DNA of 51,013 nucleotides from an uncultured Alteromonadaceae bacterium (GTDB lineage Bacteria > Pseudomonadota > Gammaproteobacteria > Pseudomonadales > Halieaceae), in contig CAJYAI010000014.1 in assembly GCA_913064725.1 (NCBI GenBank), positions 1-51,013 of the forward strand, given 5' to 3'. A model generated the notes under the pieces. That model ran no database searches, was not told where the DNA came from, and saw only the letters and a list, made by a program, of their open reading frames with translations. The translations under genes were made by a program, and so were the position numbers. Below are positions 1-51,013 of the stretch, piece after piece (the first letter of the stretch is position 1; the number at the start of each line of letters is the position of its first letter).

Positions 1-255
1 TACGACGCCGTAGAAAAGAATGTATTTAACGGCGCGATTCCTTTGAAATACGCTCAGTTAGCGGCATTGTCGGCCTCTGTGGCGATGCGATGCGAATACT
101 GCATTCCCGCACATACCGCCTTCGCCAAAGCCGCAGGCGCCACCGACGAAGAGATAAAAACTGCCGTTGCGATTGCTGCGGATGTGGCGCTGAACAGCTC
201 GATGCTCTACGGCAACCAGTTTGATATGGATACGTTCTTGAAAATGTTCGAGTAG
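1..255 (+). CDS. AhpD-like / carboxymuconolactone decarboxylase-family protein, 3' part
   Basis: The reading frame is open from base 1, so the gene begins before the window; only the last 84 residues are visible. They contain the motif C-E-Y-C-I-P-A-H-T, the CxxC...H signature of AhpD-like alkylhydroperoxidase and carboxymuconolactone decarboxylase proteins. It is followed by the usual helical segment (A-G-A-T-D-E-E-I..A-V-A-I-A-A-D-V). Members are small all-helical cytoplasmic proteins; those with CxxC often reduce peroxides through a thiol relay, others act on aromatic lactones. The CxxC favours the redox type, but the substrate cannot be told from a fragment. A good hairpin terminator follows the stop. 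Confidence 0.85.
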   Translation, partial: YDAVEKNVFNGAIPLKYAQLAALSASVAMRCEYCIPAHTAFAKAAGATDEEIKTAVAIAADVALNSSMLYGNQFDMDTFLKMFE

Positions 256-274
256 TTTTAGTCGCCATCGTTCA

Positions 275-298
275 AGCCCGCCTAACGCGGGCTTTCTT
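275..298 (+). terminator. Rho-independent terminator of the AhpD-like gene
   Basis: A perfect 7-bp stem AGCCCGC / GCGGGCT (275-281 and 287-293) with a 5-nt loop is followed by a short T-rich run (TTCTT), 20 bp after the stop codon. Confidence 0.75.
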
Positions 299-683
299 AG
301 ATTTCTCCCAGCACCACGCAGGTGAGCCTCGTACATTTTTTGTTCAGCGTCTGACACTTCCGATGCCTCGCTTAATTCCACCAGCGCGCATTCGTTAGTT
401 TGCATGTCGTGACGTCAGATTTACCTGAGTGACTTTGGCCCGATCGTTGAATGGAGCTTATTAGACTCGCGTTAGCTGCATGTTTCGGCGCCGAATCGGG
501 CGAAGAGACATGCTGTCTATGCGAAGTGATTAGAATAAACAGCGGTTATCTTGGCCACGACGGTTTTTCGTCCGCTAGGCTCGACGTTGTCTATATGACG
601 TTGTCTACAAAGTGTAAGTCAGTAAAAGCGGAGGCACTGTGCTGAGTGACTCCGCTGTGTCTTTTCAGGCGTTTAAACTGAAG
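299..683. other. Non-coding stretch between the AhpD-like gene and a convergent gene
   Basis: No convincing gene was seen. A 64-codon open frame at 451-645 (+) has no ribosome binding site and no recognisable motif. The only structure noted is the short direct repeat at 583-607. Confidence 0.5.
583..607. repeat. 11-bp direct repeat with 14-bp period
   Basis: GACGTTGTCTA occurs at 583-593 and again at 597-607, separated by TAT-rich bases. It could be a tandem regulator site, but the nearest genes point away from it, so no role is assigned. Confidence 0.4.
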
Positions 684-1439
684 TTACTCAGCCTTTGTGC
701 TGCCACCTACCGGTTGAATAGCCCATACACGGGGGTTGTCGCACTCAGCGAGAGCACCGTCACCCCAAATCGACCGGTACTCGCTCCAATTAAGCTCTCC
801 CATTTTCTCCACGGCAGCGCCTCTCTCGCCCAATGATCCTGTGACCCAAACATCGTAGTAAGTGGCCTCATTTTCACGCGCGTCACCTACCCGTGGTACC
901 CAGACATAGTTGCCGCCTGCAATCTCGTTCTTATCAAACCATTCCATCGTTTCGGTTTGCGCCCGATAGAGCTGATTCCAAACCACATCGTCCTTTGCCG
1001 TGCATGATCGCACCTGCAAAAAGGCGGGCTTACCCATCCCCTCGAAAGGTCGTCGCTCTAAGGTTGTCCAGAATGAGTGCGTATTGCAGGTTGAAACGGC
1101 GTCGAACTTGGCCTGCAGTTTCTGGCCCTTGGCGAGCCATTCGTCGGCTACGGTGCCAAGCGTTGCTTGGTCCTCAGAAAAACCAACCCAGATGAAATCC
1201 ATGGGGAAATCATCTAGTGCGGCGAGGTAGGGCGTCATGACACCCGCCTGATAGGTCTCAGAAAAGTTTTCGCTAGCAAATTCGCGCCACTCGTCGGTTA
1301 CCTTCATCAAGTCCGACATGTCTTTCCCGTCGTTGAAGCTACATGCAAAAAACTCCATGGCGCCTCTGTGATGATCAGCTTGGACTGAGAGAGAAAAACC
1401 ACTCAGTAATAGTGTTATTACCCATACGCTTTTTTTCAT
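684..1439 (-). CDS. Secreted protein of unknown function, two-domain family shared with 3102-3956
   Basis: The protein has 251 residues. The start at 1439 is chosen because AAGGAG lies 6 bases upstream and because it gives a clean Sec signal peptide (M-K-K-S-V-W-V-I-T-L-L-L-S...V-Q-A). A longer frame to 1490 has neither. The mature part reads as two related halves, each with a C-[ST]-x-N-D-G-K/D-like or R-S-C-T-A-K-D opening and a W/Y-rich end. This suggests a duplicated alpha/beta-barrel-like domain of about 110 residues. The motif C-S-F-N-D-G-K followed by D-L matches C-S-Y-N-D-G-K in the lipoprotein at 3102-3956, so the two are probably paralogues. It is probably periplasmic or extracellular. 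I recognise no catalytic motif and assign no function. Confidence 0.8.
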   Translation of the reverse strand: MKKSVWVITLLLSGFSLSVQADHHRGAMEFFACSFNDGKDMSDLMKVTDEWREFASENFSETYQAGVMTPYLAALDDFPMDFIWVGFSEDQATLGTVADEWLAKGQKLQAKFDAVSTCNTHSFWTTLERRPFEGMGKPAFLQVRSCTAKDDVVWNQLYRAQTETMEWFDKNEIAGGNYVWVPRVGDARENEATYYDVWVTGSLGERGAAVEKMGELNWSEYRSIWGDGALAECDNPRVWAIQPVGGSTKAE

Positions 1440-1693
1440 TGTTATCTCCTTGGTGTTGTTTTTTCTGATTGTCTTGGGGCTGTTATTCAACCGCCTTCAA
1501 CCTAGCACGTGAGATTTCGCGCTTAATTACGTATTGATGAATTTCAGGGTGATTTGGTAGGGATTGTCACAATCGGTGTAACGATGTCCGCGCCACTAAA
1601 TGGCGATGACTCTCTAGAGTTGGCGTCTCGAGACCTAGACTGAGCGATGTTTGTCTATCCTCAGCTCTGTATTAGGCTGCGTTTCGCGCGTTC

Positions 1694-2872
1694 TTACTTT
1701 TGTCGCTCTGCGCGGTCAGGAAGGCCTCGCTCGGTTTGTAGATAGGTCGCAAAGCTTCCTAGCCAATGACTGCCCATGTAGTGCATGTCACCCAGTACCG
1801 CACGCAAGCCGGCTTCCCGATGTGCCTCCACGACAGCACGCAGGGTTGAACGGCGGGCGTCATCGACAGGCAAGCCAGACATAATGCCTTCCAGCATCCA
1901 CGCGCGACTGGTATTCAGCCCATCCAAGTGCGCTAATTTGCCATCGGTCTTATCGGTAACGACAGCCGGTTGCAGCCAGGATTCGCCAGCCTCGGCATCG
2001 AGATCGGGGAAAAATGCACTGAGCCAGTCGCTGAACTCCGCCTCAGTCATGATGCGTCGCATGAGATCTGCTTCTGCGATACACGGCGACAGGAAGTCCT
2101 GTCCCGACGGTTCGTACGCGAGCGGACAGTTACGGTCATCGATGTACAAAGACCGAATACGTGAGCTTAAGAGTGATTCAAACGCAGTGTCTGAGGCGAC
2201 TCGACTCCAGTCCAACATCAGACCAAAAGCAAAGGCTGTCTGACTGTGCTCACCGGTACGAATAGGGTGGGTCAGTTTGGGCAGCCAGTCCGAGATGTTC
2301 GCAACGGCCTGTGCCTCAAGGGGCGCTAAAACATTGAGCCAGATTTTCGCTTCTTGGTGCGGTGACTGTCGAAGTTCGGTGGTGAGTTGCAGCAACCAAG
2401 CAATTCCATAGGGACGTTCAAAAGACGCCATACCGGGTCGTTGATAGTTAGCCAGCTCGCCAGCAATATTGGCATGGGTAAAGCTTTGGTTCAGCTTCTC
2501 GACGATAGTGGGTCGGTCGATGATGTCTGCATGTGTATTGAGAAGGCGGACAAGTAGCCAGTGTCCGTGGACCGACGAGTGCCAATCGAAGCAGCCGTAA
2601 AACGCGGGATAGAGCTCACGCGGCGGCTTTAGGTCTTCATCGCTATTCATGACATGCGCGATTTTGTTGCCATATTCCTTATGAATGCACTCGAGTGCGA
2701 GATTGGAAAAGATCAGCGGATAAGCCTGCGTAACGTCTGTTTGATCACTGATTGCCGCATTAGGTGAGTCGTTTACGGCGCGCGGCTGCTCCACAGCATT
2801 ACTCGATGGTTCAGTGCAGGCACACAAAAACAGTATGAGGGTGAGCAGTGGCAGGTTTGGAAGTACTTTCAT
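1694..2872 (-). CDS. DUF2891-family lipoprotein
   Basis: The protein has 392 residues from the ATG at 2872. An upstream in-frame start at 2905 would put 11 extra residues before the hydrophobic segment. From 2872 the protein starts with a lipoprotein signal (M-K-V-L-P..L-F-L-C-A-C), predicting lipidation at the second Cys. The central motif C-F-D-W-H-S-S-V-H-G-H-W at about residues 93-104 and the closing M-G-S-H-W-L-G-S-F-A are typical of the DUF2891 family, helical proteins with an alpha/alpha-barrel look. The family function is not established. The conserved His/Asp/Trp residues suggest an enzyme, possibly sugar-acting. It is a single gene with no clear operon partner, since the flanking genes are separated by 200-250 bp. 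Confidence 0.85.
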   Translation of the reverse strand: MKVLPNLPLLTLILFLCACTEPSSNAVEQPRAVNDSPNAAISDQTDVTQAYPLIFSNLALECIHKEYGNKIAHVMNSDEDLKPPRELYPAFYGCFDWHSSVHGHWLLVRLLNTHADIIDRPTIVEKLNQSFTHANIAGELANYQRPGMASFERPYGIAWLLQLTTELRQSPHQEAKIWLNVLAPLEAQAVANISDWLPKLTHPIRTGEHSQTAFAFGLMLDWSRVASDTAFESLLSSRIRSLYIDDRNCPLAYEPSGQDFLSPCIAEADLMRRIMTEAEFSDWLSAFFPDLDAEAGESWLQPAVVTDKTDGKLAHLDGLNTSRAWMLEGIMSGLPVDDARRSTLRAVVEAHREAGLRAVLGDMHYMGSHWLGSFATYLQTERGLPDRAERQK

Positions 2873-3101
2873 GGCAATGCTTCTCTGATCTATTCGATCC
2901 AACATATGACGGTTTACTAGGCTATATCAAGGCGGATTAAGGGGGGTAATAGGACTAAGCTTCGGCAGCACTAAAGCTCAATGCAAAGCTGCATTTTCAA
3001 GGGAACACGCTCTAGTATGTTTGAATCACACTAATGTCACATTGGGATGTATAAATTGAAAGTCTCAAAACCATAAAGTTGCGTTTAATAGGGAGATATT
3101 G

Positions 3102-3956
3102 ATGAGAAATATTATTTTTTTCGTGGCAATACTGCTGATGGGTGCAGGCTGTGCCAAACAAGACGAAGGTGAGGCGGCTACTGCTGTAGTTGCCGCTCCT
3201 GAAGTGACAGAGACTGCAGCTGACGATGGCCCTGATGCTTACTATGAGTATCTTTGGTGCAATCAAGGCGACGATTTTTCGCAAGAAAAATTAGCTGAGC
3301 TTACTGCTAACTGGAACACAGTAATCGATGGTTTAGATGCACCGACGCTAGCCGCATTTGGGTACATACCAAGAGATACAGACATGGAAGATTTCGATGG
3401 TCTGTGGGTACTTCGGTGGGACTCTAAGGACGATAGTGCGGCGGGATGGGAAGCTTACGCTGCCTCGGAAGCGGGTCAAGCGCACGAAGCGACTTATGCA
3501 TCAGTGCTAGCGTGCGGCAGTGAGGTAGGCGTTAATCGGTTTGGTTTTGACGCATATATCCCGCAACCTATGCCCGCAAGCTTTACTGGCGAGCCCGCCC
3601 CGTATTTTCTGACTAACACTTTTTGCTCGTACAACGATGGAAAGGGTCCTGCAGATTTGCGCGCCGTTGTAATGGAGGAGTATCTACCGATGTTGGCGGC
3701 CGGTGCTGAGCTTAACCCGGAGTCCAGTTACTGGTTCATGGTCGGCGTACCTGACTTTGAGGAGAGAGTGGCAGGCCCGTTTGACTTTAACTGGATCAAT
3801 TATTGGCAAACAGCTCAAGAAGCGGAAGCGTCATCGACTGCATTCGCCTCGTCAGAGGAAGGACAGGCAATGATGGTTTCCCTCGGCGAAGTGGCAAGCT
3901 GTCAAGATGCCCAGGCGTGGGATGGCTACCTAATCCGTTCAAATGCTGAGGCTTGA
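3102..3956 (+). CDS. Lipoprotein of unknown function, paralogue of 684-1439
   Basis: The protein has 284 residues. ATG 3102 follows AGGGAGA with good spacing; the TTG immediately before it is not needed. The N-terminus (M-R-N-I-I-F-F-V..M-G-A-G-C-A-K) is a lipoprotein signal. The mature chain has two repeats of about 120 residues, one starting near W-C-N-Q-G-D-D and one at F-C-S-Y-N-D-G-K. Each ends in a G-[QD]-A..A-C segment after a W-rich strand (G-L-W-V-L-R-W and F-N-W-I-N-Y-W). The second repeat is clearly related to the protein at 684-1439. Two Cys per protein recur at the ends of the repeats, consistent with an envelope location. The function is unknown; a strong terminator follows. Confidence 0.8.
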   Translation: MRNIIFFVAILLMGAGCAKQDEGEAATAVVAAPEVTETAADDGPDAYYEYLWCNQGDDFSQEKLAELTANWNTVIDGLDAPTLAAFGYIPRDTDMEDFDGLWVLRWDSKDDSAAGWEAYAASEAGQAHEATYASVLACGSEVGVNRFGFDAYIPQPMPASFTGEPAPYFLTNTFCSYNDGKGPADLRAVVMEEYLPMLAAGAELNPESSYWFMVGVPDFEERVAGPFDFNWINYWQTAQEAEASSTAFASSEEGQAMMVSLGEVASCQDAQAWDGYLIRSNAEA

Positions 3957-3975
3957 ACGAGCTTAAAGATCGAAC

Positions 3976-4004
3976 TGGGGCCGGTTGACCGGCCCCAATC
4001 TTCC
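3976..4004 (+). terminator. Hairpin terminator after the 3102-3956 lipoprotein
   Basis: TGGGGCCGGT / ACCGGCCCCA form a perfect inverted repeat (3976-3985 and 3988-3997), realistically a 9-bp GC stem with a TTGA loop. The T-run after it is poor (ATCTTCC), so termination may be partial. Confidence 0.6.
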
Positions 4005-4371
4005 CGGCATAGAAACGTTGAAGGTAAAAAATCCCCTCTAGCATCAGCTTCGTTTCGCGGGGGACGGCGCAAGTTTTAGTCGAGAGCGCAAACCGTACAC
4101 TAATAACTTACGCTCTAACTATCCCAAGATTTATCGACATTTTTGCTACGCTATTTTGGGTGGGTAAGAAGCTATCCAAAGTTTTTTAGAAGCGACCAAA
4201 TGCCCCGATACAGTCTTGCATAGTCTGGCCTCTGTTAGCCTCGCGGCTGTTGCACTCGGCGAGGCTGGTACTGATGCTGCATCCTATCGAACCGATAACG
4301 TACGACGTACTGTTATGAGAGAACTCGAGCCTGCGGTTAAGAAAACGAATGATGATGCGAGCTCGACCCCC
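4005..4371. other. Non-coding stretch with an inverted repeat
   Basis: No gene is supported here. An 8-bp inverted repeat AGCCTCGC (4237-4244) / GCGAGGCT (4259-4266) with a 14-nt loop lies downstream of the LacI-type gene, which is read on the minus strand. There is no T-run on either side, so it is not called a terminator. A 77-codon open frame from 4216 overlaps the regulator and looks spurious. Confidence 0.4.
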
Positions 4372-5421
4372 TTAGTGATTAATTTTTTTATGAGCAGTGT
4401 GCACTTGGTAGGTTGCTGTAGAGCGCCTAGTAATCAAGTCAAAGGGTAACGTAGCGACAGAGTCGTCATTCTCTATTTGTCTCAGCTCATTAATGAGAAG
4501 TGATATCGCCTTCTGCGATATGGCTTGAATGGGTTGTCGGATGGTGGTCAGCGGAGGCCAGATCATTCTCGAAATTGGACTGTCATCGAAGCCGGCAATC
4601 GAAATGTCATCTGGGACTGACATACCGCTGCGCAGAGCGGCCATAGTCACGCCAGCTGCCATTTCGTCGTTACTGGCAAAGATAGCTGACGGGGGTGTTG
4701 CGAGTTTGAAAAACTGCTCTCCGGCAAGCAACCCGGCTTTAAAAGTATAGTCGCCTGCATAGATGTATTCAGATTTGATAGCCAGCCCTCTCTCTTGCAT
4801 GGCATTTTGAAATCCCTCAAGGCGTCTACTGGTGGTTGTGGTCCCCTCTCGACCCTGGACAAAGCCAATATTAGTGTGACCTAAATCGGCTAGGTGCCGG
4901 GTCATGGTTGCAGCTGCTGACACGTCATCCATGCCAACGCTGAGCCCACCATTGGAGGATTCGTTAGAGGCTATTTTCACGTAAGGAGTTTCTTGCTCTT
5001 TGAGCAATGCCAGAACATCGGGTGAGTCACAGATAGGAGGTGGAAGCAAAACACCATCCAAATTTGATTGGATAATAAGCCGACGCAAATCGTGGATCAT
5101 CGATTCATCTTGTGAGCGCATGGGCTCCACGATTAAGTGGTACCCCTCTTCTCTCGTCTGGTGTATGGCGCCGCGCAATAAGTCAACGATGTAATCGGAA
5201 TTGGGGTTATCAAACACCAAACCTATGAGATAAGACCGAGTTCCCACGGCGGCACGAGCCGCGATACTGGGCCGATAACTTACTTCACGTATCGCGTCCT
5301 CAACCTTACTGCGAGTACTCTCGCTAACATTACGCTCGCGTCGAACCACGCGCGACGCGGTTTTAATCGACACTCCGGCAAGTTTCGCAACGGAAGCCAA
5401 AGTCGATTTTTTCTCATTCAT
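4372..5421 (-). CDS. LacI-family transcriptional regulator of the sulfated-glycan locus (SalR-like)
   Basis: The protein has 349 residues, the usual length for the family. The N-terminal helix-turn-helix and hinge are clear: T-L-A-S-V-A-K-L-A-G-V-S-I-K-T-A-S-R-V-V at residues 7-26, then Y-R-P-S-I-A-A-R-A. A periplasmic-binding-like sugar-sensing domain follows from I-G-L-V-F-D-N-P to the C-terminus, with the conserved F-A-S-N-D-E-M-A-A-G and S-I-A-G-F-D-D-S segments. Such regulators usually repress glycan-uptake genes until an oligosaccharide binds. It is divergent from the lipoprotein/TonB-receptor run that starts at 5702, and the intervening 280 bp hold a 16-bp palindrome and an AACGCGTT site. 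Local control of the locus is therefore likely but inferred. Confidence 0.93.
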   Translation of the reverse strand: MNEKKSTLASVAKLAGVSIKTASRVVRRERNVSESTRSKVEDAIREVSYRPSIAARAAVGTRSYLIGLVFDNPNSDYIVDLLRGAIHQTREEGYHLIVEPMRSQDESMIHDLRRLIIQSNLDGVLLPPPICDSPDVLALLKEQETPYVKIASNESSNGGLSVGMDDVSAAATMTRHLADLGHTNIGFVQGREGTTTTSRRLEGFQNAMQERGLAIKSEYIYAGDYTFKAGLLAGEQFFKLATPPSAIFASNDEMAAGVTMAALRSGMSVPDDISIAGFDDSPISRMIWPPLTTIRQPIQAISQKAISLLINELRQIENDDSVATLPFDLITRRSTATYQVHTAHKKINH

Positions 5422-5440
5422 TTACTGACAGGTTCCTTAA

Positions 5441-5448
5441 AACGCGTT
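5441..5448. promoter_or_regulatory. AACGCGTT palindrome upstream of the LacI-type gene (candidate operator)
   Basis: The 8-bp palindrome has a central CG, the hallmark of many LacI-family operators, and lies 20 bp upstream of the regulator start. The same 8-mer occurs in the gaps at 20235-20242 and 24618-24625, and once inside a coding region at 12597. Assignment to this regulator is a guess. Confidence 0.35.
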
Positions 5449-5595
5449 GTACATTAGTTCACTATTAGCCATAGGTAAACACAGTCCACGGCGATGAACT
5501 GAGCGCCTCGTTTGTCGCTTTATCAAAAAAAGAAGCTAATAATTCCCAGGCGGCTCTTCGGCAATACAGTCTCCTTCGCCGTTGGCTGTTGCATC

Positions 5596-5611
5596 ATGAC
5601 AATATTGTCAT
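5596..5611. promoter_or_regulatory. 16-bp perfect palindrome, candidate operator of the divergent promoter
   Basis: ATGACAATATTGTCAT is a perfect 16-bp palindrome in the middle of the regulator/lipoprotein intergenic region, about 90 bp before the lipoprotein start. Its length and TGACA...TGTCA arms suit a dimeric HTH regulator. LacI-family sites usually centre on CG, whereas this one centres on AT, so the binding protein is uncertain. Confidence 0.5.
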
Positions 5612-5701
5612 TAGTCTGCAAACAGGCATAAAAAAAACACGAGTTTTTCTAATAAACTCAAAAGCTAACAATCCGTGATCAGTCATCAAAAGGGTACCGT
5701 A

Positions 5702-8200
5702 ATGAATATTATAAAGTCGGGATTCGGTTTTTTCTTAGCGACCCTTTTGGCGGGTTGTGGAGGCAGTGAATCTGGTCCGAGCGAGATTACGTCTTTTACC
5801 AACTTACAGGCGATCAGCTTTGAGACTAACACCTATACTCTCATTGTAGGTAATTCGGAAACGCTCGAGGCATCCGGGGGCTCTGGTACGGGTGCGCTGA
5901 GCTACGAGAGCACAGATGAGGCGGTGGTAAGTGTCACGCAGAGCGGTGTAATCACAGCAAATTCGGTCGGTACAGCTACTATCACGGCGACTAAAGCGGC
6001 TGATAATCTATATTCAGCGGCAAGCGCAACAGTTGCGATTACGGTCACGCCGAAAATAGAGCAGAACATTGCGTTTCCCAGTGACACCTACAGCGTCATC
6101 ATCACCAACCAAATAACGATCACTCCCACAGGTGGTGAGGGCGACGGCGCAGTCTCGTTTTCCAGCAGTGATGACAGCATCGTGACGGTCTCAAGCGATG
6201 GCGTGGTAACTGGCATAAGCCTAGGTACTGTTACCGTCACGGCGACTAAAGCGGAAGACAGTACCTTCGCCGAAGCCACGGCCCAAACCTCTGTAACGGT
6301 TACACCAAAACTGGCTCAAAGTATTACGTTTGGGGAGCAGAGCTACACAGTCGTTCTCGGCAACTCACAGTCCGTGACTGCTTCTGGTGGGCCTGGAATT
6401 GGTCAGATTTCCTATGTGAGTAGCGATTCTTCAATTGCGACTGTAAACAGTGCGGGACTAGTAACAGGTGTCGCCATTGGCAGCGTCACCATCACAGCTT
6501 TTAAAGCAGCCGACAGCACCTACGAAGAGGCAAGTGCGACCACGACTGTCAATGTTTCAGGTTTGCTTCAACAAACTATTGGCTTCTCATCGAGCGCTTA
6601 CACGCTTACGGTGAATGACTCTCAAACCATTACAGCAACTGGTGGCGAGGGCACGGGACAGATTACTTATTCCAGCGCAGATGAGTCCGTCGTTACAATA
6701 AGTGCGACTGGACTGGTTACGGCGGTAAACGTTGGTTCAACCACAATCACCGCGGTAAAGGCGGCGGACACCCTATATGCAGAAACTTTTGTAACGGCGT
6801 CTGTGACTGTCGAGCCTGCCGTCCCTGACGCGCCGGTAATCAGTGTGGTATGGACTGGAAACGGCCGTTTAACCCTCGGCTGGGCTGATGTGACTGACGC
6901 AACGTCTTATAGTTTGTTCTACGCAACCGAGAGTATTGCCGCACTGGATGACCTAGCCAACCTCGAGTCATTGGATGGTGCCGTGACAGTCCTCGATGTT
7001 ACCTCTGACTACACGCTGGCGGGTCTTGAAAACAATACGCAGTACTTTTTAGTTGTTACAGCGTTGACAGGGTCAGTCGAAAGTCCGATTAGTAATGAGT
7101 TGGTGTCAACGCCCATGAATCCACTGAATGACACTGGCATCACGGTGAGTGGTAATGGGACTTCTGGCATCAATGCGACCTGTACCAAGGCCATTCAAAA
7201 TGGTGGACACGTTCCTCAAGACTGTGACCAAGGACGAGATGCAGATACCACTATTGCAGCCAATAAAGCGGGAACCGGAGTCGCTGCCTTTGACTACACG
7301 AAATTAGGGAGTGACGGCAGCGCGATCCCGGTCCAAAACGGGACATGGTCAGCAACAGGCACTGAGGCCGACGGTACTCTTTGGTCCTGCGTTCGTGACA
7401 ATGTGACGGGGCTGATTTGGGAGGTTAAAACCACTACTGGAACACATTCATTTAACGTCAAAGGCACGTGGCAGAATCGAAACACTCTTGCCGACACTAC
7501 AAATACTGAAGGCCTTTGTGGCATAACAGATTGGAGAGTACCATCGCTGACGGAATTACTCACCATCGTTAATAATGGGCGACAAAATCCCGCGTTTGAC
7601 GTACCGCGCTTCCCTAATGGCAAGAGCCAATCTTACTGGACGAGCGACCCTATCTCGGGTGTTGCCACCAATGCTTGGACGGTGAACTTTTTTGCAGGGA
7701 TTGGTAATTCGAAGGCCAAAACCTCAAATTTCCAAGTCAGGCTGGTGTCTGGGGCTTACGCCGCTTCTAAATTTGATGCGGCTCGGTTCATTGATAACGG
7801 TGACGGAACCCTCAGCGATGTTGTCACTGGGTTGATGTGGAAACGCTGCCCAGAGGGCTTGTCGGGTGAGGACTGCAGTAATGGCTCGGCATCTACCTTA
7901 GTCTGGGGAGGTTCTATGAAGGCGGCAAGAGACTCCACCTACGCGGGCTATGACGACTGGCGTTTGCCCAATATGAAAGAGATGCAAACCTTGGTCGATG
8001 TCACCAAGAACAATCCGGCGCAGGACACGAGTGTGTTTCCGAACCCTACCAATGTGCTCAATTATTGGACGTCGTCACTGACCAAAAAAGCGAACCCCGT
8101 AACGCAGTCTTATCGGATTAATTTTCAGCGAGGGCTCAGTCAGTTCGTTGCACGCACAGGGTCTCAGAACGCGCAGTGGCTCGTACGGGATGATATCTGA
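5702..8200 (+). CDS. Lipoprotein with four Ig-like repeats, an FN3-like domain and two DUF1566 (Lcl) domains
   Basis: The protein has 832 residues. ATG 5702 is preferred over an upstream GTG at 5675 because AAAAGGG precedes it and a lipoprotein signal (F-L-A-T-L-L-A-G-C-G-G) follows at once. Residues about 33-375 hold four tandem bacterial Ig-like (Big_2-type) repeats of about 85 residues, each ending with a variant of V-T-[AV]-[FT]-K-A-[AE]-D. Residues about 380-475 look like a fibronectin type III domain. The C-terminal half has two DUF1566/Lcl-like modules (T-G-L-I-W..W-R-V-P-S-L-T-E-L and T-G-L-M-W-K..W-R-L-P-N-M-K-E-M). The stop codon overlaps a TGATG and the TonB receptor follows closely. 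It is probably a surface glycan-binding lipoprotein working with that receptor; this role is inferred. Confidence 0.9.
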   Translation: MNIIKSGFGFFLATLLAGCGGSESGPSEITSFTNLQAISFETNTYTLIVGNSETLEASGGSGTGALSYESTDEAVVSVTQSGVITANSVGTATITATKAADNLYSAASATVAITVTPKIEQNIAFPSDTYSVIITNQITITPTGGEGDGAVSFSSSDDSIVTVSSDGVVTGISLGTVTVTATKAEDSTFAEATAQTSVTVTPKLAQSITFGEQSYTVVLGNSQSVTASGGPGIGQISYVSSDSSIATVNSAGLVTGVAIGSVTITAFKAADSTYEEASATTTVNVSGLLQQTIGFSSSAYTLTVNDSQTITATGGEGTGQITYSSADESVVTISATGLVTAVNVGSTTITAVKAADTLYAETFVTASVTVEPAVPDAPVISVVWTGNGRLTLGWADVTDATSYSLFYATESIAALDDLANLESLDGAVTVLDVTSDYTLAGLENNTQYFLVVTALTGSVESPISNELVSTPMNPLNDTGITVSGNGTSGINATCTKAIQNGGHVPQDCDQGRDADTTIAANKAGTGVAAFDYTKLGSDGSAIPVQNGTWSATGTEADGTLWSCVRDNVTGLIWEVKTTTGTHSFNVKGTWQNRNTLADTTNTEGLCGITDWRVPSLTELLTIVNNGRQNPAFDVPRFPNGKSQSYWTSDPISGVATNAWTVNFFAGIGNSKAKTSNFQVRLVSGAYAASKFDAARFIDNGDGTLSDVVTGLMWKRCPEGLSGEDCSNGSASTLVWGGSMKAARDSTYAGYDDWRLPNMKEMQTLVDVTKNNPAQDTSVFPNPTNVLNYWTSSLTKKANPVTQSYRINFQRGLSQFVARTGSQNAQWLVRDDI

Positions 8201-8325
8201 TGTTGTTTGACAGTCAGCTAATTAGGGCTCAAACCGCTAAAAATTCAGGCTTAGACAGTCGCGATCCAAATACAGATGTATTCGTGCCTGCGAGCGAGAT
8301 CGAATCAAAATCGAGGAGTCACCCC

Positions 8326-11217
8326 ATGAAAGGACATCGTGATCGCATATTTGCGGCAGTGCTACTGGTAACTGCCATGATTGCAGCGTTATCCATTTCT
8401 AACGCGATGGCGCAGGAGGAAGGTAATTCTGCCGAGGCTAATGACACTGCGACGCCGGAACCGATGGAAGAAGTGGTGGTCTACGGTATCAGGCAGAGCT
8501 TGGAAACAGCGCTGGAGGAAAAGCGGCAAAGCTCTAATCTCATCGAAGTCATCAACGCCGAGGATATCGGTAAGCTGCCAGATGAGAACCTAGCGGAAGT
8601 ACTCGAGAATATTCCCGGTGTGCAAATTAGTCGAAGCGCGGGGATTGGCTCTTCTGTCTCGGTTCGCGGTAGTGAAAGTAACCGCGTCGAAATTAATGGG
8701 CGAGGTACCACGCCATCTGGCGATAACCGCGGCGGTATGAGCTTTGAAGATCTGCCAGCCGCGCTTGTAAGGTCTTTGAACGTCGTGAAGGTCCCGACGG
8801 CCGATATGGTTGAAGGCAGCATCGGCGGAACGATCGACGTCAAGACGTATAAAGGATTGGCTCTCAAGGAGAGGCTTGCTGTGTTTCGTGCCAGCACTGA
8901 GTTTGCTGAAAATGCAGACGTATGGAATGAGAACTTCTCCGCCACGATGGGCGATAAATTCGCCACATCGCGTGGCGATTTGGGCGCGATCCTTACTATA
9001 AGCCATCTAAAGAAAACCGTGCGGGAGGATTCATTACGCGCTTCCCCCGGAGTACGTGCAGCCAACCAAAGTAACGTTGATTTCACAGGAGACGGTCTTG
9101 GCGATGCTTACTACAAGCCGGGTTTTGGCGACCTGTTATACGGCGTTCAGGAGCGTGAAAATACTGCGCTCTCTGGCTCCCTCGAGTGGCAGTTCAATCC
9201 CGATTTAAAGCTATTTGCAGAGGCCTCCTATACAGACTTCAAGAATTTAGGGCTAGGGCAGTCAATGTTCATCGGTGCGGCTGGTGGTGATCAAGAGTTA
9301 GATGGCACGGCCGAAGCTACCTACGGTTCCGTCTCAGTTGCTGGCATTGAGGTTCCGGTTCTTACCTCGGGCGTAATTGGCGGTGGTATCCTAAATGGGC
9401 GTGCAGACCAGCTCGCTGACACCGGTATGCCCAACGACGGGTTGCGTCTTAGGGCTAACAACCGGGCGTCCTCTCGTGAGACAGAGTCCTATGTAGCCGC
9501 CATTGGCGGAGAGTGGGATCAGGATAACCTTAAGATCGAATTTGAGGTGAGTGCCGCCGGATCTGAATCGTCTAATCCTTCTTTTACAACAGTATTTCAA
9601 TTTAATGATCCCGACGCCGATAATTTTCACAGTGCCGGCGCCGCGATTCGCGTGCCATTCTTTTATGATTACCGCGATGGGGTGCTAGAGTTTGGACCCA
9701 CGGGAGAGCGTTTGGGGGCTGAGCTACTCGACCCGAATTATTACTCGTTGTTTGTGGCGAAGGATCAGGAGAGCTCTTTCGATAACGATGAAATCGCCAG
9801 CAGAGTGGATGTAACGTGGTTCCGTGATGGTGGCTTTTGGCAGGAAGTGAAGGCGGGCGTGCGTCTCAGTGAGCGTTCCATTAATCGCTCGCGCCTGTCT
9901 CAGGTGTCACAAAACTTTCCGGGTTTCTCAGGTGCTGACTTGTCTGAATATTTAACAGCAACGCCGGGCAATTTTTTCGATTTTCAGGGTGGTGGCATCT
10001 ATCTTGACAATTTCCTGACTGGTAATTCGGCAGTCATTTATGGTCAGCGCGAAAACCTTAGAGATACTCTAGGTTTGGATGTAAATGGTATCAGTGATCC
10101 GCTCCAGGGGTTCGGCGTCGATGAACGCACGATGGCCGGCTATGTTCGCGGAGACTTCGAAACGCAGATATTGGGTATTCCGGCCCGGGGTAGTGTTGGC
10201 GTGCGCGTCGTTAATACGGACCAAGATGCCGCGGGTAACGAGGTATTGTCTGATGGCGCCCTTCGGGATGTGTCGGAGTCTCAGGACTACACCAACGTGC
10301 TTCCCTCGCTTAGTTTAGTACTGTCCCCCACCGACGATGTTCAGATTCGGTTTGGTGCAGCCGAGATCATGCGAAGGCCCAGTTTTGGCGATCTGTCTCC
10401 AACCGTAAGGTATCCGCTAAATGCCGCGCAGTCTGTGATCGTCGGCGATCCGACACTTGAGCCAACCACGGCAAAGCAGTTCGATTTGGCGATCGAGTAT
10501 TATCCGCGAAAGGGCAGTGTTGTTAGTTTGGGCTTCTACCGTAAAGAACTCGATGGCGTGATTGGTAGAGAAACTATTTACCGAGGTGTTTGTAACCCAA
10601 GGGCGGTTGACGCCAACGCCAATGACCCGATTCTGGCTATTCCAACCTGCACCGTGGGCGGTGAGGCAGGTATATTGGTCAATCGCATCTCACCGGTGAA
10701 CTTACCGGGTGGCGATATTGATGGTGTTGAAATCGCATTCCAGCACTACTTTAGGAACTTGCCCAAGCCCTTTAATGGTCTAGGTATCATTGCGAACTAT
10801 GCATATCAGGAGGGGAGCCGGGATCAGACGTTCAACTCTCCTGCGGCCATTGCCAGCGACGGGTCGCAGCAGGAACTGCCGCTCAACTTCGTGAAGCTGT
10901 CAGAAAACTCCTACAACTTCACAGCTTTCTATGAAAAACCGAAGTGGTCAGCCAGACTACGATACACCTACCGAGATGTTTTTTTGGTCAGTGAGTCCAC
11001 GGATATAAGCAATGGCTTACCTCTCTACGCTGATGATCGTGGCCAGCTAAATGGGTCTATGAGCTATAACCTAAATGACACCACCGCAATTACGTTAAGC
11101 GGGGTAAATTTACTTAAAGAGCGCACTGTTCAACCGGCCGTTTTCCCCGACGGACCCATCGCACGCATGATGGATGCTGACCGACGCATCACACTTGGAC
11201 TGCGAGTGAAGTTGTGA
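8326..11217 (+). CDS. TonB-dependent outer-membrane receptor for the glycan locus
   Basis: The protein has 963 residues from ATG 8326, which follows GAGGAG by 7 bases and starts a signal peptide (M-K-G-H-R-D-R-I-F..S-N-A-M-A). An in-frame ATG at 8200 overlaps the upstream stop but would add 42 residues before the signal. A TonB-box-like E-E-V-V-V-Y-G lies at residues 48-54. A plug domain follows (I-N-A-E-D-I-G-K-L-P-D-E-N-L-A-E-V-L..I-P-G-V-Q-I), then a long beta-barrel ending R-I-T-L-G-L-R-V-K-L. The plug style matches the Xanthomonas/Caulobacter class of receptors, which import oligosaccharides. Its place between the Ig/DUF1566 lipoprotein and the degradative enzymes supports oligosaccharide uptake. 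The final residue is Leu rather than the usual Phe. Confidence 0.95.
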   Translation: MKGHRDRIFAAVLLVTAMIAALSISNAMAQEEGNSAEANDTATPEPMEEVVVYGIRQSLETALEEKRQSSNLIEVINAEDIGKLPDENLAEVLENIPGVQISRSAGIGSSVSVRGSESNRVEINGRGTTPSGDNRGGMSFEDLPAALVRSLNVVKVPTADMVEGSIGGTIDVKTYKGLALKERLAVFRASTEFAENADVWNENFSATMGDKFATSRGDLGAILTISHLKKTVREDSLRASPGVRAANQSNVDFTGDGLGDAYYKPGFGDLLYGVQERENTALSGSLEWQFNPDLKLFAEASYTDFKNLGLGQSMFIGAAGGDQELDGTAEATYGSVSVAGIEVPVLTSGVIGGGILNGRADQLADTGMPNDGLRLRANNRASSRETESYVAAIGGEWDQDNLKIEFEVSAAGSESSNPSFTTVFQFNDPDADNFHSAGAAIRVPFFYDYRDGVLEFGPTGERLGAELLDPNYYSLFVAKDQESSFDNDEIASRVDVTWFRDGGFWQEVKAGVRLSERSINRSRLSQVSQNFPGFSGADLSEYLTATPGNFFDFQGGGIYLDNFLTGNSAVIYGQRENLRDTLGLDVNGISDPLQGFGVDERTMAGYVRGDFETQILGIPARGSVGVRVVNTDQDAAGNEVLSDGALRDVSESQDYTNVLPSLSLVLSPTDDVQIRFGAAEIMRRPSFGDLSPTVRYPLNAAQSVIVGDPTLEPTTAKQFDLAIEYYPRKGSVVSLGFYRKELDGVIGRETIYRGVCNPRAVDANANDPILAIPTCTVGGEAGILVNRISPVNLPGGDIDGVEIAFQHYFRNLPKPFNGLGIIANYAYQEGSRDQTFNSPAAIASDGSQQELPLNFVKLSENSYNFTAFYEKPKWSARLRYTYRDVFLVSESTDISNGLPLYADDRGQLNGSMSYNLNDTTAITLSGVNLLKERTVQPAVFPDGPIARMMDADRRITLGLRVKL

Positions 11218-11267
11218 CCATAGCACTGCTGGTATGCCTCTTTATCACGGGTAAAGCCATCCCGATA

Positions 11268-12941
11268 ATGGGTATAACCGGCAGTTACGCGAAAGGTAAC
11301 GCTAGAGTTGCGGCCAGTGCGTTGTGTGCCTTTGTCGCGCTCGGTCTGCTGGTGGTAGCTCCCGCAACACAAGCGGGGACTATCTATTATGTGAGTGAAG
11401 CAGGTAGTGATCGAGATGACGGCTTGTCGCCAGAATCTCCGTGGCAAAGCGTATCAAAAGTCAGCAGGACCCGCTTTCAGCCCGGAGATACTATCAAGTT
11501 TAAGGCGGGTGATGTCTTCGAAGGACAACTCATTGTGTCGAGTTCGGGTGATTCTGACAACCCGCTCACGTTCACACGATACGGCGACGGTGCTAGGCCC
11601 TTGTTAGACGCTGGAAATGGCCGACGAGGGGCGCCGGTCGCTACGATTTTGATCGAGGATAAAGATCGTATTATTCTTTCGGGCCTTGAAGTACGAAACT
11701 TCCGTCAGCGGTCCCGAGACAATGCCGACGACGCCAATGCCTATGGAATCTTGATAAAAAATACGGGGAGGCGTGCGTTAAAAGGGTTTGAGCTCTTTGA
11801 TCTTGAGGTGAGAGACGTCTACCCAATCAAGCGGCGCAAAGCCTTCAACTTAAATACCGTCAGCGGAATTCGAGTCGAGACCCGACCTTCGAAACCCGGT
11901 ACTCCGGTGGTTAATACGTCCGATATCTACATACACGATAATGTAATCCGCTATACAGGTCGCTTTGGTATTGCCGTTCGTCATCGGGCGCCCGCGAACA
12001 AGTCAGCGACCAATCTTAGTGATCATTTTGACCAAAACATCAGAATCGTGAACAACCTGTGCGAGGACTTGGGCGGGAGCTGTGTTTTGCTCAACGGCGT
12101 CGATAAGGGGCTGCTGGAGAGCAACACCTTTCTTAGATCCGGCTCGCTGCGCAATAAGGCCCTCTCCGTCACCCGCGGCAGTGGCGCTTGGTTCTTTCGG
12201 TCGAAAAATATAGTGGCTCAGTACAACGCGGCCATAGGTTCGCGTGGTCACAATGACTCAAGCGGTCTCCATGTGGATTTTGGTAATGAAAATGTCTTGG
12301 TTCAATACAATTTCTTCTATGACAACGAGGGGTACGGCACAGAAATTCTGGGCAAAAACAAGAATGTCATCTGGCGTTACAACGTCAGTGTCGGGGATGG
12401 CAGTCGAGAGCCGAGAGTGGCTCGACCTGAGGGTATTAAGAGTCAGTTTCCGGGTAAGACCGTATTTGTTAGCGACTTCGCGGCGCCGAAGCGTATCGTC
12501 TCTGAAGACATCTACCTCTATAACAACACCTACGTAACCTTCGAAAATACAGAGCCTCAGGTAGAGCTCAATGGTCGCAACGTCAATCTGATTAATAACG
12601 CGTTTATCGCCGTACCTGGAAGTCGGATAGGGAGTCGAGTGACCGTTGTTTGGAATGATCAAAAAGGTCCACAACTCTCGCACAATCTTTTTTCAGGAGC
12701 GGTATCACCGGCCTTTATGTCGTTGGACCGCTTTGCACAAACCCCTGACATCAACATTGATGCTAACGGGTCGTCATTAGAAAATTTTGCGATGCCGAAG
12801 GGACTTTTGGGAGTCACGGTTGAGCACCCCTCGTTCCCCGCGGCAGGCACAGGTATTTTCTCGCACGTAAGTGCAATACCGCGTGAAGATATTTTTGGTA
12901 ACCCCGTGTCGCAAGATGCGCCTAAAGTAGGAGCAGGTTGA
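11268..12941 (+). CDS. Secreted right-handed parallel beta-helix protein, putative polysaccharide lyase or hydrolase
   Basis: The protein has 557 residues from ATG 11268, which gives a single clean signal peptide (K-G-N-A-R-V-A..A-P-A-T-Q-A). A GTG at 11214 overlaps the receptor stop by 4 bases (GTGA) and is the alternative start; neither has a strong Shine-Dalgarno. The mature protein begins Y-Y-V-S-E-A-G-S-D-R-D-D-G-L-S-P-E-S-P-W, the entry signature of secreted beta-helix carbohydrate enzymes. It continues with N-asparagine-ladder-like rungs (I-H-D-N-V-I, I-V-N-N-L, L-E-S-N-T-F, V-Q-Y-N-F-F, L-Y-N-N-T-Y, L-I-N-N-A-F). Related proteins include PL6-like lyases and glycosidases, but no family-specific catalytic residues could be fixed. 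It probably cleaves the main chain of the target glycan. Confidence 0.8.
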   Translation: MGITGSYAKGNARVAASALCAFVALGLLVVAPATQAGTIYYVSEAGSDRDDGLSPESPWQSVSKVSRTRFQPGDTIKFKAGDVFEGQLIVSSSGDSDNPLTFTRYGDGARPLLDAGNGRRGAPVATILIEDKDRIILSGLEVRNFRQRSRDNADDANAYGILIKNTGRRALKGFELFDLEVRDVYPIKRRKAFNLNTVSGIRVETRPSKPGTPVVNTSDIYIHDNVIRYTGRFGIAVRHRAPANKSATNLSDHFDQNIRIVNNLCEDLGGSCVLLNGVDKGLLESNTFLRSGSLRNKALSVTRGSGAWFFRSKNIVAQYNAAIGSRGHNDSSGLHVDFGNENVLVQYNFFYDNEGYGTEILGKNKNVIWRYNVSVGDGSREPRVARPEGIKSQFPGKTVFVSDFAAPKRIVSEDIYLYNNTYVTFENTEPQVELNGRNVNLINNAFIAVPGSRIGSRVTVVWNDQKGPQLSHNLFSGAVSPAFMSLDRFAQTPDINIDANGSSLENFAMPKGLLGVTVEHPSFPAAGTGIFSHVSAIPREDIFGNPVSQDAPKVGAG

Positions 12942-12948
12942 GGTTTTG

Positions 12949-14439
12949 ATGAGAGGGAGTAAGAAGCAGGTAGTTAGCGCACTGGTCCTAATGACGATGA
13001 GTTTTGCGCTGCCCGCAACACCTGCGGTTACGAAGCCACCCAATTTCATATTGGTACTGACCGATGACCAAGGCTGGTCCTCGATGTCATCGACCATGGA
13101 TAAGCGTATTCCTGATGCGAAGAGTGATTTTCACGTAACACCATCGCTTGACCAGATTGTAGTCTCGGGTATTCGCTTTTCCAATGCCTATGCGGCATCG
13201 CCGGTATGCGCTCCCAGTCGTTACAGCATTCAGTTTGGCAAGTCGCCTGCGCGCTTGCAGCACACACGTGTGTTGGGTGGCAACAATGTCAATCACGATC
13301 AAACGGCAATCCCTCAAGTACTCAAAGCAATTGATTCGAGGTATCGAGCCGCTCATTTGGGAAAGTGGCATATTAAGGCCGATCCGGCTCGGTATGGCTA
13401 TGACGTTCACGACGGCCAAACAGGGAATAAAGAGGGGGGGTTCGTTAACGATAAATCCCAGTGGTATGGCTATTCAGAGGACGATCCGAAAAAGATGTTT
13501 TCTCTGACAGATCGTGCGATTGAATTCATGACCGAGAGCGTCACGCGCGAAACGCCATTTTTTCTTCAGGTCTCTCACTACGCGTTGCATTCCAACCTCG
13601 CTTATCGTCAAGAAACTTTCGATCAGGTATCGCGTCAGACTTTGGGCAGCTTGCACACGAATGTAGCTTATGCCGCGATGATGACGGATCTTGATGAGGC
13701 GATTGGGCGCTTGTTTGACGCTTACAAGCGGTTAGGTTTGAGCGACAACACTTACTTCATTGTTACCTCAGACAATGGTGGTATGCCGGTATTACCTCAG
13801 CAGGTGAACAAAGGGCGGCCCTATAAAAATGGGCTTAACGCGCCCCTTCTGAGAGGCAAGTGGGATCTCATGGAGGGCGGGATACGAGTGCCCTTTCTGG
13901 CAGTAGGGCCAAATATCAAGCCAAACTCGCAGTCAAATGAGCCCATTATTGGGTACGATTTGATGGCGACTTTTGCCGAATTGGCTGGGTCTTCACAGGA
14001 GGTACCTGAGGACTCGGACGGGGTAAGTATCGCACCGCTTCTCGCTTCACCGGATGCACATCTGAAGCGACCGCCCCACGGTCTCATCTTTCACTTTCCG
14101 CACTATAACCAAGTGGGGCTCAATGAGCCTCACTCGGCCATTCGCGCTGGTAATTTCAAACTAGTGAGGTTTGACCAATCAACGCGCTCCTTACTCTTCA
14201 ATGTGGCGGTGGATCTCGGTGAGACTAAGGACATTGCTGAGGCTAACGCGGCGTGCGTGGACAAACTCGAGGCGCTGCTCGATGCTTATTTGACCGCAGT
14301 TGGTGCGGAGCAGCCAAAGGACAGCAGTAGTTGGGTTAAACCAGGAAAAAAGGGGCAGATACAAACGCGATTTTTGGAACGTTATCCAGCTACCGCGTCG
14401 AGAAGTTATGAAGGCGAGTGCGGTGATGACCTGATTTAG
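12949..14439 (+). CDS. Secreted sulfatase (formylglycine type S1), glycan locus enzyme 1
   Basis: The protein has 496 residues. ATG 12949 follows TGAGG and lies 7 bp after the beta-helix gene stop; the TTG just before it is not needed. There is a signal peptide at residues 1-27. The metal site opens with V-L-T-D-D-Q at about 36-41. The maturation motif is C87-A-P-S-R, whose Cys becomes formylglycine. Further active-site segments are G-K-W-H-I-K, H-Y-A-L-H-S and T-S-D-N-G-G. The C-terminus has the usual F-K-L-V-R-F small domain. The enzyme hydrolyses sulfate esters from a saccharide in the periplasm or outside; position specificity is unknown. It is of the broad arylsulfatase-A-like type and is not close to the other three in the locus. 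It belongs to the same operon as its neighbours. Confidence 0.93.
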   Translation: MRGSKKQVVSALVLMTMSFALPATPAVTKPPNFILVLTDDQGWSSMSSTMDKRIPDAKSDFHVTPSLDQIVVSGIRFSNAYAASPVCAPSRYSIQFGKSPARLQHTRVLGGNNVNHDQTAIPQVLKAIDSRYRAAHLGKWHIKADPARYGYDVHDGQTGNKEGGFVNDKSQWYGYSEDDPKKMFSLTDRAIEFMTESVTRETPFFLQVSHYALHSNLAYRQETFDQVSRQTLGSLHTNVAYAAMMTDLDEAIGRLFDAYKRLGLSDNTYFIVTSDNGGMPVLPQQVNKGRPYKNGLNAPLLRGKWDLMEGGIRVPFLAVGPNIKPNSQSNEPIIGYDLMATFAELAGSSQEVPEDSDGVSIAPLLASPDAHLKRPPHGLIFHFPHYNQVGLNEPHSAIRAGNFKLVRFDQSTRSLLFNVAVDLGETKDIAEANAACVDKLEALLDAYLTAVGAEQPKDSSSWVKPGKKGQIQTRFLERYPATASRSYEGECGDDLI

Positions 14440-14495
14440 CGATCTTAGGGTCAACGGGTAAAAGATGTCGAAGTGCATCAATAAGGAGTAACGCT

Positions 14496-16184
14496 GTGAA
14501 AACGAATAAAGGTAGAGGCATCATTACACTTCAACTGCTTAGCCTATGCTTAGGCATGCTAAGTATTGCCTCAGTTCAGGCGCGTGACGCGACATCTAAG
14601 GTGCTTGATGTGCAGTGGCAAACAGATCGCGAATCAAGTCAGCCATTGAACGTGATCTTCATCCTGACCGATGACCAGCGTTTTGATGAAATGGGGTTTA
14701 TGAATCCGATCATAGACACCCCTAATATAGATCGCCTGGCACGTGAAGGTGTGCATTTTAAAAATGCGTTTGTGACAACGGCTTTGTGCTCGCCAAGCAG
14801 AGCGACGATACTAACCGGGCAATACATGCACAACCATGGGGTCGTAGACAACAACGCGCCTCCCAATCCTAACAGCGTTTTCTTTCCTCAATACTTGCAA
14901 GCGGCCGGCTATGACACGGCATTCGTCGGTAAATGGCACATGGGCGAGGCGGCATCGGCATCGAGGAGCTTGGACGATCCTCAGCCAGGTTTCGACCACT
15001 GGGTTAGTTTCGCGGGGCAGGGACATTACTATCCGACACAACTGCGTAACGGTCTCGTGAATCAACTGAACATTAATGGTGAGCACGTCCCACAAAAGGG
15101 CTATATCACCGATGAGCTCACTGATTACGCGCTGGATTATTTGTCGGAACGGCCATCCGATAATCCGTTCTTTCTCTATTTGTCACATAAAGCTGTCCAC
15201 GCCAACTTTTCCCCAGCAGAACGGCATGCCGAGCAGTACGCTGACCGCGATATTCCCATTCCGGCCAGTCAAGCTGATACCGATGAGAATTACCATGGAA
15301 AACCCATGTGGGTAAAAAATCAGCGTAATAGCTGGCATGGCGTGGACTTTCCTTACCACAGTTCACTGGACGTGCAGGCATACAAGATGGAATACCACCG
15401 GGCGATGTCGGCTGTTGATGACAGCATCGGTCGGCTACTAGCCTGGTTAGCGGAAAATGGTTACGCGGAAAATACGATTGTTATGTTGATGGGCGACAAC
15501 GGATTTTTGTTTGGCGAGCATGGCCTGATAGACAAGCGAAATGCCTACGAAGAGTCAATGCGCGTACCTCTTGTTGCCTGGGGCCCCAGTGTATTGCCAG
15601 AGAGCTATAAGGTGGATGAAATAGTCGCCAATCTGGATATCGCACCGACCATGCTTGATATTGCCGGCTTAAAGTCGCCGGTCCAGTTTGAGGGTCAAAG
15701 CCTTCTTCCATTGGCGCGTGGCATGTCAGTGTCAGACTGGCGGAAAGAGCTTTTGTACGAGTACTACTGGGAGTTTAATTTTCCCAGCACTCCCACAACC
15801 TTTGCACTGAGAACCGACGACTACAAGCTCATTCAATACCATGGCATTTGGGATACGGAAGAGCTCTACGATATAAAGAATGACCCCAAAGAGATGAATA
15901 ATCTTGTCGGAGACCCACAGTATCTGCCGATAGTTGCTGCCATGCGGCAAAAGCTCTTTCAGCGACTGGTCAACAACCAAGGACAACACGTCGTACCTTA
16001 CACGGAGAAGTTTAGTAGCGGCGCGGTCTTTCGCGAGCGCGATCGATCCAAAGCTGCTGAGTTTCCAGATCGGTGGCTAAAAAAAGACAGCGATCCGGGA
16101 CTAACCAACTTTTTTGTACCCGACCATAGACGCGTCAAAGCGCGGAAGAAAGCGGCAGAGGTGAAGGCAGGGGAGTCTAACTAA
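14496..16184 (+). CDS. Secreted sulfatase, N-acetylglucosamine-6-sulfatase-like (S1_11-like), enzyme 2
   Basis: The protein has 562 residues. It starts at GTG 14496, strongly supported by AAGGAG 7 bases upstream. The signal peptide ends near S-V-Q-A. The maturation motif is C98-S-P-S-R-A-T-I-L-T-G. The opening F-I-L-T-D-D-Q-R-F-D-E-M-G-F and the Y-M-H-N-H-G-V-V-D-N-N segment resemble glucosamine-6-sulfatases (GNS-like). Other active-site pieces are V-G-K-W-H-M-G, L-S-H-K-A-V-H and M-G-D-N-G-F. The C-terminus extends about 50 residues in a Lys/Arg-rich tail (R-R-V-K-A-R-K-K-A-A-E). The preferred position on the sugar (O-6) is suggested by family resemblance only. Confidence 0.92.
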   Translation: MKTNKGRGIITLQLLSLCLGMLSIASVQARDATSKVLDVQWQTDRESSQPLNVIFILTDDQRFDEMGFMNPIIDTPNIDRLAREGVHFKNAFVTTALCSPSRATILTGQYMHNHGVVDNNAPPNPNSVFFPQYLQAAGYDTAFVGKWHMGEAASASRSLDDPQPGFDHWVSFAGQGHYYPTQLRNGLVNQLNINGEHVPQKGYITDELTDYALDYLSERPSDNPFFLYLSHKAVHANFSPAERHAEQYADRDIPIPASQADTDENYHGKPMWVKNQRNSWHGVDFPYHSSLDVQAYKMEYHRAMSAVDDSIGRLLAWLAENGYAENTIVMLMGDNGFLFGEHGLIDKRNAYEESMRVPLVAWGPSVLPESYKVDEIVANLDIAPTMLDIAGLKSPVQFEGQSLLPLARGMSVSDWRKELLYEYYWEFNFPSTPTTFALRTDDYKLIQYHGIWDTEELYDIKNDPKEMNNLVGDPQYLPIVAAMRQKLFQRLVNNQGQHVVPYTEKFSSGAVFRERDRSKAAEFPDRWLKKDSDPGLTNFFVPDHRRVKARKKAAEVKAGESN

Positions 16185-16297
16185 CTTGACCTGCAGACTG
16201 TCGTTGCGTGCGCTTCGGTGATGTCATTAGTCAGTCGGTGTTGGCTAGTTTCAGCCAGGTGAAAGGCACGTTATGCCCTTAAAGCTGAGGTAAACGG

Positions 16298-16318
16298 ATG
16301 CCAATTTCGAGTTGGCAT
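16298..16318. other. Hairpin in the sulfatase 2 / GH3 gap
   Basis: ATGCCAA (16298-16304) and TTGGCAT (16312-16318) form a 7-bp stem with a 7-nt loop. It lies about 75 bp before the GH3 start in a 209-bp gap. No proper T-run follows, so it may be an attenuator, an mRNA processing or stability element, or chance. Confidence 0.35.
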
Positions 16319-16393
16319 TCTTGGAAGATGCGCCATCACTGTGTGTTAAACCAAATGAAGACAGTGCAATTTGCGACTGGAGAACAACACTAC

Positions 16394-18700
16394 ATGAAGC
16401 GATACACCGCGCTACTGCTTCTGATCAGTATGCTGATAAATCCGGCCCTAGGATTGCCGATGCCGGCTTATAAAAATGCTGATTTAAGTGACGAGGCACG
16501 ACTTGAGGATTTGCTGAACAGGATGACGCTGGCCGAAAAGATCGGGCAGATGTCTCAATATGTAGGACCAAAGCACATTGCCCGTTCCGAGAAAAATTTG
16601 ACTCTGGAGGAGATGAAAGCCAGTGATGCGTTTGGCATGTACCCCAGCCTGCACTCCTCACAAATCCCGGACGTCATAAGAGCTGGCAGGATAGGTTCTT
16701 TTTTACATGTCACCGACCCTGAGGAAGCAAACCTCTTACAGCGTTATGCGAGTGAGAGCCGCCTGGGCATTCCATTATTGATTGGCATCGATGCCATACA
16801 CGGTAACGGTTTGGTTCGAGGTGCCACCATTTATCCCTCACCCATCACTATGGCCAGTAGCTGGAATCTGGATTTAGTTAGACAGTCCTCGGTTGAGACT
16901 GCGCGCGAAGTCAGGGTAAGCGGGTCCCAATGGACGTTTACACCGAATATTGATATTGCGAGAGATCCGCGCTGGGGGCGGGTCGGCGAGACCTTCGGGG
17001 AAGATGACTTTCTGGTGGCTGAAATGGGCGTCGCCGTCATTGAGGGTCTGCAGCAGGGAAATTTCGATGAAGAGGATCAGGTGTTAGCTACAGCTAAGCA
17101 CTTTATTGCAGGCGGTGATCCAAGTAATGGACTGAACTTGTCGCCCATGGACCTATCGATCCGCTCGCTTCGTGAGGATCACTTCCCGCCTTTTGAGCGC
17201 GCTATCAACGCGGGCGTTTTTTCGGTAATGGCTGCACATAATGAGGTGAATGGCGTGCCGGCGCATGCCAACCATTTTTTGCTCTCAGAGGTCTTGCGTG
17301 ACGAATGGGGCTTTGGGGGCTTCGTTGTAAGTGACTGGATGGATGTCGAGCGCTTACACACCTATCACCGCACTGCGGAAAACTTTAAGGAGGCGGTGTA
17401 CCAGAGTGTTAGTGCCGGTATCGATATGCACATGCACGGTCCAAAGTTTTTTGACCCGTTGCGTCAGCTGGTCACAAATGACCGAATCAGTGAGACAAGA
17501 ATTGACGCTGCGGTAAGACCAATATTGCTCGCCAAGTTCCGACTCGGTTTATTTGAGAGCGCACAGGTCGACCTATCCGACGTAAAAACTGTCATGTTCA
17601 ATGAAGAACATCAGCAAACTGCACTGCGGCTGGCAAGACAGGGCATCGTGTTGCTGAAAAATGATGCCAATACCTTACCTCTCTCCGCGGGCACACGCGT
17701 CTTTGTCACGGGCCCTAACGCTGATAATCACTCGCTGATGGGCGACTGGGTGTTGCGGCAACCCGAGGAAAATATTACGACGGTCATTGAAGGCTTGAGA
17801 GAGGTTGGTAGCGCGATTGCAGAGATTGATTACTTCGACCTTGAGGGTACCGTAAAAAATATTGAGCCGGATATGATTGCGACGGCAGCGAAGCGGGCTG
17901 AATCGGCCGATGTGGCTATCGTGGTCGTCGGAGGTAACCCCCTACGATACGAGCGCAAAGAGAAAACGTCGGGCGAGAACGTTGCTCGAAGTTCAATTGG
18001 TCTATTTGGACAGCAACTAGCCCTAGTGCAGGCAATTCATGCCACAGGTGTGCCTACGGTTGTGGTTTTGATTAACGGTAGGCCGCTAGCAGAACCGTGG
18101 ATTACCGAAAACGTATCTGCACTGCTAGAAGCCTGGGAGCCCGGTGCATTGGGCGGTAGGGCGCTTGCTGAAATACTTTTTGGGCACGTCAACCCCAGTG
18201 GCAAAATGCCCATTACGGTGCCTTACTCAGCAGGACATCTGAAAGCCTTTTACAACCACAAACCTACGGCTAGGGTTCGTAAATATGTTGATGCGCCTAG
18301 TCACAATCTGTATGAGTTTGGTGACGGCTTGAGCTACACGGACTTCGCCTACTCGGGCGCTCAATTATCGTCCTCAACGGTGTCAGTGGGTGAGTCGACA
18401 CGACTCTCTGTGGTGGTGGAGAACGTAGGTGAGCTACCTGGCGATGAGGTTGTGCAACTGTATGTTCGCGACAATTTTTCCGCTGTAACGCGACCAGTGA
18501 AGGAGCTCAAGGGATTTCAGCGCGTTTCACTGACGCCGGGTGAGGCGCAAGTGGTTCACTTTGACATTACCTCTGAGGCGCTTGGTTACTTCGGTATCGA
18601 CATGTCGTGGCAGGTTGAACCCGGTGACTTCAGCATCATGGTTGGTGGATCTTCCCGGAGTCCCGAACTTGAAACGGTCACACTGCGGGTTATGCCGTAG
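16394..18700 (+). CDS. Secreted GH3 beta-glycosidase, BglX-like
   Basis: The protein has 768 residues from ATG 16394, where a signal peptide begins (M-K-R-Y-T-A-L-L-L-L..A-L-G). Earlier in-frame ATGs at 16298 and 16355 would bury it. It has the full GH3 architecture. The N-terminal (alpha/beta)8 domain carries G-I-D-A-I-H-G-N, D-P-R-W-G-R-V-G-E-T-F-G-E-D, A-K-H-F-I-A-G-G and the nucleophile Asp314 in V-V-S-D-W-M-D. The alpha/beta sandwich has L-L-K-N-D-A-N-T-L-P-L and V-V-V-G-G-N. The C-terminal FN3-like domain ends near residue 768. The size and motifs match periplasmic beta-glucosidases or xylosidases of the BglX type, acting exo on oligosaccharides. In this locus it would finish desulfated oligomers. 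Exact sugar specificity is not readable from sequence. Confidence 0.93.
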   Translation: MKRYTALLLLISMLINPALGLPMPAYKNADLSDEARLEDLLNRMTLAEKIGQMSQYVGPKHIARSEKNLTLEEMKASDAFGMYPSLHSSQIPDVIRAGRIGSFLHVTDPEEANLLQRYASESRLGIPLLIGIDAIHGNGLVRGATIYPSPITMASSWNLDLVRQSSVETAREVRVSGSQWTFTPNIDIARDPRWGRVGETFGEDDFLVAEMGVAVIEGLQQGNFDEEDQVLATAKHFIAGGDPSNGLNLSPMDLSIRSLREDHFPPFERAINAGVFSVMAAHNEVNGVPAHANHFLLSEVLRDEWGFGGFVVSDWMDVERLHTYHRTAENFKEAVYQSVSAGIDMHMHGPKFFDPLRQLVTNDRISETRIDAAVRPILLAKFRLGLFESAQVDLSDVKTVMFNEEHQQTALRLARQGIVLLKNDANTLPLSAGTRVFVTGPNADNHSLMGDWVLRQPEENITTVIEGLREVGSAIAEIDYFDLEGTVKNIEPDMIATAAKRAESADVAIVVVGGNPLRYERKEKTSGENVARSSIGLFGQQLALVQAIHATGVPTVVVLINGRPLAEPWITENVSALLEAWEPGALGGRALAEILFGHVNPSGKMPITVPYSAGHLKAFYNHKPTARVRKYVDAPSHNLYEFGDGLSYTDFAYSGAQLSSSTVSVGESTRLSVVVENVGELPGDEVVQLYVRDNFSAVTRPVKELKGFQRVSLTPGEAQVVHFDITSEALGYFGIDMSWQVEPGDFSIMVGGSSRSPELETVTLRVMP

Positions 18701-18790
18701 TGATGCGGTCAAATTGGACGCTGTGACTCAACTTGTGCGCGGATATACGTTAACGCCTGTCAATCAAGGGATTCTCTAAAGGGCTTGCAT

Positions 18791-20206
18791 ATGTTCTCTC
18801 CAGAAAAGCTAATAATCGGCAGTGTTGTGGCTCTTTCGACAGTCTATGCGGTTGCACAGGCGGACGATGTTGTAGCGTCGGATAATCAGAATATTTTGGT
18901 GATTATCGTTGATGACTTGAGAGCCGATCTAGGCATCTACGGAGATTCGCAGGCTAATACGCCTCATATTGACGACTTGGCTCAGCGCGGTATTGTGTTC
19001 GACAGAGCCTACGCACATCAGGCTATTTGTGCCCCGTCGAGAGCATCGCTGCTCACTGGACTCAGACCGAAAACCACCGGAATCAGGCGCCTCGACCAGC
19101 CAGTGTCTGAGTGGGTTCCCGACGTACCGACACTTAACAAAACATTTAAGAACGCGGGTTATAAGACACTTGCCTTTGGTAAGGTTTACCACCACCTTGA
19201 CGATGACCTTGAGGGCTGGAGCCAACCCCCAATTGATCACGAGCCCGCCATGCGAATGCGGCGAAAGGAGCCCGGCCAACCTAATCCTGTAGTCGATATT
19301 GTGGCGTCAGATCAAGGGCTGCCTGATCGACTTAATATCGAGCAGGCGCGTGCCGCACTTGTATCACTATCTTCAAGCGAAACACCTTTCTTCATGGCCG
19401 TAGGGACACACAAACCCCACTTGCCCTTTAGGGTCCCGCAATCTGCATGGGACGCAACGCCTCAAAAGAAGTCCATCTCGCAGGCATTGCAAAAACCGCC
19501 TAAAGGCGCACCGCCCTGGTCGGTCGTCGCTTACGAAATTTGGAACTACGATAACCTGCCGAAGAAACCAGGCCCCATGACTCCCGCACAGACCCAACGC
19601 CTGCGTCGTGCTTATGCGGCCTCGATTACTTATGTGGACAGATTAATAGGAGATCTACTGCAAACGTTAGATGAGACCGGACTATCTGACGATACGCTGA
19701 TCGTGCTGTGGAGTGACCACGGGTACAAGTTGGGTGAATACGGAGCTTGGTCAAAACACACTACACATGAGGTCGATCTAAAAATTCCGTTGATTGTTGT
19801 TGCACCTCAATCGATGCCGCAGGCCTCTCGCAGCCTTGTGATTGTCGAAACGGTGGATATCTACCCAACGATCCTCGACTTTGCGGGGATAGAGCATCCC
19901 AATCATCTCGAGGGCGCTTCATTTAAGGGCGTCGTATTGGGTCAAACCGATGTGGCAAAAAAGGCGGCTTATTCCGAAATTACGCGCTGGGTATCCGGGG
20001 TCAAGTTGCGAGGACAGTCGGTAAGGAATGATCGATATCGCTATACCGCTTGGGTTTCAGTGACCTCAGGTGAAATAGTGTCCAGAGAACTCTATGACCA
20101 TCGTACCGAATTACTGCCAACGCTTAATCTTGCGGATAATAAAAAGCTGGCACTTGTTTTGGACTCGCTTGAGGCGTTGCGCTTTCAGCATTGGCACGGT
20201 TCGTAG
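18791..20206 (+). CDS. Secreted sulfatase, iduronate-2-sulfatase-like (S1_7-like), enzyme 3
   Basis: The protein has 471 residues. ATG 18791 follows AAAGGG, and TTG 18785 is only 6 bases earlier. The signal peptide ends near A-V-A-Q-A. The maturation motif is C80-A-P-S-R-A-S-L-L-T-G. The start V-I-I-V-D-D-L-R-A-D-L-G-I-Y-G-D, the G-L-R-P-K-T-T-G stretch and F-G-K-V-Y-H-H (His where many sulfatases have Trp-His) are typical of iduronate-2-sulfatase-like enzymes. The motifs V-G-T-H-K-P-H-L-P-F and W-S-D-H-G-Y-K-L-G-E complete the active site. The family suggests a 2-O-sulfate on a uronic acid or related sugar; this is an inference. It lies 90 bp after the GH3 gene. Confidence 0.93.
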   Translation: MFSPEKLIIGSVVALSTVYAVAQADDVVASDNQNILVIIVDDLRADLGIYGDSQANTPHIDDLAQRGIVFDRAYAHQAICAPSRASLLTGLRPKTTGIRRLDQPVSEWVPDVPTLNKTFKNAGYKTLAFGKVYHHLDDDLEGWSQPPIDHEPAMRMRRKEPGQPNPVVDIVASDQGLPDRLNIEQARAALVSLSSSETPFFMAVGTHKPHLPFRVPQSAWDATPQKKSISQALQKPPKGAPPWSVVAYEIWNYDNLPKKPGPMTPAQTQRLRRAYAASITYVDRLIGDLLQTLDETGLSDDTLIVLWSDHGYKLGEYGAWSKHTTHEVDLKIPLIVVAPQSMPQASRSLVIVETVDIYPTILDFAGIEHPNHLEGASFKGVVLGQTDVAKKAAYSEITRWVSGVKLRGQSVRNDRYRYTAWVSVTSGEIVSRELYDHRTELLPTLNLADNKKLALVLDSLEALRFQHWHGS

Positions 20207-20234
20207 ACATGCAAAGGATCCTGACATTAGCTAA

Positions 20235-20242
20235 AACGCGTT
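20235..20242. promoter_or_regulatory. AACGCGTT palindrome before sulfatase 4 (candidate operator)
   Basis: The 8-bp palindrome sits in the 97-bp gap between sulfatases 3 and 4, 62 bp before the start codon. It is identical to the one before the LacI-type gene, allowing a separate regulated promoter for the last sulfatase. The assignment is speculative. Confidence 0.3.
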
Positions 20243-20303
20243 CGAAACGCACTCATCAAGTAACGATACCTGCTAATAGACCCAAGCATCGGGGCCAAAA
20301 ATA

Positions 20304-21794
20304 ATGAGACTGGCTAAACATAGAGTTCTTCAGTTATTGCTTTTTGTGGCGTGCGCCAAGCTCTTAGGTTGCTCGCAATCGATGACTGACTTGAGCGAGT
20401 TAGTGCCCCGTGAAACGACTTTGTCTGAACAGCCCCCGGCTGTTCTGGGAAGCCGTCAGCACCAATCGCAGCCGAACATCGTCATTTTTCTCGCTGATGA
20501 CATGACTTGGCACGACGTGGGTGTCTATCAGAGGCTGACGAGCTCATTAGTGGGTGCTGATAACACTCCGAATATCGATCAGTTGGCAAGTGAAGGCGTC
20601 GTTTTTGAACGTGCCTTTACCGCTACAGCGATGTGTTCAGTGGCACGGCATCAAATTTATACGGGATTGTACCCTGTTCGAAGCGGCGGTTATGGAAACC
20701 ATTCACGTGTTTACGCGGATACAAAGAGCATTGTCAGTTACTTTTCAGAACACGGGTATGCGGTGGCACTGGCTGGCAAATCTCACGTGTATCCCCGCCA
20801 CGTATTTTCGTTTACAAAAGCAGGAGGTGAAAACAAAGGCCCCGCCGGCGAGACCACCTTTGGTATTGCAAAAACTAGGGCGTTCTTAGACGATATTGGA
20901 CAAGCACCTTTTGTGCTCGTTGTGGCGTCAAGTAACCCGCATATCCCATGGAATCGTGGTAACGCGAAAAACTATCCTCCAGCCAATATTACGGTGCCGC
21001 CGTATCTGCGTGATTCGCCCGAATTAAGAGCCAAATTATCTTCTTATTTGGCAGAGGTCGCCGAGCTAGATCGAGAGGTAGGTTTGATTGATGAGGAGCT
21101 TGATAAGAGAGGATTGACCGACAACACCATTTTCGTATTTTCATCCGAGCACGGAAGCGATCTGCCCTTTGCAAAATGGACGGGCTACGATGCGGGTGTG
21201 AGGGTGGCTTTGGTTGTTCGGTGGCCCAATAAGATAAGCCCAGGTATTTCTTCAGCGATCGTGGAGTCAGTCGATCTGCTTCCAACGCTCATGGAGCTAT
21301 CTGTCAATGAGGTCCCAGCGGGTTTAGACGGTCGCAGTTTTTCATCGCTGTTAAGCGGTGCTGGCGAAACCCATAAAGAGTTCGCCGTCGGCCTGCAAAC
21401 GAGCAAAAACATTCACAATGGCGTCCCATATCCGATCAGGTGGGTGCGCACAGAGCGCTATAAACTGATTGAAAATCTCCTTCCTGAGACCCAGTTTTCA
21501 AGCTTCACAACGGCGAGTGCCTGGTTTCAGCAGGAGCTTGCAGATGAGGTGGGAGCGGGTACCGACCGTTATTTGAGGTATCTAAACAGACCAAGGCATG
21601 AGTTTTATGACCTTGAGCGAGATCCGTTCGAATTACATAATTTAGCGGGACAGCTCAATGCCTCGCAGACAAGCGAGCTGGAGCGAATGCAGACGCATTT
21701 AAATCAGTGGATGCGTGAACAAAATGACCAAGGCGTTCAAACTGAGATGGCGGTGTGCCAGCGAAAAGGCTTTTCTCACAGAGGATGTCCTTAG
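20304..21794 (+). CDS. Sulfatase lipoprotein, sulfamidase-like (S1_8-like), with C-S-V-A-R motif, enzyme 4
   Basis: The protein has 496 residues. ATG 20304 starts a lipoprotein signal (L-L-L-F-V-A-C-A-K-L-L-G-C), so this enzyme is membrane-anchored, unlike the other three. It opens I-V-I-F-L-A-D-D-M-T-W. The maturation site reads M-C-S-V-A-R-H-Q-I-Y-T-G-L-Y-P-V-R-S-G: the context is that of sulfamidase-like S1_8 enzymes, but the +2 residue is Val, not Pro or Ala. Other active-site segments are A-G-K-S-H-V-Y-P, S-S-N-P-H-I-P-W and S-S-E-H-G-S-D-L-P-F-A-K-W. The family acts on N- or O-sulfate of hexosamines and other sugars. Either the formylglycine generator tolerates the variant or the enzyme is altered in activity. 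Confidence 0.9.
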   Translation: MRLAKHRVLQLLLFVACAKLLGCSQSMTDLSELVPRETTLSEQPPAVLGSRQHQSQPNIVIFLADDMTWHDVGVYQRLTSSLVGADNTPNIDQLASEGVVFERAFTATAMCSVARHQIYTGLYPVRSGGYGNHSRVYADTKSIVSYFSEHGYAVALAGKSHVYPRHVFSFTKAGGENKGPAGETTFGIAKTRAFLDDIGQAPFVLVVASSNPHIPWNRGNAKNYPPANITVPPYLRDSPELRAKLSSYLAEVAELDREVGLIDEELDKRGLTDNTIFVFSSEHGSDLPFAKWTGYDAGVRVALVVRWPNKISPGISSAIVESVDLLPTLMELSVNEVPAGLDGRSFSSLLSGAGETHKEFAVGLQTSKNIHNGVPYPIRWVRTERYKLIENLLPETQFSSFTTASAWFQQELADEVGAGTDRYLRYLNRPRHEFYDLERDPFELHNLAGQLNASQTSELERMQTHLNQWMREQNDQGVQTEMAVCQRKGFSHRGCP

Positions 21795-21891
21795 CGGCGG
21801 GATGCTACCGTTTTATTGCTCTATAGATTTTAAGATGGCAGCCTTAGAACGATGACTTTGACAGCATGACCAATTGACGCTGACATAAAAA

Positions 21892-21917
21892 AGCCCGCTT
21901 CTGGCGGACTTTCTTGT
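21892..21917. terminator. Imperfect hairpin at the 3' end of the glycan locus
   Basis: AGCCCGC and GCGGACT pair with one C-A mismatch. On the plus strand TTTCTT follows, and on the minus strand a T6 run follows. It could end transcription of sulfatase 4 from the left and also act on minus-strand transcripts. Confidence 0.5.
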
Positions 21918-21929
21918 GGTTTTCAAGAC

Positions 21930-22072
21930 CAGCCAGCTTGCCTTCAATCGCCATTGCCTCTGGCGATTGAACCCTTAGGGCGCCATCGCTGTGCTCTGGC
22001 GGACTAAACGCTCCTGTCGTACCGTTCTTCAACAGGCCTTGCCATTCCGAGAGTGTGGTAAACCTCTAAACA
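21930..22072 (-). repeat. Dispersed tRNA-Val-derived repeat, copy A (most degenerate)
   Basis: This copy contains the hairpin TCAATCGCCA / TGGCGATTGA (21944-21953 and 21961-21970) and the GGCGGACTAAACGCTCC block shared with copies at about 30.3, 34.3 and 42.7 kb. The tRNA 3'-end match is reduced to GACCAGCCAGCTT on one side and a decayed T-arm on the other. The inserted element spans about 21940-22027. As in copy C, GTGTGGTAAACCTC precedes a terminator. Confidence 0.75.
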
Positions 22073-22098
22073 CAAAAAAGCCCGCACATGGCGGGCTT
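22073..22098 (-). terminator. Rho-independent terminator of the choice-of-anchor-I gene
   Basis: Read on the minus strand, AGCCCGC / GCGGGCT (7-bp stem, 5-nt loop) is followed by six T, 18 bp past the stop codon of the gene at 22116-24533. Confidence 0.85.
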
Positions 22099-22115
22099 GT
22101 GGCCTACGGATCTAT

Positions 22116-24533
22116 TTAGAGTACGGTAACACTGTATACACTCAGCGTGCCTGATACCTCATTAGATACTAAGAGATACATTTCACCGTCTTGAGTGATG
22201 AACTTGATATCCTCCGGACCTAACGGACCCGCTAAATTAGCTTCGACGGCGGCGTTGTCTGCGTTGAAATCGCGCGGATTTATATATTGCACGAACTCAG
22301 CGCTTTGAGGATTCGTAATGTTGTAAACCATTACACCACCGACTCGCTCTAGGGCGATGAAGGCAAACGTGTTGTCGTTAATGACTGCTATCTCAACAGC
22401 TTCAGGCTCGGGACCCTTAGCATCGGAGCGAGAGTCACCATCGTTTTCATCATTACTTGCGTTGAAAGATGAACCCAACTGCTGGGCTGTAATGACTTCA
22501 AAATCGCTGCCACTGTCAAAAACAGGTCTCCCTGTATCCATATTCCAAATCGTGAACGATCGAGCGCCATACGAGTAGAGGTTCTCATACACGCAGCCAT
22601 CGACCGCGTTTTCGTTACTGTCAATGGGTTGGCCCGTGACAGGAAGCGATGAACAGGATTCCGGATCAACCAGTCCTAAATCGGTCATGACAAGAAGTCT
22701 GCCGAGGTTTTCGTTATCCTGAAATCCAGTGCCGAGCTTTTCTTTGAGTTCGTCAGTGAACTGTGTTGCCACGAGATCTTTTATCCGAATCTCATCTATA
22801 TAGTCACCGGAGTCTGACTCGTACTCTCTGCCATCTCCCTCATTAGCTGTAACAAGGTAAGTGGTGCCATTGACTTCATAGGCATCGAATCCGTCGGGCT
22901 GATAGGTGCCAAATACTGACCAATTTCTAATATTGACTCGATCATCTTTATCGCTTGCATCAATTTCGTTACCCGGAAGACTGTAGTCCTTGAAACCTAA
23001 GCCAAATACTTCGGTCACTTCCGCTGTGGCCAAATCAATAACGGCGACTGCATTGTTCTCCTGTAGCGTCGCATAGGCAGTCCCGCCGTCGGCTGAGAAG
23101 GCGACAAATTCAGGCTCCAGGTCCTGTGCCACGGTTATTGCAGTGAAGCTTGCGACGGATGGCACTTCATAAGTTTGTCCCGTATTTATAGTGCCATTTG
23201 TATTAGCTGCGGCTACCCAACTAAAGTCACTGAAACCATCGCCCGTGCCGGTCAGCTGAACAGATTGCCCCACCGGTGTTGATGAACCCTGCACAACATC
23301 CATCTCTGTTGAGGTAACGCCGGCACAAATGCCGGTGGCGTTGCTGATTACTCCCTCATAGCTAAGCAGCATATCGCAGGTGTCATCGGACTGAGAGCCG
23401 ACATCTGGTCCAGGGCCCAACAGTGCGACCCCGTCTGGTGCACCATTTTGAATACCGTTGCTGGGCCGATTTACAACGTATAGGTCTAACCCGCCCGACG
23501 TCGTCTTTGTAAGGTTAGCGAAAGTGTTGCCCGCATACGGGGCGCCATTATTGCCGTTTATCAGCTGAAATCTATAACCGGTAGTATCAAAACCAGCCGG
23601 CGCAGCAAACTCTACAAACTCGCCCGAGTCTGTCCCCTCGTTGTCGTAATGAATTTCATTAATCCAGGGTGTTGATGGAGCCGGCGCCTCAGGTTGAGCA
23701 GCCGTTGCCTTGGGCGAGATGCGGACGGGGCCCGTCAATGTTTTCGTGCCACCGTCATTAAACGCCGTAAAGTCGGCGGTCGCTACTGTAGGTGATTGAA
23801 AGCCACCGGAAACGTCGATGACAGTGATGGTCCCCTCGGGGTCATTAGAATAGTCATCGCTGGGTTCGCCTTCATTCGCCACGACCGCGTAATTGCCGTC
23901 AGGGCTGAATCCGACTTTGTCAGGCAGAGCACCCGCTTTGACAGCAGATACAAAACTAGGGCTACCGCCAGCGACAGAGTAAAAGGCTACGTAACCATCA
24001 TCTTGTTTGGGGTCCGCCTCAATCGCTACGGCCATATAATCGTCGTACACGTCAACGCTGTTGACTCCGCCCAATTCTAGAGGCTCTTCGCTGGTGACAT
24101 TCGCCGCCACGTCTGCAGCGACATCGACGCTGGACGTTACTGCTGGTGAGGTGGGATCTGCCATTCCGACCACGTCAACCTGTTTTAAATTTGAGTTCAC
24201 CAAATACGCTGTTTGTGACGCCGCATGGTAGGCAACGATTTCAGCTGCAGATTCATCGAAGTTATCTGCCAGAGCCGCGGTACTGCCGATTAGCTTCAGC
24301 GATATAGCGGTATTGGCATCCGCGCCATCCGAACCGTCCGCGCCATCCGAACCATCCGAACCATCCGCGCCATCCGCGCCATCCGCGCCATCCGAACCAT
24401 CCGCGCCGGCAGCGCCAGCCGCACCGGCCGGTCCTGCAGCACCATCAGCGCCGTCATCGCATGCCGAGAGCATTAACCCTAGTGACAAAACTAGAGCGAC
24501 GCCTCTTAAATTCGCAAAGAGTGTTTCCATCAT
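22116..24533 (-). CDS. Choice-of-anchor-I lipoprotein with collagen-like segment and inserted lamin-tail domain
   Basis: The protein has 805 residues. The signal ends L-M-L-S-A-C, giving a lipoprotein. Residues 28-72 are a collagen-like run of G-A-D, G-S-D and G-A-A triplets, encoded by a low-complexity 9-bp pattern. From about residue 78 there is a beta-propeller-like choice-of-anchor-I domain (V-G-F-S-P-D-G-N-Y-A-V-V-A-N-E-G-E-P-S-D-D-Y, later L-V-T-A-N-E-G-D-G-R-E-Y and G-P-E-P-E-A-V-E). It is interrupted at about 287-450 by a lamin-tail domain starting W-I-N-E-I-H-Y-D-N-E-G-T-D-S. Family members are exported and their biochemistry is poorly known; some are annotated as phosphatase-like. 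The gene is divergent from a nuclease that has the same lamin-tail domain twice. Confidence 0.88.
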   Translation of the reverse strand: MMETLFANLRGVALVLSLGLMLSACDDGADGAAGPAGAAGAAGADGSDGADGADGADGSDGSDGADGSDGADANTAISLKLIGSTAALADNFDESAAEIVAYHAASQTAYLVNSNLKQVDVVGMADPTSPAVTSSVDVAADVAANVTSEEPLELGGVNSVDVYDDYMAVAIEADPKQDDGYVAFYSVAGGSPSFVSAVKAGALPDKVGFSPDGNYAVVANEGEPSDDYSNDPEGTITVIDVSGGFQSPTVATADFTAFNDGGTKTLTGPVRISPKATAAQPEAPAPSTPWINEIHYDNEGTDSGEFVEFAAPAGFDTTGYRFQLINGNNGAPYAGNTFANLTKTTSGGLDLYVVNRPSNGIQNGAPDGVALLGPGPDVGSQSDDTCDMLLSYEGVISNATGICAGVTSTEMDVVQGSSTPVGQSVQLTGTGDGFSDFSWVAAANTNGTINTGQTYEVPSVASFTAITVAQDLEPEFVAFSADGGTAYATLQENNAVAVIDLATAEVTEVFGLGFKDYSLPGNEIDASDKDDRVNIRNWSVFGTYQPDGFDAYEVNGTTYLVTANEGDGREYESDSGDYIDEIRIKDLVATQFTDELKEKLGTGFQDNENLGRLLVMTDLGLVDPESCSSLPVTGQPIDSNENAVDGCVYENLYSYGARSFTIWNMDTGRPVFDSGSDFEVITAQQLGSSFNASNDENDGDSRSDAKGPEPEAVEIAVINDNTFAFIALERVGGVMVYNITNPQSAEFVQYINPRDFNADNAAVEANLAGPLGPEDIKFITQDGEMYLLVSNEVSGTLSVYSVTVL

Positions 24534-24617
24534 TATCTAACTCCATATTAAGAAATTAACAATCCCAACCCTAAGGCTGTTCTCTCTTCATGAAGATAGG
24601 ATTAAGAAAAAAAGAAT

Positions 24618-24625
24618 AACGCGTT
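24618..24625. promoter_or_regulatory. AACGCGTT palindrome in the divergent LTD-gene promoter region
   Basis: This is the third intergenic copy of the 8-mer, lying between the starts at 24533 (minus) and 24763 (plus). It could link these genes to the LacI-type regulator, but the evidence is only the shared 8-mer. Confidence 0.3.
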
Positions 24626-24762
24626 GCGGTTTCGTGAATTTATTTTGACAACAACGCTACCCCAGTGGTGTGACACGGATTCCTCTGCAATCATGCCGCC
24701 CACGGGTCGCAAGCAAGATCATAGTGGCAACGCTCGTTTCTGAATAATAAAGGCCAACTCCG

Positions 24763-27201
24763 ATGTTAAATAAGTGGTTAGCACCTGTACTTTTTTTGTT
24801 TGTGGTCTCTTGCGGAGGAGGTAGCGCCGGTGATGGCGTAACCCCGACGCTAGAACCAATCACGCCGCCGCCCTCAAACTCGCCCCCCACGTTTTCAGCG
24901 ACCGAATACGCGTTTCAGGTCCAAGAGGGATTATTAGATGTGGGGTCCGTCGCGGCATCGGATCCTGACGGTGATCAGTTGGAGTACGTGCTTACGGGAT
25001 CTGACTCGCAGAATTTCTCCATTGACAGTGAAGGCAATCTCTCCTTCCTTCAATCACCAGATTTTGAAGCACCCACGGACTTAGATTCTGATAATGACTA
25101 CGATCTCGTTGTAGCGGCTAGTGATAACAGCAGTTCTGCTGAGGTGTCGGTTACCGTTACGGTGTCAAATGATCCATCGGACGACCCGGTTACCAATTCT
25201 CCGCCTGTTTTTGATGAAAACCCGATCACGTTTGAGGTAACTGAGGCAGGCTCTACCGCTGTTGGCATACTGACAGCCACAGACCCCGATGGAGACTCGC
25301 TTGATTTTACTCTCTCTGGCGCGGACTCAGAGCACTTCAATATTGTCGGTGAAACCCTGAGTTTTGTAGAGCCTCCCGACTTCGAAGTGCCGCGCGACGA
25401 TGACCAAAATAACGTTTACCTTCTCGAGGCGAGTGTCAGTGATGGTGTAGACACGGCAGTAGCCAATGTCGAGGTTACAGTGCTAAACGACCCGTCCGAT
25501 GATGAGACGGGCGAAACGCCCGGTGGTGGCTCTAGTCCCACTCTTTGGGTCAATGAATTCCACTACGACAACGTAGGTACCGATAGCAACGAATTCATTG
25601 AGGTTATGGGAGTAGCGGGTACCGACTTGGAAGGTTATTCACTCGCACTTTATTCCGGAGGGCAGAGCGGTTACTACGGCAATATTCGACTCAGAGGCAT
25701 CATTCCCAACCAGAACGACAGCGGCTTTGGCGTCATTGCGTTTGACGCTGAGGGTTTGCAGAACGGATCGCCAGATGGATTTGGGCTCGTGTCTCCCGAT
25801 GACGAATGTTTAGAATTCATAGCTTACGAGGGTGATATGACCGCAGACGGTGGTGGGCCCTGCAATAATGTCTCAGGGCAGGATATCGGTGTCTTCGAAC
25901 AAAACGTCTCAGCTGACTTTTCGCTCCAGCGGTCCGGGTCTGGCCGGCAAGCCGAAGATTTTGTGTGGGTGGGGCCGCGGCTGAGTTCGCGAGGTGAAAT
26001 TAATGAAGATCAGACCATTGGTGAACCTGGCGACTCGGAGGAACCATCTAACAGCGGGTCGCTCTTTGGTTACGCTGTGTCGATAGGTCAAGTGGTTACC
26101 CCTGACTATGATCGCCCGTCAACCTGGGATGACAGCGACAATGACTGCATCAGTGATCGACATGAGATTCTTATCGCGCAGCATGACTCAGACGGTGGAG
26201 TTTATGACTTAGTCATGTCTTCTAGTGGGTGCAGCGTAATTTCAGGTCGGTGGTACGACCCCTATGACGGTATTGAGTACTTTGACGCTGCGTCGGTTGA
26301 AATTGACCATGTCGTAGCCCTCTACGAATCTTGGATCTCTGGGCTTGGAAATATGTCTGCTTCAGAGCAGCGCACATTTGCGAACACTGGACGCACTAGC
26401 GCAGGAACGAAACCGGAGACGTCCCATCAATTCCTTGCAGTAGGTAATGCATCAAACAGCTCTAAAGGTAGTTCGGATCCAGCCCAGTGGATGCCAAATG
26501 AATCTAGTTACCACTGTACCTATTTAAAAAAGTGGGTCTTGGTGAAAGTACAGAATGATTTACTTTTCGATCAAGCAGAGTTTGACTACGTCGCTTCAAG
26601 ACAAGGCGAGTGCGACGATACACCCTTGCCGGACCTGCCTGAGAATGAAGATCAAGGTAATCCGCAAACAGATCTTCCCGACGGTCCAATCGGTGGATCG
26701 ATTTGGATAAACGAATTTCATTACGATAATGATGGTGTCGATGAAGGTGAGTTTGTGGAGCTTGCGGGGCCTGCGGGAATGGATGTAACCGGATGGTCGC
26801 TGCTACTCTTCAATGGTTTCAATGACACCGCATATAACACCGTCGCCTTAACGGGCACTCTCACGGATTCGGGTTCTAATTTCGGATTTCTGGTAATAGA
26901 TTTTCCTACAAATGGCATCCAGAACGGGGCGCCCGACGGAATGGCTCTGATAGACAGTAATGAAGAATGCATAGAGCTTCTCAGCTACGAGGGTAGGCTT
27001 TCGCCTGCATCTGGCCCGTGCAGTGAATTTTTAGCCATCGATATTGGAGTAGCGGAAATTACCACTACTAGCGGCGGAAGCACGGCTATTGGTAGTTCGC
27101 TTCAAAGAGTCGGCACGGGCTCAGGTGGTCCGGATTTTGAGTGGTCTGGTCCCTCGCCCAACACAAAGGGACTCACAAACACAGAGCAGGTGCTGGAATA
27201 G
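24763..27201 (+). CDS. Surface lipoprotein nuclease: cadherin-like repeats, LTD, HNH endonuclease, LTD
   Basis: The protein has 812 residues. ATG 24763 follows AAAGG and starts a lipoprotein signal (L-F-V-V-S-C-G-G-G). Residues about 40-250 hold two cadherin-like repeats with D-P-D-G-D calcium-type motifs. A first lamin-tail domain occupies about 260-422 (W-V-N-E-F-H-Y-D-N-V-G-T-D-S) and a second about 644-812 (W-I-N-E-F-H-Y-D-N-D-G-V-D). Between them, about 430-630, is an HNH-type nuclease of the DUF1524/GmrSD-C-like group. Its motifs are G-R-W-Y-D-P-Y-D-G, then V-E-I-D-H-V-V-A-L with catalytic His516, N-A-S-N-S-S-K-G and D-P-A-Q-W-M-P ending Y-H-C-T-Y-L-K-K-W. An extracellular DNase for DNA scavenging is the best guess, since LTD domains occur in secreted nucleases such as ExeM-type enzymes. 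Confidence 0.88.
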   Translation: MLNKWLAPVLFLFVVSCGGGSAGDGVTPTLEPITPPPSNSPPTFSATEYAFQVQEGLLDVGSVAASDPDGDQLEYVLTGSDSQNFSIDSEGNLSFLQSPDFEAPTDLDSDNDYDLVVAASDNSSSAEVSVTVTVSNDPSDDPVTNSPPVFDENPITFEVTEAGSTAVGILTATDPDGDSLDFTLSGADSEHFNIVGETLSFVEPPDFEVPRDDDQNNVYLLEASVSDGVDTAVANVEVTVLNDPSDDETGETPGGGSSPTLWVNEFHYDNVGTDSNEFIEVMGVAGTDLEGYSLALYSGGQSGYYGNIRLRGIIPNQNDSGFGVIAFDAEGLQNGSPDGFGLVSPDDECLEFIAYEGDMTADGGGPCNNVSGQDIGVFEQNVSADFSLQRSGSGRQAEDFVWVGPRLSSRGEINEDQTIGEPGDSEEPSNSGSLFGYAVSIGQVVTPDYDRPSTWDDSDNDCISDRHEILIAQHDSDGGVYDLVMSSSGCSVISGRWYDPYDGIEYFDAASVEIDHVVALYESWISGLGNMSASEQRTFANTGRTSAGTKPETSHQFLAVGNASNSSKGSSDPAQWMPNESSYHCTYLKKWVLVKVQNDLLFDQAEFDYVASRQGECDDTPLPDLPENEDQGNPQTDLPDGPIGGSIWINEFHYDNDGVDEGEFVELAGPAGMDVTGWSLLLFNGFNDTAYNTVALTGTLTDSGSNFGFLVIDFPTNGIQNGAPDGMALIDSNEECIELLSYEGRLSPASGPCSEFLAIDIGVAEITTTSGGSTAIGSSLQRVGTGSGGPDFEWSGPSPNTKGLTNTEQVLE

Positions 27202-27226
27202 CTGATTCAGTTCAAATGGAATCAGC
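27201..27226 (+). terminator. Possible hairpin terminator after the LTD nuclease gene
   Basis: GCTGATTC / GAATCAGC form an 8-bp stem with a 10-nt loop starting at the stop codon. No T-run follows, so this is a weak call. Confidence 0.35.
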
Positions 27227-27337
27227 TCGAGTACGCAGGTTCTCACAATAAATGTTCTGGTTTTGAGCACGGTGTTGGGGGTGAGTCTCTGTAAACGGTA
27301 TCAACTTCCTACTAATTGTGGCTAGCGATGGGGTCTA

Positions 27338-28870
27338 TTATTCGTAGATCAGTTCAATGAAGTTGATTTTTAAGTTGTTTTCGTACGTACCGGCCAATTC
27401 CAAGGTGAGCTTGCCCGAATTTAATGCGCCCAATGAGATCTCTGCGAAAGACCATATGTCATTACCTCCAGAGGATAAGCCTTCTAATGAACCTACGAGG
27501 CTTCCGTTCACTAACAAATCTAGAGAAATCGGCCCCGCCGCAGCAAATCGCACTCTTGCTTTAAGCCTTCCAGGGACTTGTAACTCCGACAAAAAAGTTA
27601 ATCGTTGTTCAGCGCCTGCAATAGCATAAAGGTCGACGTATCCGAACTCATCCGAGGAACTTTTGTGACGAAATCCTGTCATTTCGTGCGAGGCCTCTGC
27701 CTCTAATACGCCAGGGATCGCATGGAGGAACTCTGTAGATGGAAGTCCGGCGTACAACGCGCCGAGAGGTGTCAGTTGCCCGTCAGCGCCCAGAAGAGAA
27801 TTAAATGGCCAGTTACTAGGTCCATCCCTACTGCGAGCGATAAACCAAGCGTAAGCGCTAACACTGGAACTCCTTTCCATCCAGCGGACCGTTTCGGCTA
27901 AGTAATCCATCTGTCTAGCAACAGTTACATTCGGGCCCATAGCGCTCCACTCTGTGACCCAGATCGGCAAATTATACTTTTCGAATGACATTACAAACTG
28001 CGTAAATCGTTCAAAGTCACTCCCGTACCAATGTATTGCGATGGCATCTACTTTGCATTCCCGGCATTCATCAAAAAATGCGTCTAAGTACGCCCAAGCT
28101 CTTGAAGGATCATCGTAACCCTCAAAATACACACAGTTATTAGCGCAATGATTGACGGCTGGAGACACTAAATTGAGATCATAATCTAAGGCGATCGCCT
28201 CGAGGCGCGGCCAAGCCAGAGCGGCCTCAGCTGGCGTTAAATTGGCTTGATTGCCAAAATTAGGTTCATTAAAACCGAGGAGACTGTTCGCACTAGTCGA
28301 ATTATCAAGAAAAACTCTAAGACTTGCCTCGTCGAAATTTTTCCCCCATGTCATCGGAACGAATTCATGCCCAGTTTGATGAAATGAATTCTCGACGGCT
28401 GGCTCGGGACTAACGCTCCAGTCGTACCACCATCTTATTTTGCCCGCTAGTGTTGACAAATCATGGTCCGAGATAGGGATACCGGCTCCATTCCCGTAGG
28501 CAAAGCCTCTTTTCTGACTTCGATGCTCTACGAGGACGTTCCTCACTGCATACCCAACATTCCCAGCTTGATCCTCTGCCTGATAAGTGACTTCGTATAC
28601 TCCTGAAGCGAGCATGTTTAGGGACTTAGAGGCATCACTTTGAATAGCTTCTCCCCCATCAGATGTCGCCATAGGATCAATGAACAATGTTCCCAGCTCG
28701 ACTCTGTATGGGTTGCTACCTATGATCGTGATCACGGGAGGTGTCGTGTCAGTCTCTACCACTAAACTCGGAGACGCAGCGTCACTGCCACCTCCGCACG
28801 CTGATAAGAGGCTTGCGATCGCCAAAAACGGAGGTGCTAAGCGGAGCGTGTTAGGCGTTCCTTGCGTCAC
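27338..28870 (-). CDS. GH128-family endo-beta-1,3-glucanase-like lipoprotein with CBM-like C-terminus
   Basis: The protein has 510 residues. The only start before the signal is GTG 28870; the lipoprotein signal ends S-L-L-S-A-C-G-G-G. Residues about 40-115 form a DUF5011-like Ig domain (D-T-T-P-P-V-I-T-I-I-G). The catalytic domain, about 125-370, is of the glycosyl-hydrolase 'Asl1-like' GH128 type: W-W-Y-D-W-S near its start, the acid/base Glu202 in G-F-N-E-P-N-F, D-A-I-A-I-H-W-Y-G and the nucleophile Glu307 in W-V-T-E-W-S. The last 110 residues (V-L-E-A-E-A-S..I-N-F-I-E-L-I-Y-E) look like a CBM6-type beta-sandwich. The expected substrate is beta-1,3-glucan such as laminarin. It faces the nuclease gene convergently and is not in its operon. 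Confidence 0.88.
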   Translation of the reverse strand: MTQGTPNTLRLAPPFLAIASLLSACGGGSDAASPSLVVETDTTPPVITIIGSNPYRVELGTLFIDPMATSDGGEAIQSDASKSLNMLASGVYEVTYQAEDQAGNVGYAVRNVLVEHRSQKRGFAYGNGAGIPISDHDLSTLAGKIRWWYDWSVSPEPAVENSFHQTGHEFVPMTWGKNFDEASLRVFLDNSTSANSLLGFNEPNFGNQANLTPAEAALAWPRLEAIALDYDLNLVSPAVNHCANNCVYFEGYDDPSRAWAYLDAFFDECRECKVDAIAIHWYGSDFERFTQFVMSFEKYNLPIWVTEWSAMGPNVTVARQMDYLAETVRWMERSSSVSAYAWFIARSRDGPSNWPFNSLLGADGQLTPLGALYAGLPSTEFLHAIPGVLEAEASHEMTGFRHKSSSDEFGYVDLYAIAGAEQRLTFLSELQVPGRLKARVRFAAAGPISLDLLVNGSLVGSLEGLSSGGNDIWSFAEISLGALNSGKLTLELAGTYENNLKINFIELIYE

Positions 28871-29340
28871 GATGTGATAGCACTCCCAGATAAATGTGTA
28901 CTCGCGAAAGTTATTATCGAGGGTGCCGAGGAGTTTGCACGCATTTTTGAAGTATTTTTCGCTAAATATTGTTCGATATATGGCTGATTTGTAAACTTAA
29001 CCAGGTGTGTCATTTTTGCCGGGCAGGGTATTGCCTAAATGCTGCTACACGTTTCAGATGAAGAACAGAGTCTTGAGCCTACTGCTGCCATCACACGATT
29101 TTAGACGTGCGCCGTGATAAATATTCGGGGTCAGATAGGTCATTAAAATAGGTCGAACATGTAGCTATTACGAATGCACATAAACAATACAAAAATAAAA
29201 AGTGCCGAGAGTCAGGGGATGGACTAGGCTGATCTGTATAGCTGTATAGCTGTATAGCTGTATAGCCGTAGAGATGTAATCAGACTGCTAGTGGCGGGAG
29301 TATGTCTCGTCTGTAGTTTAAAAAAATATAAGGGGTAATC
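28871..29340. other. Non-coding region between the GH128 gene and a secreted-protein gene
   Basis: This 470-bp gap has no supported gene. It must carry both divergent promoters, but I saw no clear -35/-10 pair. Its one clear structure is the octamer tandem repeat at 29234-29265, about 75 bp before the next start codon. Confidence 0.5.
29234..29265. repeat. Tandem repeat, four perfect copies of CTGTATAG
   Basis: CTGTATAG is repeated four times without change in the promoter or leader region of the gene at 29341. Perfect short tandem repeats there can change copy number by slippage and alter expression. The repeat also contains TATAG, which could overlap a -10 element. Confidence 0.85.
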
Positions 29341-30063
29341 ATGAAAAAATTTATAGCTTTAGGCTGCATTGCAGCATGCTCCGTCGCTCCCGCCTTGGCG
29401 GACGACCACGGGTCAGGGCCCATGGGTAATGGCGCCTTTACAACCTTATTTGTCTCGGCGAAGGATGTAGAGAGTTACATCAATTCTGTGAAATCCAACA
29501 CAGCTTTGTTTGAGGCCATTGGCACCGATGCAGCGGGCTATTGCGAGACGATTTCTGGACGGGATGAAGTGGGTCAATTGATGATCTGGAATGCGTTTGG
29601 CAGTGTGACTGATGCGCTTGTAGGAGCCTCTAAATACGACGCCAGTAAGGCGCCTGCTGAAATGGCAAGTCAAAGAGACTTTAAGTACGGCACAACATGG
29701 GCTCCGCTGAAGCCATTCCCGCGCCTAGACCCTGGCTACGAGAGAGCAATGAGAATAAAACTAAAACCGGAGAACCTGCCGGCGTTCATTGCCGCCATTA
29801 CAAAGATGGAGGCCGAGGTCATTGCGGCAGGTCACGAGACCTTTATGAACGGCTTATTTGTTGCAATGGGAGGCGGCACTACGGAAGCTGGGACTTACTA
29901 CTTGAAGTCTATTACTTCTTCAGTCGAAACTCATGGAGCCGTTATAGATGACTATTTTGCAGGGGCATCTTGGGGGGCAACTTACAACGAAGCATCGGCA
30001 ATGATCGATGAAGTAGTCAACGATCAGTTTGAAATCTGTGAGCAGTTTTATACGGCAAACTAA
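29341..30063 (+). CDS. Secreted protein of unknown function
   Basis: The protein has 240 residues. ATG 29341 follows AAGGGG. The signal peptide is M-K-K-F-I-A-L-G-C..A-P-A-L-A, cleaved before D-D-H-G. The mature part appears to have two comparable halves (F-T-T-L-F-V-S-A-K-D-V-E-S-Y-I and M-R-I-K-L-K-P-E-N-L-P-A-F-I), each a strand followed by a helix, as in ferredoxin-like dimeric alpha/beta barrels. This is similar in general design to the proteins at 684-1439 and 3102-3956, but without shared motifs that I can point to. Two Cys remain in the mature chain (Y-C-E and I-C-E). No function is recognised. It is a single gene with its own terminator and may be slippage-controlled through the upstream octamers. 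Confidence 0.78.
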   Translation: MKKFIALGCIAACSVAPALADDHGSGPMGNGAFTTLFVSAKDVESYINSVKSNTALFEAIGTDAAGYCETISGRDEVGQLMIWNAFGSVTDALVGASKYDASKAPAEMASQRDFKYGTTWAPLKPFPRLDPGYERAMRIKLKPENLPAFIAAITKMEAEVIAAGHETFMNGLFVAMGGGTTEAGTYYLKSITSSVETHGAVIDDYFAGASWGATYNEASAMIDEVVNDQFEICEQFYTAN

Positions 30064-30075
30064 GTGCAATGAGGA

Positions 30076-30103
30076 AGAGGGGTGTTGCGCACCCCTCTTT
30101 CTC
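30076..30103 (+). terminator. Rho-independent terminator of the 29341 gene
   Basis: AGAGGGGTG / CACCCCTCT is a perfect 9-bp stem with a 5-nt loop (TTGCG), followed by TTTCTC, 12 bp after the stop. Confidence 0.85.
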
Positions 30104-30210
30104 ATGCCTATCTAGTAAACTCAATGAAATAAAATTATGGCGAAACAGAAACTTGTGATCGCGTTATCGCTTTCTAGGGAACAAAGAGCCGCATCAGGCG
30201 GACGCCTTTA

Positions 30211-30407
30211 TATTTGGTAGGACCAGTCAGATTGTCTTCAATCGCCATTGCCTCTGGCGATTGAACCCTTTGGGCGTCTTCGCGTTGCTACGACGGACTA
30301 AACGCTCCTTAGGTCGCGTTTTTCGAACTGGCGACCTCTACCATATCAAGGCTCACAGAACTCGCGACAACAAGTTAGGACACGATAAAGGTTAACATCT
30401 GAGTGGT
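30211..30407 (-). repeat. Dispersed tRNA-Val-derived repeat with inserted 89-bp element, copy B
   Basis: On the minus strand it reads as a pseudo-tRNA: GAGTTCTGTGAGC (D-arm remnant), CTTGATATGGTAG (GAC-type anticodon loop region mutated to GAT), GAGGTC, then the T-arm GCCAG-TTCGAA. It is then interrupted by about 89 bp (30234-30322) before resuming ATCTGACTGGTCCTACCA with an encoded CCA end. The insert carries the 10-bp hairpin TCAATCGCCA / TGGCGATTGA. Homology to copy C continues through AAAGGTTAACA and GAGTGG. No protein gene is supported in 30104-30528. Confidence 0.8.
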
Positions 30408-30528
30408 TCTGATGGCCCGATTTAAAATTGCAAAACCTATTTTACCAGTCGCTGCTAAATGGCTTGCCTCACCTGCTACAGGCGACTACGACTGATTGAT
30501 GCTCGGTAACTCAGAGCGTTACAGCTCT

Positions 30529-31707
30529 TTATGAGTCTGAAAACATTACCCGCGGCCTATTGAATAACGTGGCTGCGAAAGCCATCAAGGCAAAAGCGAA
30601 TATGAGTGTGCCTGCCGCCGAGTAGAGTAGCCACTGCACTGGCACTGCCTCGCCCCTTACCAATTCACTGATAAGCAGGTTTTGAGAGAATAGCGGTATC
30701 GGCATCATCGATGCCTCGGGTTTTACCGGGTTACTCATAAACATCAGTGTTGGAACCATGGGGATGAGTATCACGAGTCCCATGTAGGACTGCGCTTCGC
30801 GGAAACTTTTGGCGTAAGTTGCCAGTACCGTGAGCAGCGCTGCAGCCATCAAAGCTATCGGTGCGACCACCAAGAGAATGCTAACCATAGCTACAGCACC
30901 CAGCCCCAGATCTACGCCCAGGGCTGCGAGTGGTAAGTAGGGTAGTGTGATGCGAAAGGCGATGAGAGTGAGCACGAGCGAGGCCATCCCAAAGATAGCG
31001 GTAGCAAGTAATTTGCCCATCATGATTTGCCATCGAGGCACGGGGTTGATTAACAGGGGCTCAAGCGAGTGACGCTCTTTCTCGCCCGCCGTGGTATCGA
31101 TGGCGAGGTGCATGCCGCCCATAAAGGCCGTGATCATCAGGATATAGGGTAAGAAAAGCATGAAGATCATGCCTCGACTCTGCGGCGTGGATAGATCTAC
31201 GTCGCGAATCAGTAGTGGCGACATTACAATGGGCGACACGCCCCGCATCTGTAATCGCAACAAGCCGATCTCGCTACCGAAGCCTCTGAGTAGACCCTTC
31301 ACTCGCGAAATCGGGATATCGGACTCTGGTCGGGAGGGATCTATGATGACCTCGATCTCGGCAGGTCGACCGGCTTGCCATTGCTCACCAAATATCTCGG
31401 GAATACGGATGATCACCGGCTCCTTCTGGCTTCTAACCAATGACTCGGGATCATCCGGTGCAGGCTTGATTACCACTCCGTGCTGCTCGAGATAACGAAT
31501 CAGATTTGGGGCTTGCTCAGCGCCGACGACCGGGATCTCGAGCACACGCTCGGCGCGTTCGGTCTGGGCTGAGGTGCCGAGCCATGTCATTCCAATTAAC
31601 AGCACTGGAAATAGAATCGGTGCCAATAACAAAGAATTGAAGACCGCCTTGCGATCGCGGAGGTTCTCACGTACTTCCTTCTTGAGTACGACTAGGATGC
31701 CGTTCAT
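30529..31707 (-). CDS. ABC-2 type transporter permease, NatB-like
   Basis: The protein has 392 residues. The N-terminal cytoplasmic K-K-E-V-R-E-N-L-R-D-R-K and a first membrane helix (L-L-L-A-P-I-L-F-P-V-L-L-I-G-M) are followed by a large extracytoplasmic domain (about 45-175). Five or more membrane helices make up the C-terminal half, including F-M-L-F-L-P-Y-I-L-M-I. The T-A-G-E-K-E-R-H-S-L-E-P-L-L motif is characteristic of NatB-like Na+ efflux and related exporter permeases. The start overlaps the ATPase stop by 4 bases (ATGA), indicating translational coupling. The transported substrate is unknown; NatAB-type systems export ions, drugs or peptides. Confidence 0.92.
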   Translation of the reverse strand: MNGILVVLKKEVRENLRDRKAVFNSLLLAPILFPVLLIGMTWLGTSAQTERAERVLEIPVVGAEQAPNLIRYLEQHGVVIKPAPDDPESLVRSQKEPVIIRIPEIFGEQWQAGRPAEIEVIIDPSRPESDIPISRVKGLLRGFGSEIGLLRLQMRGVSPIVMSPLLIRDVDLSTPQSRGMIFMLFLPYILMITAFMGGMHLAIDTTAGEKERHSLEPLLINPVPRWQIMMGKLLATAIFGMASLVLTLIAFRITLPYLPLAALGVDLGLGAVAMVSILLVVAPIALMAAALLTVLATYAKSFREAQSYMGLVILIPMVPTLMFMSNPVKPEASMMPIPLFSQNLLISELVRGEAVPVQWLLYSAAGTLIFAFALMAFAATLFNRPRVMFSDS

Positions 31708-32438
31708 GCCATCAGCCCCTCTTCAGAACCGATGAGTTGTACGAAAGCGTCTTCTATGGTGTCGCGGCCGCTGCGGCTGATCAGCTCGTCAACAGTGCCT
31801 GTCGCCGCTACTTTGCCTTTGGCAATGATGACAATGCGATCACATAGCGCGGCTACCTCTTGCATTATGTGGGTAGACAGCACCACAGACTGGCCGCTGT
31901 CCTTGAGGCTTCGAATATATTCTCGCAGCGCTCTGGTGCTCATCACATCGAGACCATTAGTTGGTTCATCCATCAAGACTGTTTGTGGCTGATGCACCAT
32001 CGCCCGAGCAATAGCCACTTTGACGCGTTGACCCTGAGAGAAGCCCTCGGTTCTTCGATCGATGAATTCGCCCATATCGAGGGTCGCCGCAAGCGATTCG
32101 ATTCGCTCCTCAATAGTTTGCTTGGGTAAGTTGTGAAGCTCACCAAAGTAGCGGATGTTTTCTCGTGCTGTGAGTCGGGTGTACAAACCTCGACTGTCTG
32201 GCACCACACCCAGCGTGGTTTTGATCGCCATCGCATCTCTCGTGGGGTCAAGTCCGTCAATCCGAATATCGCCTTCATCCGGTGGTAGCAATGAGTAGAG
32301 CATGCGCAGCGTAGTTGTTTTGCCGGCGCCATTGGGGCCAAGGAGTCCCGTGATCTCGCCGTCACGGGCTTCAAATGTCATATCACTAACCGCTTTTACC
32401 TTGCCGAAGGACTTATGCAGATTTCTGACCTCAATCAT
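31704..32438 (-). CDS. ABC transporter ATP-binding protein, NatA-like
   Basis: The protein has 244 residues with a complete set of ABC ATPase motifs: Walker A G-P-N-G-A-G-K-T-T at 34-42, signature F-S-Q-G-Q-R, Walker B V-L-M-D-E-P-T-N-G-L-D and switch His in S-T-H-I-M. It energises the NatB-like permease encoded next (4-bp overlap). Its own start overlaps the stop of the upstream hydrolase by 4 bases, so the three genes form one tightly coupled operon read on the minus strand. Confidence 0.95.
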   Translation of the reverse strand: MIEVRNLHKSFGKVKAVSDMTFEARDGEITGLLGPNGAGKTTTLRMLYSLLPPDEGDIRIDGLDPTRDAMAIKTTLGVVPDSRGLYTRLTARENIRYFGELHNLPKQTIEERIESLAATLDMGEFIDRRTEGFSQGQRVKVAIARAMVHQPQTVLMDEPTNGLDVMSTRALREYIRSLKDSGQSVVLSTHIMQEVAALCDRIVIIAKGKVAATGTVDELISRSGRDTIEDAFVQLIGSEEGLMA

Positions 32439-33976
32439 GGGTTAGGTCCTAGCAGGCTGCTAAAGAACGGAGACGCTTCGATCTTCTCAACACAGGTGAT
32501 ATCGATGTTTTCAGTCGCGCCCTTGGCAATAAAGTCCGTAGCGATTTTTTTGAAGCAGGGGTGTGTCATCACCGAGTGCGACTGACCCTGCGCCACCAAG
32601 TTTAAGTGGTTGCTGTAGGAGCTGGCTGCCTGGTCGGCGTAATGAGGAGGTGTTACGGGATCTCTTTCGCCTGACAGCAGCAGCACGGGCAAATCTGATA
32701 CCACTGGATTATGGAAGTCTTCAGCAACCTCCCCACGAGGCCAGAGATCGCATTGTGTCTTGAGCGACTCTAGGAAAATACTGCCGAGTAGCGTGTCGCT
32801 GTGGTCGGCACTAGTATCAATGAAGGGGTAGTCCTCGCTGCAAATAATAGAAAGCTCCACTCCTCGGGCGACCACATCGCTGAGGCCATTCATCACCATG
32901 AGTGCTTGCGCCGCGAGTCTCGCCAGAGAGCCAGTTGCAATTGCTTCATCGATTAAAATCGGAAGCGTAGCTTGGGTTTCACTTGCGTATGTCAAAAATC
33001 GAATGGCCACAGCGAGTGTATCGGCACTCATTCGGATATCGCGATCCTTACCTGTGATTGGGTCGGGGATGGTGACCCACCGCGCTTCGCTGCGCAGATC
33101 AGCTGCGAGCGCATTTAGCTGATTCAGGCTGTCACCAAAGCTATAGTTGCATTCTTCATTGTTGTAGCAATCATCGAAGACCTTAGCGAGCGCCGCATCG
33201 AGCATAGGGGCATGGTCCTGACCCAGAGCGAGCTGCATCGGTACGACACTGTCGAGTACTGCGGAGCGAACTGTCTCTGGGTACTTCCTCAGGTACACCT
33301 GAGCGGCGCGAGTACCATAGGACACCCCCATGATATTGATTTTCTCGTACCCCATGGCTACTCGAACCTGGTTGAAGTCGCTCATTGCTATATCGGTGGT
33401 GTAGAAGCGAAGGTCAGCCTGGAGTTGATCACGACAGATAATGGTTTGCTCTGCCACATACCCAAGATCTAGCTCGGTATTAAGATCCATATCCTCGTCG
33501 ATAGGGCAAGCCAGCTTGTTGGATTGGCCGGTACCGCGTTGATCAATCATCACGATATCGCGTTTTTCGCGAATTTTACTGAGTGTGCCACGGATCATGA
33601 CCCAGGTCTCAGAGGCCGCCTGCCCCGGTCCGCCAGCAAAAAAGAAGACCGGATCTGGTTGGGGCTGCGTTGCGGTTGAGGGAGCGATGGCAATATGAAT
33701 CGAAATCTTCTCACCATTTGGGTCATTGGGGTTTTCTGGCACCTCGATAAAGCCACAGTTAGCACGCGCCGTGGCAGGCGAACCCGGCATCGACAACACG
33801 CAGTCCTCAAAATTTACAGTGTTCGCTTCAGATTGAGCTTGCACTTGCGAAGACATGTTGATGAGTCCGACGGCGGCTAACGCTGATGCAGTCCGATTCA
33901 ATACGATACAAAGTTCGCTGAATGAACTTAGTCTGAGACCACTGATAGACAAACAATTTGAGTTAGTAGTCGACAT
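32435..33976 (-). CDS. Exported alpha/beta hydrolase, TAP-like (S33-type) peptidase or esterase
   Basis: The protein has 513 residues. The start at 33976 is the first ATG giving a hydrophobic export segment (S-A-L-A-A-V-G-L-I-N-M..V-Q-A-Q); the n-region is unusually long at about 28 residues, and there is no strong ribosome site. The oxyanion segment F-F-A-G-G-P-G-Q, nucleophile elbow G-V-S219-Y-G, acid in L-L-S-G-E-R-D-P-V-T-P and His in G-Q-S-H-S-V place it with tripeptidyl-aminopeptidase-like hydrolases, including the C-terminal TAP domain. Several Cys in the mature part suit a periplasmic enzyme. Coupling to a NatAB-type exporter suggests that it processes an exported compound or peptide, which is inference. 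Confidence 0.9.
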   Translation of the reverse strand: MSTTNSNCLSISGLRLSSFSELCIVLNRTASALAAVGLINMSSQVQAQSEANTVNFEDCVLSMPGSPATARANCGFIEVPENPNDPNGEKISIHIAIAPSTATQPQPDPVFFFAGGPGQAASETWVMIRGTLSKIREKRDIVMIDQRGTGQSNKLACPIDEDMDLNTELDLGYVAEQTIICRDQLQADLRFYTTDIAMSDFNQVRVAMGYEKINIMGVSYGTRAAQVYLRKYPETVRSAVLDSVVPMQLALGQDHAPMLDAALAKVFDDCYNNEECNYSFGDSLNQLNALAADLRSEARWVTIPDPITGKDRDIRMSADTLAVAIRFLTYASETQATLPILIDEAIATGSLARLAAQALMVMNGLSDVVARGVELSIICSEDYPFIDTSADHSDTLLGSIFLESLKTQCDLWPRGEVAEDFHNPVVSDLPVLLLSGERDPVTPPHYADQAASSYSNHLNLVAQGQSHSVMTHPCFKKIATDFIAKGATENIDITCVEKIEASPFFSSLLGPNP

Positions 33977-34058
33977 ATATAGGGCCTAAACCGTCTGGCA
34001 TAAGTCAAGTATTGACTCTCGAAGATCATTTTTCCAATCTAACAGCAACTGGTGATTG

Positions 34059-34099
34059 CAGTCCGCAATTTCTCCTCTAACCAGAGAAATTGCGGACTG
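34059..34099. repeat. 16-bp perfect inverted repeat with 9-nt spacer
   Basis: CAGTCCGCAATTTCTC (34059-34074) and GAGAAATTGCGGACTG (34084-34099) pair perfectly. It lies about 80 bp upstream of the hydrolase-natAB operon start. There is no T-run on either side. It could be a large operator, a structured leader RNA or a mobile-element end; no target duplication is evident. Confidence 0.7.
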
Positions 34100-34261
34100 A
34101 GATTTACTGATAGATGGTTACGCACGAGGCTGCCAAAGCTAACCTTCTCCAGGCAGCGTAATTTCTGAGCGCTACCTTTCTAAGGTAGAGGTAACTCGCC
34201 ACAACACGCGAGGACTCAGCGAAAACGAAAAATAAAATTGAGGAGAAACAGAGGCTTAGAA

Positions 34262-34556
34262 GTTTGGTGAGACCAGCCAGATTGTCTTCAATCGCCATTG
34301 CCTCTGGCGATTGAACCCTTTGGGCGCCTCCGCGTTGCTCCGGCGGACTAAACGCTCCTTAGTTCGCGTTTTTCGACTGGCTTCGCCAGCCCGATAGTGT
34401 GGTAAACCTCCAAACATAAAAAAGCCCGATTTAGGCGGGCTCTTTTATATTTGGTAGGACCAGCCAGATTCGAACTGACGACCTCGACCATGTCAAGGCT
34501 CACAGAACTCGCCACAACACGTTAGGACACTGTAAAGGTTAACACCTGAGTGGCTC
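34262..34556 (-). repeat. Dispersed tRNA-Val-derived repeat, copy C: one interrupted and one uninterrupted tRNA-like unit
   Basis: Minus-strand order is as follows. The pseudo-tRNA at about 34535-34452 contains CTTGACATGG, GAGGTC, an intact T-arm GTCAG-TTCGAAT-CTGGC and TGGTCCTACCA. A terminator hairpin follows. Then comes a second tRNA-like 3' part, GCCAGTCGAA, interrupted by the 89-bp element (34284-34372) and resuming ATCTGGCTGGTCTCACCA. The first unit shows the sequence without the insertion, which fixes the insertion point within the T-loop. No protein gene is supported between 34100 and 34645. Confidence 0.82.
34417..34441 (-). terminator. Rho-independent terminator within repeat copy C
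   Basis: On the minus strand, AGCCCG / CGGGCT closes a short loop and is followed by TTTTTTATG. It could end transcription from the epimerase gene at 34646 and is part of the repeat unit, as in copy A. Confidence 0.7.
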
Positions 34557-34645
34557 GACTGGGCTAACGGCGTGCCTTTTCTGCCAGCATGAAGGCGCCT
34601 TGTATTCCCGAGTACTTACTGAGAAGAGGTGCGGAAATGAAGTAG

Positions 34646-35611
34646 TCATCTGTAATACGCCCTATACCAGTCAACGAATTGCCGAAGACCCTCACTTATT
34701 GGGGTTTTGGGGGCAAAACCAAACAATTCTTGGGCGGCATCAATGTTGGCGCAGGTCCTCTTAACATCTCCAGGCTGCATATCTACTAATTCAGTGATGG
34801 CATCCCGCTCGCAGAGAGTTTCCAATGTGGCAATGAAATCTCCAAGTTTTACCGGCTGATTGTTTCCCAAATTTAAAATTCGATGAGGAATTTCAAGGTC
34901 GCGAGGCGGATGTTTGCAAGCGCCTAAGACACCGTCAACGATGTCATCAATATAGGTAAAGTCGCGCTCCAAATTACCTTGATTAAAGACCTTGATGGGT
35001 CTTCCATTAAGGATACTGTCGGTGAAACTAAAGTAAGCCATATCAGGACGCCCTGCGGGTCCATAAACAGTGAAGAACCGAAGGCCCGTCATGGGGACGC
35101 CATAGAGTTTTGCGTAGCTGTGTGCCACGACCTCATTCGATTTTTTCGTCGCTGCATAGAGGCTGACTGGATCATCTGTGGGGTCAGTCTCGGAAAATAC
35201 TGACAGTTTACTGTTGCCATATACCGAGCTTGAAGACGCGAAAATAAAGTGCTCGGGCGGGTGTTGTCGGATCTGCTCAAGCATATTTTGAAAGCCTACC
35301 AAGTTACTTGCCACGTAGGCGTGCGGGTTTTCGATTGAGTAGCGAACACCTGCTTGAGCCGCGAGGTGGATCACCCACTTGAAAGAAGCGCCAGCGAAGA
35401 GTTCTTGCACACCCTGGCTATTGCATAGATCAAGTTGGTGAAATTGAAAACCTGGTAATGCGTTCAACTGTGCTAGGCGATATTTTTTTAAACCCGGATC
35501 ATAGTAATCATTGATGCTGTCTACACCCACCACATTGTGGCCCTGGCCGAGGAGCGCCTTTACTGCGTTTGCTCCAATAAAACCCGCTGCGCCTGTCACC
35601 AAAACTCTCAC
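34646..35611 (-). CDS. NAD-dependent epimerase, UDP-glucuronate 4-epimerase-like
   Basis: The protein has 321 residues from GTG 35611, chosen because GGAG lies 7 bases upstream and the protein then begins directly with the Rossmann strand R-V-L-V-T-G-A-A-G-F-I-G. A longer frame from ATG 35656 lacks a ribosome site. The extended short-chain dehydrogenase motifs are S-S-S-S-V-Y-G and Y-A-A-T-K-K (catalytic Tyr and Lys). The D-S-I-N-D-Y-Y-D segment and R-Y-S-I-E-N-P-H are typical of UDP-glucuronate 4-epimerases, which make UDP-galacturonate in the cytoplasm. It is divergent from a flippase-like gene and a glycosyltransferase run, so it may supply their donor sugar. Confidence 0.9.
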   Translation of the reverse strand: MRVLVTGAAGFIGANAVKALLGQGHNVVGVDSINDYYDPGLKKYRLAQLNALPGFQFHQLDLCNSQGVQELFAGASFKWVIHLAAQAGVRYSIENPHAYVASNLVGFQNMLEQIRQHPPEHFIFASSSSVYGNSKLSVFSETDPTDDPVSLYAATKKSNEVVAHSYAKLYGVPMTGLRFFTVYGPAGRPDMAYFSFTDSILNGRPIKVFNQGNLERDFTYIDDIVDGVLGACKHPPRDLEIPHRILNLGNNQPVKLGDFIATLETLCERDAITELVDMQPGDVKRTCANIDAAQELFGFAPKTPISEGLRQFVDWYRAYYR

Positions 35612-35743
35612 GCGATTTCTCCAACTAAGAACGGGGATGGTACCGTTGGCGCTCAAAGGTTTTCGCCGAAGATACGTTTTTCTCGCTACGGTCTTTTGCG
35701 ATTGCGATGGTACCCTATCGCTTCAAGGAGCGGGAGTTAGTTT

Positions 35744-36658
35744 GTGGCGGTCAGTCGCTGGATAATAGGCATTATTCTGACGGGCAGCTTAATTTGGCTG
35801 GTTGATATCTTTGTCGGTTGGCGCTACGTCTGGGAAAGCTGGCGATTGGTGTCCGTCATTGTGGTTCAAAAATTCCTTCTGTTATTTGCGCTAAGTCATG
35901 CGATTCGAGCATGGCGCATTTACCTGTTTAAGAGCCAATCTTTGGGCCTTGGATATGGGCTCACCATAAAACTCAGTCTGGTACACCAAAGTCTGAACAA
36001 CCTTCTACCAATGCGATTGGGCGAGGCGAGTTATCCGCTCCTCATGAGGCGTTACAGTTCAGTATCTTTGATGGATGCGACTTTTGATCTACTTTGGTTA
36101 CGCGTATTGGACTTTATCGTCATGGGTTCATTGTCCATTTTTGTGGTCATGAGCTATGCGAGTCCCCCACTTGCGACCGCTGCTATGTTTGTCTTTCTGG
36201 TTGGTGGTTGTGCTGTTCTCTCATGGGCGCGGTTTGTGTCTGCTGGCACTCAGCCTTCCATCGGAAACCAAGTGACAATGATGTCGGTACTTCGTAGGTT
36301 AGGTGGGCGCGGGCCATCAACAATGGGTCGGCTTTGCTTGCTCTTAGTACTAACAATCTGTGCATGGGCGGCTAAAATTGCTGCGATCGTAATCCTAGCG
36401 GCGGCGCTTACAGACCTGCCTTGGCTGACCCTGATTGGCGGCATTGTTGCTGGTGAAGTTTCCGGAGTACTGCCTGTGCATGGTATCGCTGGTGCGGGCA
36501 CTTATGAGGCCGCCTTCGTTGCAGGGGCGATCGCCGGTGGCGATGCGTTCGATAAATTGTTGCTAACCTCCGTTAGTGTCCACGTTTTTGTTATATCAAC
36601 AACCTGTCTCTTGGCTCTTTTTTCCTTACCGCTAGGAGGTCACCGGACTCAAGTCTGA
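35744..36658 (+). CDS. Flippase-like multi-spanning membrane protein (LPG synthase TM-region / UPF0104 type)
   Basis: The protein has 304 residues and starts at GTG 35744 behind AAGGAG and a second GGGAG. At least seven hydrophobic helices are visible. The N-L-L-P-M-R-L-G-E-A-S-Y-P motif and the late G-V-L-P-V-H-G-I-A-G-A-G-T-Y-E segment are typical of the lysylphosphatidylglycerol synthase TM-region family (AglD2-like). Its members act with lipids and polyprenyl-linked sugars, and some are thought to move lipid carriers across the membrane. Here it precedes a polyprenyl-sugar-type GT2 and GT39 enzymes, which suits a lipid-sugar flippase, but that is inferred. Its 3' end is followed by a palindromic terminator. 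Confidence 0.85.
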   Translation: MAVSRWIIGIILTGSLIWLVDIFVGWRYVWESWRLVSVIVVQKFLLLFALSHAIRAWRIYLFKSQSLGLGYGLTIKLSLVHQSLNNLLPMRLGEASYPLLMRRYSSVSLMDATFDLLWLRVLDFIVMGSLSIFVVMSYASPPLATAAMFVFLVGGCAVLSWARFVSAGTQPSIGNQVTMMSVLRRLGGRGPSTMGRLCLLLVLTICAWAAKIAAIVILAAALTDLPWLTLIGGIVAGEVSGVLPVHGIAGAGTYEAAFVAGAIAGGDAFDKLLLTSVSVHVFVISTTCLLALFSLPLGGHRTQV

Positions 36659-36737
36659 GCGCTTTTTTATTGTTAAGTCAGTGCGGTCAGATGAGAGCCG
36701 GTACAAAAGGCCACCAATTACACTGAATTTTTTCCCA

Positions 36738-36766
36738 CGCACTCAATATTGAGTGCGCAGTTTTTG
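36738..36766 (+). terminator. 20-bp palindrome followed by T-run, likely terminator
   Basis: CGCACTCAATATTGAGTGCG is perfect and can fold as an 8-bp stem with a 4-nt loop. CAGTTTTT follows, so it may end the flippase-like gene. A shorter core (CTCAATATTGAG) recurs at 50604-50615. The rest of 36659-36975 is AT-rich promoter-like sequence; TTGTTT (36903) and TAATTT (36925) 16 bp apart are a weak promoter candidate. Confidence 0.6.
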
Positions 36767-36975
36767 CGTATGCGTAGCCGACAGCGATTTTGTATTTTTT
36801 ATGGGGCGCTGCGGTTAAACCCGCGCACTTTTATCCAGTTGGGCATTGAAAAATCAAATCGTAAAAGCTCTTTTTCATCTTTGTGACATAAAAATTTGAA
36901 CTTTGTTTCATGTTTCGGTCACCATAATTTAACCGCGCGTCGATAACGTCTTGGCTTTCAATGTTGGGATGTAAA

Positions 36976-37986
36976 ATGATCCAGCGCGTATCGATTATTG
37001 TCCCGTTTTATCAAGAGCAAGAGAGTGTCATCCCCCTAGTCACCGACATGCACGAGGCGTTGTCGCGTCTTGTCTACGAGTGGGAGCTTATTTGCATTGA
37101 TGACGGCAGTATGGACATGACTCTGAGTCGATTGATGGACGCTAAACACCAGTTTGGCAGCCATGTTCGCGTGCTACAGCTTCAAAGGAACTACGGTCAA
37201 ACAGCGGCGATGCAGGCGGGTATAGATGCCGCCAGAGGAGACATTATTGTCACCTTGGATGGCGATTTGCAGAACGATCCTAATGACATACCCGCGATGA
37301 TCGAAGAGTTGTTCGAGCGAGATCTAGATCTGCTTCAGGGCTGGCGCGAGGATCGAAAAGACGGTTACTGGTTTCGCAGATTCCCGTCACTGATTGCTAA
37401 CCGGCTAATTGCGAGAGTCACTGGCGTTAAACTGCGAGATTACGGCTGCAGCCTCAAAGTCTACCGCGCGAGCCTACTTAAACAGATCCGTTTGTTTGGG
37501 GAGATGCATCGCTTTATCCCCGTATGGGTCGCATCGGTTACCAAGCCGAGCCGAATCGGAGAAACGGCGGTATCGCACAACGCGAGGCAATATGGTCATT
37601 CGAAGTATGGGCTTTCTCGAACCTTTAGGGTGATTCTGGACCTCTTGTCCGTATCCTTTTTCCTTAAGTTCAGAGCTCGGCCCGGCCACTTTTTTGGGTA
37701 TATCGGGTTGTGTTGCGGCTTGGTTGGGAGCCTCATCCTAGGCTACCTGGGTGTGCTCAAATTTTTCCTTGGAGAGGATATTGGTGGTCGCCCGTTATTT
37801 TTCTTCGGTATGTCCATCGTCGTCGCATCTGCGCAATTCATAACAACCGGTGTGCTGGCCGAGATGTTATCTCGCGTATTTTTTGAATCAACCAATGCCC
37901 GTGGCTACCACCTCCGGGAGACAGAGGATTCCTCGGTCGGTGGCGGCTGGTACTCACCTAACGCTGCCGCGGAAAATACTGAATGA
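36976..37986 (+). CDS. GT2 polyprenyl-phosphate glycosyltransferase (DPM1/ArnC/RgtE-like)
   Basis: The protein has 336 residues. ATG 36976 is preferred to ATG 36961 because GGGAT precedes it and family members start M-x-x-V-S-I-I-V-P. The GT-A domain shows V-P-F-Y-Q-E-Q-E-S, I-D-D-G-S, the D-G-D-L-Q-N-D-P metal motif and the acceptor-side G-W-R-E-D-R-K-D, then R-D-Y-G-C-S-L-K-V-Y. Two C-terminal membrane helices (G-Y-I-G-L-C-C-G-L-V-G and F-F-F-G-M-S-I-V) are as in ArnC and RgtE. It loads a sugar from a nucleotide donor onto a polyprenyl phosphate on the inner face of the membrane. Its stop overlaps the next start (ATGA), so it is coupled to the GT39 enzyme that would use the product. Confidence 0.92.
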   Translation: MIQRVSIIVPFYQEQESVIPLVTDMHEALSRLVYEWELICIDDGSMDMTLSRLMDAKHQFGSHVRVLQLQRNYGQTAAMQAGIDAARGDIIVTLDGDLQNDPNDIPAMIEELFERDLDLLQGWREDRKDGYWFRRFPSLIANRLIARVTGVKLRDYGCSLKVYRASLLKQIRLFGEMHRFIPVWVASVTKPSRIGETAVSHNARQYGHSKYGLSRTFRVILDLLSVSFFLKFRARPGHFFGYIGLCCGLVGSLILGYLGVLKFFLGEDIGGRPLFFFGMSIVVASAQFITTGVLAEMLSRVFFESTNARGYHLRETEDSSVGGGWYSPNAAAENTE

Positions 37987-39572
37987 CACAAGTAGCTTTT
38001 GAGTCTGAGCGCTGGCGACCAGATTCTTATGTACAGGCTGGCTTAATTTCGTTTTGTCTTTTTATCGCCTTTTTTGTAAACCTTTGGGGCGTCCCTCTTT
38101 TCGATTTGGATGAGGGTGCATTTGCGGAAGCAACGCGCGAGATGCTCGTATCCGGCAATTTTGCTGCCACCTATCTAGACGGGGAACCGCGATACGACAA
38201 GCCCATTTTAAGCTATTGGCTGCAGAGTCTCAGTGTCAGTGCTTTTGGGATGCACGAATTTGCTTTTAGGCTACCTTCAGCGCTCGCCGCAAGCCTTTGG
38301 CTCATCGCCAGCTACCGGTTTGTAAAGCAAGAATGGGACGAGCAGAGCGCGCTGTTCACCGTCTTGATCATGGCCAATGTCGCCATTGTGGGCGTCATAG
38401 GTAGAGCCGCGACGGCCGATGCCTGGTTGAATCTCTTTATTTCGCTGACCATGTTCGATATGTGGCGGTACATGCGGATGCCTCGGCTTCGTACGCTATT
38501 AACCACATATACGTGGTTAGCTCTGGGCGTCCTAACAAAAGGTCCCGTCGCCATTGCCATTCCGCTCATGGCTGGGGGTCTATTTTTCATGACCACTCGT
38601 CAGCATCAGCAATTCTGGAGAGCAGTTTTGAACCCCGTCGGCTGGCTGGTCTTCGCCGCTATTTTAGGCCCTTGGTTGATTGCGGTTTATCAAGACCAAG
38701 GATGGGATTTTTTTACCGGATTTCTACTAGATCACAATATCAATCGGTTTACCCAAACACGCGAAGGCCACGGCGGCTCCCTTTTTTATTATTTTGCTGT
38801 CCTACCCATTATTGTTCTGCCGTTTACAGGTGTGCTGTTCACGTTTTTACAAAGGCTAAGAGTCTTTTGGTCAGACGCCCTTAGTCGTTATTTACTCTTA
38901 TGGTTTGGCGTCGTTTTCGTGTTGGTATCGATGTCTAAAACACAACTCCCGCACTACCTACTTTACGGATTGACGGGCGTCTTTTTCATCTTTGCCCGTT
39001 ATCGCGGCACGCTCTTTAGCGGCACTTGGCAACTTGCCTTTCCGCTGGGCTTCATGGCCCTCATGTTTTTTCTACCTGACCTTGTCGCCTTAGCCGTCGA
39101 TCAGACTACACGTGCTTACGAAGTGGAACTCTTATCACGCGGTGACGAGGTGCTGAACTTCAACTACCGCTTGCTGGCAGCCCTGACATTCGTGGCAATG
39201 GTCCTTTTAGCCTTTTTGCTTCGCGCTTCCCATGGTCACAGGTTAATTGCACTGAGCGTTTTACAAACGCTGTTTATTTTTAATGTCTTTATCAATGCAG
39301 TAGGCGAGCTCCAGCAAGGCCCGGTGAAGCGAGCAGCAGAGCTAGCCAGTCAACTGGGCCATGACAAGGTAGTGGCTTATGGCATCTCAATGCCTAGTTT
39401 TAGCGTTTACAGACAGGCCGTGACGCCGCGTGAAGCGCCAGATGAAGCCGACTTGATATTCACACGTGCTGACAGACTCGAGTCTCTGAGACGTGAGTTG
39501 CGTCAAGACCTAAACATCATTTTCCGCGAGGGCGGAATCGTACTAGTGGAGCGTCAATATGAATCTCAATAG
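37983..39572 (+). CDS. GT39/ArnT-like membrane glycosyltransferase 1
   Basis: The protein has 529 residues. The first periplasmic loop carries the hallmark D-L-D-E-G-A-F-A-E-A-T-R-E-M and Y-D-K-P-I-L-S-Y-W of ArnT-type enzymes, in which the acidic pair binds metal. About 11-12 membrane helices follow and the last 90 residues form a soluble domain. Such enzymes take a sugar from polyprenyl phosphate and attach it to lipid A or core sugars at the outer face of the inner membrane. The gene overlaps the preceding GT2 by 4 bases and the following PAP2 gene by 14, so the order and coupling favour one pathway. Confidence 0.92.
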   Translation: MTQVAFESERWRPDSYVQAGLISFCLFIAFFVNLWGVPLFDLDEGAFAEATREMLVSGNFAATYLDGEPRYDKPILSYWLQSLSVSAFGMHEFAFRLPSALAASLWLIASYRFVKQEWDEQSALFTVLIMANVAIVGVIGRAATADAWLNLFISLTMFDMWRYMRMPRLRTLLTTYTWLALGVLTKGPVAIAIPLMAGGLFFMTTRQHQQFWRAVLNPVGWLVFAAILGPWLIAVYQDQGWDFFTGFLLDHNINRFTQTREGHGGSLFYYFAVLPIIVLPFTGVLFTFLQRLRVFWSDALSRYLLLWFGVVFVLVSMSKTQLPHYLLYGLTGVFFIFARYRGTLFSGTWQLAFPLGFMALMFFLPDLVALAVDQTTRAYEVELLSRGDEVLNFNYRLLAALTFVAMVLLAFLLRASHGHRLIALSVLQTLFIFNVFINAVGELQQGPVKRAAELASQLGHDKVVAYGISMPSFSVYRQAVTPREAPDEADLIFTRADRLESLRRELRQDLNIIFREGGIVLVERQYESQ

Positions 39573-40479
39573 CCTTTACACACACAGTTTGAAGCCGTTT
39601 CGAGGCTCCTTTGCGCTGGAGGGTGTTGCTGCGGAGGTTCATGCGTCAAGGAACGCATTGCGCCTCAACGATGATGCCGCAACGTTCATATCTTTTGCTG
39701 GATTTTGTGCTGTGTGCATGACTACGGCAGCACTGCTTTTCGTGTTTGGTGGCTACGAGGCGGGATTCCACACCATTAACTCACTGGCCCGTTACCTCTC
39801 TGAGGATTTCTTACAAATTACGACCTTTATGGGGGATACGGCCGTTGCTTTGTGCCTGATGCTATTTTTTGCGCGCCGCAATCCCTCACTACTCTTTATC
39901 ATCTTACTCGCTGCGATTTACGGCACCTTGGTAACCCATGGCATGAAAGCTTATTTTGACATGCTGCGGCCTCCGGCCGTGTTAAACAGCGATGATTTTG
40001 TTCAAATCGGTCAGGCTTTTAAGCGCGCTAGTTTTCCATCTGGTCACTCAGCGACGGTGTTTATCATGGTGTCGTGTCTCTACTACTTTGCGACGCAGAT
40101 CTCAACGAAGATCATGCTTCTTACGTTTGGAGCGTGGGTAGCCATTAGTCGCGTCTTGGTTGGTGCACACTGGCCTGTGGATATCTTGGTTGGCAGCGGC
40201 GTTGGTGTAATGGCTACAGCGATCGCGATATACAGCGCAAAACGTTGGTCGTGGGGCTTCTCTGTCCGTGTTCACTTTTTTGTCCTTTCGCTCTTAATTG
40301 CTGCCGCAATAATGCTTTTTTCGCACTCGGGTGGATATCCGAACGTGTCGTTATTCGCGAAACTTTGCGCGACGGCCAGCTTGACATTTTTTGTCGCGGA
40401 CTACTTTTTTAGTCCCTATGTGCCTAAGGGCTCGGGGACAACGTCACACCGTCCGCCTAGCCAATTAGCGAAGAGCTAG
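39559..40479 (+). CDS. PAP2-family membrane phosphatase 1 (LpxE/LpxF-like candidate)
   Basis: The protein has 306 residues. ATG 39559 follows GGAGCG inside the end of the GT39 gene. PAP2 signature: K-A-Y-F-D-M-L-R-P-P, then S-F-P-S-G-H-S-A-T, then S-R-V-L-V-G-A-H-W-P-V-D-I-L with the catalytic His residues. About six membrane helices surround the motifs, and a 40-residue cytoplasmic start precedes them. Substrates of the family include undecaprenyl diphosphate and lipid A phosphates. The glycosyltransferase neighbours favour lipid A or recycling of the lipid carrier. It cannot be decided which of the two PAP2 proteins in this cluster does what. Confidence 0.92.
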   Translation: MNLNSLYTHSLKPFRGSFALEGVAAEVHASRNALRLNDDAATFISFAGFCAVCMTTAALLFVFGGYEAGFHTINSLARYLSEDFLQITTFMGDTAVALCLMLFFARRNPSLLFIILLAAIYGTLVTHGMKAYFDMLRPPAVLNSDDFVQIGQAFKRASFPSGHSATVFIMVSCLYYFATQISTKIMLLTFGAWVAISRVLVGAHWPVDILVGSGVGVMATAIAIYSAKRWSWGFSVRVHFFVLSLLIAAAIMLFSHSGGYPNVSLFAKLCATASLTFFVADYFFSPYVPKGSGTTSHRPPSQLAKS

Positions 40480-40486
40480 TTAACTC

Positions 40487-41962
40487 ATGGCTCAGGCTTT
40501 ACTGCACCGCAATGAAGGAGCGTTATTGCTGCTCGTGTGCGGGTTAGTAATAGGTCGTTTCGCGGCAGTGTCGATCCTCGATTTAGCGCTCTTTTACGAT
40601 GAGGCCTACTACCATTTTTGGTCACAGGACTTCGCTTTTGGGTACTACTCGAAGCCGCCTGTTGTGGCGTGGCTTATCGCGCTGACGACAACGCTCGCCG
40701 GACATGTCAGTGAGTGGTCCGTTCGGATTGCAGCTCCAACAATGTATGGCTTGACCGGTTTTATTGTTTATCTGATTGGCCAGCAACTGATGGACAGGCG
40801 TGTTGGCGTGGTGGCTATGGTCGTCTTTTTGTCGACGCCCCTAGTGACGTTTAACAGTCTATTTATTACTACGGATGCGCCGTTATTGTTCTTCTGGGCT
40901 TTGACTGCCTACATTTATTTAATCGCTCTGGAAAAGAACCGCATGAGTTTGTGGGTGTTGTGCGGTGTTCTTGGTGGGGTCGGACTCCTGTCAAAATACA
41001 CGATGGGCTTGTTAGCCATCGGGCTCTTGGCGCATCTCTCGCTGTGTTACAGAGACCGACTCAAAACGCCGGGACCTTGGTTGGCTGCGGTGTCTGCCTT
41101 TGCTGTCTTTTCGACCAATCTTGCTTGGAATTACCGACACGACTTCATTAGTTTTCAGCACACCAGCGAGATATCCCAACTTTCAGGTTCTTTATTCCAT
41201 CCTGATCAGTTTCTCGAGTTTTTTTTAGGCCAGTTTCTGGTGTTTGGCCCTGTAGTCATGTGGCTATTCTTAATCGTCTTAATGCGACGACATTATTCGC
41301 AAGCAGAAAAACTTTTGCTGGCGATCACGCTACCCTTACTACTTCTTATCGGGACACAAGCGCTCTTGTCGCGGGCACATGTTAACTGGGCGGCGCCAGT
41401 TTACATAGGCGCAAGTATTTGGGTGGCGAGTTACATAGAAGTAAACGCAAGACGAGTGCTTTTACTATGGGCGCTTGGGCTTAATCTTGCCATTGCCGGA
41501 ACGTTTTATGCCTACCCCTCAATTCAGCAGCTAGTAGGCATTGAAGCAACAAAATCTAATACACCTTTTAAGCGTGTCAGTGGCTGGCGAGAGCTATTTC
41601 AGAAAGTTGAGCAAGTGTCAGCGCATGAAGACGCCATCTGGATCAGTGATTCAAGAAAACTGCTGTCATACGCGCACTTTTATTTAAGTGATTTTGAGAG
41701 TGGGCGGAGGCTCACCGTTGCCAGTTTCAATCCGAGCGGTGAAATTTCTAATCACTTCGACCTGCTCTTTTCGATTCCGCGGGCTGCTGATGCGAATGCG
41801 GATTACATATTCCTATCTGAAGACCCTCGAGAGTTGGAAGGTTGTTTTGAAACAGTCCTCTTAGCTGAGCGTGTCACACATGATGTCTTCCCCACGCTTA
41901 CTCGAGAGTTGTTCATTTATCAATTATCAGGATTTAAAGGTTATGAATATTGCAGTGATTAA
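40487..41962 (+). CDS. GT39/ArnT-like membrane glycosyltransferase 2
   Basis: The protein has 491 residues. It has the same fold as the enzyme at 37983 but a different loop: F-Y-D-E-A-Y-Y-H-F-W-S and F-G-Y-Y-S-K-P-P-V-V-A-W-L, the form found in PMT_2-type transferases such as the rhizobial RgtA-D group. T-T-D-A-P-L-L-F-F-W and L-L-S-K-Y-T are further family motifs. About ten helices precede a 130-residue periplasmic C-terminus. It starts 7 bp after the PAP2 gene. A second transferase implies either a second acceptor position or a second sugar. Confidence 0.91.
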   Translation: MAQALLHRNEGALLLLVCGLVIGRFAAVSILDLALFYDEAYYHFWSQDFAFGYYSKPPVVAWLIALTTTLAGHVSEWSVRIAAPTMYGLTGFIVYLIGQQLMDRRVGVVAMVVFLSTPLVTFNSLFITTDAPLLFFWALTAYIYLIALEKNRMSLWVLCGVLGGVGLLSKYTMGLLAIGLLAHLSLCYRDRLKTPGPWLAAVSAFAVFSTNLAWNYRHDFISFQHTSEISQLSGSLFHPDQFLEFFLGQFLVFGPVVMWLFLIVLMRRHYSQAEKLLLAITLPLLLLIGTQALLSRAHVNWAAPVYIGASIWVASYIEVNARRVLLLWALGLNLAIAGTFYAYPSIQQLVGIEATKSNTPFKRVSGWRELFQKVEQVSAHEDAIWISDSRKLLSYAHFYLSDFESGRRLTVASFNPSGEISNHFDLLFSIPRAADANADYIFLSEDPRELEGCFETVLLAERVTHDVFPTLTRELFIYQLSGFKGYEYCSD

Positions 41963-42641
41963 GCCCTTGCATACCGCGATACGAAAAGACGTTTTGGCCT
42001 GCGTGGTTACCGGACTGGTGTTTTTCGCATTGCCGGAGATAGATATCTGGGTGAGTAAACAGTTTTATGATGGAGGTGTCTTTTACCTTCGTGAAAATAC
42101 GCTCGTTACGACGATCTACCATATTTTTGCGAAGATTCATTTTGCATATCTTCTCGTTTTTCTTTTCGCCCTCGCAGTCCTGAGTATTGTTAAGAATGAG
42201 GCGGGTGCAAAGTGGCGAAAGCGCTTACGTTTCTTACTTTTGGTGCTCCTGCTCGTTCCCGGTCTTATTGTGAATGTAGGATTGAAAGACAATTCATTTG
42301 GACGCCCCAGACCTGTGCACATCGAGCAGTTCGGTGGTCAAGCTGAATTTACCCCCGCTTTTGTTTACTCAGGCGAATGCGCGAAGAACTGTTCTTTTGT
42401 AAGTGGCCACGCCGCTATCGCCACCTTTGTCATTGCCTTTGCTTGGATGTTTGGTAGTCGCCGTCTATTTCTCGCTGGGCTCTTTGCGGGTTTGGCGGTG
42501 GGTATGGTGCGAATATTTCAGGGGGGGCACTTCCTCAGTGACGTTATCTTTAGCCTGTGGGTAGTGTATTTCGGGACGCTTCTGTTGGCACATCAGTATC
42601 GTTTTAGCATGTCATGTAAAAATGAGGGTCCGATAACCTAA
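41943..42641 (+). CDS. PAP2-family membrane phosphatase 2 (LpxE-like candidate)
   Basis: The protein has 232 residues. ATG 41943 follows AAAGG and overlaps the GT39 stop by 20 bp; longer frames from 41871 lie inside the GT39 gene. Motifs: K-D-N-S-F-G-R-P-R-P, S-F-V-S-G-H-A-A-I-A-T and R-I-F-Q-G-G-H-F-L-S-D-V. The K-x6-R-P form with E-C-A-K-N-C in the loop resembles lipid A 1-phosphatases of the LpxE type, but PAP2 subfamilies are hard to separate by eye. It is the last gene of the cluster; repeat copy D begins right after it. Confidence 0.9.
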   Translation: MNIAVIKPLHTAIRKDVLACVVTGLVFFALPEIDIWVSKQFYDGGVFYLRENTLVTTIYHIFAKIHFAYLLVFLFALAVLSIVKNEAGAKWRKRLRFLLLVLLLVPGLIVNVGLKDNSFGRPRPVHIEQFGGQAEFTPAFVYSGECAKNCSFVSGHAAIATFVIAFAWMFGSRRLFLAGLFAGLAVGMVRIFQGGHFLSDVIFSLWVVYFGTLLLAHQYRFSMSCKNEGPIT

Positions 42642-42649
42642 CTGCTTTC

Positions 42650-42835
42650 TATCTTTGGTACGACCAGCCAGATTGTCTTCAATCGCTATTGCCGCGGGCG
42701 ATTTCACCCTGCGGGAGTCTCCGCGTTGCGCCGGCGGACTAAAACGCTCCTGAAGTCGCGTTTTTCGAACTGCGACCTCTACCATGTCAAGGCTCACAGA
42801 GCTCGCCACAACACGTTAGGACATGTCGCAGACTA
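42650..42835 (-). repeat. Dispersed tRNA-Val-derived repeat with inserted element, copy D
   Basis: Minus strand: GTCCTAACGTGTTGTGG, GAGCTCTGTGAGC (a shortened D-arm GCTC-TGT-GAGC), CTTGACATGGTAG, GAGGTCGCAGTTCGAA, the insert of about 90 bp (42675-42764), then ATCTGGCTGGTCGTACCA. The inner hairpin has diverged (CAATCGCTATTGCCGCGGGCGATTT) but the insertion point is the same as in copies B and C. No protein gene is supported here. Confidence 0.8.
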
Positions 42836-42872
42836 GCATCGCAAGCTGCCCTGTAGCCTTAATTGTTACTAC

Positions 42873-44471
42873 TCATATTTTATACTTCTGGCGCAATATC
42901 TTGGTCAGATCAAGCCCAATCGCCGTTGCGAATGAGCTTACTAACTGATCTACCGACATCTCTGGTTCTGTATGTCCAAACACTAGTCTGTCTGGCCTCA
43001 GAAGTACGCTTTCACCACTGGTTAATTCTGCAGGATATTTACCTTGCAGCAGTTCAATCTCGTCAAGATCAATAACTTTGATGCTCAATGCCTCGACTAG
43101 AGCCCGGCTATTTTCGTTCAAGGCAACTGAGCCCTGTGTAATCAAGCCCGCCTGTGTACCCAGGAGTTCGTCGAACCGTTGCTCTTTGCCTGTCGTATCA
43201 CGAACCACCGGTTGGGCTAGCAAGTAACCTGTCGCCCCCTGGTTAGAAACCTGCTCAACAAGCACGACCCCTGAGCGAATGGGCGGCTGCTCTCTGCCTT
43301 GGCCATAGCCAGATGAGCGCGATGTTTGCTGCATTTCTGGGGGTGCTTCGCCGACGCGCTCGGCCGCCTCGGTTGCCGCCATGTGCTGCATTAGGTGGCC
43401 CATGTCTACTGCCCAAGACACTAGATCATGGGCATGGGCATCACGTTCTGTTTGGTAGGTATCCAGCAGTGATTGTGTGCACGCGCCCTTTAGCACTAAG
43501 GGCAACTTCCAGGCCAGATTGATCACGTCGCGCATGCCTGAATTCATGCCTTGCCCCAAGAAGGGTGGTGTTTGATGGGCGGCGTCGCCAGCAAGAAAGA
43601 CGCGCCCCCGCTGCCAACTATCGGCGATAGCCGCGTGAAATTGATACACGGCAGTGCGACGAAGTTTGTAGGTATCACGCGGTGTCCAGCTATCCAAAAG
43701 CGCATGTATGGTGTCAGTCTCGAGCATCTGTTCCGCGCTTTCACCTGGGTTTAGCTGGAACTCCCAACGGCGGTAGGGGTCCTTGGTGGCGACATGGGTG
43801 TGAATTCGGTCAGGATCACAGACCTGCAGCACTTCATTGGGCAGATTGTGTGTTTTCAGCATTTCCACATCGACAACCAGCCAATCTTGATCATAGCCAA
43901 GGTCCCGCAATCCAACACCCAGTGCTTTGCGCGTTGGACTGTTTGCCCCGTCACAGGCAACGAGATATTTGGCAGTCAATGAAACGCTTTTGCCGATGCC
44001 TGAGGCATTAAGTGTGACCTGGGTTGGACTGTTGAAAAACTCGGTAACTTCATAGCCTACATAGTGAGAGACATTGGCATGAGACAGTGCTTGGGTGCGC
44101 AGGAAGCTCTCCAGTTCTGGCTGGTCAAACATATTGGCAGACTGCCAGCCACTGCTGCCTACAGCCACAGCATTGCCGCCGAACAACCACTCCCGTTTAG
44201 AGTTCGCGAAGCCCGCCCGTTCGTTGGCGCGAATGGGCTGCATCATTTGATTCACCGTTTCTGCTAACCCTATTGGCTGCAACGCGCGGATGATTTCGCC
44301 ATCTAAATTAACCGCCCTCGGCAGGGTATACACTTGTACTTCTTTTTCGACCGCAACAACCTTAAGGCCTGCTTCGGCGAACAAAATGGCCGCCAAGCAT
44401 CCCACCGGTCCTAAGCCGACGATGGCAACATCAAAAGGACGGCTCAAGCCGTTGTGTGCTTCTGTGGTCAT
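42873..44471 (-). CDS. FAD-dependent aromatic hydroxylase, MhpA-like
   Basis: The protein has 532 residues. The N-terminal FAD fold has V-A-I-V-G-L-G-P-V-G at 15-24. The D-G-A-N-S-P-T-R segment and F-L-A-G-D-A-A-H-Q-T-P-P-F-L-G-Q-G-M-N-S-G bind the cofactor as in p-hydroxybenzoate-hydroxylase-type enzymes. Length and motifs fit 3-(3-hydroxyphenyl)propionate hydroxylase and resorcinol-hydroxylase relatives, which put an OH next to a phenolic OH using NAD(P)H and O2. Its start overlaps the stop of the hydrolase gene upstream by 4 bases. The product would be a catechol for the extradiol dioxygenase encoded divergently at 46081. Substrate not determined. Confidence 0.92.
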   Translation of the reverse strand: MTTEAHNGLSRPFDVAIVGLGPVGCLAAILFAEAGLKVVAVEKEVQVYTLPRAVNLDGEIIRALQPIGLAETVNQMMQPIRANERAGFANSKREWLFGGNAVAVGSSGWQSANMFDQPELESFLRTQALSHANVSHYVGYEVTEFFNSPTQVTLNASGIGKSVSLTAKYLVACDGANSPTRKALGVGLRDLGYDQDWLVVDVEMLKTHNLPNEVLQVCDPDRIHTHVATKDPYRRWEFQLNPGESAEQMLETDTIHALLDSWTPRDTYKLRRTAVYQFHAAIADSWQRGRVFLAGDAAHQTPPFLGQGMNSGMRDVINLAWKLPLVLKGACTQSLLDTYQTERDAHAHDLVSWAVDMGHLMQHMAATEAAERVGEAPPEMQQTSRSSGYGQGREQPPIRSGVVLVEQVSNQGATGYLLAQPVVRDTTGKEQRFDELLGTQAGLITQGSVALNENSRALVEALSIKVIDLDEIELLQGKYPAELTSGESVLLRPDRLVFGHTEPEMSVDQLVSSFATAIGLDLTKILRQKYKI

Positions 44472-45343
44472 CGAATAGCGGCGGTATCTGGTTCCGCAAT
44501 CACCTCGTTCTCAATAAAACCAAGGCCCTCAATTTCGACTTTCACCGTGTCGCCGATTTGCAGCGTCGCTTGTGGCTGCATCGCTGCGCCCACGCCGCTT
44601 GGTGTGCCAGTCGCAATTATATCGCCGGGTTCCAGGGTGAATGCGGTGCTCAAAAACTCAATAATGTCGTAACAGTTGAATATTAAGTCGTCGGTATTGG
44701 TCTCTTGCCGCAGCTCACCGTTGACGAAGGTTCTGAGCATGAGGTGATGAGGGTCAACTTCATCTGCGGTGACGATGGCCGGCCCGAACGGGTTATGCGT
44801 ATCCCAAGATTTACCCATAGTGAACTGTGGTGGAGTTGCGAGAAACTGCCATTCGCGAACACTGACATCGTTCAACACGCAGAAGCCTGCGATGACTTTG
44901 CTGGCGTCATCCTTGCTAACTCGCCGGCACCGTTTGCCGATAACTATGCCTAACTCACCCTCGTAATCGAGCATCTTGGTTTCTTGAGGCGAGTGAATCG
45001 GTGCATAAGGCCCGTTGGCCGAGGTTGCCTGCTTAGTAAAGACCACTGGATATTTGGGGATGTCCATATTGCTTTCTTTGGCGTGGGCCTGGTAATTCAG
45101 GCCGATGGCAAGAATCTTTGGCGGCCGTCGTATGGGGGCTTCGATTACTACGTCAGCAGCAGCAAAATGTGTTGCGGCATCAGCGTGCTTCGCGGCTTCC
45201 TGCAGGGCTGTATCGCCTGCCTCAAGCAGGGTCAGCATATCGTCAGGCAACGCCGGAGCTGTCTGAGATAAATCAACGATTTGCTCGCCCTGTAGCAGTC
45301 CAATTCGGGTTCGTGAAGATTCGGTAAAGGTAATCAGCTTCAT
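44468..45343 (-). CDS. Fumarylacetoacetase-family hydrolase
   Basis: The protein has 291 residues with the standard FAH fold: I-L-A-I-G-L-N-Y-Q-A-H-A-K-E, then D-Y-E-G-E-L-G-I-V-I-G-K (metal ligands), F-C-V-L-N-D-V-S-V-R-E-W-Q, T-M-G-K-S-W-D-T-H-N-P-F-G-P and I-I-A-T-G-T-P-S-G-V-G. Family members hydrolyse C-C bonds in diketo acids or decarboxylate and isomerise ring-cleavage products. Here it would act on the product of the extradiol dioxygenase. It overlaps the TetR stop and the hydroxylase start by 4 bases each, so the three genes form one minus-strand operon. Confidence 0.93.
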   Translation of the reverse strand: MKLITFTESSRTRIGLLQGEQIVDLSQTAPALPDDMLTLLEAGDTALQEAAKHADAATHFAAADVVIEAPIRRPPKILAIGLNYQAHAKESNMDIPKYPVVFTKQATSANGPYAPIHSPQETKMLDYEGELGIVIGKRCRRVSKDDASKVIAGFCVLNDVSVREWQFLATPPQFTMGKSWDTHNPFGPAIVTADEVDPHHLMLRTFVNGELRQETNTDDLIFNCYDIIEFLSTAFTLEPGDIIATGTPSGVGAAMQPQATLQIGDTVKVEIEGLGFIENEVIAEPDTAAIR

Positions 45344-45996
45344 AGTGGTTTCTCTGGCGGAGTAAATAAATTGGCGACTGCATCCGCGTGCGCCTCGACC
45401 CTTTGCGGGTCTAGCGGGTTTTGGCCAGACAATGCCTCGGCTTCAGAAGCGTTCGAGAACATCAGCGTCGCAGCACCCGTTAGAATGTAATAAAAGTGAT
45501 GTGCATCCATTTTCGGCGCAGCGCCGAGGTCCTTAGCTCGATTAAACACGCGACATACTTGTTGGTACCACGGTCTTACTGATCGCTCCAACAACCACTG
45601 CAAACGCCAGTCGTTGTGCATGCCTTCTTGAATCATCAAGCGGTTGAGCTCCGGATGTTTGGCGCAAAAAGTAACGTAGGCGTGCACAAAAAAACGCAGT
45701 TTCAAGTGGTCGTCTATCTGCTTGATATTCTTTAACGCTCCGCCAAGATCCTGCTCGGTAATCGACATCATATGGTCTGCAGCAGCCTGCCAGAGCGCCT
45801 GTTTAGAGCCATAGTGATGATTGATCAAGCCGCGCTTAACGCCTGCGGCGGTCTCTATACTGCGCGTTGAAGCGGCATCGTAGCCTCTAGTGGAGAATGC
45901 GAGAAGGGCCGCATGCACCAGCTTTTTTTTCGTGGCCTGGGCATCGCGAAGTTTGTTTACGCAGTTGGCTGTGGGCGTGCGCCGGGCAGAATTCAC
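45340..45996 (-). CDS. TetR-family regulator of the aromatic/aryl-sulfate cluster
   Basis: The protein has 218 residues. It starts at GTG 45996 behind AGGGA. The N-terminal HTH is typical (L-L-A-F-S-T-R-G-Y-D-A-A-S-T-R-S-I-E-T-A-A-G-V-K-R-G-L-I-N-H-H-Y split over residues 32-62), with the usual Y-G-S-K-Q-A-L-W after it. The ligand domain has M-I-Q-E-G-M-H-N-D. It is the first gene of its operon and shares a divergent promoter with the dioxygenase gene; the palindrome at 46045-46062 between them is the obvious operator. The likely ligand is an aromatic intermediate. Confidence 0.92.
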   Translation of the reverse strand: MNSARRTPTANCVNKLRDAQATKKKLVHAALLAFSTRGYDAASTRSIETAAGVKRGLINHHYGSKQALWQAAADHMMSITEQDLGGALKNIKQIDDHLKLRFFVHAYVTFCAKHPELNRLMIQEGMHNDWRLQWLLERSVRPWYQQVCRVFNRAKDLGAAPKMDAHHFYYILTGAATLMFSNASEAEALSGQNPLDPQRVEAHADAVANLFTPPEKPL

Positions 45997-46044
45997 ATGG
46001 GTCCCTAGAATGAACTTGTGTAGTGTTTAGCTATTTTATATATT

Positions 46045-46062
46045 ACTTGTCAATTGGCAAGT
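46045..46062. promoter_or_regulatory. TetR-type operator candidate in the divergent promoter
   Basis: ACTTGTCAATTGGCAAGT is an 18-bp palindrome with one mismatch, midway between the TetR and dioxygenase starts and 19 bp before the dioxygenase ATG. An identical 16-bp core occurs at 49634-49649, upstream of the sulfatase gene. Confidence 0.65.
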
Positions 46063-46080
46063 TAAACAGTAAGGGAGCCC

Positions 46081-47004
46081 ATGCCGAACATCAAAGACAT
46101 TCTATATGTCAGATTTCGTGTCACCGACCTACAGGCGCAAAAACAGTTTTTGGAGGATTTTGGCTTCCAAACGAAGCTAGACGGCGATCTGTTGATGGCT
46201 CGGGGTACCGATGACACCCCATACATCTATCTTGCTCAAGAGGCTGTTGAGCCGGGTTTTGTTTGTGTCGGCTTTGCTGCAGAGTCGGCAGATGCGTTGC
46301 GGGAAATCGCTGCCATCGACCAAGTGCCGGTAGAGGCTAATCCGCTGGAGGGAGGCGGGCTGATTGCTCGTCTTACCGACCCCAACGGCTTCTCTGTAGA
46401 TGTGGTGGCCGATATCTCGGCTGCGCCGTCGCTTACCGTGGCCGGACGCTCAGGCCTCAACAGTGGTAATGAGAAGCAGCGCTTGGGCGAACGGGTGGCT
46501 TTCGCAGACCCTGAGTGTTCGATCAAGCGTCTTGGTCACGTGGTGCTGATGGTGAACAACTTTCAGGAAACCTTTGAGTGGTATCAATGCCGTCTGGGGT
46601 TGCTGATTTCCGATGAAATTGTCATGGAAAAAGAAGGCGAAGAGCACACCTTGGGAGCGTTCACGCGCTGCAACCGAGGGGAAGAATTCGTTGACCACCA
46701 CACACTATTTTTCATTGACGCGGGGCATGCAGACTTCAATCATGCCGCCTTCGAAGTGGCCAATTGGGATGTACTAATGCGGGGTCACTATGAGCTGAAA
46801 AAAGCGGGTCACCAGCATTCTTTCGGTGTGGGCAAGCACATACTAGGTAGCCAAACCTTTGATTATTGGAAAGATCCAAACGGTTTTATGCTCGAGCATT
46901 TCACCGATGGCGATCTCTTTAATGAGTCCTTTGGTTCGCATAAGCGCAGCCCTGCGGATTTGCTCGGCACTCACTGGGGGCCAGAGGGTATGCCCGGGCA
47001 ATAA
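46081..47004 (+). CDS. Extradiol ring-cleavage dioxygenase (VOC superfamily, type I)
   Basis: The protein has 307 residues. ATG 46081 follows AAGGGAG. It has two VOC modules of about 140 residues. The C-terminal one holds the metal ligands His153 (L-G-H-V-V-L), His221 (F-N-H-A-A-F-E) and Glu272 (M-L-E-H-F-T-D-G). Their spacing is close to that of BphC-type 2,3-dihydroxybiphenyl dioxygenases. It cleaves a catechol next to the two hydroxyls using Fe(II) and O2 in the cytoplasm. The GST gene starts soon after its stop, and the regulator, hydrolase and hydroxylase are divergent. A decayed copy of its first 22 codons and its promoter lies at 49620-49735. Confidence 0.93.
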   Translation: MPNIKDILYVRFRVTDLQAQKQFLEDFGFQTKLDGDLLMARGTDDTPYIYLAQEAVEPGFVCVGFAAESADALREIAAIDQVPVEANPLEGGGLIARLTDPNGFSVDVVADISAAPSLTVAGRSGLNSGNEKQRLGERVAFADPECSIKRLGHVVLMVNNFQETFEWYQCRLGLLISDEIVMEKEGEEHTLGAFTRCNRGEEFVDHHTLFFIDAGHADFNHAAFEVANWDVLMRGHYELKKAGHQHSFGVGKHILGSQTFDYWKDPNGFMLEHFTDGDLFNESFGSHKRSPADLLGTHWGPEGMPGQ

Positions 47005-47061
47005 GTGAGTGGTAAACCGGCGGTTGCACGCAGCCAGTCAAACTCAGGAGTACGAAGCACC

Positions 47062-48063
47062 ATGACAATCTTGTTTGGTCTGATTTTGGTCGGTATCACG
47101 TTGGCAATAGTTTTAATGCTTCGAGAGCGCTCGATGCGACAAACCCGGGTGGTTCCTCCGGGTTTGCAGTCTGATATCAGTCTGCCTTTTGAGGCTGAGT
47201 GGACGCTTTACCACAATCCGTTTTCGCTATGCTCCAAGAAGATCCGCGTCTGTTTAGCGGAGTATGGCGTGGTTTTTGACAGTATTGCGATAGATCTCAT
47301 TGAAACCGGTAGTTATCAGAACATCAGTCGGGAATTTCTCAAGGTGAATCCCGGAGCCACTGTACCGGTGCTCTTGCATAACGGGCATCCGATTTACGAA
47401 TCACACGAGCAGCTAAATTATGTTGCCGCAAAGGTTGATGTAACCGGCCTGTTGGTGCCAGACAGCACAGAGCAACGACAAGTGATGGATGCATGGGTGC
47501 ATAAAACCTCCCTAATTGGCGACGATCCCATCGAGTCGCCAGAAGCAACGGCCGGCAACGCGGTTCCCGGTCTCACTATCCCAATCTTTGCTTCCATGGT
47601 GGCAAAAATCCCGGTGTTGAATATTTTTGAGGGGCTGTTGTTCCATCGTATTAAGCAGCGGGCGTTCTTCTTTCTGATGATGAGACTTGTTGGATTGCCA
47701 AAAACGCTGACCCTGAAGCCCGTAATCCATATCGTTAACCGAGCATCCGAGGCGATGGCCGCACATCTGGATGATCTTGAGCAGCAACTTGTTAGCAGCC
47801 AAGGGCCGTGGATTTGCGGCCAACAGTTCAGTCTTGCCGATGTGGGCATGATGGTGGTTTTTGATCGTCTGAGAGAGGGAGACTGGCTAACTCTACTGGT
47901 AAAGGACCGGCCGGTCCTGGATGCTTACTGGAGCGCCCTGCAGCAGCGGCAAAGCTATCGCGAGGGCTGTCTAGAGCACGAACACCCCGCTGTCGTTCAG
48001 GCGACCAAGGAACTTATGAGTCTTAAACAACTGCAGCGATGGCCTTCGGATATTCCTCAGTGA
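47062..48063 (+). CDS. Membrane-anchored glutathione S-transferase-like protein
   Basis: The protein has 333 residues from ATG 47062, which has GGAG 11 bases upstream. GTG 47005, directly after the dioxygenase stop, would add 19 residues. A single membrane helix (M-T-I-L-F-G-L-I-L-V-G-I-T-L-A-I-V-L-M-L) is followed by a GST N-terminal thioredoxin fold (L-Y-H-N-P-F-S-L-C-S-K-K-I-R, V-P-V-L, Y-E-S). The helical C-terminal domain (W-I-C-G-Q-Q-F-S-L-A-D-V) carries an insertion of about 90 residues. In ring-cleavage pathways GSTs act as maleylpyruvate-type isomerases or conjugate reactive intermediates. The anchor is unusual for such enzymes. It is convergent with the sulfatase gene, 38 bp apart. 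Confidence 0.87.
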   Translation: MTILFGLILVGITLAIVLMLRERSMRQTRVVPPGLQSDISLPFEAEWTLYHNPFSLCSKKIRVCLAEYGVVFDSIAIDLIETGSYQNISREFLKVNPGATVPVLLHNGHPIYESHEQLNYVAAKVDVTGLLVPDSTEQRQVMDAWVHKTSLIGDDPIESPEATAGNAVPGLTIPIFASMVAKIPVLNIFEGLLFHRIKQRAFFFLMMRLVGLPKTLTLKPVIHIVNRASEAMAAHLDDLEQQLVSSQGPWICGQQFSLADVGMMVVFDRLREGDWLTLLVKDRPVLDAYWSALQQRQSYREGCLEHEHPAVVQATKELMSLKQLQRWPSDIPQ

Positions 48064-48101
48064 GGCTCAGCCGGCCAGATTGCTTGTATCGTTGCGATCG
48101 T

Positions 48102-49583
48102 TTATTCAACTGGGCTTTGGGTTGTTGAGCCCTCATTGCGCCGACTAGCAGCCTCGGCCCAGGGTGGACGGGTCTCCTCGCCCCCAAATGTGTCCCAAGG
48201 CTGATCCGTCGCGAATTGCACCGGCTTGCTTCGCGGCACTGCGAGCAAGGCTTCGCGCATTTGTGAGAATCGCTGAGGAAATTGTTCCTTTAAATCTTCT
48301 AGCTCACGGGGATCTGTTTCGATGTTATGAAGATACCAAGTGTCGGACTTCAAAAAGTCAGGCATAACGGGCAGTGAGCCTTCGCGGACCACCTTCCAGG
48401 GCCAATCTATCATGGCCTCGCTGTCGAAATTGGCGACAACAAAAGGCTTTGCTGGTAACGGCGATTCGCCTAAAAGAGCGGCTTTGATGCTCCGTCCATC
48501 AACACTGTTAATAGTAAGACCCGCTATATCGGTAAGCGTTGGCAACACATCGGCAATGTTAACAGCCTGAGAGAGCGGCTCGCTGGACTCCATTTTGCCC
48601 GGCCACCAAATTGCAGCAGGCACGCGGATACCACCCTCGAATACAGACCCTTTACCCTGTTTAAGGCCACCATTATTGCTAAAGCCATCGCGCATGGGTG
48701 GAATGAGTAGTTCGATTAGCCAGGGCTTCGGTGAGGAGCCACCATTGTCACTGGCAAACAAAATTACCGTATTCTTGCCCCAAGACTGGTTCATTATTGC
48801 TTCAACAACATCTCCAACCGCATTGTCGAGGGCTGAGATCATACGCAACAGGGTGGCACGTCCTTGATGTTCGACGCTGGCATCTTTGGGTTCTTCAACA
48901 GGCGTGTGGATAGCATTGAAGGAGACAAATAAGAACAGTGGGGCGTCGCTTGCGGTGCGGCCTTCAATGATGTTGATGGCTGCGTTTTTAATTAGGTCTG
49001 TGGTGTAGCCCTCCTCACGTAGGGTCATACCATTTTTTTGCCAATCCAGACCGCCAGAGAACACATGGTCGAAGTAACCTATGCCGCCGTTGAGGTGCCC
49101 GTAAAAAGAGTCAAAGCCGCGCTGCTGAGGCCAGTAGGCGGTATTGGCGTTGCCCAAATGCCATTTGCCAACTAAATGTGTCTGATAGCCCACGCCTTTG
49201 AGGTGCTCAGGCAGCGTCTGCCAATGCAGCGGCAATCCCTCACTGGAGTGCCATTGTATAGGGCCTTTAACGCCGTGCGTGGTAGCGAATAGGCCTGTCA
49301 GCAGCGAGGCTCGGGTGGGTGAGCAGGTAGGGTTAACGTAAAATCGATCAAACTCCACACCTTGAGCAGCGATGCCATCAATATGAGGCGAAACAACATT
49401 TTCATTGTGATAGCCGACGTCACCCCAGCCGAGATCGTCAACCAAGAGGATCACCATATTGGGTTTGGATATTGATATTGCTTCGCCGTCCGCGGATACG
49501 ATGCCGGCCGCGGTCGCCGTAAGCGCTGTGCTGCCGAGGAAAAAGAAGATACAAATCGCTAAATAGTGTTTGAGCAGTGGCAT
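48102..49583 (-). CDS. Exported arylsulfatase (formylglycine type, arylsulfatase-B-like)
   Basis: The protein has 493 residues. The signal peptide (M-P-L-L-K-H-Y-L..T-A-T-A-A) directs it to the periplasm. Active-site pieces: V-D-D-L-G-W-G-D-V-G-Y, maturation motif C87-S-P-T-R-A-S-L-L-T-G, V-G-K-W-H-L-G, N-A-I-H-T-P and A-S-D-N-G-G-S. The Q-Q-R-G-F-D-S-F-Y-G-H motif is typical of arylsulfatase B-like enzymes. It is the only sulfatase of the window outside the glycan locus. The promoter region carries a copy of the aromatic-cluster operator, so the natural substrate may be an aryl sulfate whose phenol feeds that pathway; a glycan substrate cannot be excluded. Confidence 0.92.
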   Translation of the reverse strand: MPLLKHYLAICIFFFLGSTALTATAAGIVSADGEAISISKPNMVILLVDDLGWGDVGYHNENVVSPHIDGIAAQGVEFDRFYVNPTCSPTRASLLTGLFATTHGVKGPIQWHSSEGLPLHWQTLPEHLKGVGYQTHLVGKWHLGNANTAYWPQQRGFDSFYGHLNGGIGYFDHVFSGGLDWQKNGMTLREEGYTTDLIKNAAINIIEGRTASDAPLFLFVSFNAIHTPVEEPKDASVEHQGRATLLRMISALDNAVGDVVEAIMNQSWGKNTVILFASDNGGSSPKPWLIELLIPPMRDGFSNNGGLKQGKGSVFEGGIRVPAAIWWPGKMESSEPLSQAVNIADVLPTLTDIAGLTINSVDGRSIKAALLGESPLPAKPFVVANFDSEAMIDWPWKVVREGSLPVMPDFLKSDTWYLHNIETDPRELEDLKEQFPQRFSQMREALLAVPRSKPVQFATDQPWDTFGGEETRPPWAEAASRRNEGSTTQSPVE

Positions 49584-49633
49584 CGCCGGGAAGACCTGTT
49601 GTTTTTTATAATTCGAGGCAATTTTATATGTGG

Positions 49634-49649
49634 CTTGTCAATTGGCAAG
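49634..49649. promoter_or_regulatory. Second copy of the TetR-type operator, upstream of the sulfatase
   Basis: CTTGTCAATTGGCAAG is identical in 16 of 16 bases to the core of 46045-46062 and lies 51 bp before the sulfatase start. It is part of a duplicated block of about 115 bp. Confidence 0.65.
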
Positions 49650-49664
49650 TTAAACATAAGGGAA

Positions 49665-49735
49665 CCCATCCCGAACATCAAAGACGTTGTATATGCCAGA
49701 TTTCGTGTCACCGACCTGCAGGTGCAAAAATAGTT
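49665..49735 (+). pseudogene. Decayed copy of the 5' end of the extradiol dioxygenase gene
   Basis: The sequence matches 46081-46146 closely (P-N-I-K-D-V-V-Y-A-R-F-R-V-T-D-L-Q-V-Q-K), but the start codon is ATC and a TAG stops the frame at Q-K-*. About eight substitutions and one indel are visible against the parent over some 87 bases. After this point the similarity ends. Confidence 0.85.
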
Positions 49736-49877
49736 TATCGGTGAACGCTACTCCATCTGCCAGAGGGAGCTGCCTTTGAATTTCAAAAATCTCGAGGAGC
49801 GCTTGCTCGAGGAACTCAACCGTTTGCGTCAACTTGAGTCGAGTGTCGATAAAGTACTGTCCGGCCTGACGCCATAG
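49736..49877 (+). pseudogene. Possible 3' remnant of an unidentified gene
   Basis: In the same frame as the dioxygenase remnant, an open stretch of 46 codons ends at TAG 49875. It reads like the C-terminus of a helical or coiled-coil protein (N-L-E-E-R-L-L-E-E-L-N-R-L-R-Q-L-E-S, then K-V-L-S-G-L-T-P). There is no start codon of its own with a ribosome site. It may be a scar of the gene that was fused to the duplicated block. Nothing further is recognised up to 50061. Confidence 0.4.
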
Positions 49878-50061
49878 CCGACTTATGTTTGGCCAATTAT
49901 TTTTGAGTGCCAAATACTCCAGTCTGCATTTGATTCAACGGCCGACCTCAGGGCGCACCTGCACAAAAGTGTTGAGCGTGGCACTTAGGTGGGCGGGTGG
50001 ACTCGTGTCATCAAAGACCATGTTGCAAGATGCTCTAGCGCCGTGGACGCTTATTGGGGTC

Positions 50062-50469
50062 TCAGTAGTCGTCAACCTTGCCGCGATTTTTCTTAATTGA
50101 GCCCTGCTTCTTCTTACTCTCGAGGCGCTTGCGCACCGCTGATCTAGAGGGGCGGGTTTTCCTTCTCGGCTTATCGGTATATTGGGATTTTTGAAGCAAC
50201 TCATCCAGTCGCTCCAGGCTCTCTAGCCTGTTTTTTTCCTGGCTCCTGAACTTTTGCGCCTTGATGACGATCACGCCATCAGTATTGATCCTGGTATCGC
50301 GTAGCTCAAGAAGCTTCGATTTAACGGTTTCCGGTAAACTAGAGGCCTTGACGTCGAATCTCAAATGGATGGCAGAGGAAACCTTGTTGACGTTCTGGCC
50401 CCCCGGACCGCTGGCACGGATCGCCGAAAATTCAATCTGGCTCTCGGGAATGTCTGAAACGCGAACCAT
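50062..50469 (-). CDS. arfB: Peptidyl-tRNA hydrolase ArfB (alternative ribosome rescue factor)
   Basis: The protein has 135 residues, the normal length for YaeJ/ArfB. The GGQ motif at 23-25 lies in S-G-P-G-G-Q-N-V-N-K, as in class I release factors. The domain is followed by a linker and a basic C-terminal tail (K-T-R-P-S-R-S-A-V-R-K-R-L-E-S-K-K-K and onward) that enters the mRNA channel of stalled ribosomes. It hydrolyses peptidyl-tRNA on ribosomes stuck at the 3' end of broken mRNA. It is a single gene with no operon partner visible. Confidence 0.96.
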   Translation of the reverse strand: MVRVSDIPESQIEFSAIRASGPGGQNVNKVSSAIHLRFDVKASSLPETVKSKLLELRDTRINTDGVIVIKAQKFRSQEKNRLESLERLDELLQKSQYTDKPRRKTRPSRSAVRKRLESKKKQGSIKKNRGKVDDY

Positions 50470-50888
50470 CAGGCAGACGACCTAAAACGGGCATTGTGTG
50501 TGTTCACCTTGATGCAGTCACTCTGATCCATGTTTTCCGGCATCTAGACAATAAGACTCGTTGGTCGCGATGCAGATGTATTTCTCGCATTACCTGCGCC
50601 GCCCTCAATATTGAGTGTCGTTCCAAAGATCTCAGACTTTGCAAAGTGAGGCAGCTCGGTTGCAACACGATTTAAATCTGCGACGATCGTATAGTATCTA
50701 TCTGCACCCATATCCTTCAAACCGCTGTTCGAATTGCCAGCCCCTGTGGGATCGATCGAGCCCCGAGATCGCTTGCTGCCCAGATACATTACACTTCTCT
50801 GGTACAGGCTCAACTGTTCCGAGAACGGGCCTCTATCCCCTCAGTTTGTTATTTATTTCAATATTATGTCTCAGTATTTGTATAGATC
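50470..50888. other. Region with no assured gene
   Basis: An 89-codon open frame at 50544-50813 on the minus strand has no recognisable motif and no good ribosome site; it may be chance or a degraded gene. The 12-bp palindrome CTCAATATTGAG at 50604-50615 lies inside it. The AT-rich stretch around 50840-50885 may hold the promoter of the next gene. Confidence 0.4.
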
Positions 50889-51013
50889 ATGGCCATGAAG
50901 AAAACACTGTGTAAATCAAAAGCAGTTCGCGAGAGAAGCCGCTTACAGCGAAGTTCAAAGCCGGTATCGCACCAGTGTAAAAAGTGTGGGCGTTTGAGCA
51001 CGAAAAAGAAGTG
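50889..51013 (+). CDS. Small basic protein with CxxC pair, 5' part
   Basis: The frame from ATG 50889 (or ATG 50895) runs off the window end. The visible 41 residues are very basic (K-K-T-L-C-K-S-K-A-V-R-E-R-S-R, then C-K-K-C-G-R-L-S-T-K-K-K). The C-K-K-C pair and Lys-rich flanks suggest one half of a zinc ribbon, as in small proteins of unknown role common in proteobacteria. The length and second Cys pair lie outside the window. Confidence 0.65.
   Translation, partial: MAMKKTLCKSKAVRERSRLQRSSKPVSHQCKKCGRLSTKKK

Follow-up and report, generated by a model that had tools for sequence, protein, structure and literature searches.

An exported sulfatase gene beside aromatic ring-cleavage genes in marine gammaproteobacteria, with a duplicated putative TetR operator

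Why does the gene of an exported sulfatase adjoin two divergent operons for aromatic ring cleavage, and does the palindrome found both between these operons and before the sulfatase place all of them under one regulator? Marine bacterial sulfatases are readily taken for polysaccharide tools; the arylsulfatases of SAR202, for example, were speculated by the authors to be polysaccharide enzymes (PMC6946804, portions of the text). The window, i.e., the whole stretch of DNA analysed (51,013 bp), is the complete contig C14 of a 2.63-Mb genome (G000; completeness 98.3%). Its relevant genes are:

42873-44471, minus strand: MhpA-type FAD-dependent aromatic hydroxylase (FAD_binding_3, PF01494; NCBIfam subfamily NF004829)
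44468-45343, minus strand: fumarylacetoacetate-hydrolase-family (FAH) C-C hydrolase (FAA_hydrolase, PF01557, 232.6 bits)
45340-45996, minus strand: TetR-family regulator (PF00440)
46081-47004, plus strand: VOC-type extradiol dioxygenase (domain, fold and putative Fe ligands H153, H221, E272)
47062-48063, plus strand: membrane-anchored GST (domain; hydrophobic N-terminal stretch; frame open from 47005)
48102-49583, minus strand: exported formylglycine-type sulfatase (PF00884; signature CSPTR, Cys87; hydrophobic N-terminus)

The families and strands read by the initial annotation (TetR regulator, FAH hydrolase and MhpA-like hydroxylase on the minus strand, dioxygenase and GST on the plus strand, sulfatase adjoining) agree with the domain searches. 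The GST start at 47062 is preferred over 47005 because the GST of the related locus L029 begins at the same place. The hydroxylase passed the cut-off of the NCBIfam subfamily NF004829 (468.3 bits, cut-off 390) and fell below that of all four NCBIfam equivalog models compared. The FAH hydrolase is also below the NCBIfam equivalog cut-offs, and the profile comparison of the cluster proteins gave sub-cut-off matches to the maiA and HpaG models. An MhpB-type dioxygenase and an MhpC-type alpha/beta hydrolase are absent from the six genes at 42.9-49.6 kb, which carry the VOC dioxygenase and the FAH hydrolase instead.

The model of the dioxygenase (mean pLDDT 80.9; 47 of 307 residues below 50) has the two-module VOC fold, with TM-scores by query length of 0.70 (3b59), 0.66 (1mpy) and 0.69 (LapB). 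This fold is common to PDB 3b59 and the catechol 2,3-dioxygenases, to which sequence identity is 24% or less. Residues H153, H221 and E272, which by motif we take to be the 2-His-1-carboxylate iron ligands, are invariant in all 12 aligned dioxygenases. The modelled fold and the putative iron site are those of a type I (VOC) extradiol dioxygenase, and catechol cleavage is predicted.

Twelve related loci from marine gammaproteobacterial MAGs and single cells were collected by dioxygenase search; their record titles include Halieaceae, Luminiphilus, K189A and OM182, and one is labelled Pedosphaera. The gene order hydroxylase, FAH hydrolase, TetR regulator, dioxygenase and GST, and the palindrome separating the two operons, are shared by 11 of the 12, the same number in which a TetR homologue was found; the hydroxylase of L030 is cut by the contig end, the FAH hydrolase of L034 is 49% identical, and L040 has the dioxygenase and FAH hydrolase only. 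The sulfatase follows the GST and adjoins the cluster in eight of the 12 loci. L030 and L033 have other genes after the GST, L036 ends inside the GST, and L040 lacks the sulfatase. Searched in full, the genomes of these four loci gave no close sulfatase (best E 4.8e-32 or no match; genome completeness not given), so the sulfatase is an accessory of the cluster. The contig of L035 is probably misbinned: its bin is Pedosphaera (Verrucomicrobia), but the cluster on it is the gammaproteobacterial one, and in the sulfatase tree it falls together with L037 of Halieaceae.

Sulfatase homologues were also collected regardless of their neighbours, from 140 genomes of the family (12 matched, E 1e-80) and 293 of the order (12 matched, E 1e-60), the own genome included; the neighbour table holds the 26 homologues from both searches, with the own genome excluded. 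Each of the six homologues with 50% identity or more has a dioxygenase, or a hydroxylase together with an FAH hydrolase, no further than 10 kb away. The same holds for 11 of the 16 homologues scoring at least 300 bits vs none of the 10 weaker ones (Fisher p 0.0007, which is just indicative since the rows are related and the 300-bit line was drawn after inspection of the table). Four layouts could be distinguished: (i) the window type; (ii) VOC-ECH-Sulf-Diox-FAH-MhpA on one strand (G381, G374, G353); (iii) MhpA-SDR-Sulf with the dioxygenase and/or FAH hydrolase nearby (G255, G302, G068), including an example with divergent TetR and dioxygenase genes; and (iv) sulfatase and ASST-like domains in one protein of 1017 or 1029 residues beside the dioxygenase and FAH hydrolase (G356, G399). 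The fused genes are:

L089, 9292-12345, plus strand: sulfatase-ASST-like (PF05935) single open frame beside ring-cleavage genes
L090, 2386-5475, minus strand: sulfatase-ASST-like (PF05935) single open frame beside ring-cleavage genes

Their C-terminal domains match PF05935 with 54.5 and 51.8 bits (cut-off 24.2); a sequence search gave no solved ASST relative of the L090 domain (best match E 0.35). In G337 and G221 the sulfatase stands beside a gene of the DAPG-hydrolase family, in G221 also with an FAH gene. No aromatic-pathway neighbour was recognised for the sulfatases of at least 300 bits in G159, G024 and G275, the last on a contig of 4.3 kb. In the sulfatase tree, all 12 members of the window clade (support 100/100) lie beside ring-cleavage genes, as do 17 of the 23 members of the wider clade. 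G255 also carries a ring-cleavage core without an adjacent sulfatase; in its second dioxygenase cluster a PF00685 sulfotransferase gene follows the sulfatase (L065, 7260-8198).

The pairing of genes is well supported, and the arrangement is a genuine variant of aromatic catabolic clusters, one that recurs. The initial proposal that sulfatase and ring-cleavage genes belong together is supported by the eight adjoining loci and by sulfatase homologues in differently laid-out aromatic clusters; judged from gene arrangement, the link between sulfatase and ring cleavage is strong.

The regulatory part of the question concerns the following elements:

46046-46061, no strand: putative operator 1, palindrome CTTGTCAATTGGCAAG, between the divergent operons (motif comparison, conservation)
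49634-49649, no strand: putative operator 2, identical to operator 1 and 50 bp upstream of the sulfatase start codon (motif comparison)
46033-46060, minus strand: putative leftward promoter TTGCCA-N16-TAAAAT, overlapping operator 1 (motif spacing)
49621-49648, minus strand: putative sulfatase promoter TTGCCA-N16-TAAAAT, overlapping operator 2 (motif spacing)
46030-46149, plus strand: direct repeat copy 1, with promoter, operator and dioxygenase codons 1-23 (self-comparison)
49618-49736, plus strand: direct repeat copy 2, a dead dioxygenase 5' stump (self-comparison; ATG to ATC at 49668; TAG at codon 22, 49731-49733)

Both exact copies of the palindrome named by the initial annotation were confirmed. 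The palindrome is imperfect, its reverse complement differing at two of 16 bases. With up to two mismatches allowed, the 2.63-Mb genome holds the two exact copies and two other places at two mismatches; with up to three, the window gives four matches (two sites on both strands), vs a mean of 0.46 and a maximum of 3 in 100 shuffles. The self-comparison of the window extends the repeat to 120 bp of 89% identity (BLAST E 1.5e-33). A chance 16-bp repeat is ruled out by the shuffles, this alignment and the genome-wide count, and so is the simple pair of operator sites initially read here, operator 2 being part of the 120-bp copy. Copy 2 extends past the operator and across the dioxygenase start, so the duplication placed part of the divergent promoter, together with the 5' end of the gene, ahead of the sulfatase and directed away from it. 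Codon 22 of copy 2 is TAG in both the window and L029, and the start is lost in the window only. What is kept in the window, facing the sulfatase, is the operator and the possible leftward promoter. The stump is followed by about 47 residues of open frame (49734-49874), with 87% identity to L029; this stretch looks like the end of another gene and has no relative in the other loci compared.

Operator 1 recurs with 0 to 2 mismatches in 11 of the 12 related loci (not in L040). Over 11 sequences, with the near-duplicate L029 left out, its mean majority identity is 0.98, and that of the two blocks on its left 0.70 and 0.80. The element toward tetR has the same N16 spacing in all 12 sequences (window and 11 loci) with a variable -10 box. 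Such a conserved palindrome in a divergent intergenic region, present in the window and 11 of the 12 loci, has the form of a TetR operator unit, to which TetR binding is putatively assigned.

The distribution of operator 2 is narrower. A search of genomes for the sulfatase together with this TetR and palindrome had been suggested initially; the gene stands beside the cluster in the eight loci, and of these only L029 and L039 have the palindrome before it. Upstream of the sulfatase in L031, L032, L034, L035, L037 and L038 neither an operator nor a dioxygenase remnant was found (their scores are attained in 32 to 196 of 300 shuffles; just 142 bp covered in L035), so that dioxygenase stumps before the sulfatase in all relatives are ruled out. 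The -10 box of copy 2 in L029 is TAACAT, off the motif, and the L039 copy reads TTGTCA-N16-TATAGT. Beyond operator 2, the L039 stretch is still similar to the dioxygenase 5' end (score 25 vs 6.6 +/- 3.4 for shuffles, 0 of 500 reaching it). L039 stands outside the other eight members of its group on the sulfatase tree, and hence the pattern of operator 2 fits two gains as well as it fits a single gain with a single loss.

L029 shares a 7.1-kb block with the window, which begins (42764) inside the last copy of an interspersed repeat family with spans of about 190-300 bp (21888-22097, 30183-30415, 34263-34562, 42641-42826). Between repeat copies L029 has 5.4 kb vs 21 kb in the window; given this difference and the start of the shared block, the repeat looks like a recombination point.

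The second palindrome could be a dead hitch-hiker, part of an incomplete dioxygenase copy that came to lie ahead of the sulfatase and plays no part in regulation; we regard this as possible, if doubtful. The copy does carry 23 dioxygenase codons with a start lost in the window (ATG in L029) and a common stop, six of the eight sulfatase-bearing relatives have no such site, the presumed -10 box of L029 misses the motif, and in the window itself the intact operator block is weakly unusual against the 87% identity around it (p about 0.04). However, the window retains both the operator and the leftward promoter spacing, and L039 keeps 21 of 22 operator positions beside a dioxygenase remnant decayed to roughly 60% (rough p about 4e-4, the identity being set by eye). 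The operator copy is real and limited to some lineages, and it is probably functional; operator 2 looks like a promoter capture in a minority of lineages. The shared duplicated operator of the initial annotation stands as sequence, with the amendment that it came with a partly duplicated dioxygenase 5' end and that most sulfatase-bearing relatives do without it.

The substrate has to be considered from the sulfatase family as well. The PF00884 domain and the C-x-P-x-R signature place the protein among the formylglycine S1 sulfatases. Its nearest solved relatives, mainly glycan sulfatases, include 6bia (184.5 bits), GalNAc-4-sulfatase 1fsu, iota-carrageenan sulfatases and S1_19 sulfatases. These share the CSPTR signature and PF00884 with it, but the genes around it belong to aromatic catabolism instead of glycan breakdown. 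AtsA of Pseudomonas aeruginosa (1hdh), an S1 sulfatase acting on aryl sulfates, is a clearly weaker match (110.6 bits). The AlphaFold model has a mean pLDDT of 39.4, and no conclusion is drawn from it. Of the "exported arylsulfatase" first proposed, the sulfatase with a hydrophobic N-terminus is retained; "aryl" is absent from the sequence and comes from the context. The authors of SulfAtlas warn that the name "arylsulfatase" is often inaccurate (PMC5066984). As the sequence leans to glycan sulfatases and the name is often misapplied, it stays tentative.

Both this warning and the carrageenan, GalNAc-4 and S1_19 relatives would suit a sulfatase acting on algal sulfated polysaccharide, its place beside ring-cleavage genes being incidental, and so would a polysaccharide-utilisation-type cluster on the same contig (4372-21794), which comprises a LacI-like regulator (by eye), a TonB receptor, a beta-helix protein, GH3 and four further sulfatases. 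We consider this unlikely in view of the recurrent co-location with aromatic genes in different layouts and the fusion to an ASST-like domain; moreover, the domain search found no glycoside hydrolase among the six genes at 42.9-49.6 kb. Sulfur scavenging instead of carbon supply is highly improbable for a sulfatase gene tied to ring-cleavage genes in seawater, which is rich in sulfate. It is known for bacterial arylsulfatases on soil phenolics, and those of the AtsA sort are described as sulfur scavengers (PMC5066984, in part).

We therefore favour, with reasonable though far from full confidence, a TetR-controlled catabolic module for sulfated phenolics, in which the sulfatase of this lineage would have come under the same control via a captured, duplicated divergent promoter. 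Phenolic sulfates are probably the substrate: an exported sulfatase and regulated ring-breaking enzymes, paired again in differently arranged clusters, suggest that the microbes probably strip sulfate from phenolics before eating the ring. Counted for this reading are the co-location, the varied layouts, the DAPG-hydrolase neighbours, the intact putative iron ligands and CxPxR signature, the conservation of operator 1, the promoter motif found at each of the two operators in the window, and the L039 case. Counted against it are the glycan-type solved relatives, the four of 12 genomes without a close sulfatase, the six of eight relatives without the operator, the contexts in G159, G024 and G275, the polysaccharide-type cluster on the contig and the maturase gap described below.

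In comparable pathways, GST isomerises the ring-fission product, and the roles of GST and FAH hydrolase given here follow general knowledge of GST/FAH pairs. The order of steps is proposed from the gene families. Removal of sulfate from a phenol sulfate by the exported sulfatase would take place outside the cytoplasm, and the freed phenol would enter the cell. Subsequent hydroxylation to a diol could be performed by the MhpA-type flavoenzyme, and ring opening by the VOC extradiol dioxygenase. The ring-fission product could be isomerised by GST and then split by the FAH hydrolase into acids for central metabolism. Desulfation, hydroxylation, meta-cleavage and hydrolysis had been proposed from the outset and are kept as a proposal; the GST step had been left out. 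Expression would be controlled by TetR binding to the palindrome between the divergent operons, with release by a phenolic inducer. In the captured promoter copy, the half facing the sulfatase would have been kept, and the half once driving the dioxygenase copy would be dead. In several genomes the ring-cleavage core is kept and the sulfatase is missing; the sulfatase therefore probably extends the substrate range of a module that handles free phenols as well.

S1 sulfatases require formylglycine, and the formylglycine-generating enzyme (FGE) has the cysteine pair C-x4-C. The sole PF03781 protein of G000 is a PEGA-FGE fusion with the end RGASWSLSRLRELRL and without this pair; profile searches (PF03781, TIGR03942) found no known maturase in G000, neither an FGE with the cysteine pair nor an anSME. 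At its cut-off, the anSME model TIGR03942 matched none of 16 and none of 9 genomes, with weaker matches in two and two and none in G000. Among the PF03781 matches of G000 and its relatives (all except one of G427 and duplicates of twice-present genomes; L132 taken as L152, L125 and L129 as L151), the cysteine pair occurs in L055 alone, whose bin carries the Pedosphaera label. Only the second cysteine is present in L126 of G255, and L150 of G375 is broken off. Several other PF03781 proteins, of about 430-460 residues with the common end RGGSCxTP, are another kind within this superfamily. G000 and its relatives (L066, L109-L155) thus have several formylglycine-type sulfatases, no Cys-pair FGE and no anSME above the cut-off; the gap extends to the single-contig genomes G068, G342 and G343, a true FGE being found only in G427, the bin that includes L035. 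There is either an unknown maturase or one that the FGE and anSME searches miss. A known maturase in the genome is not a defining feature of the sulfatase itself, for which other maturation routes are possible. Should the gap be real, another sulfatase-activating system might be sought in these genomes.

More speculatively, the sulfatases may form an unnamed formylglycine sulfatase clade of marine gammaproteobacteria dedicated to sulfated (poly)phenols rather than glycans. Such a clade would accompany ring-cleavage genes in several arrangements, carry a fused ASST-like domain in some cases, enter the TetR regulon by duplicated-promoter capture and be matured by an enzyme other than FGE or anSME; this broader idea is put forward only tentatively. 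If a clade of sulfatases is bound to ring cleavage, this would suggest that marine bacteria draw carbon from sulfated phenolics, for which algae or seagrass may be the origin, and would provide a gene marker for such use. The operator copy offers a legible example of how a gene can enter a regulon by way of a partial gene duplication.

Literature searches, which covered few subscription journals, gave no report of a sulfatase and ring-cleavage cluster of this kind among the matches listed. Aromatic-degradation potential is described for North Sea gammaproteobacteria, with the sulfatase pairing not mentioned in the available portion of the text (PMC8371827).

The cluster can be set beside two known systems. 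The mhp genes of E. coli encode the 3-(3-hydroxyphenyl)propionate pathway, in which a flavin hydroxylase of the MhpA kind is followed by extradiol cleavage. This sequence is common to both, but the present cluster has a VOC-type dioxygenase, an FAH-family C-C hydrolase, a GST, a TetR regulator and an added sulfatase. In gentisate- and homogentisate-type routes, a GST isomerase and an FAH hydrolase act after ring cleavage. The GST and FAH pair is likewise found here, whereas ring cleavage is assigned to a VOC extradiol enzyme and the proteins stay below the equivalog cut-offs.
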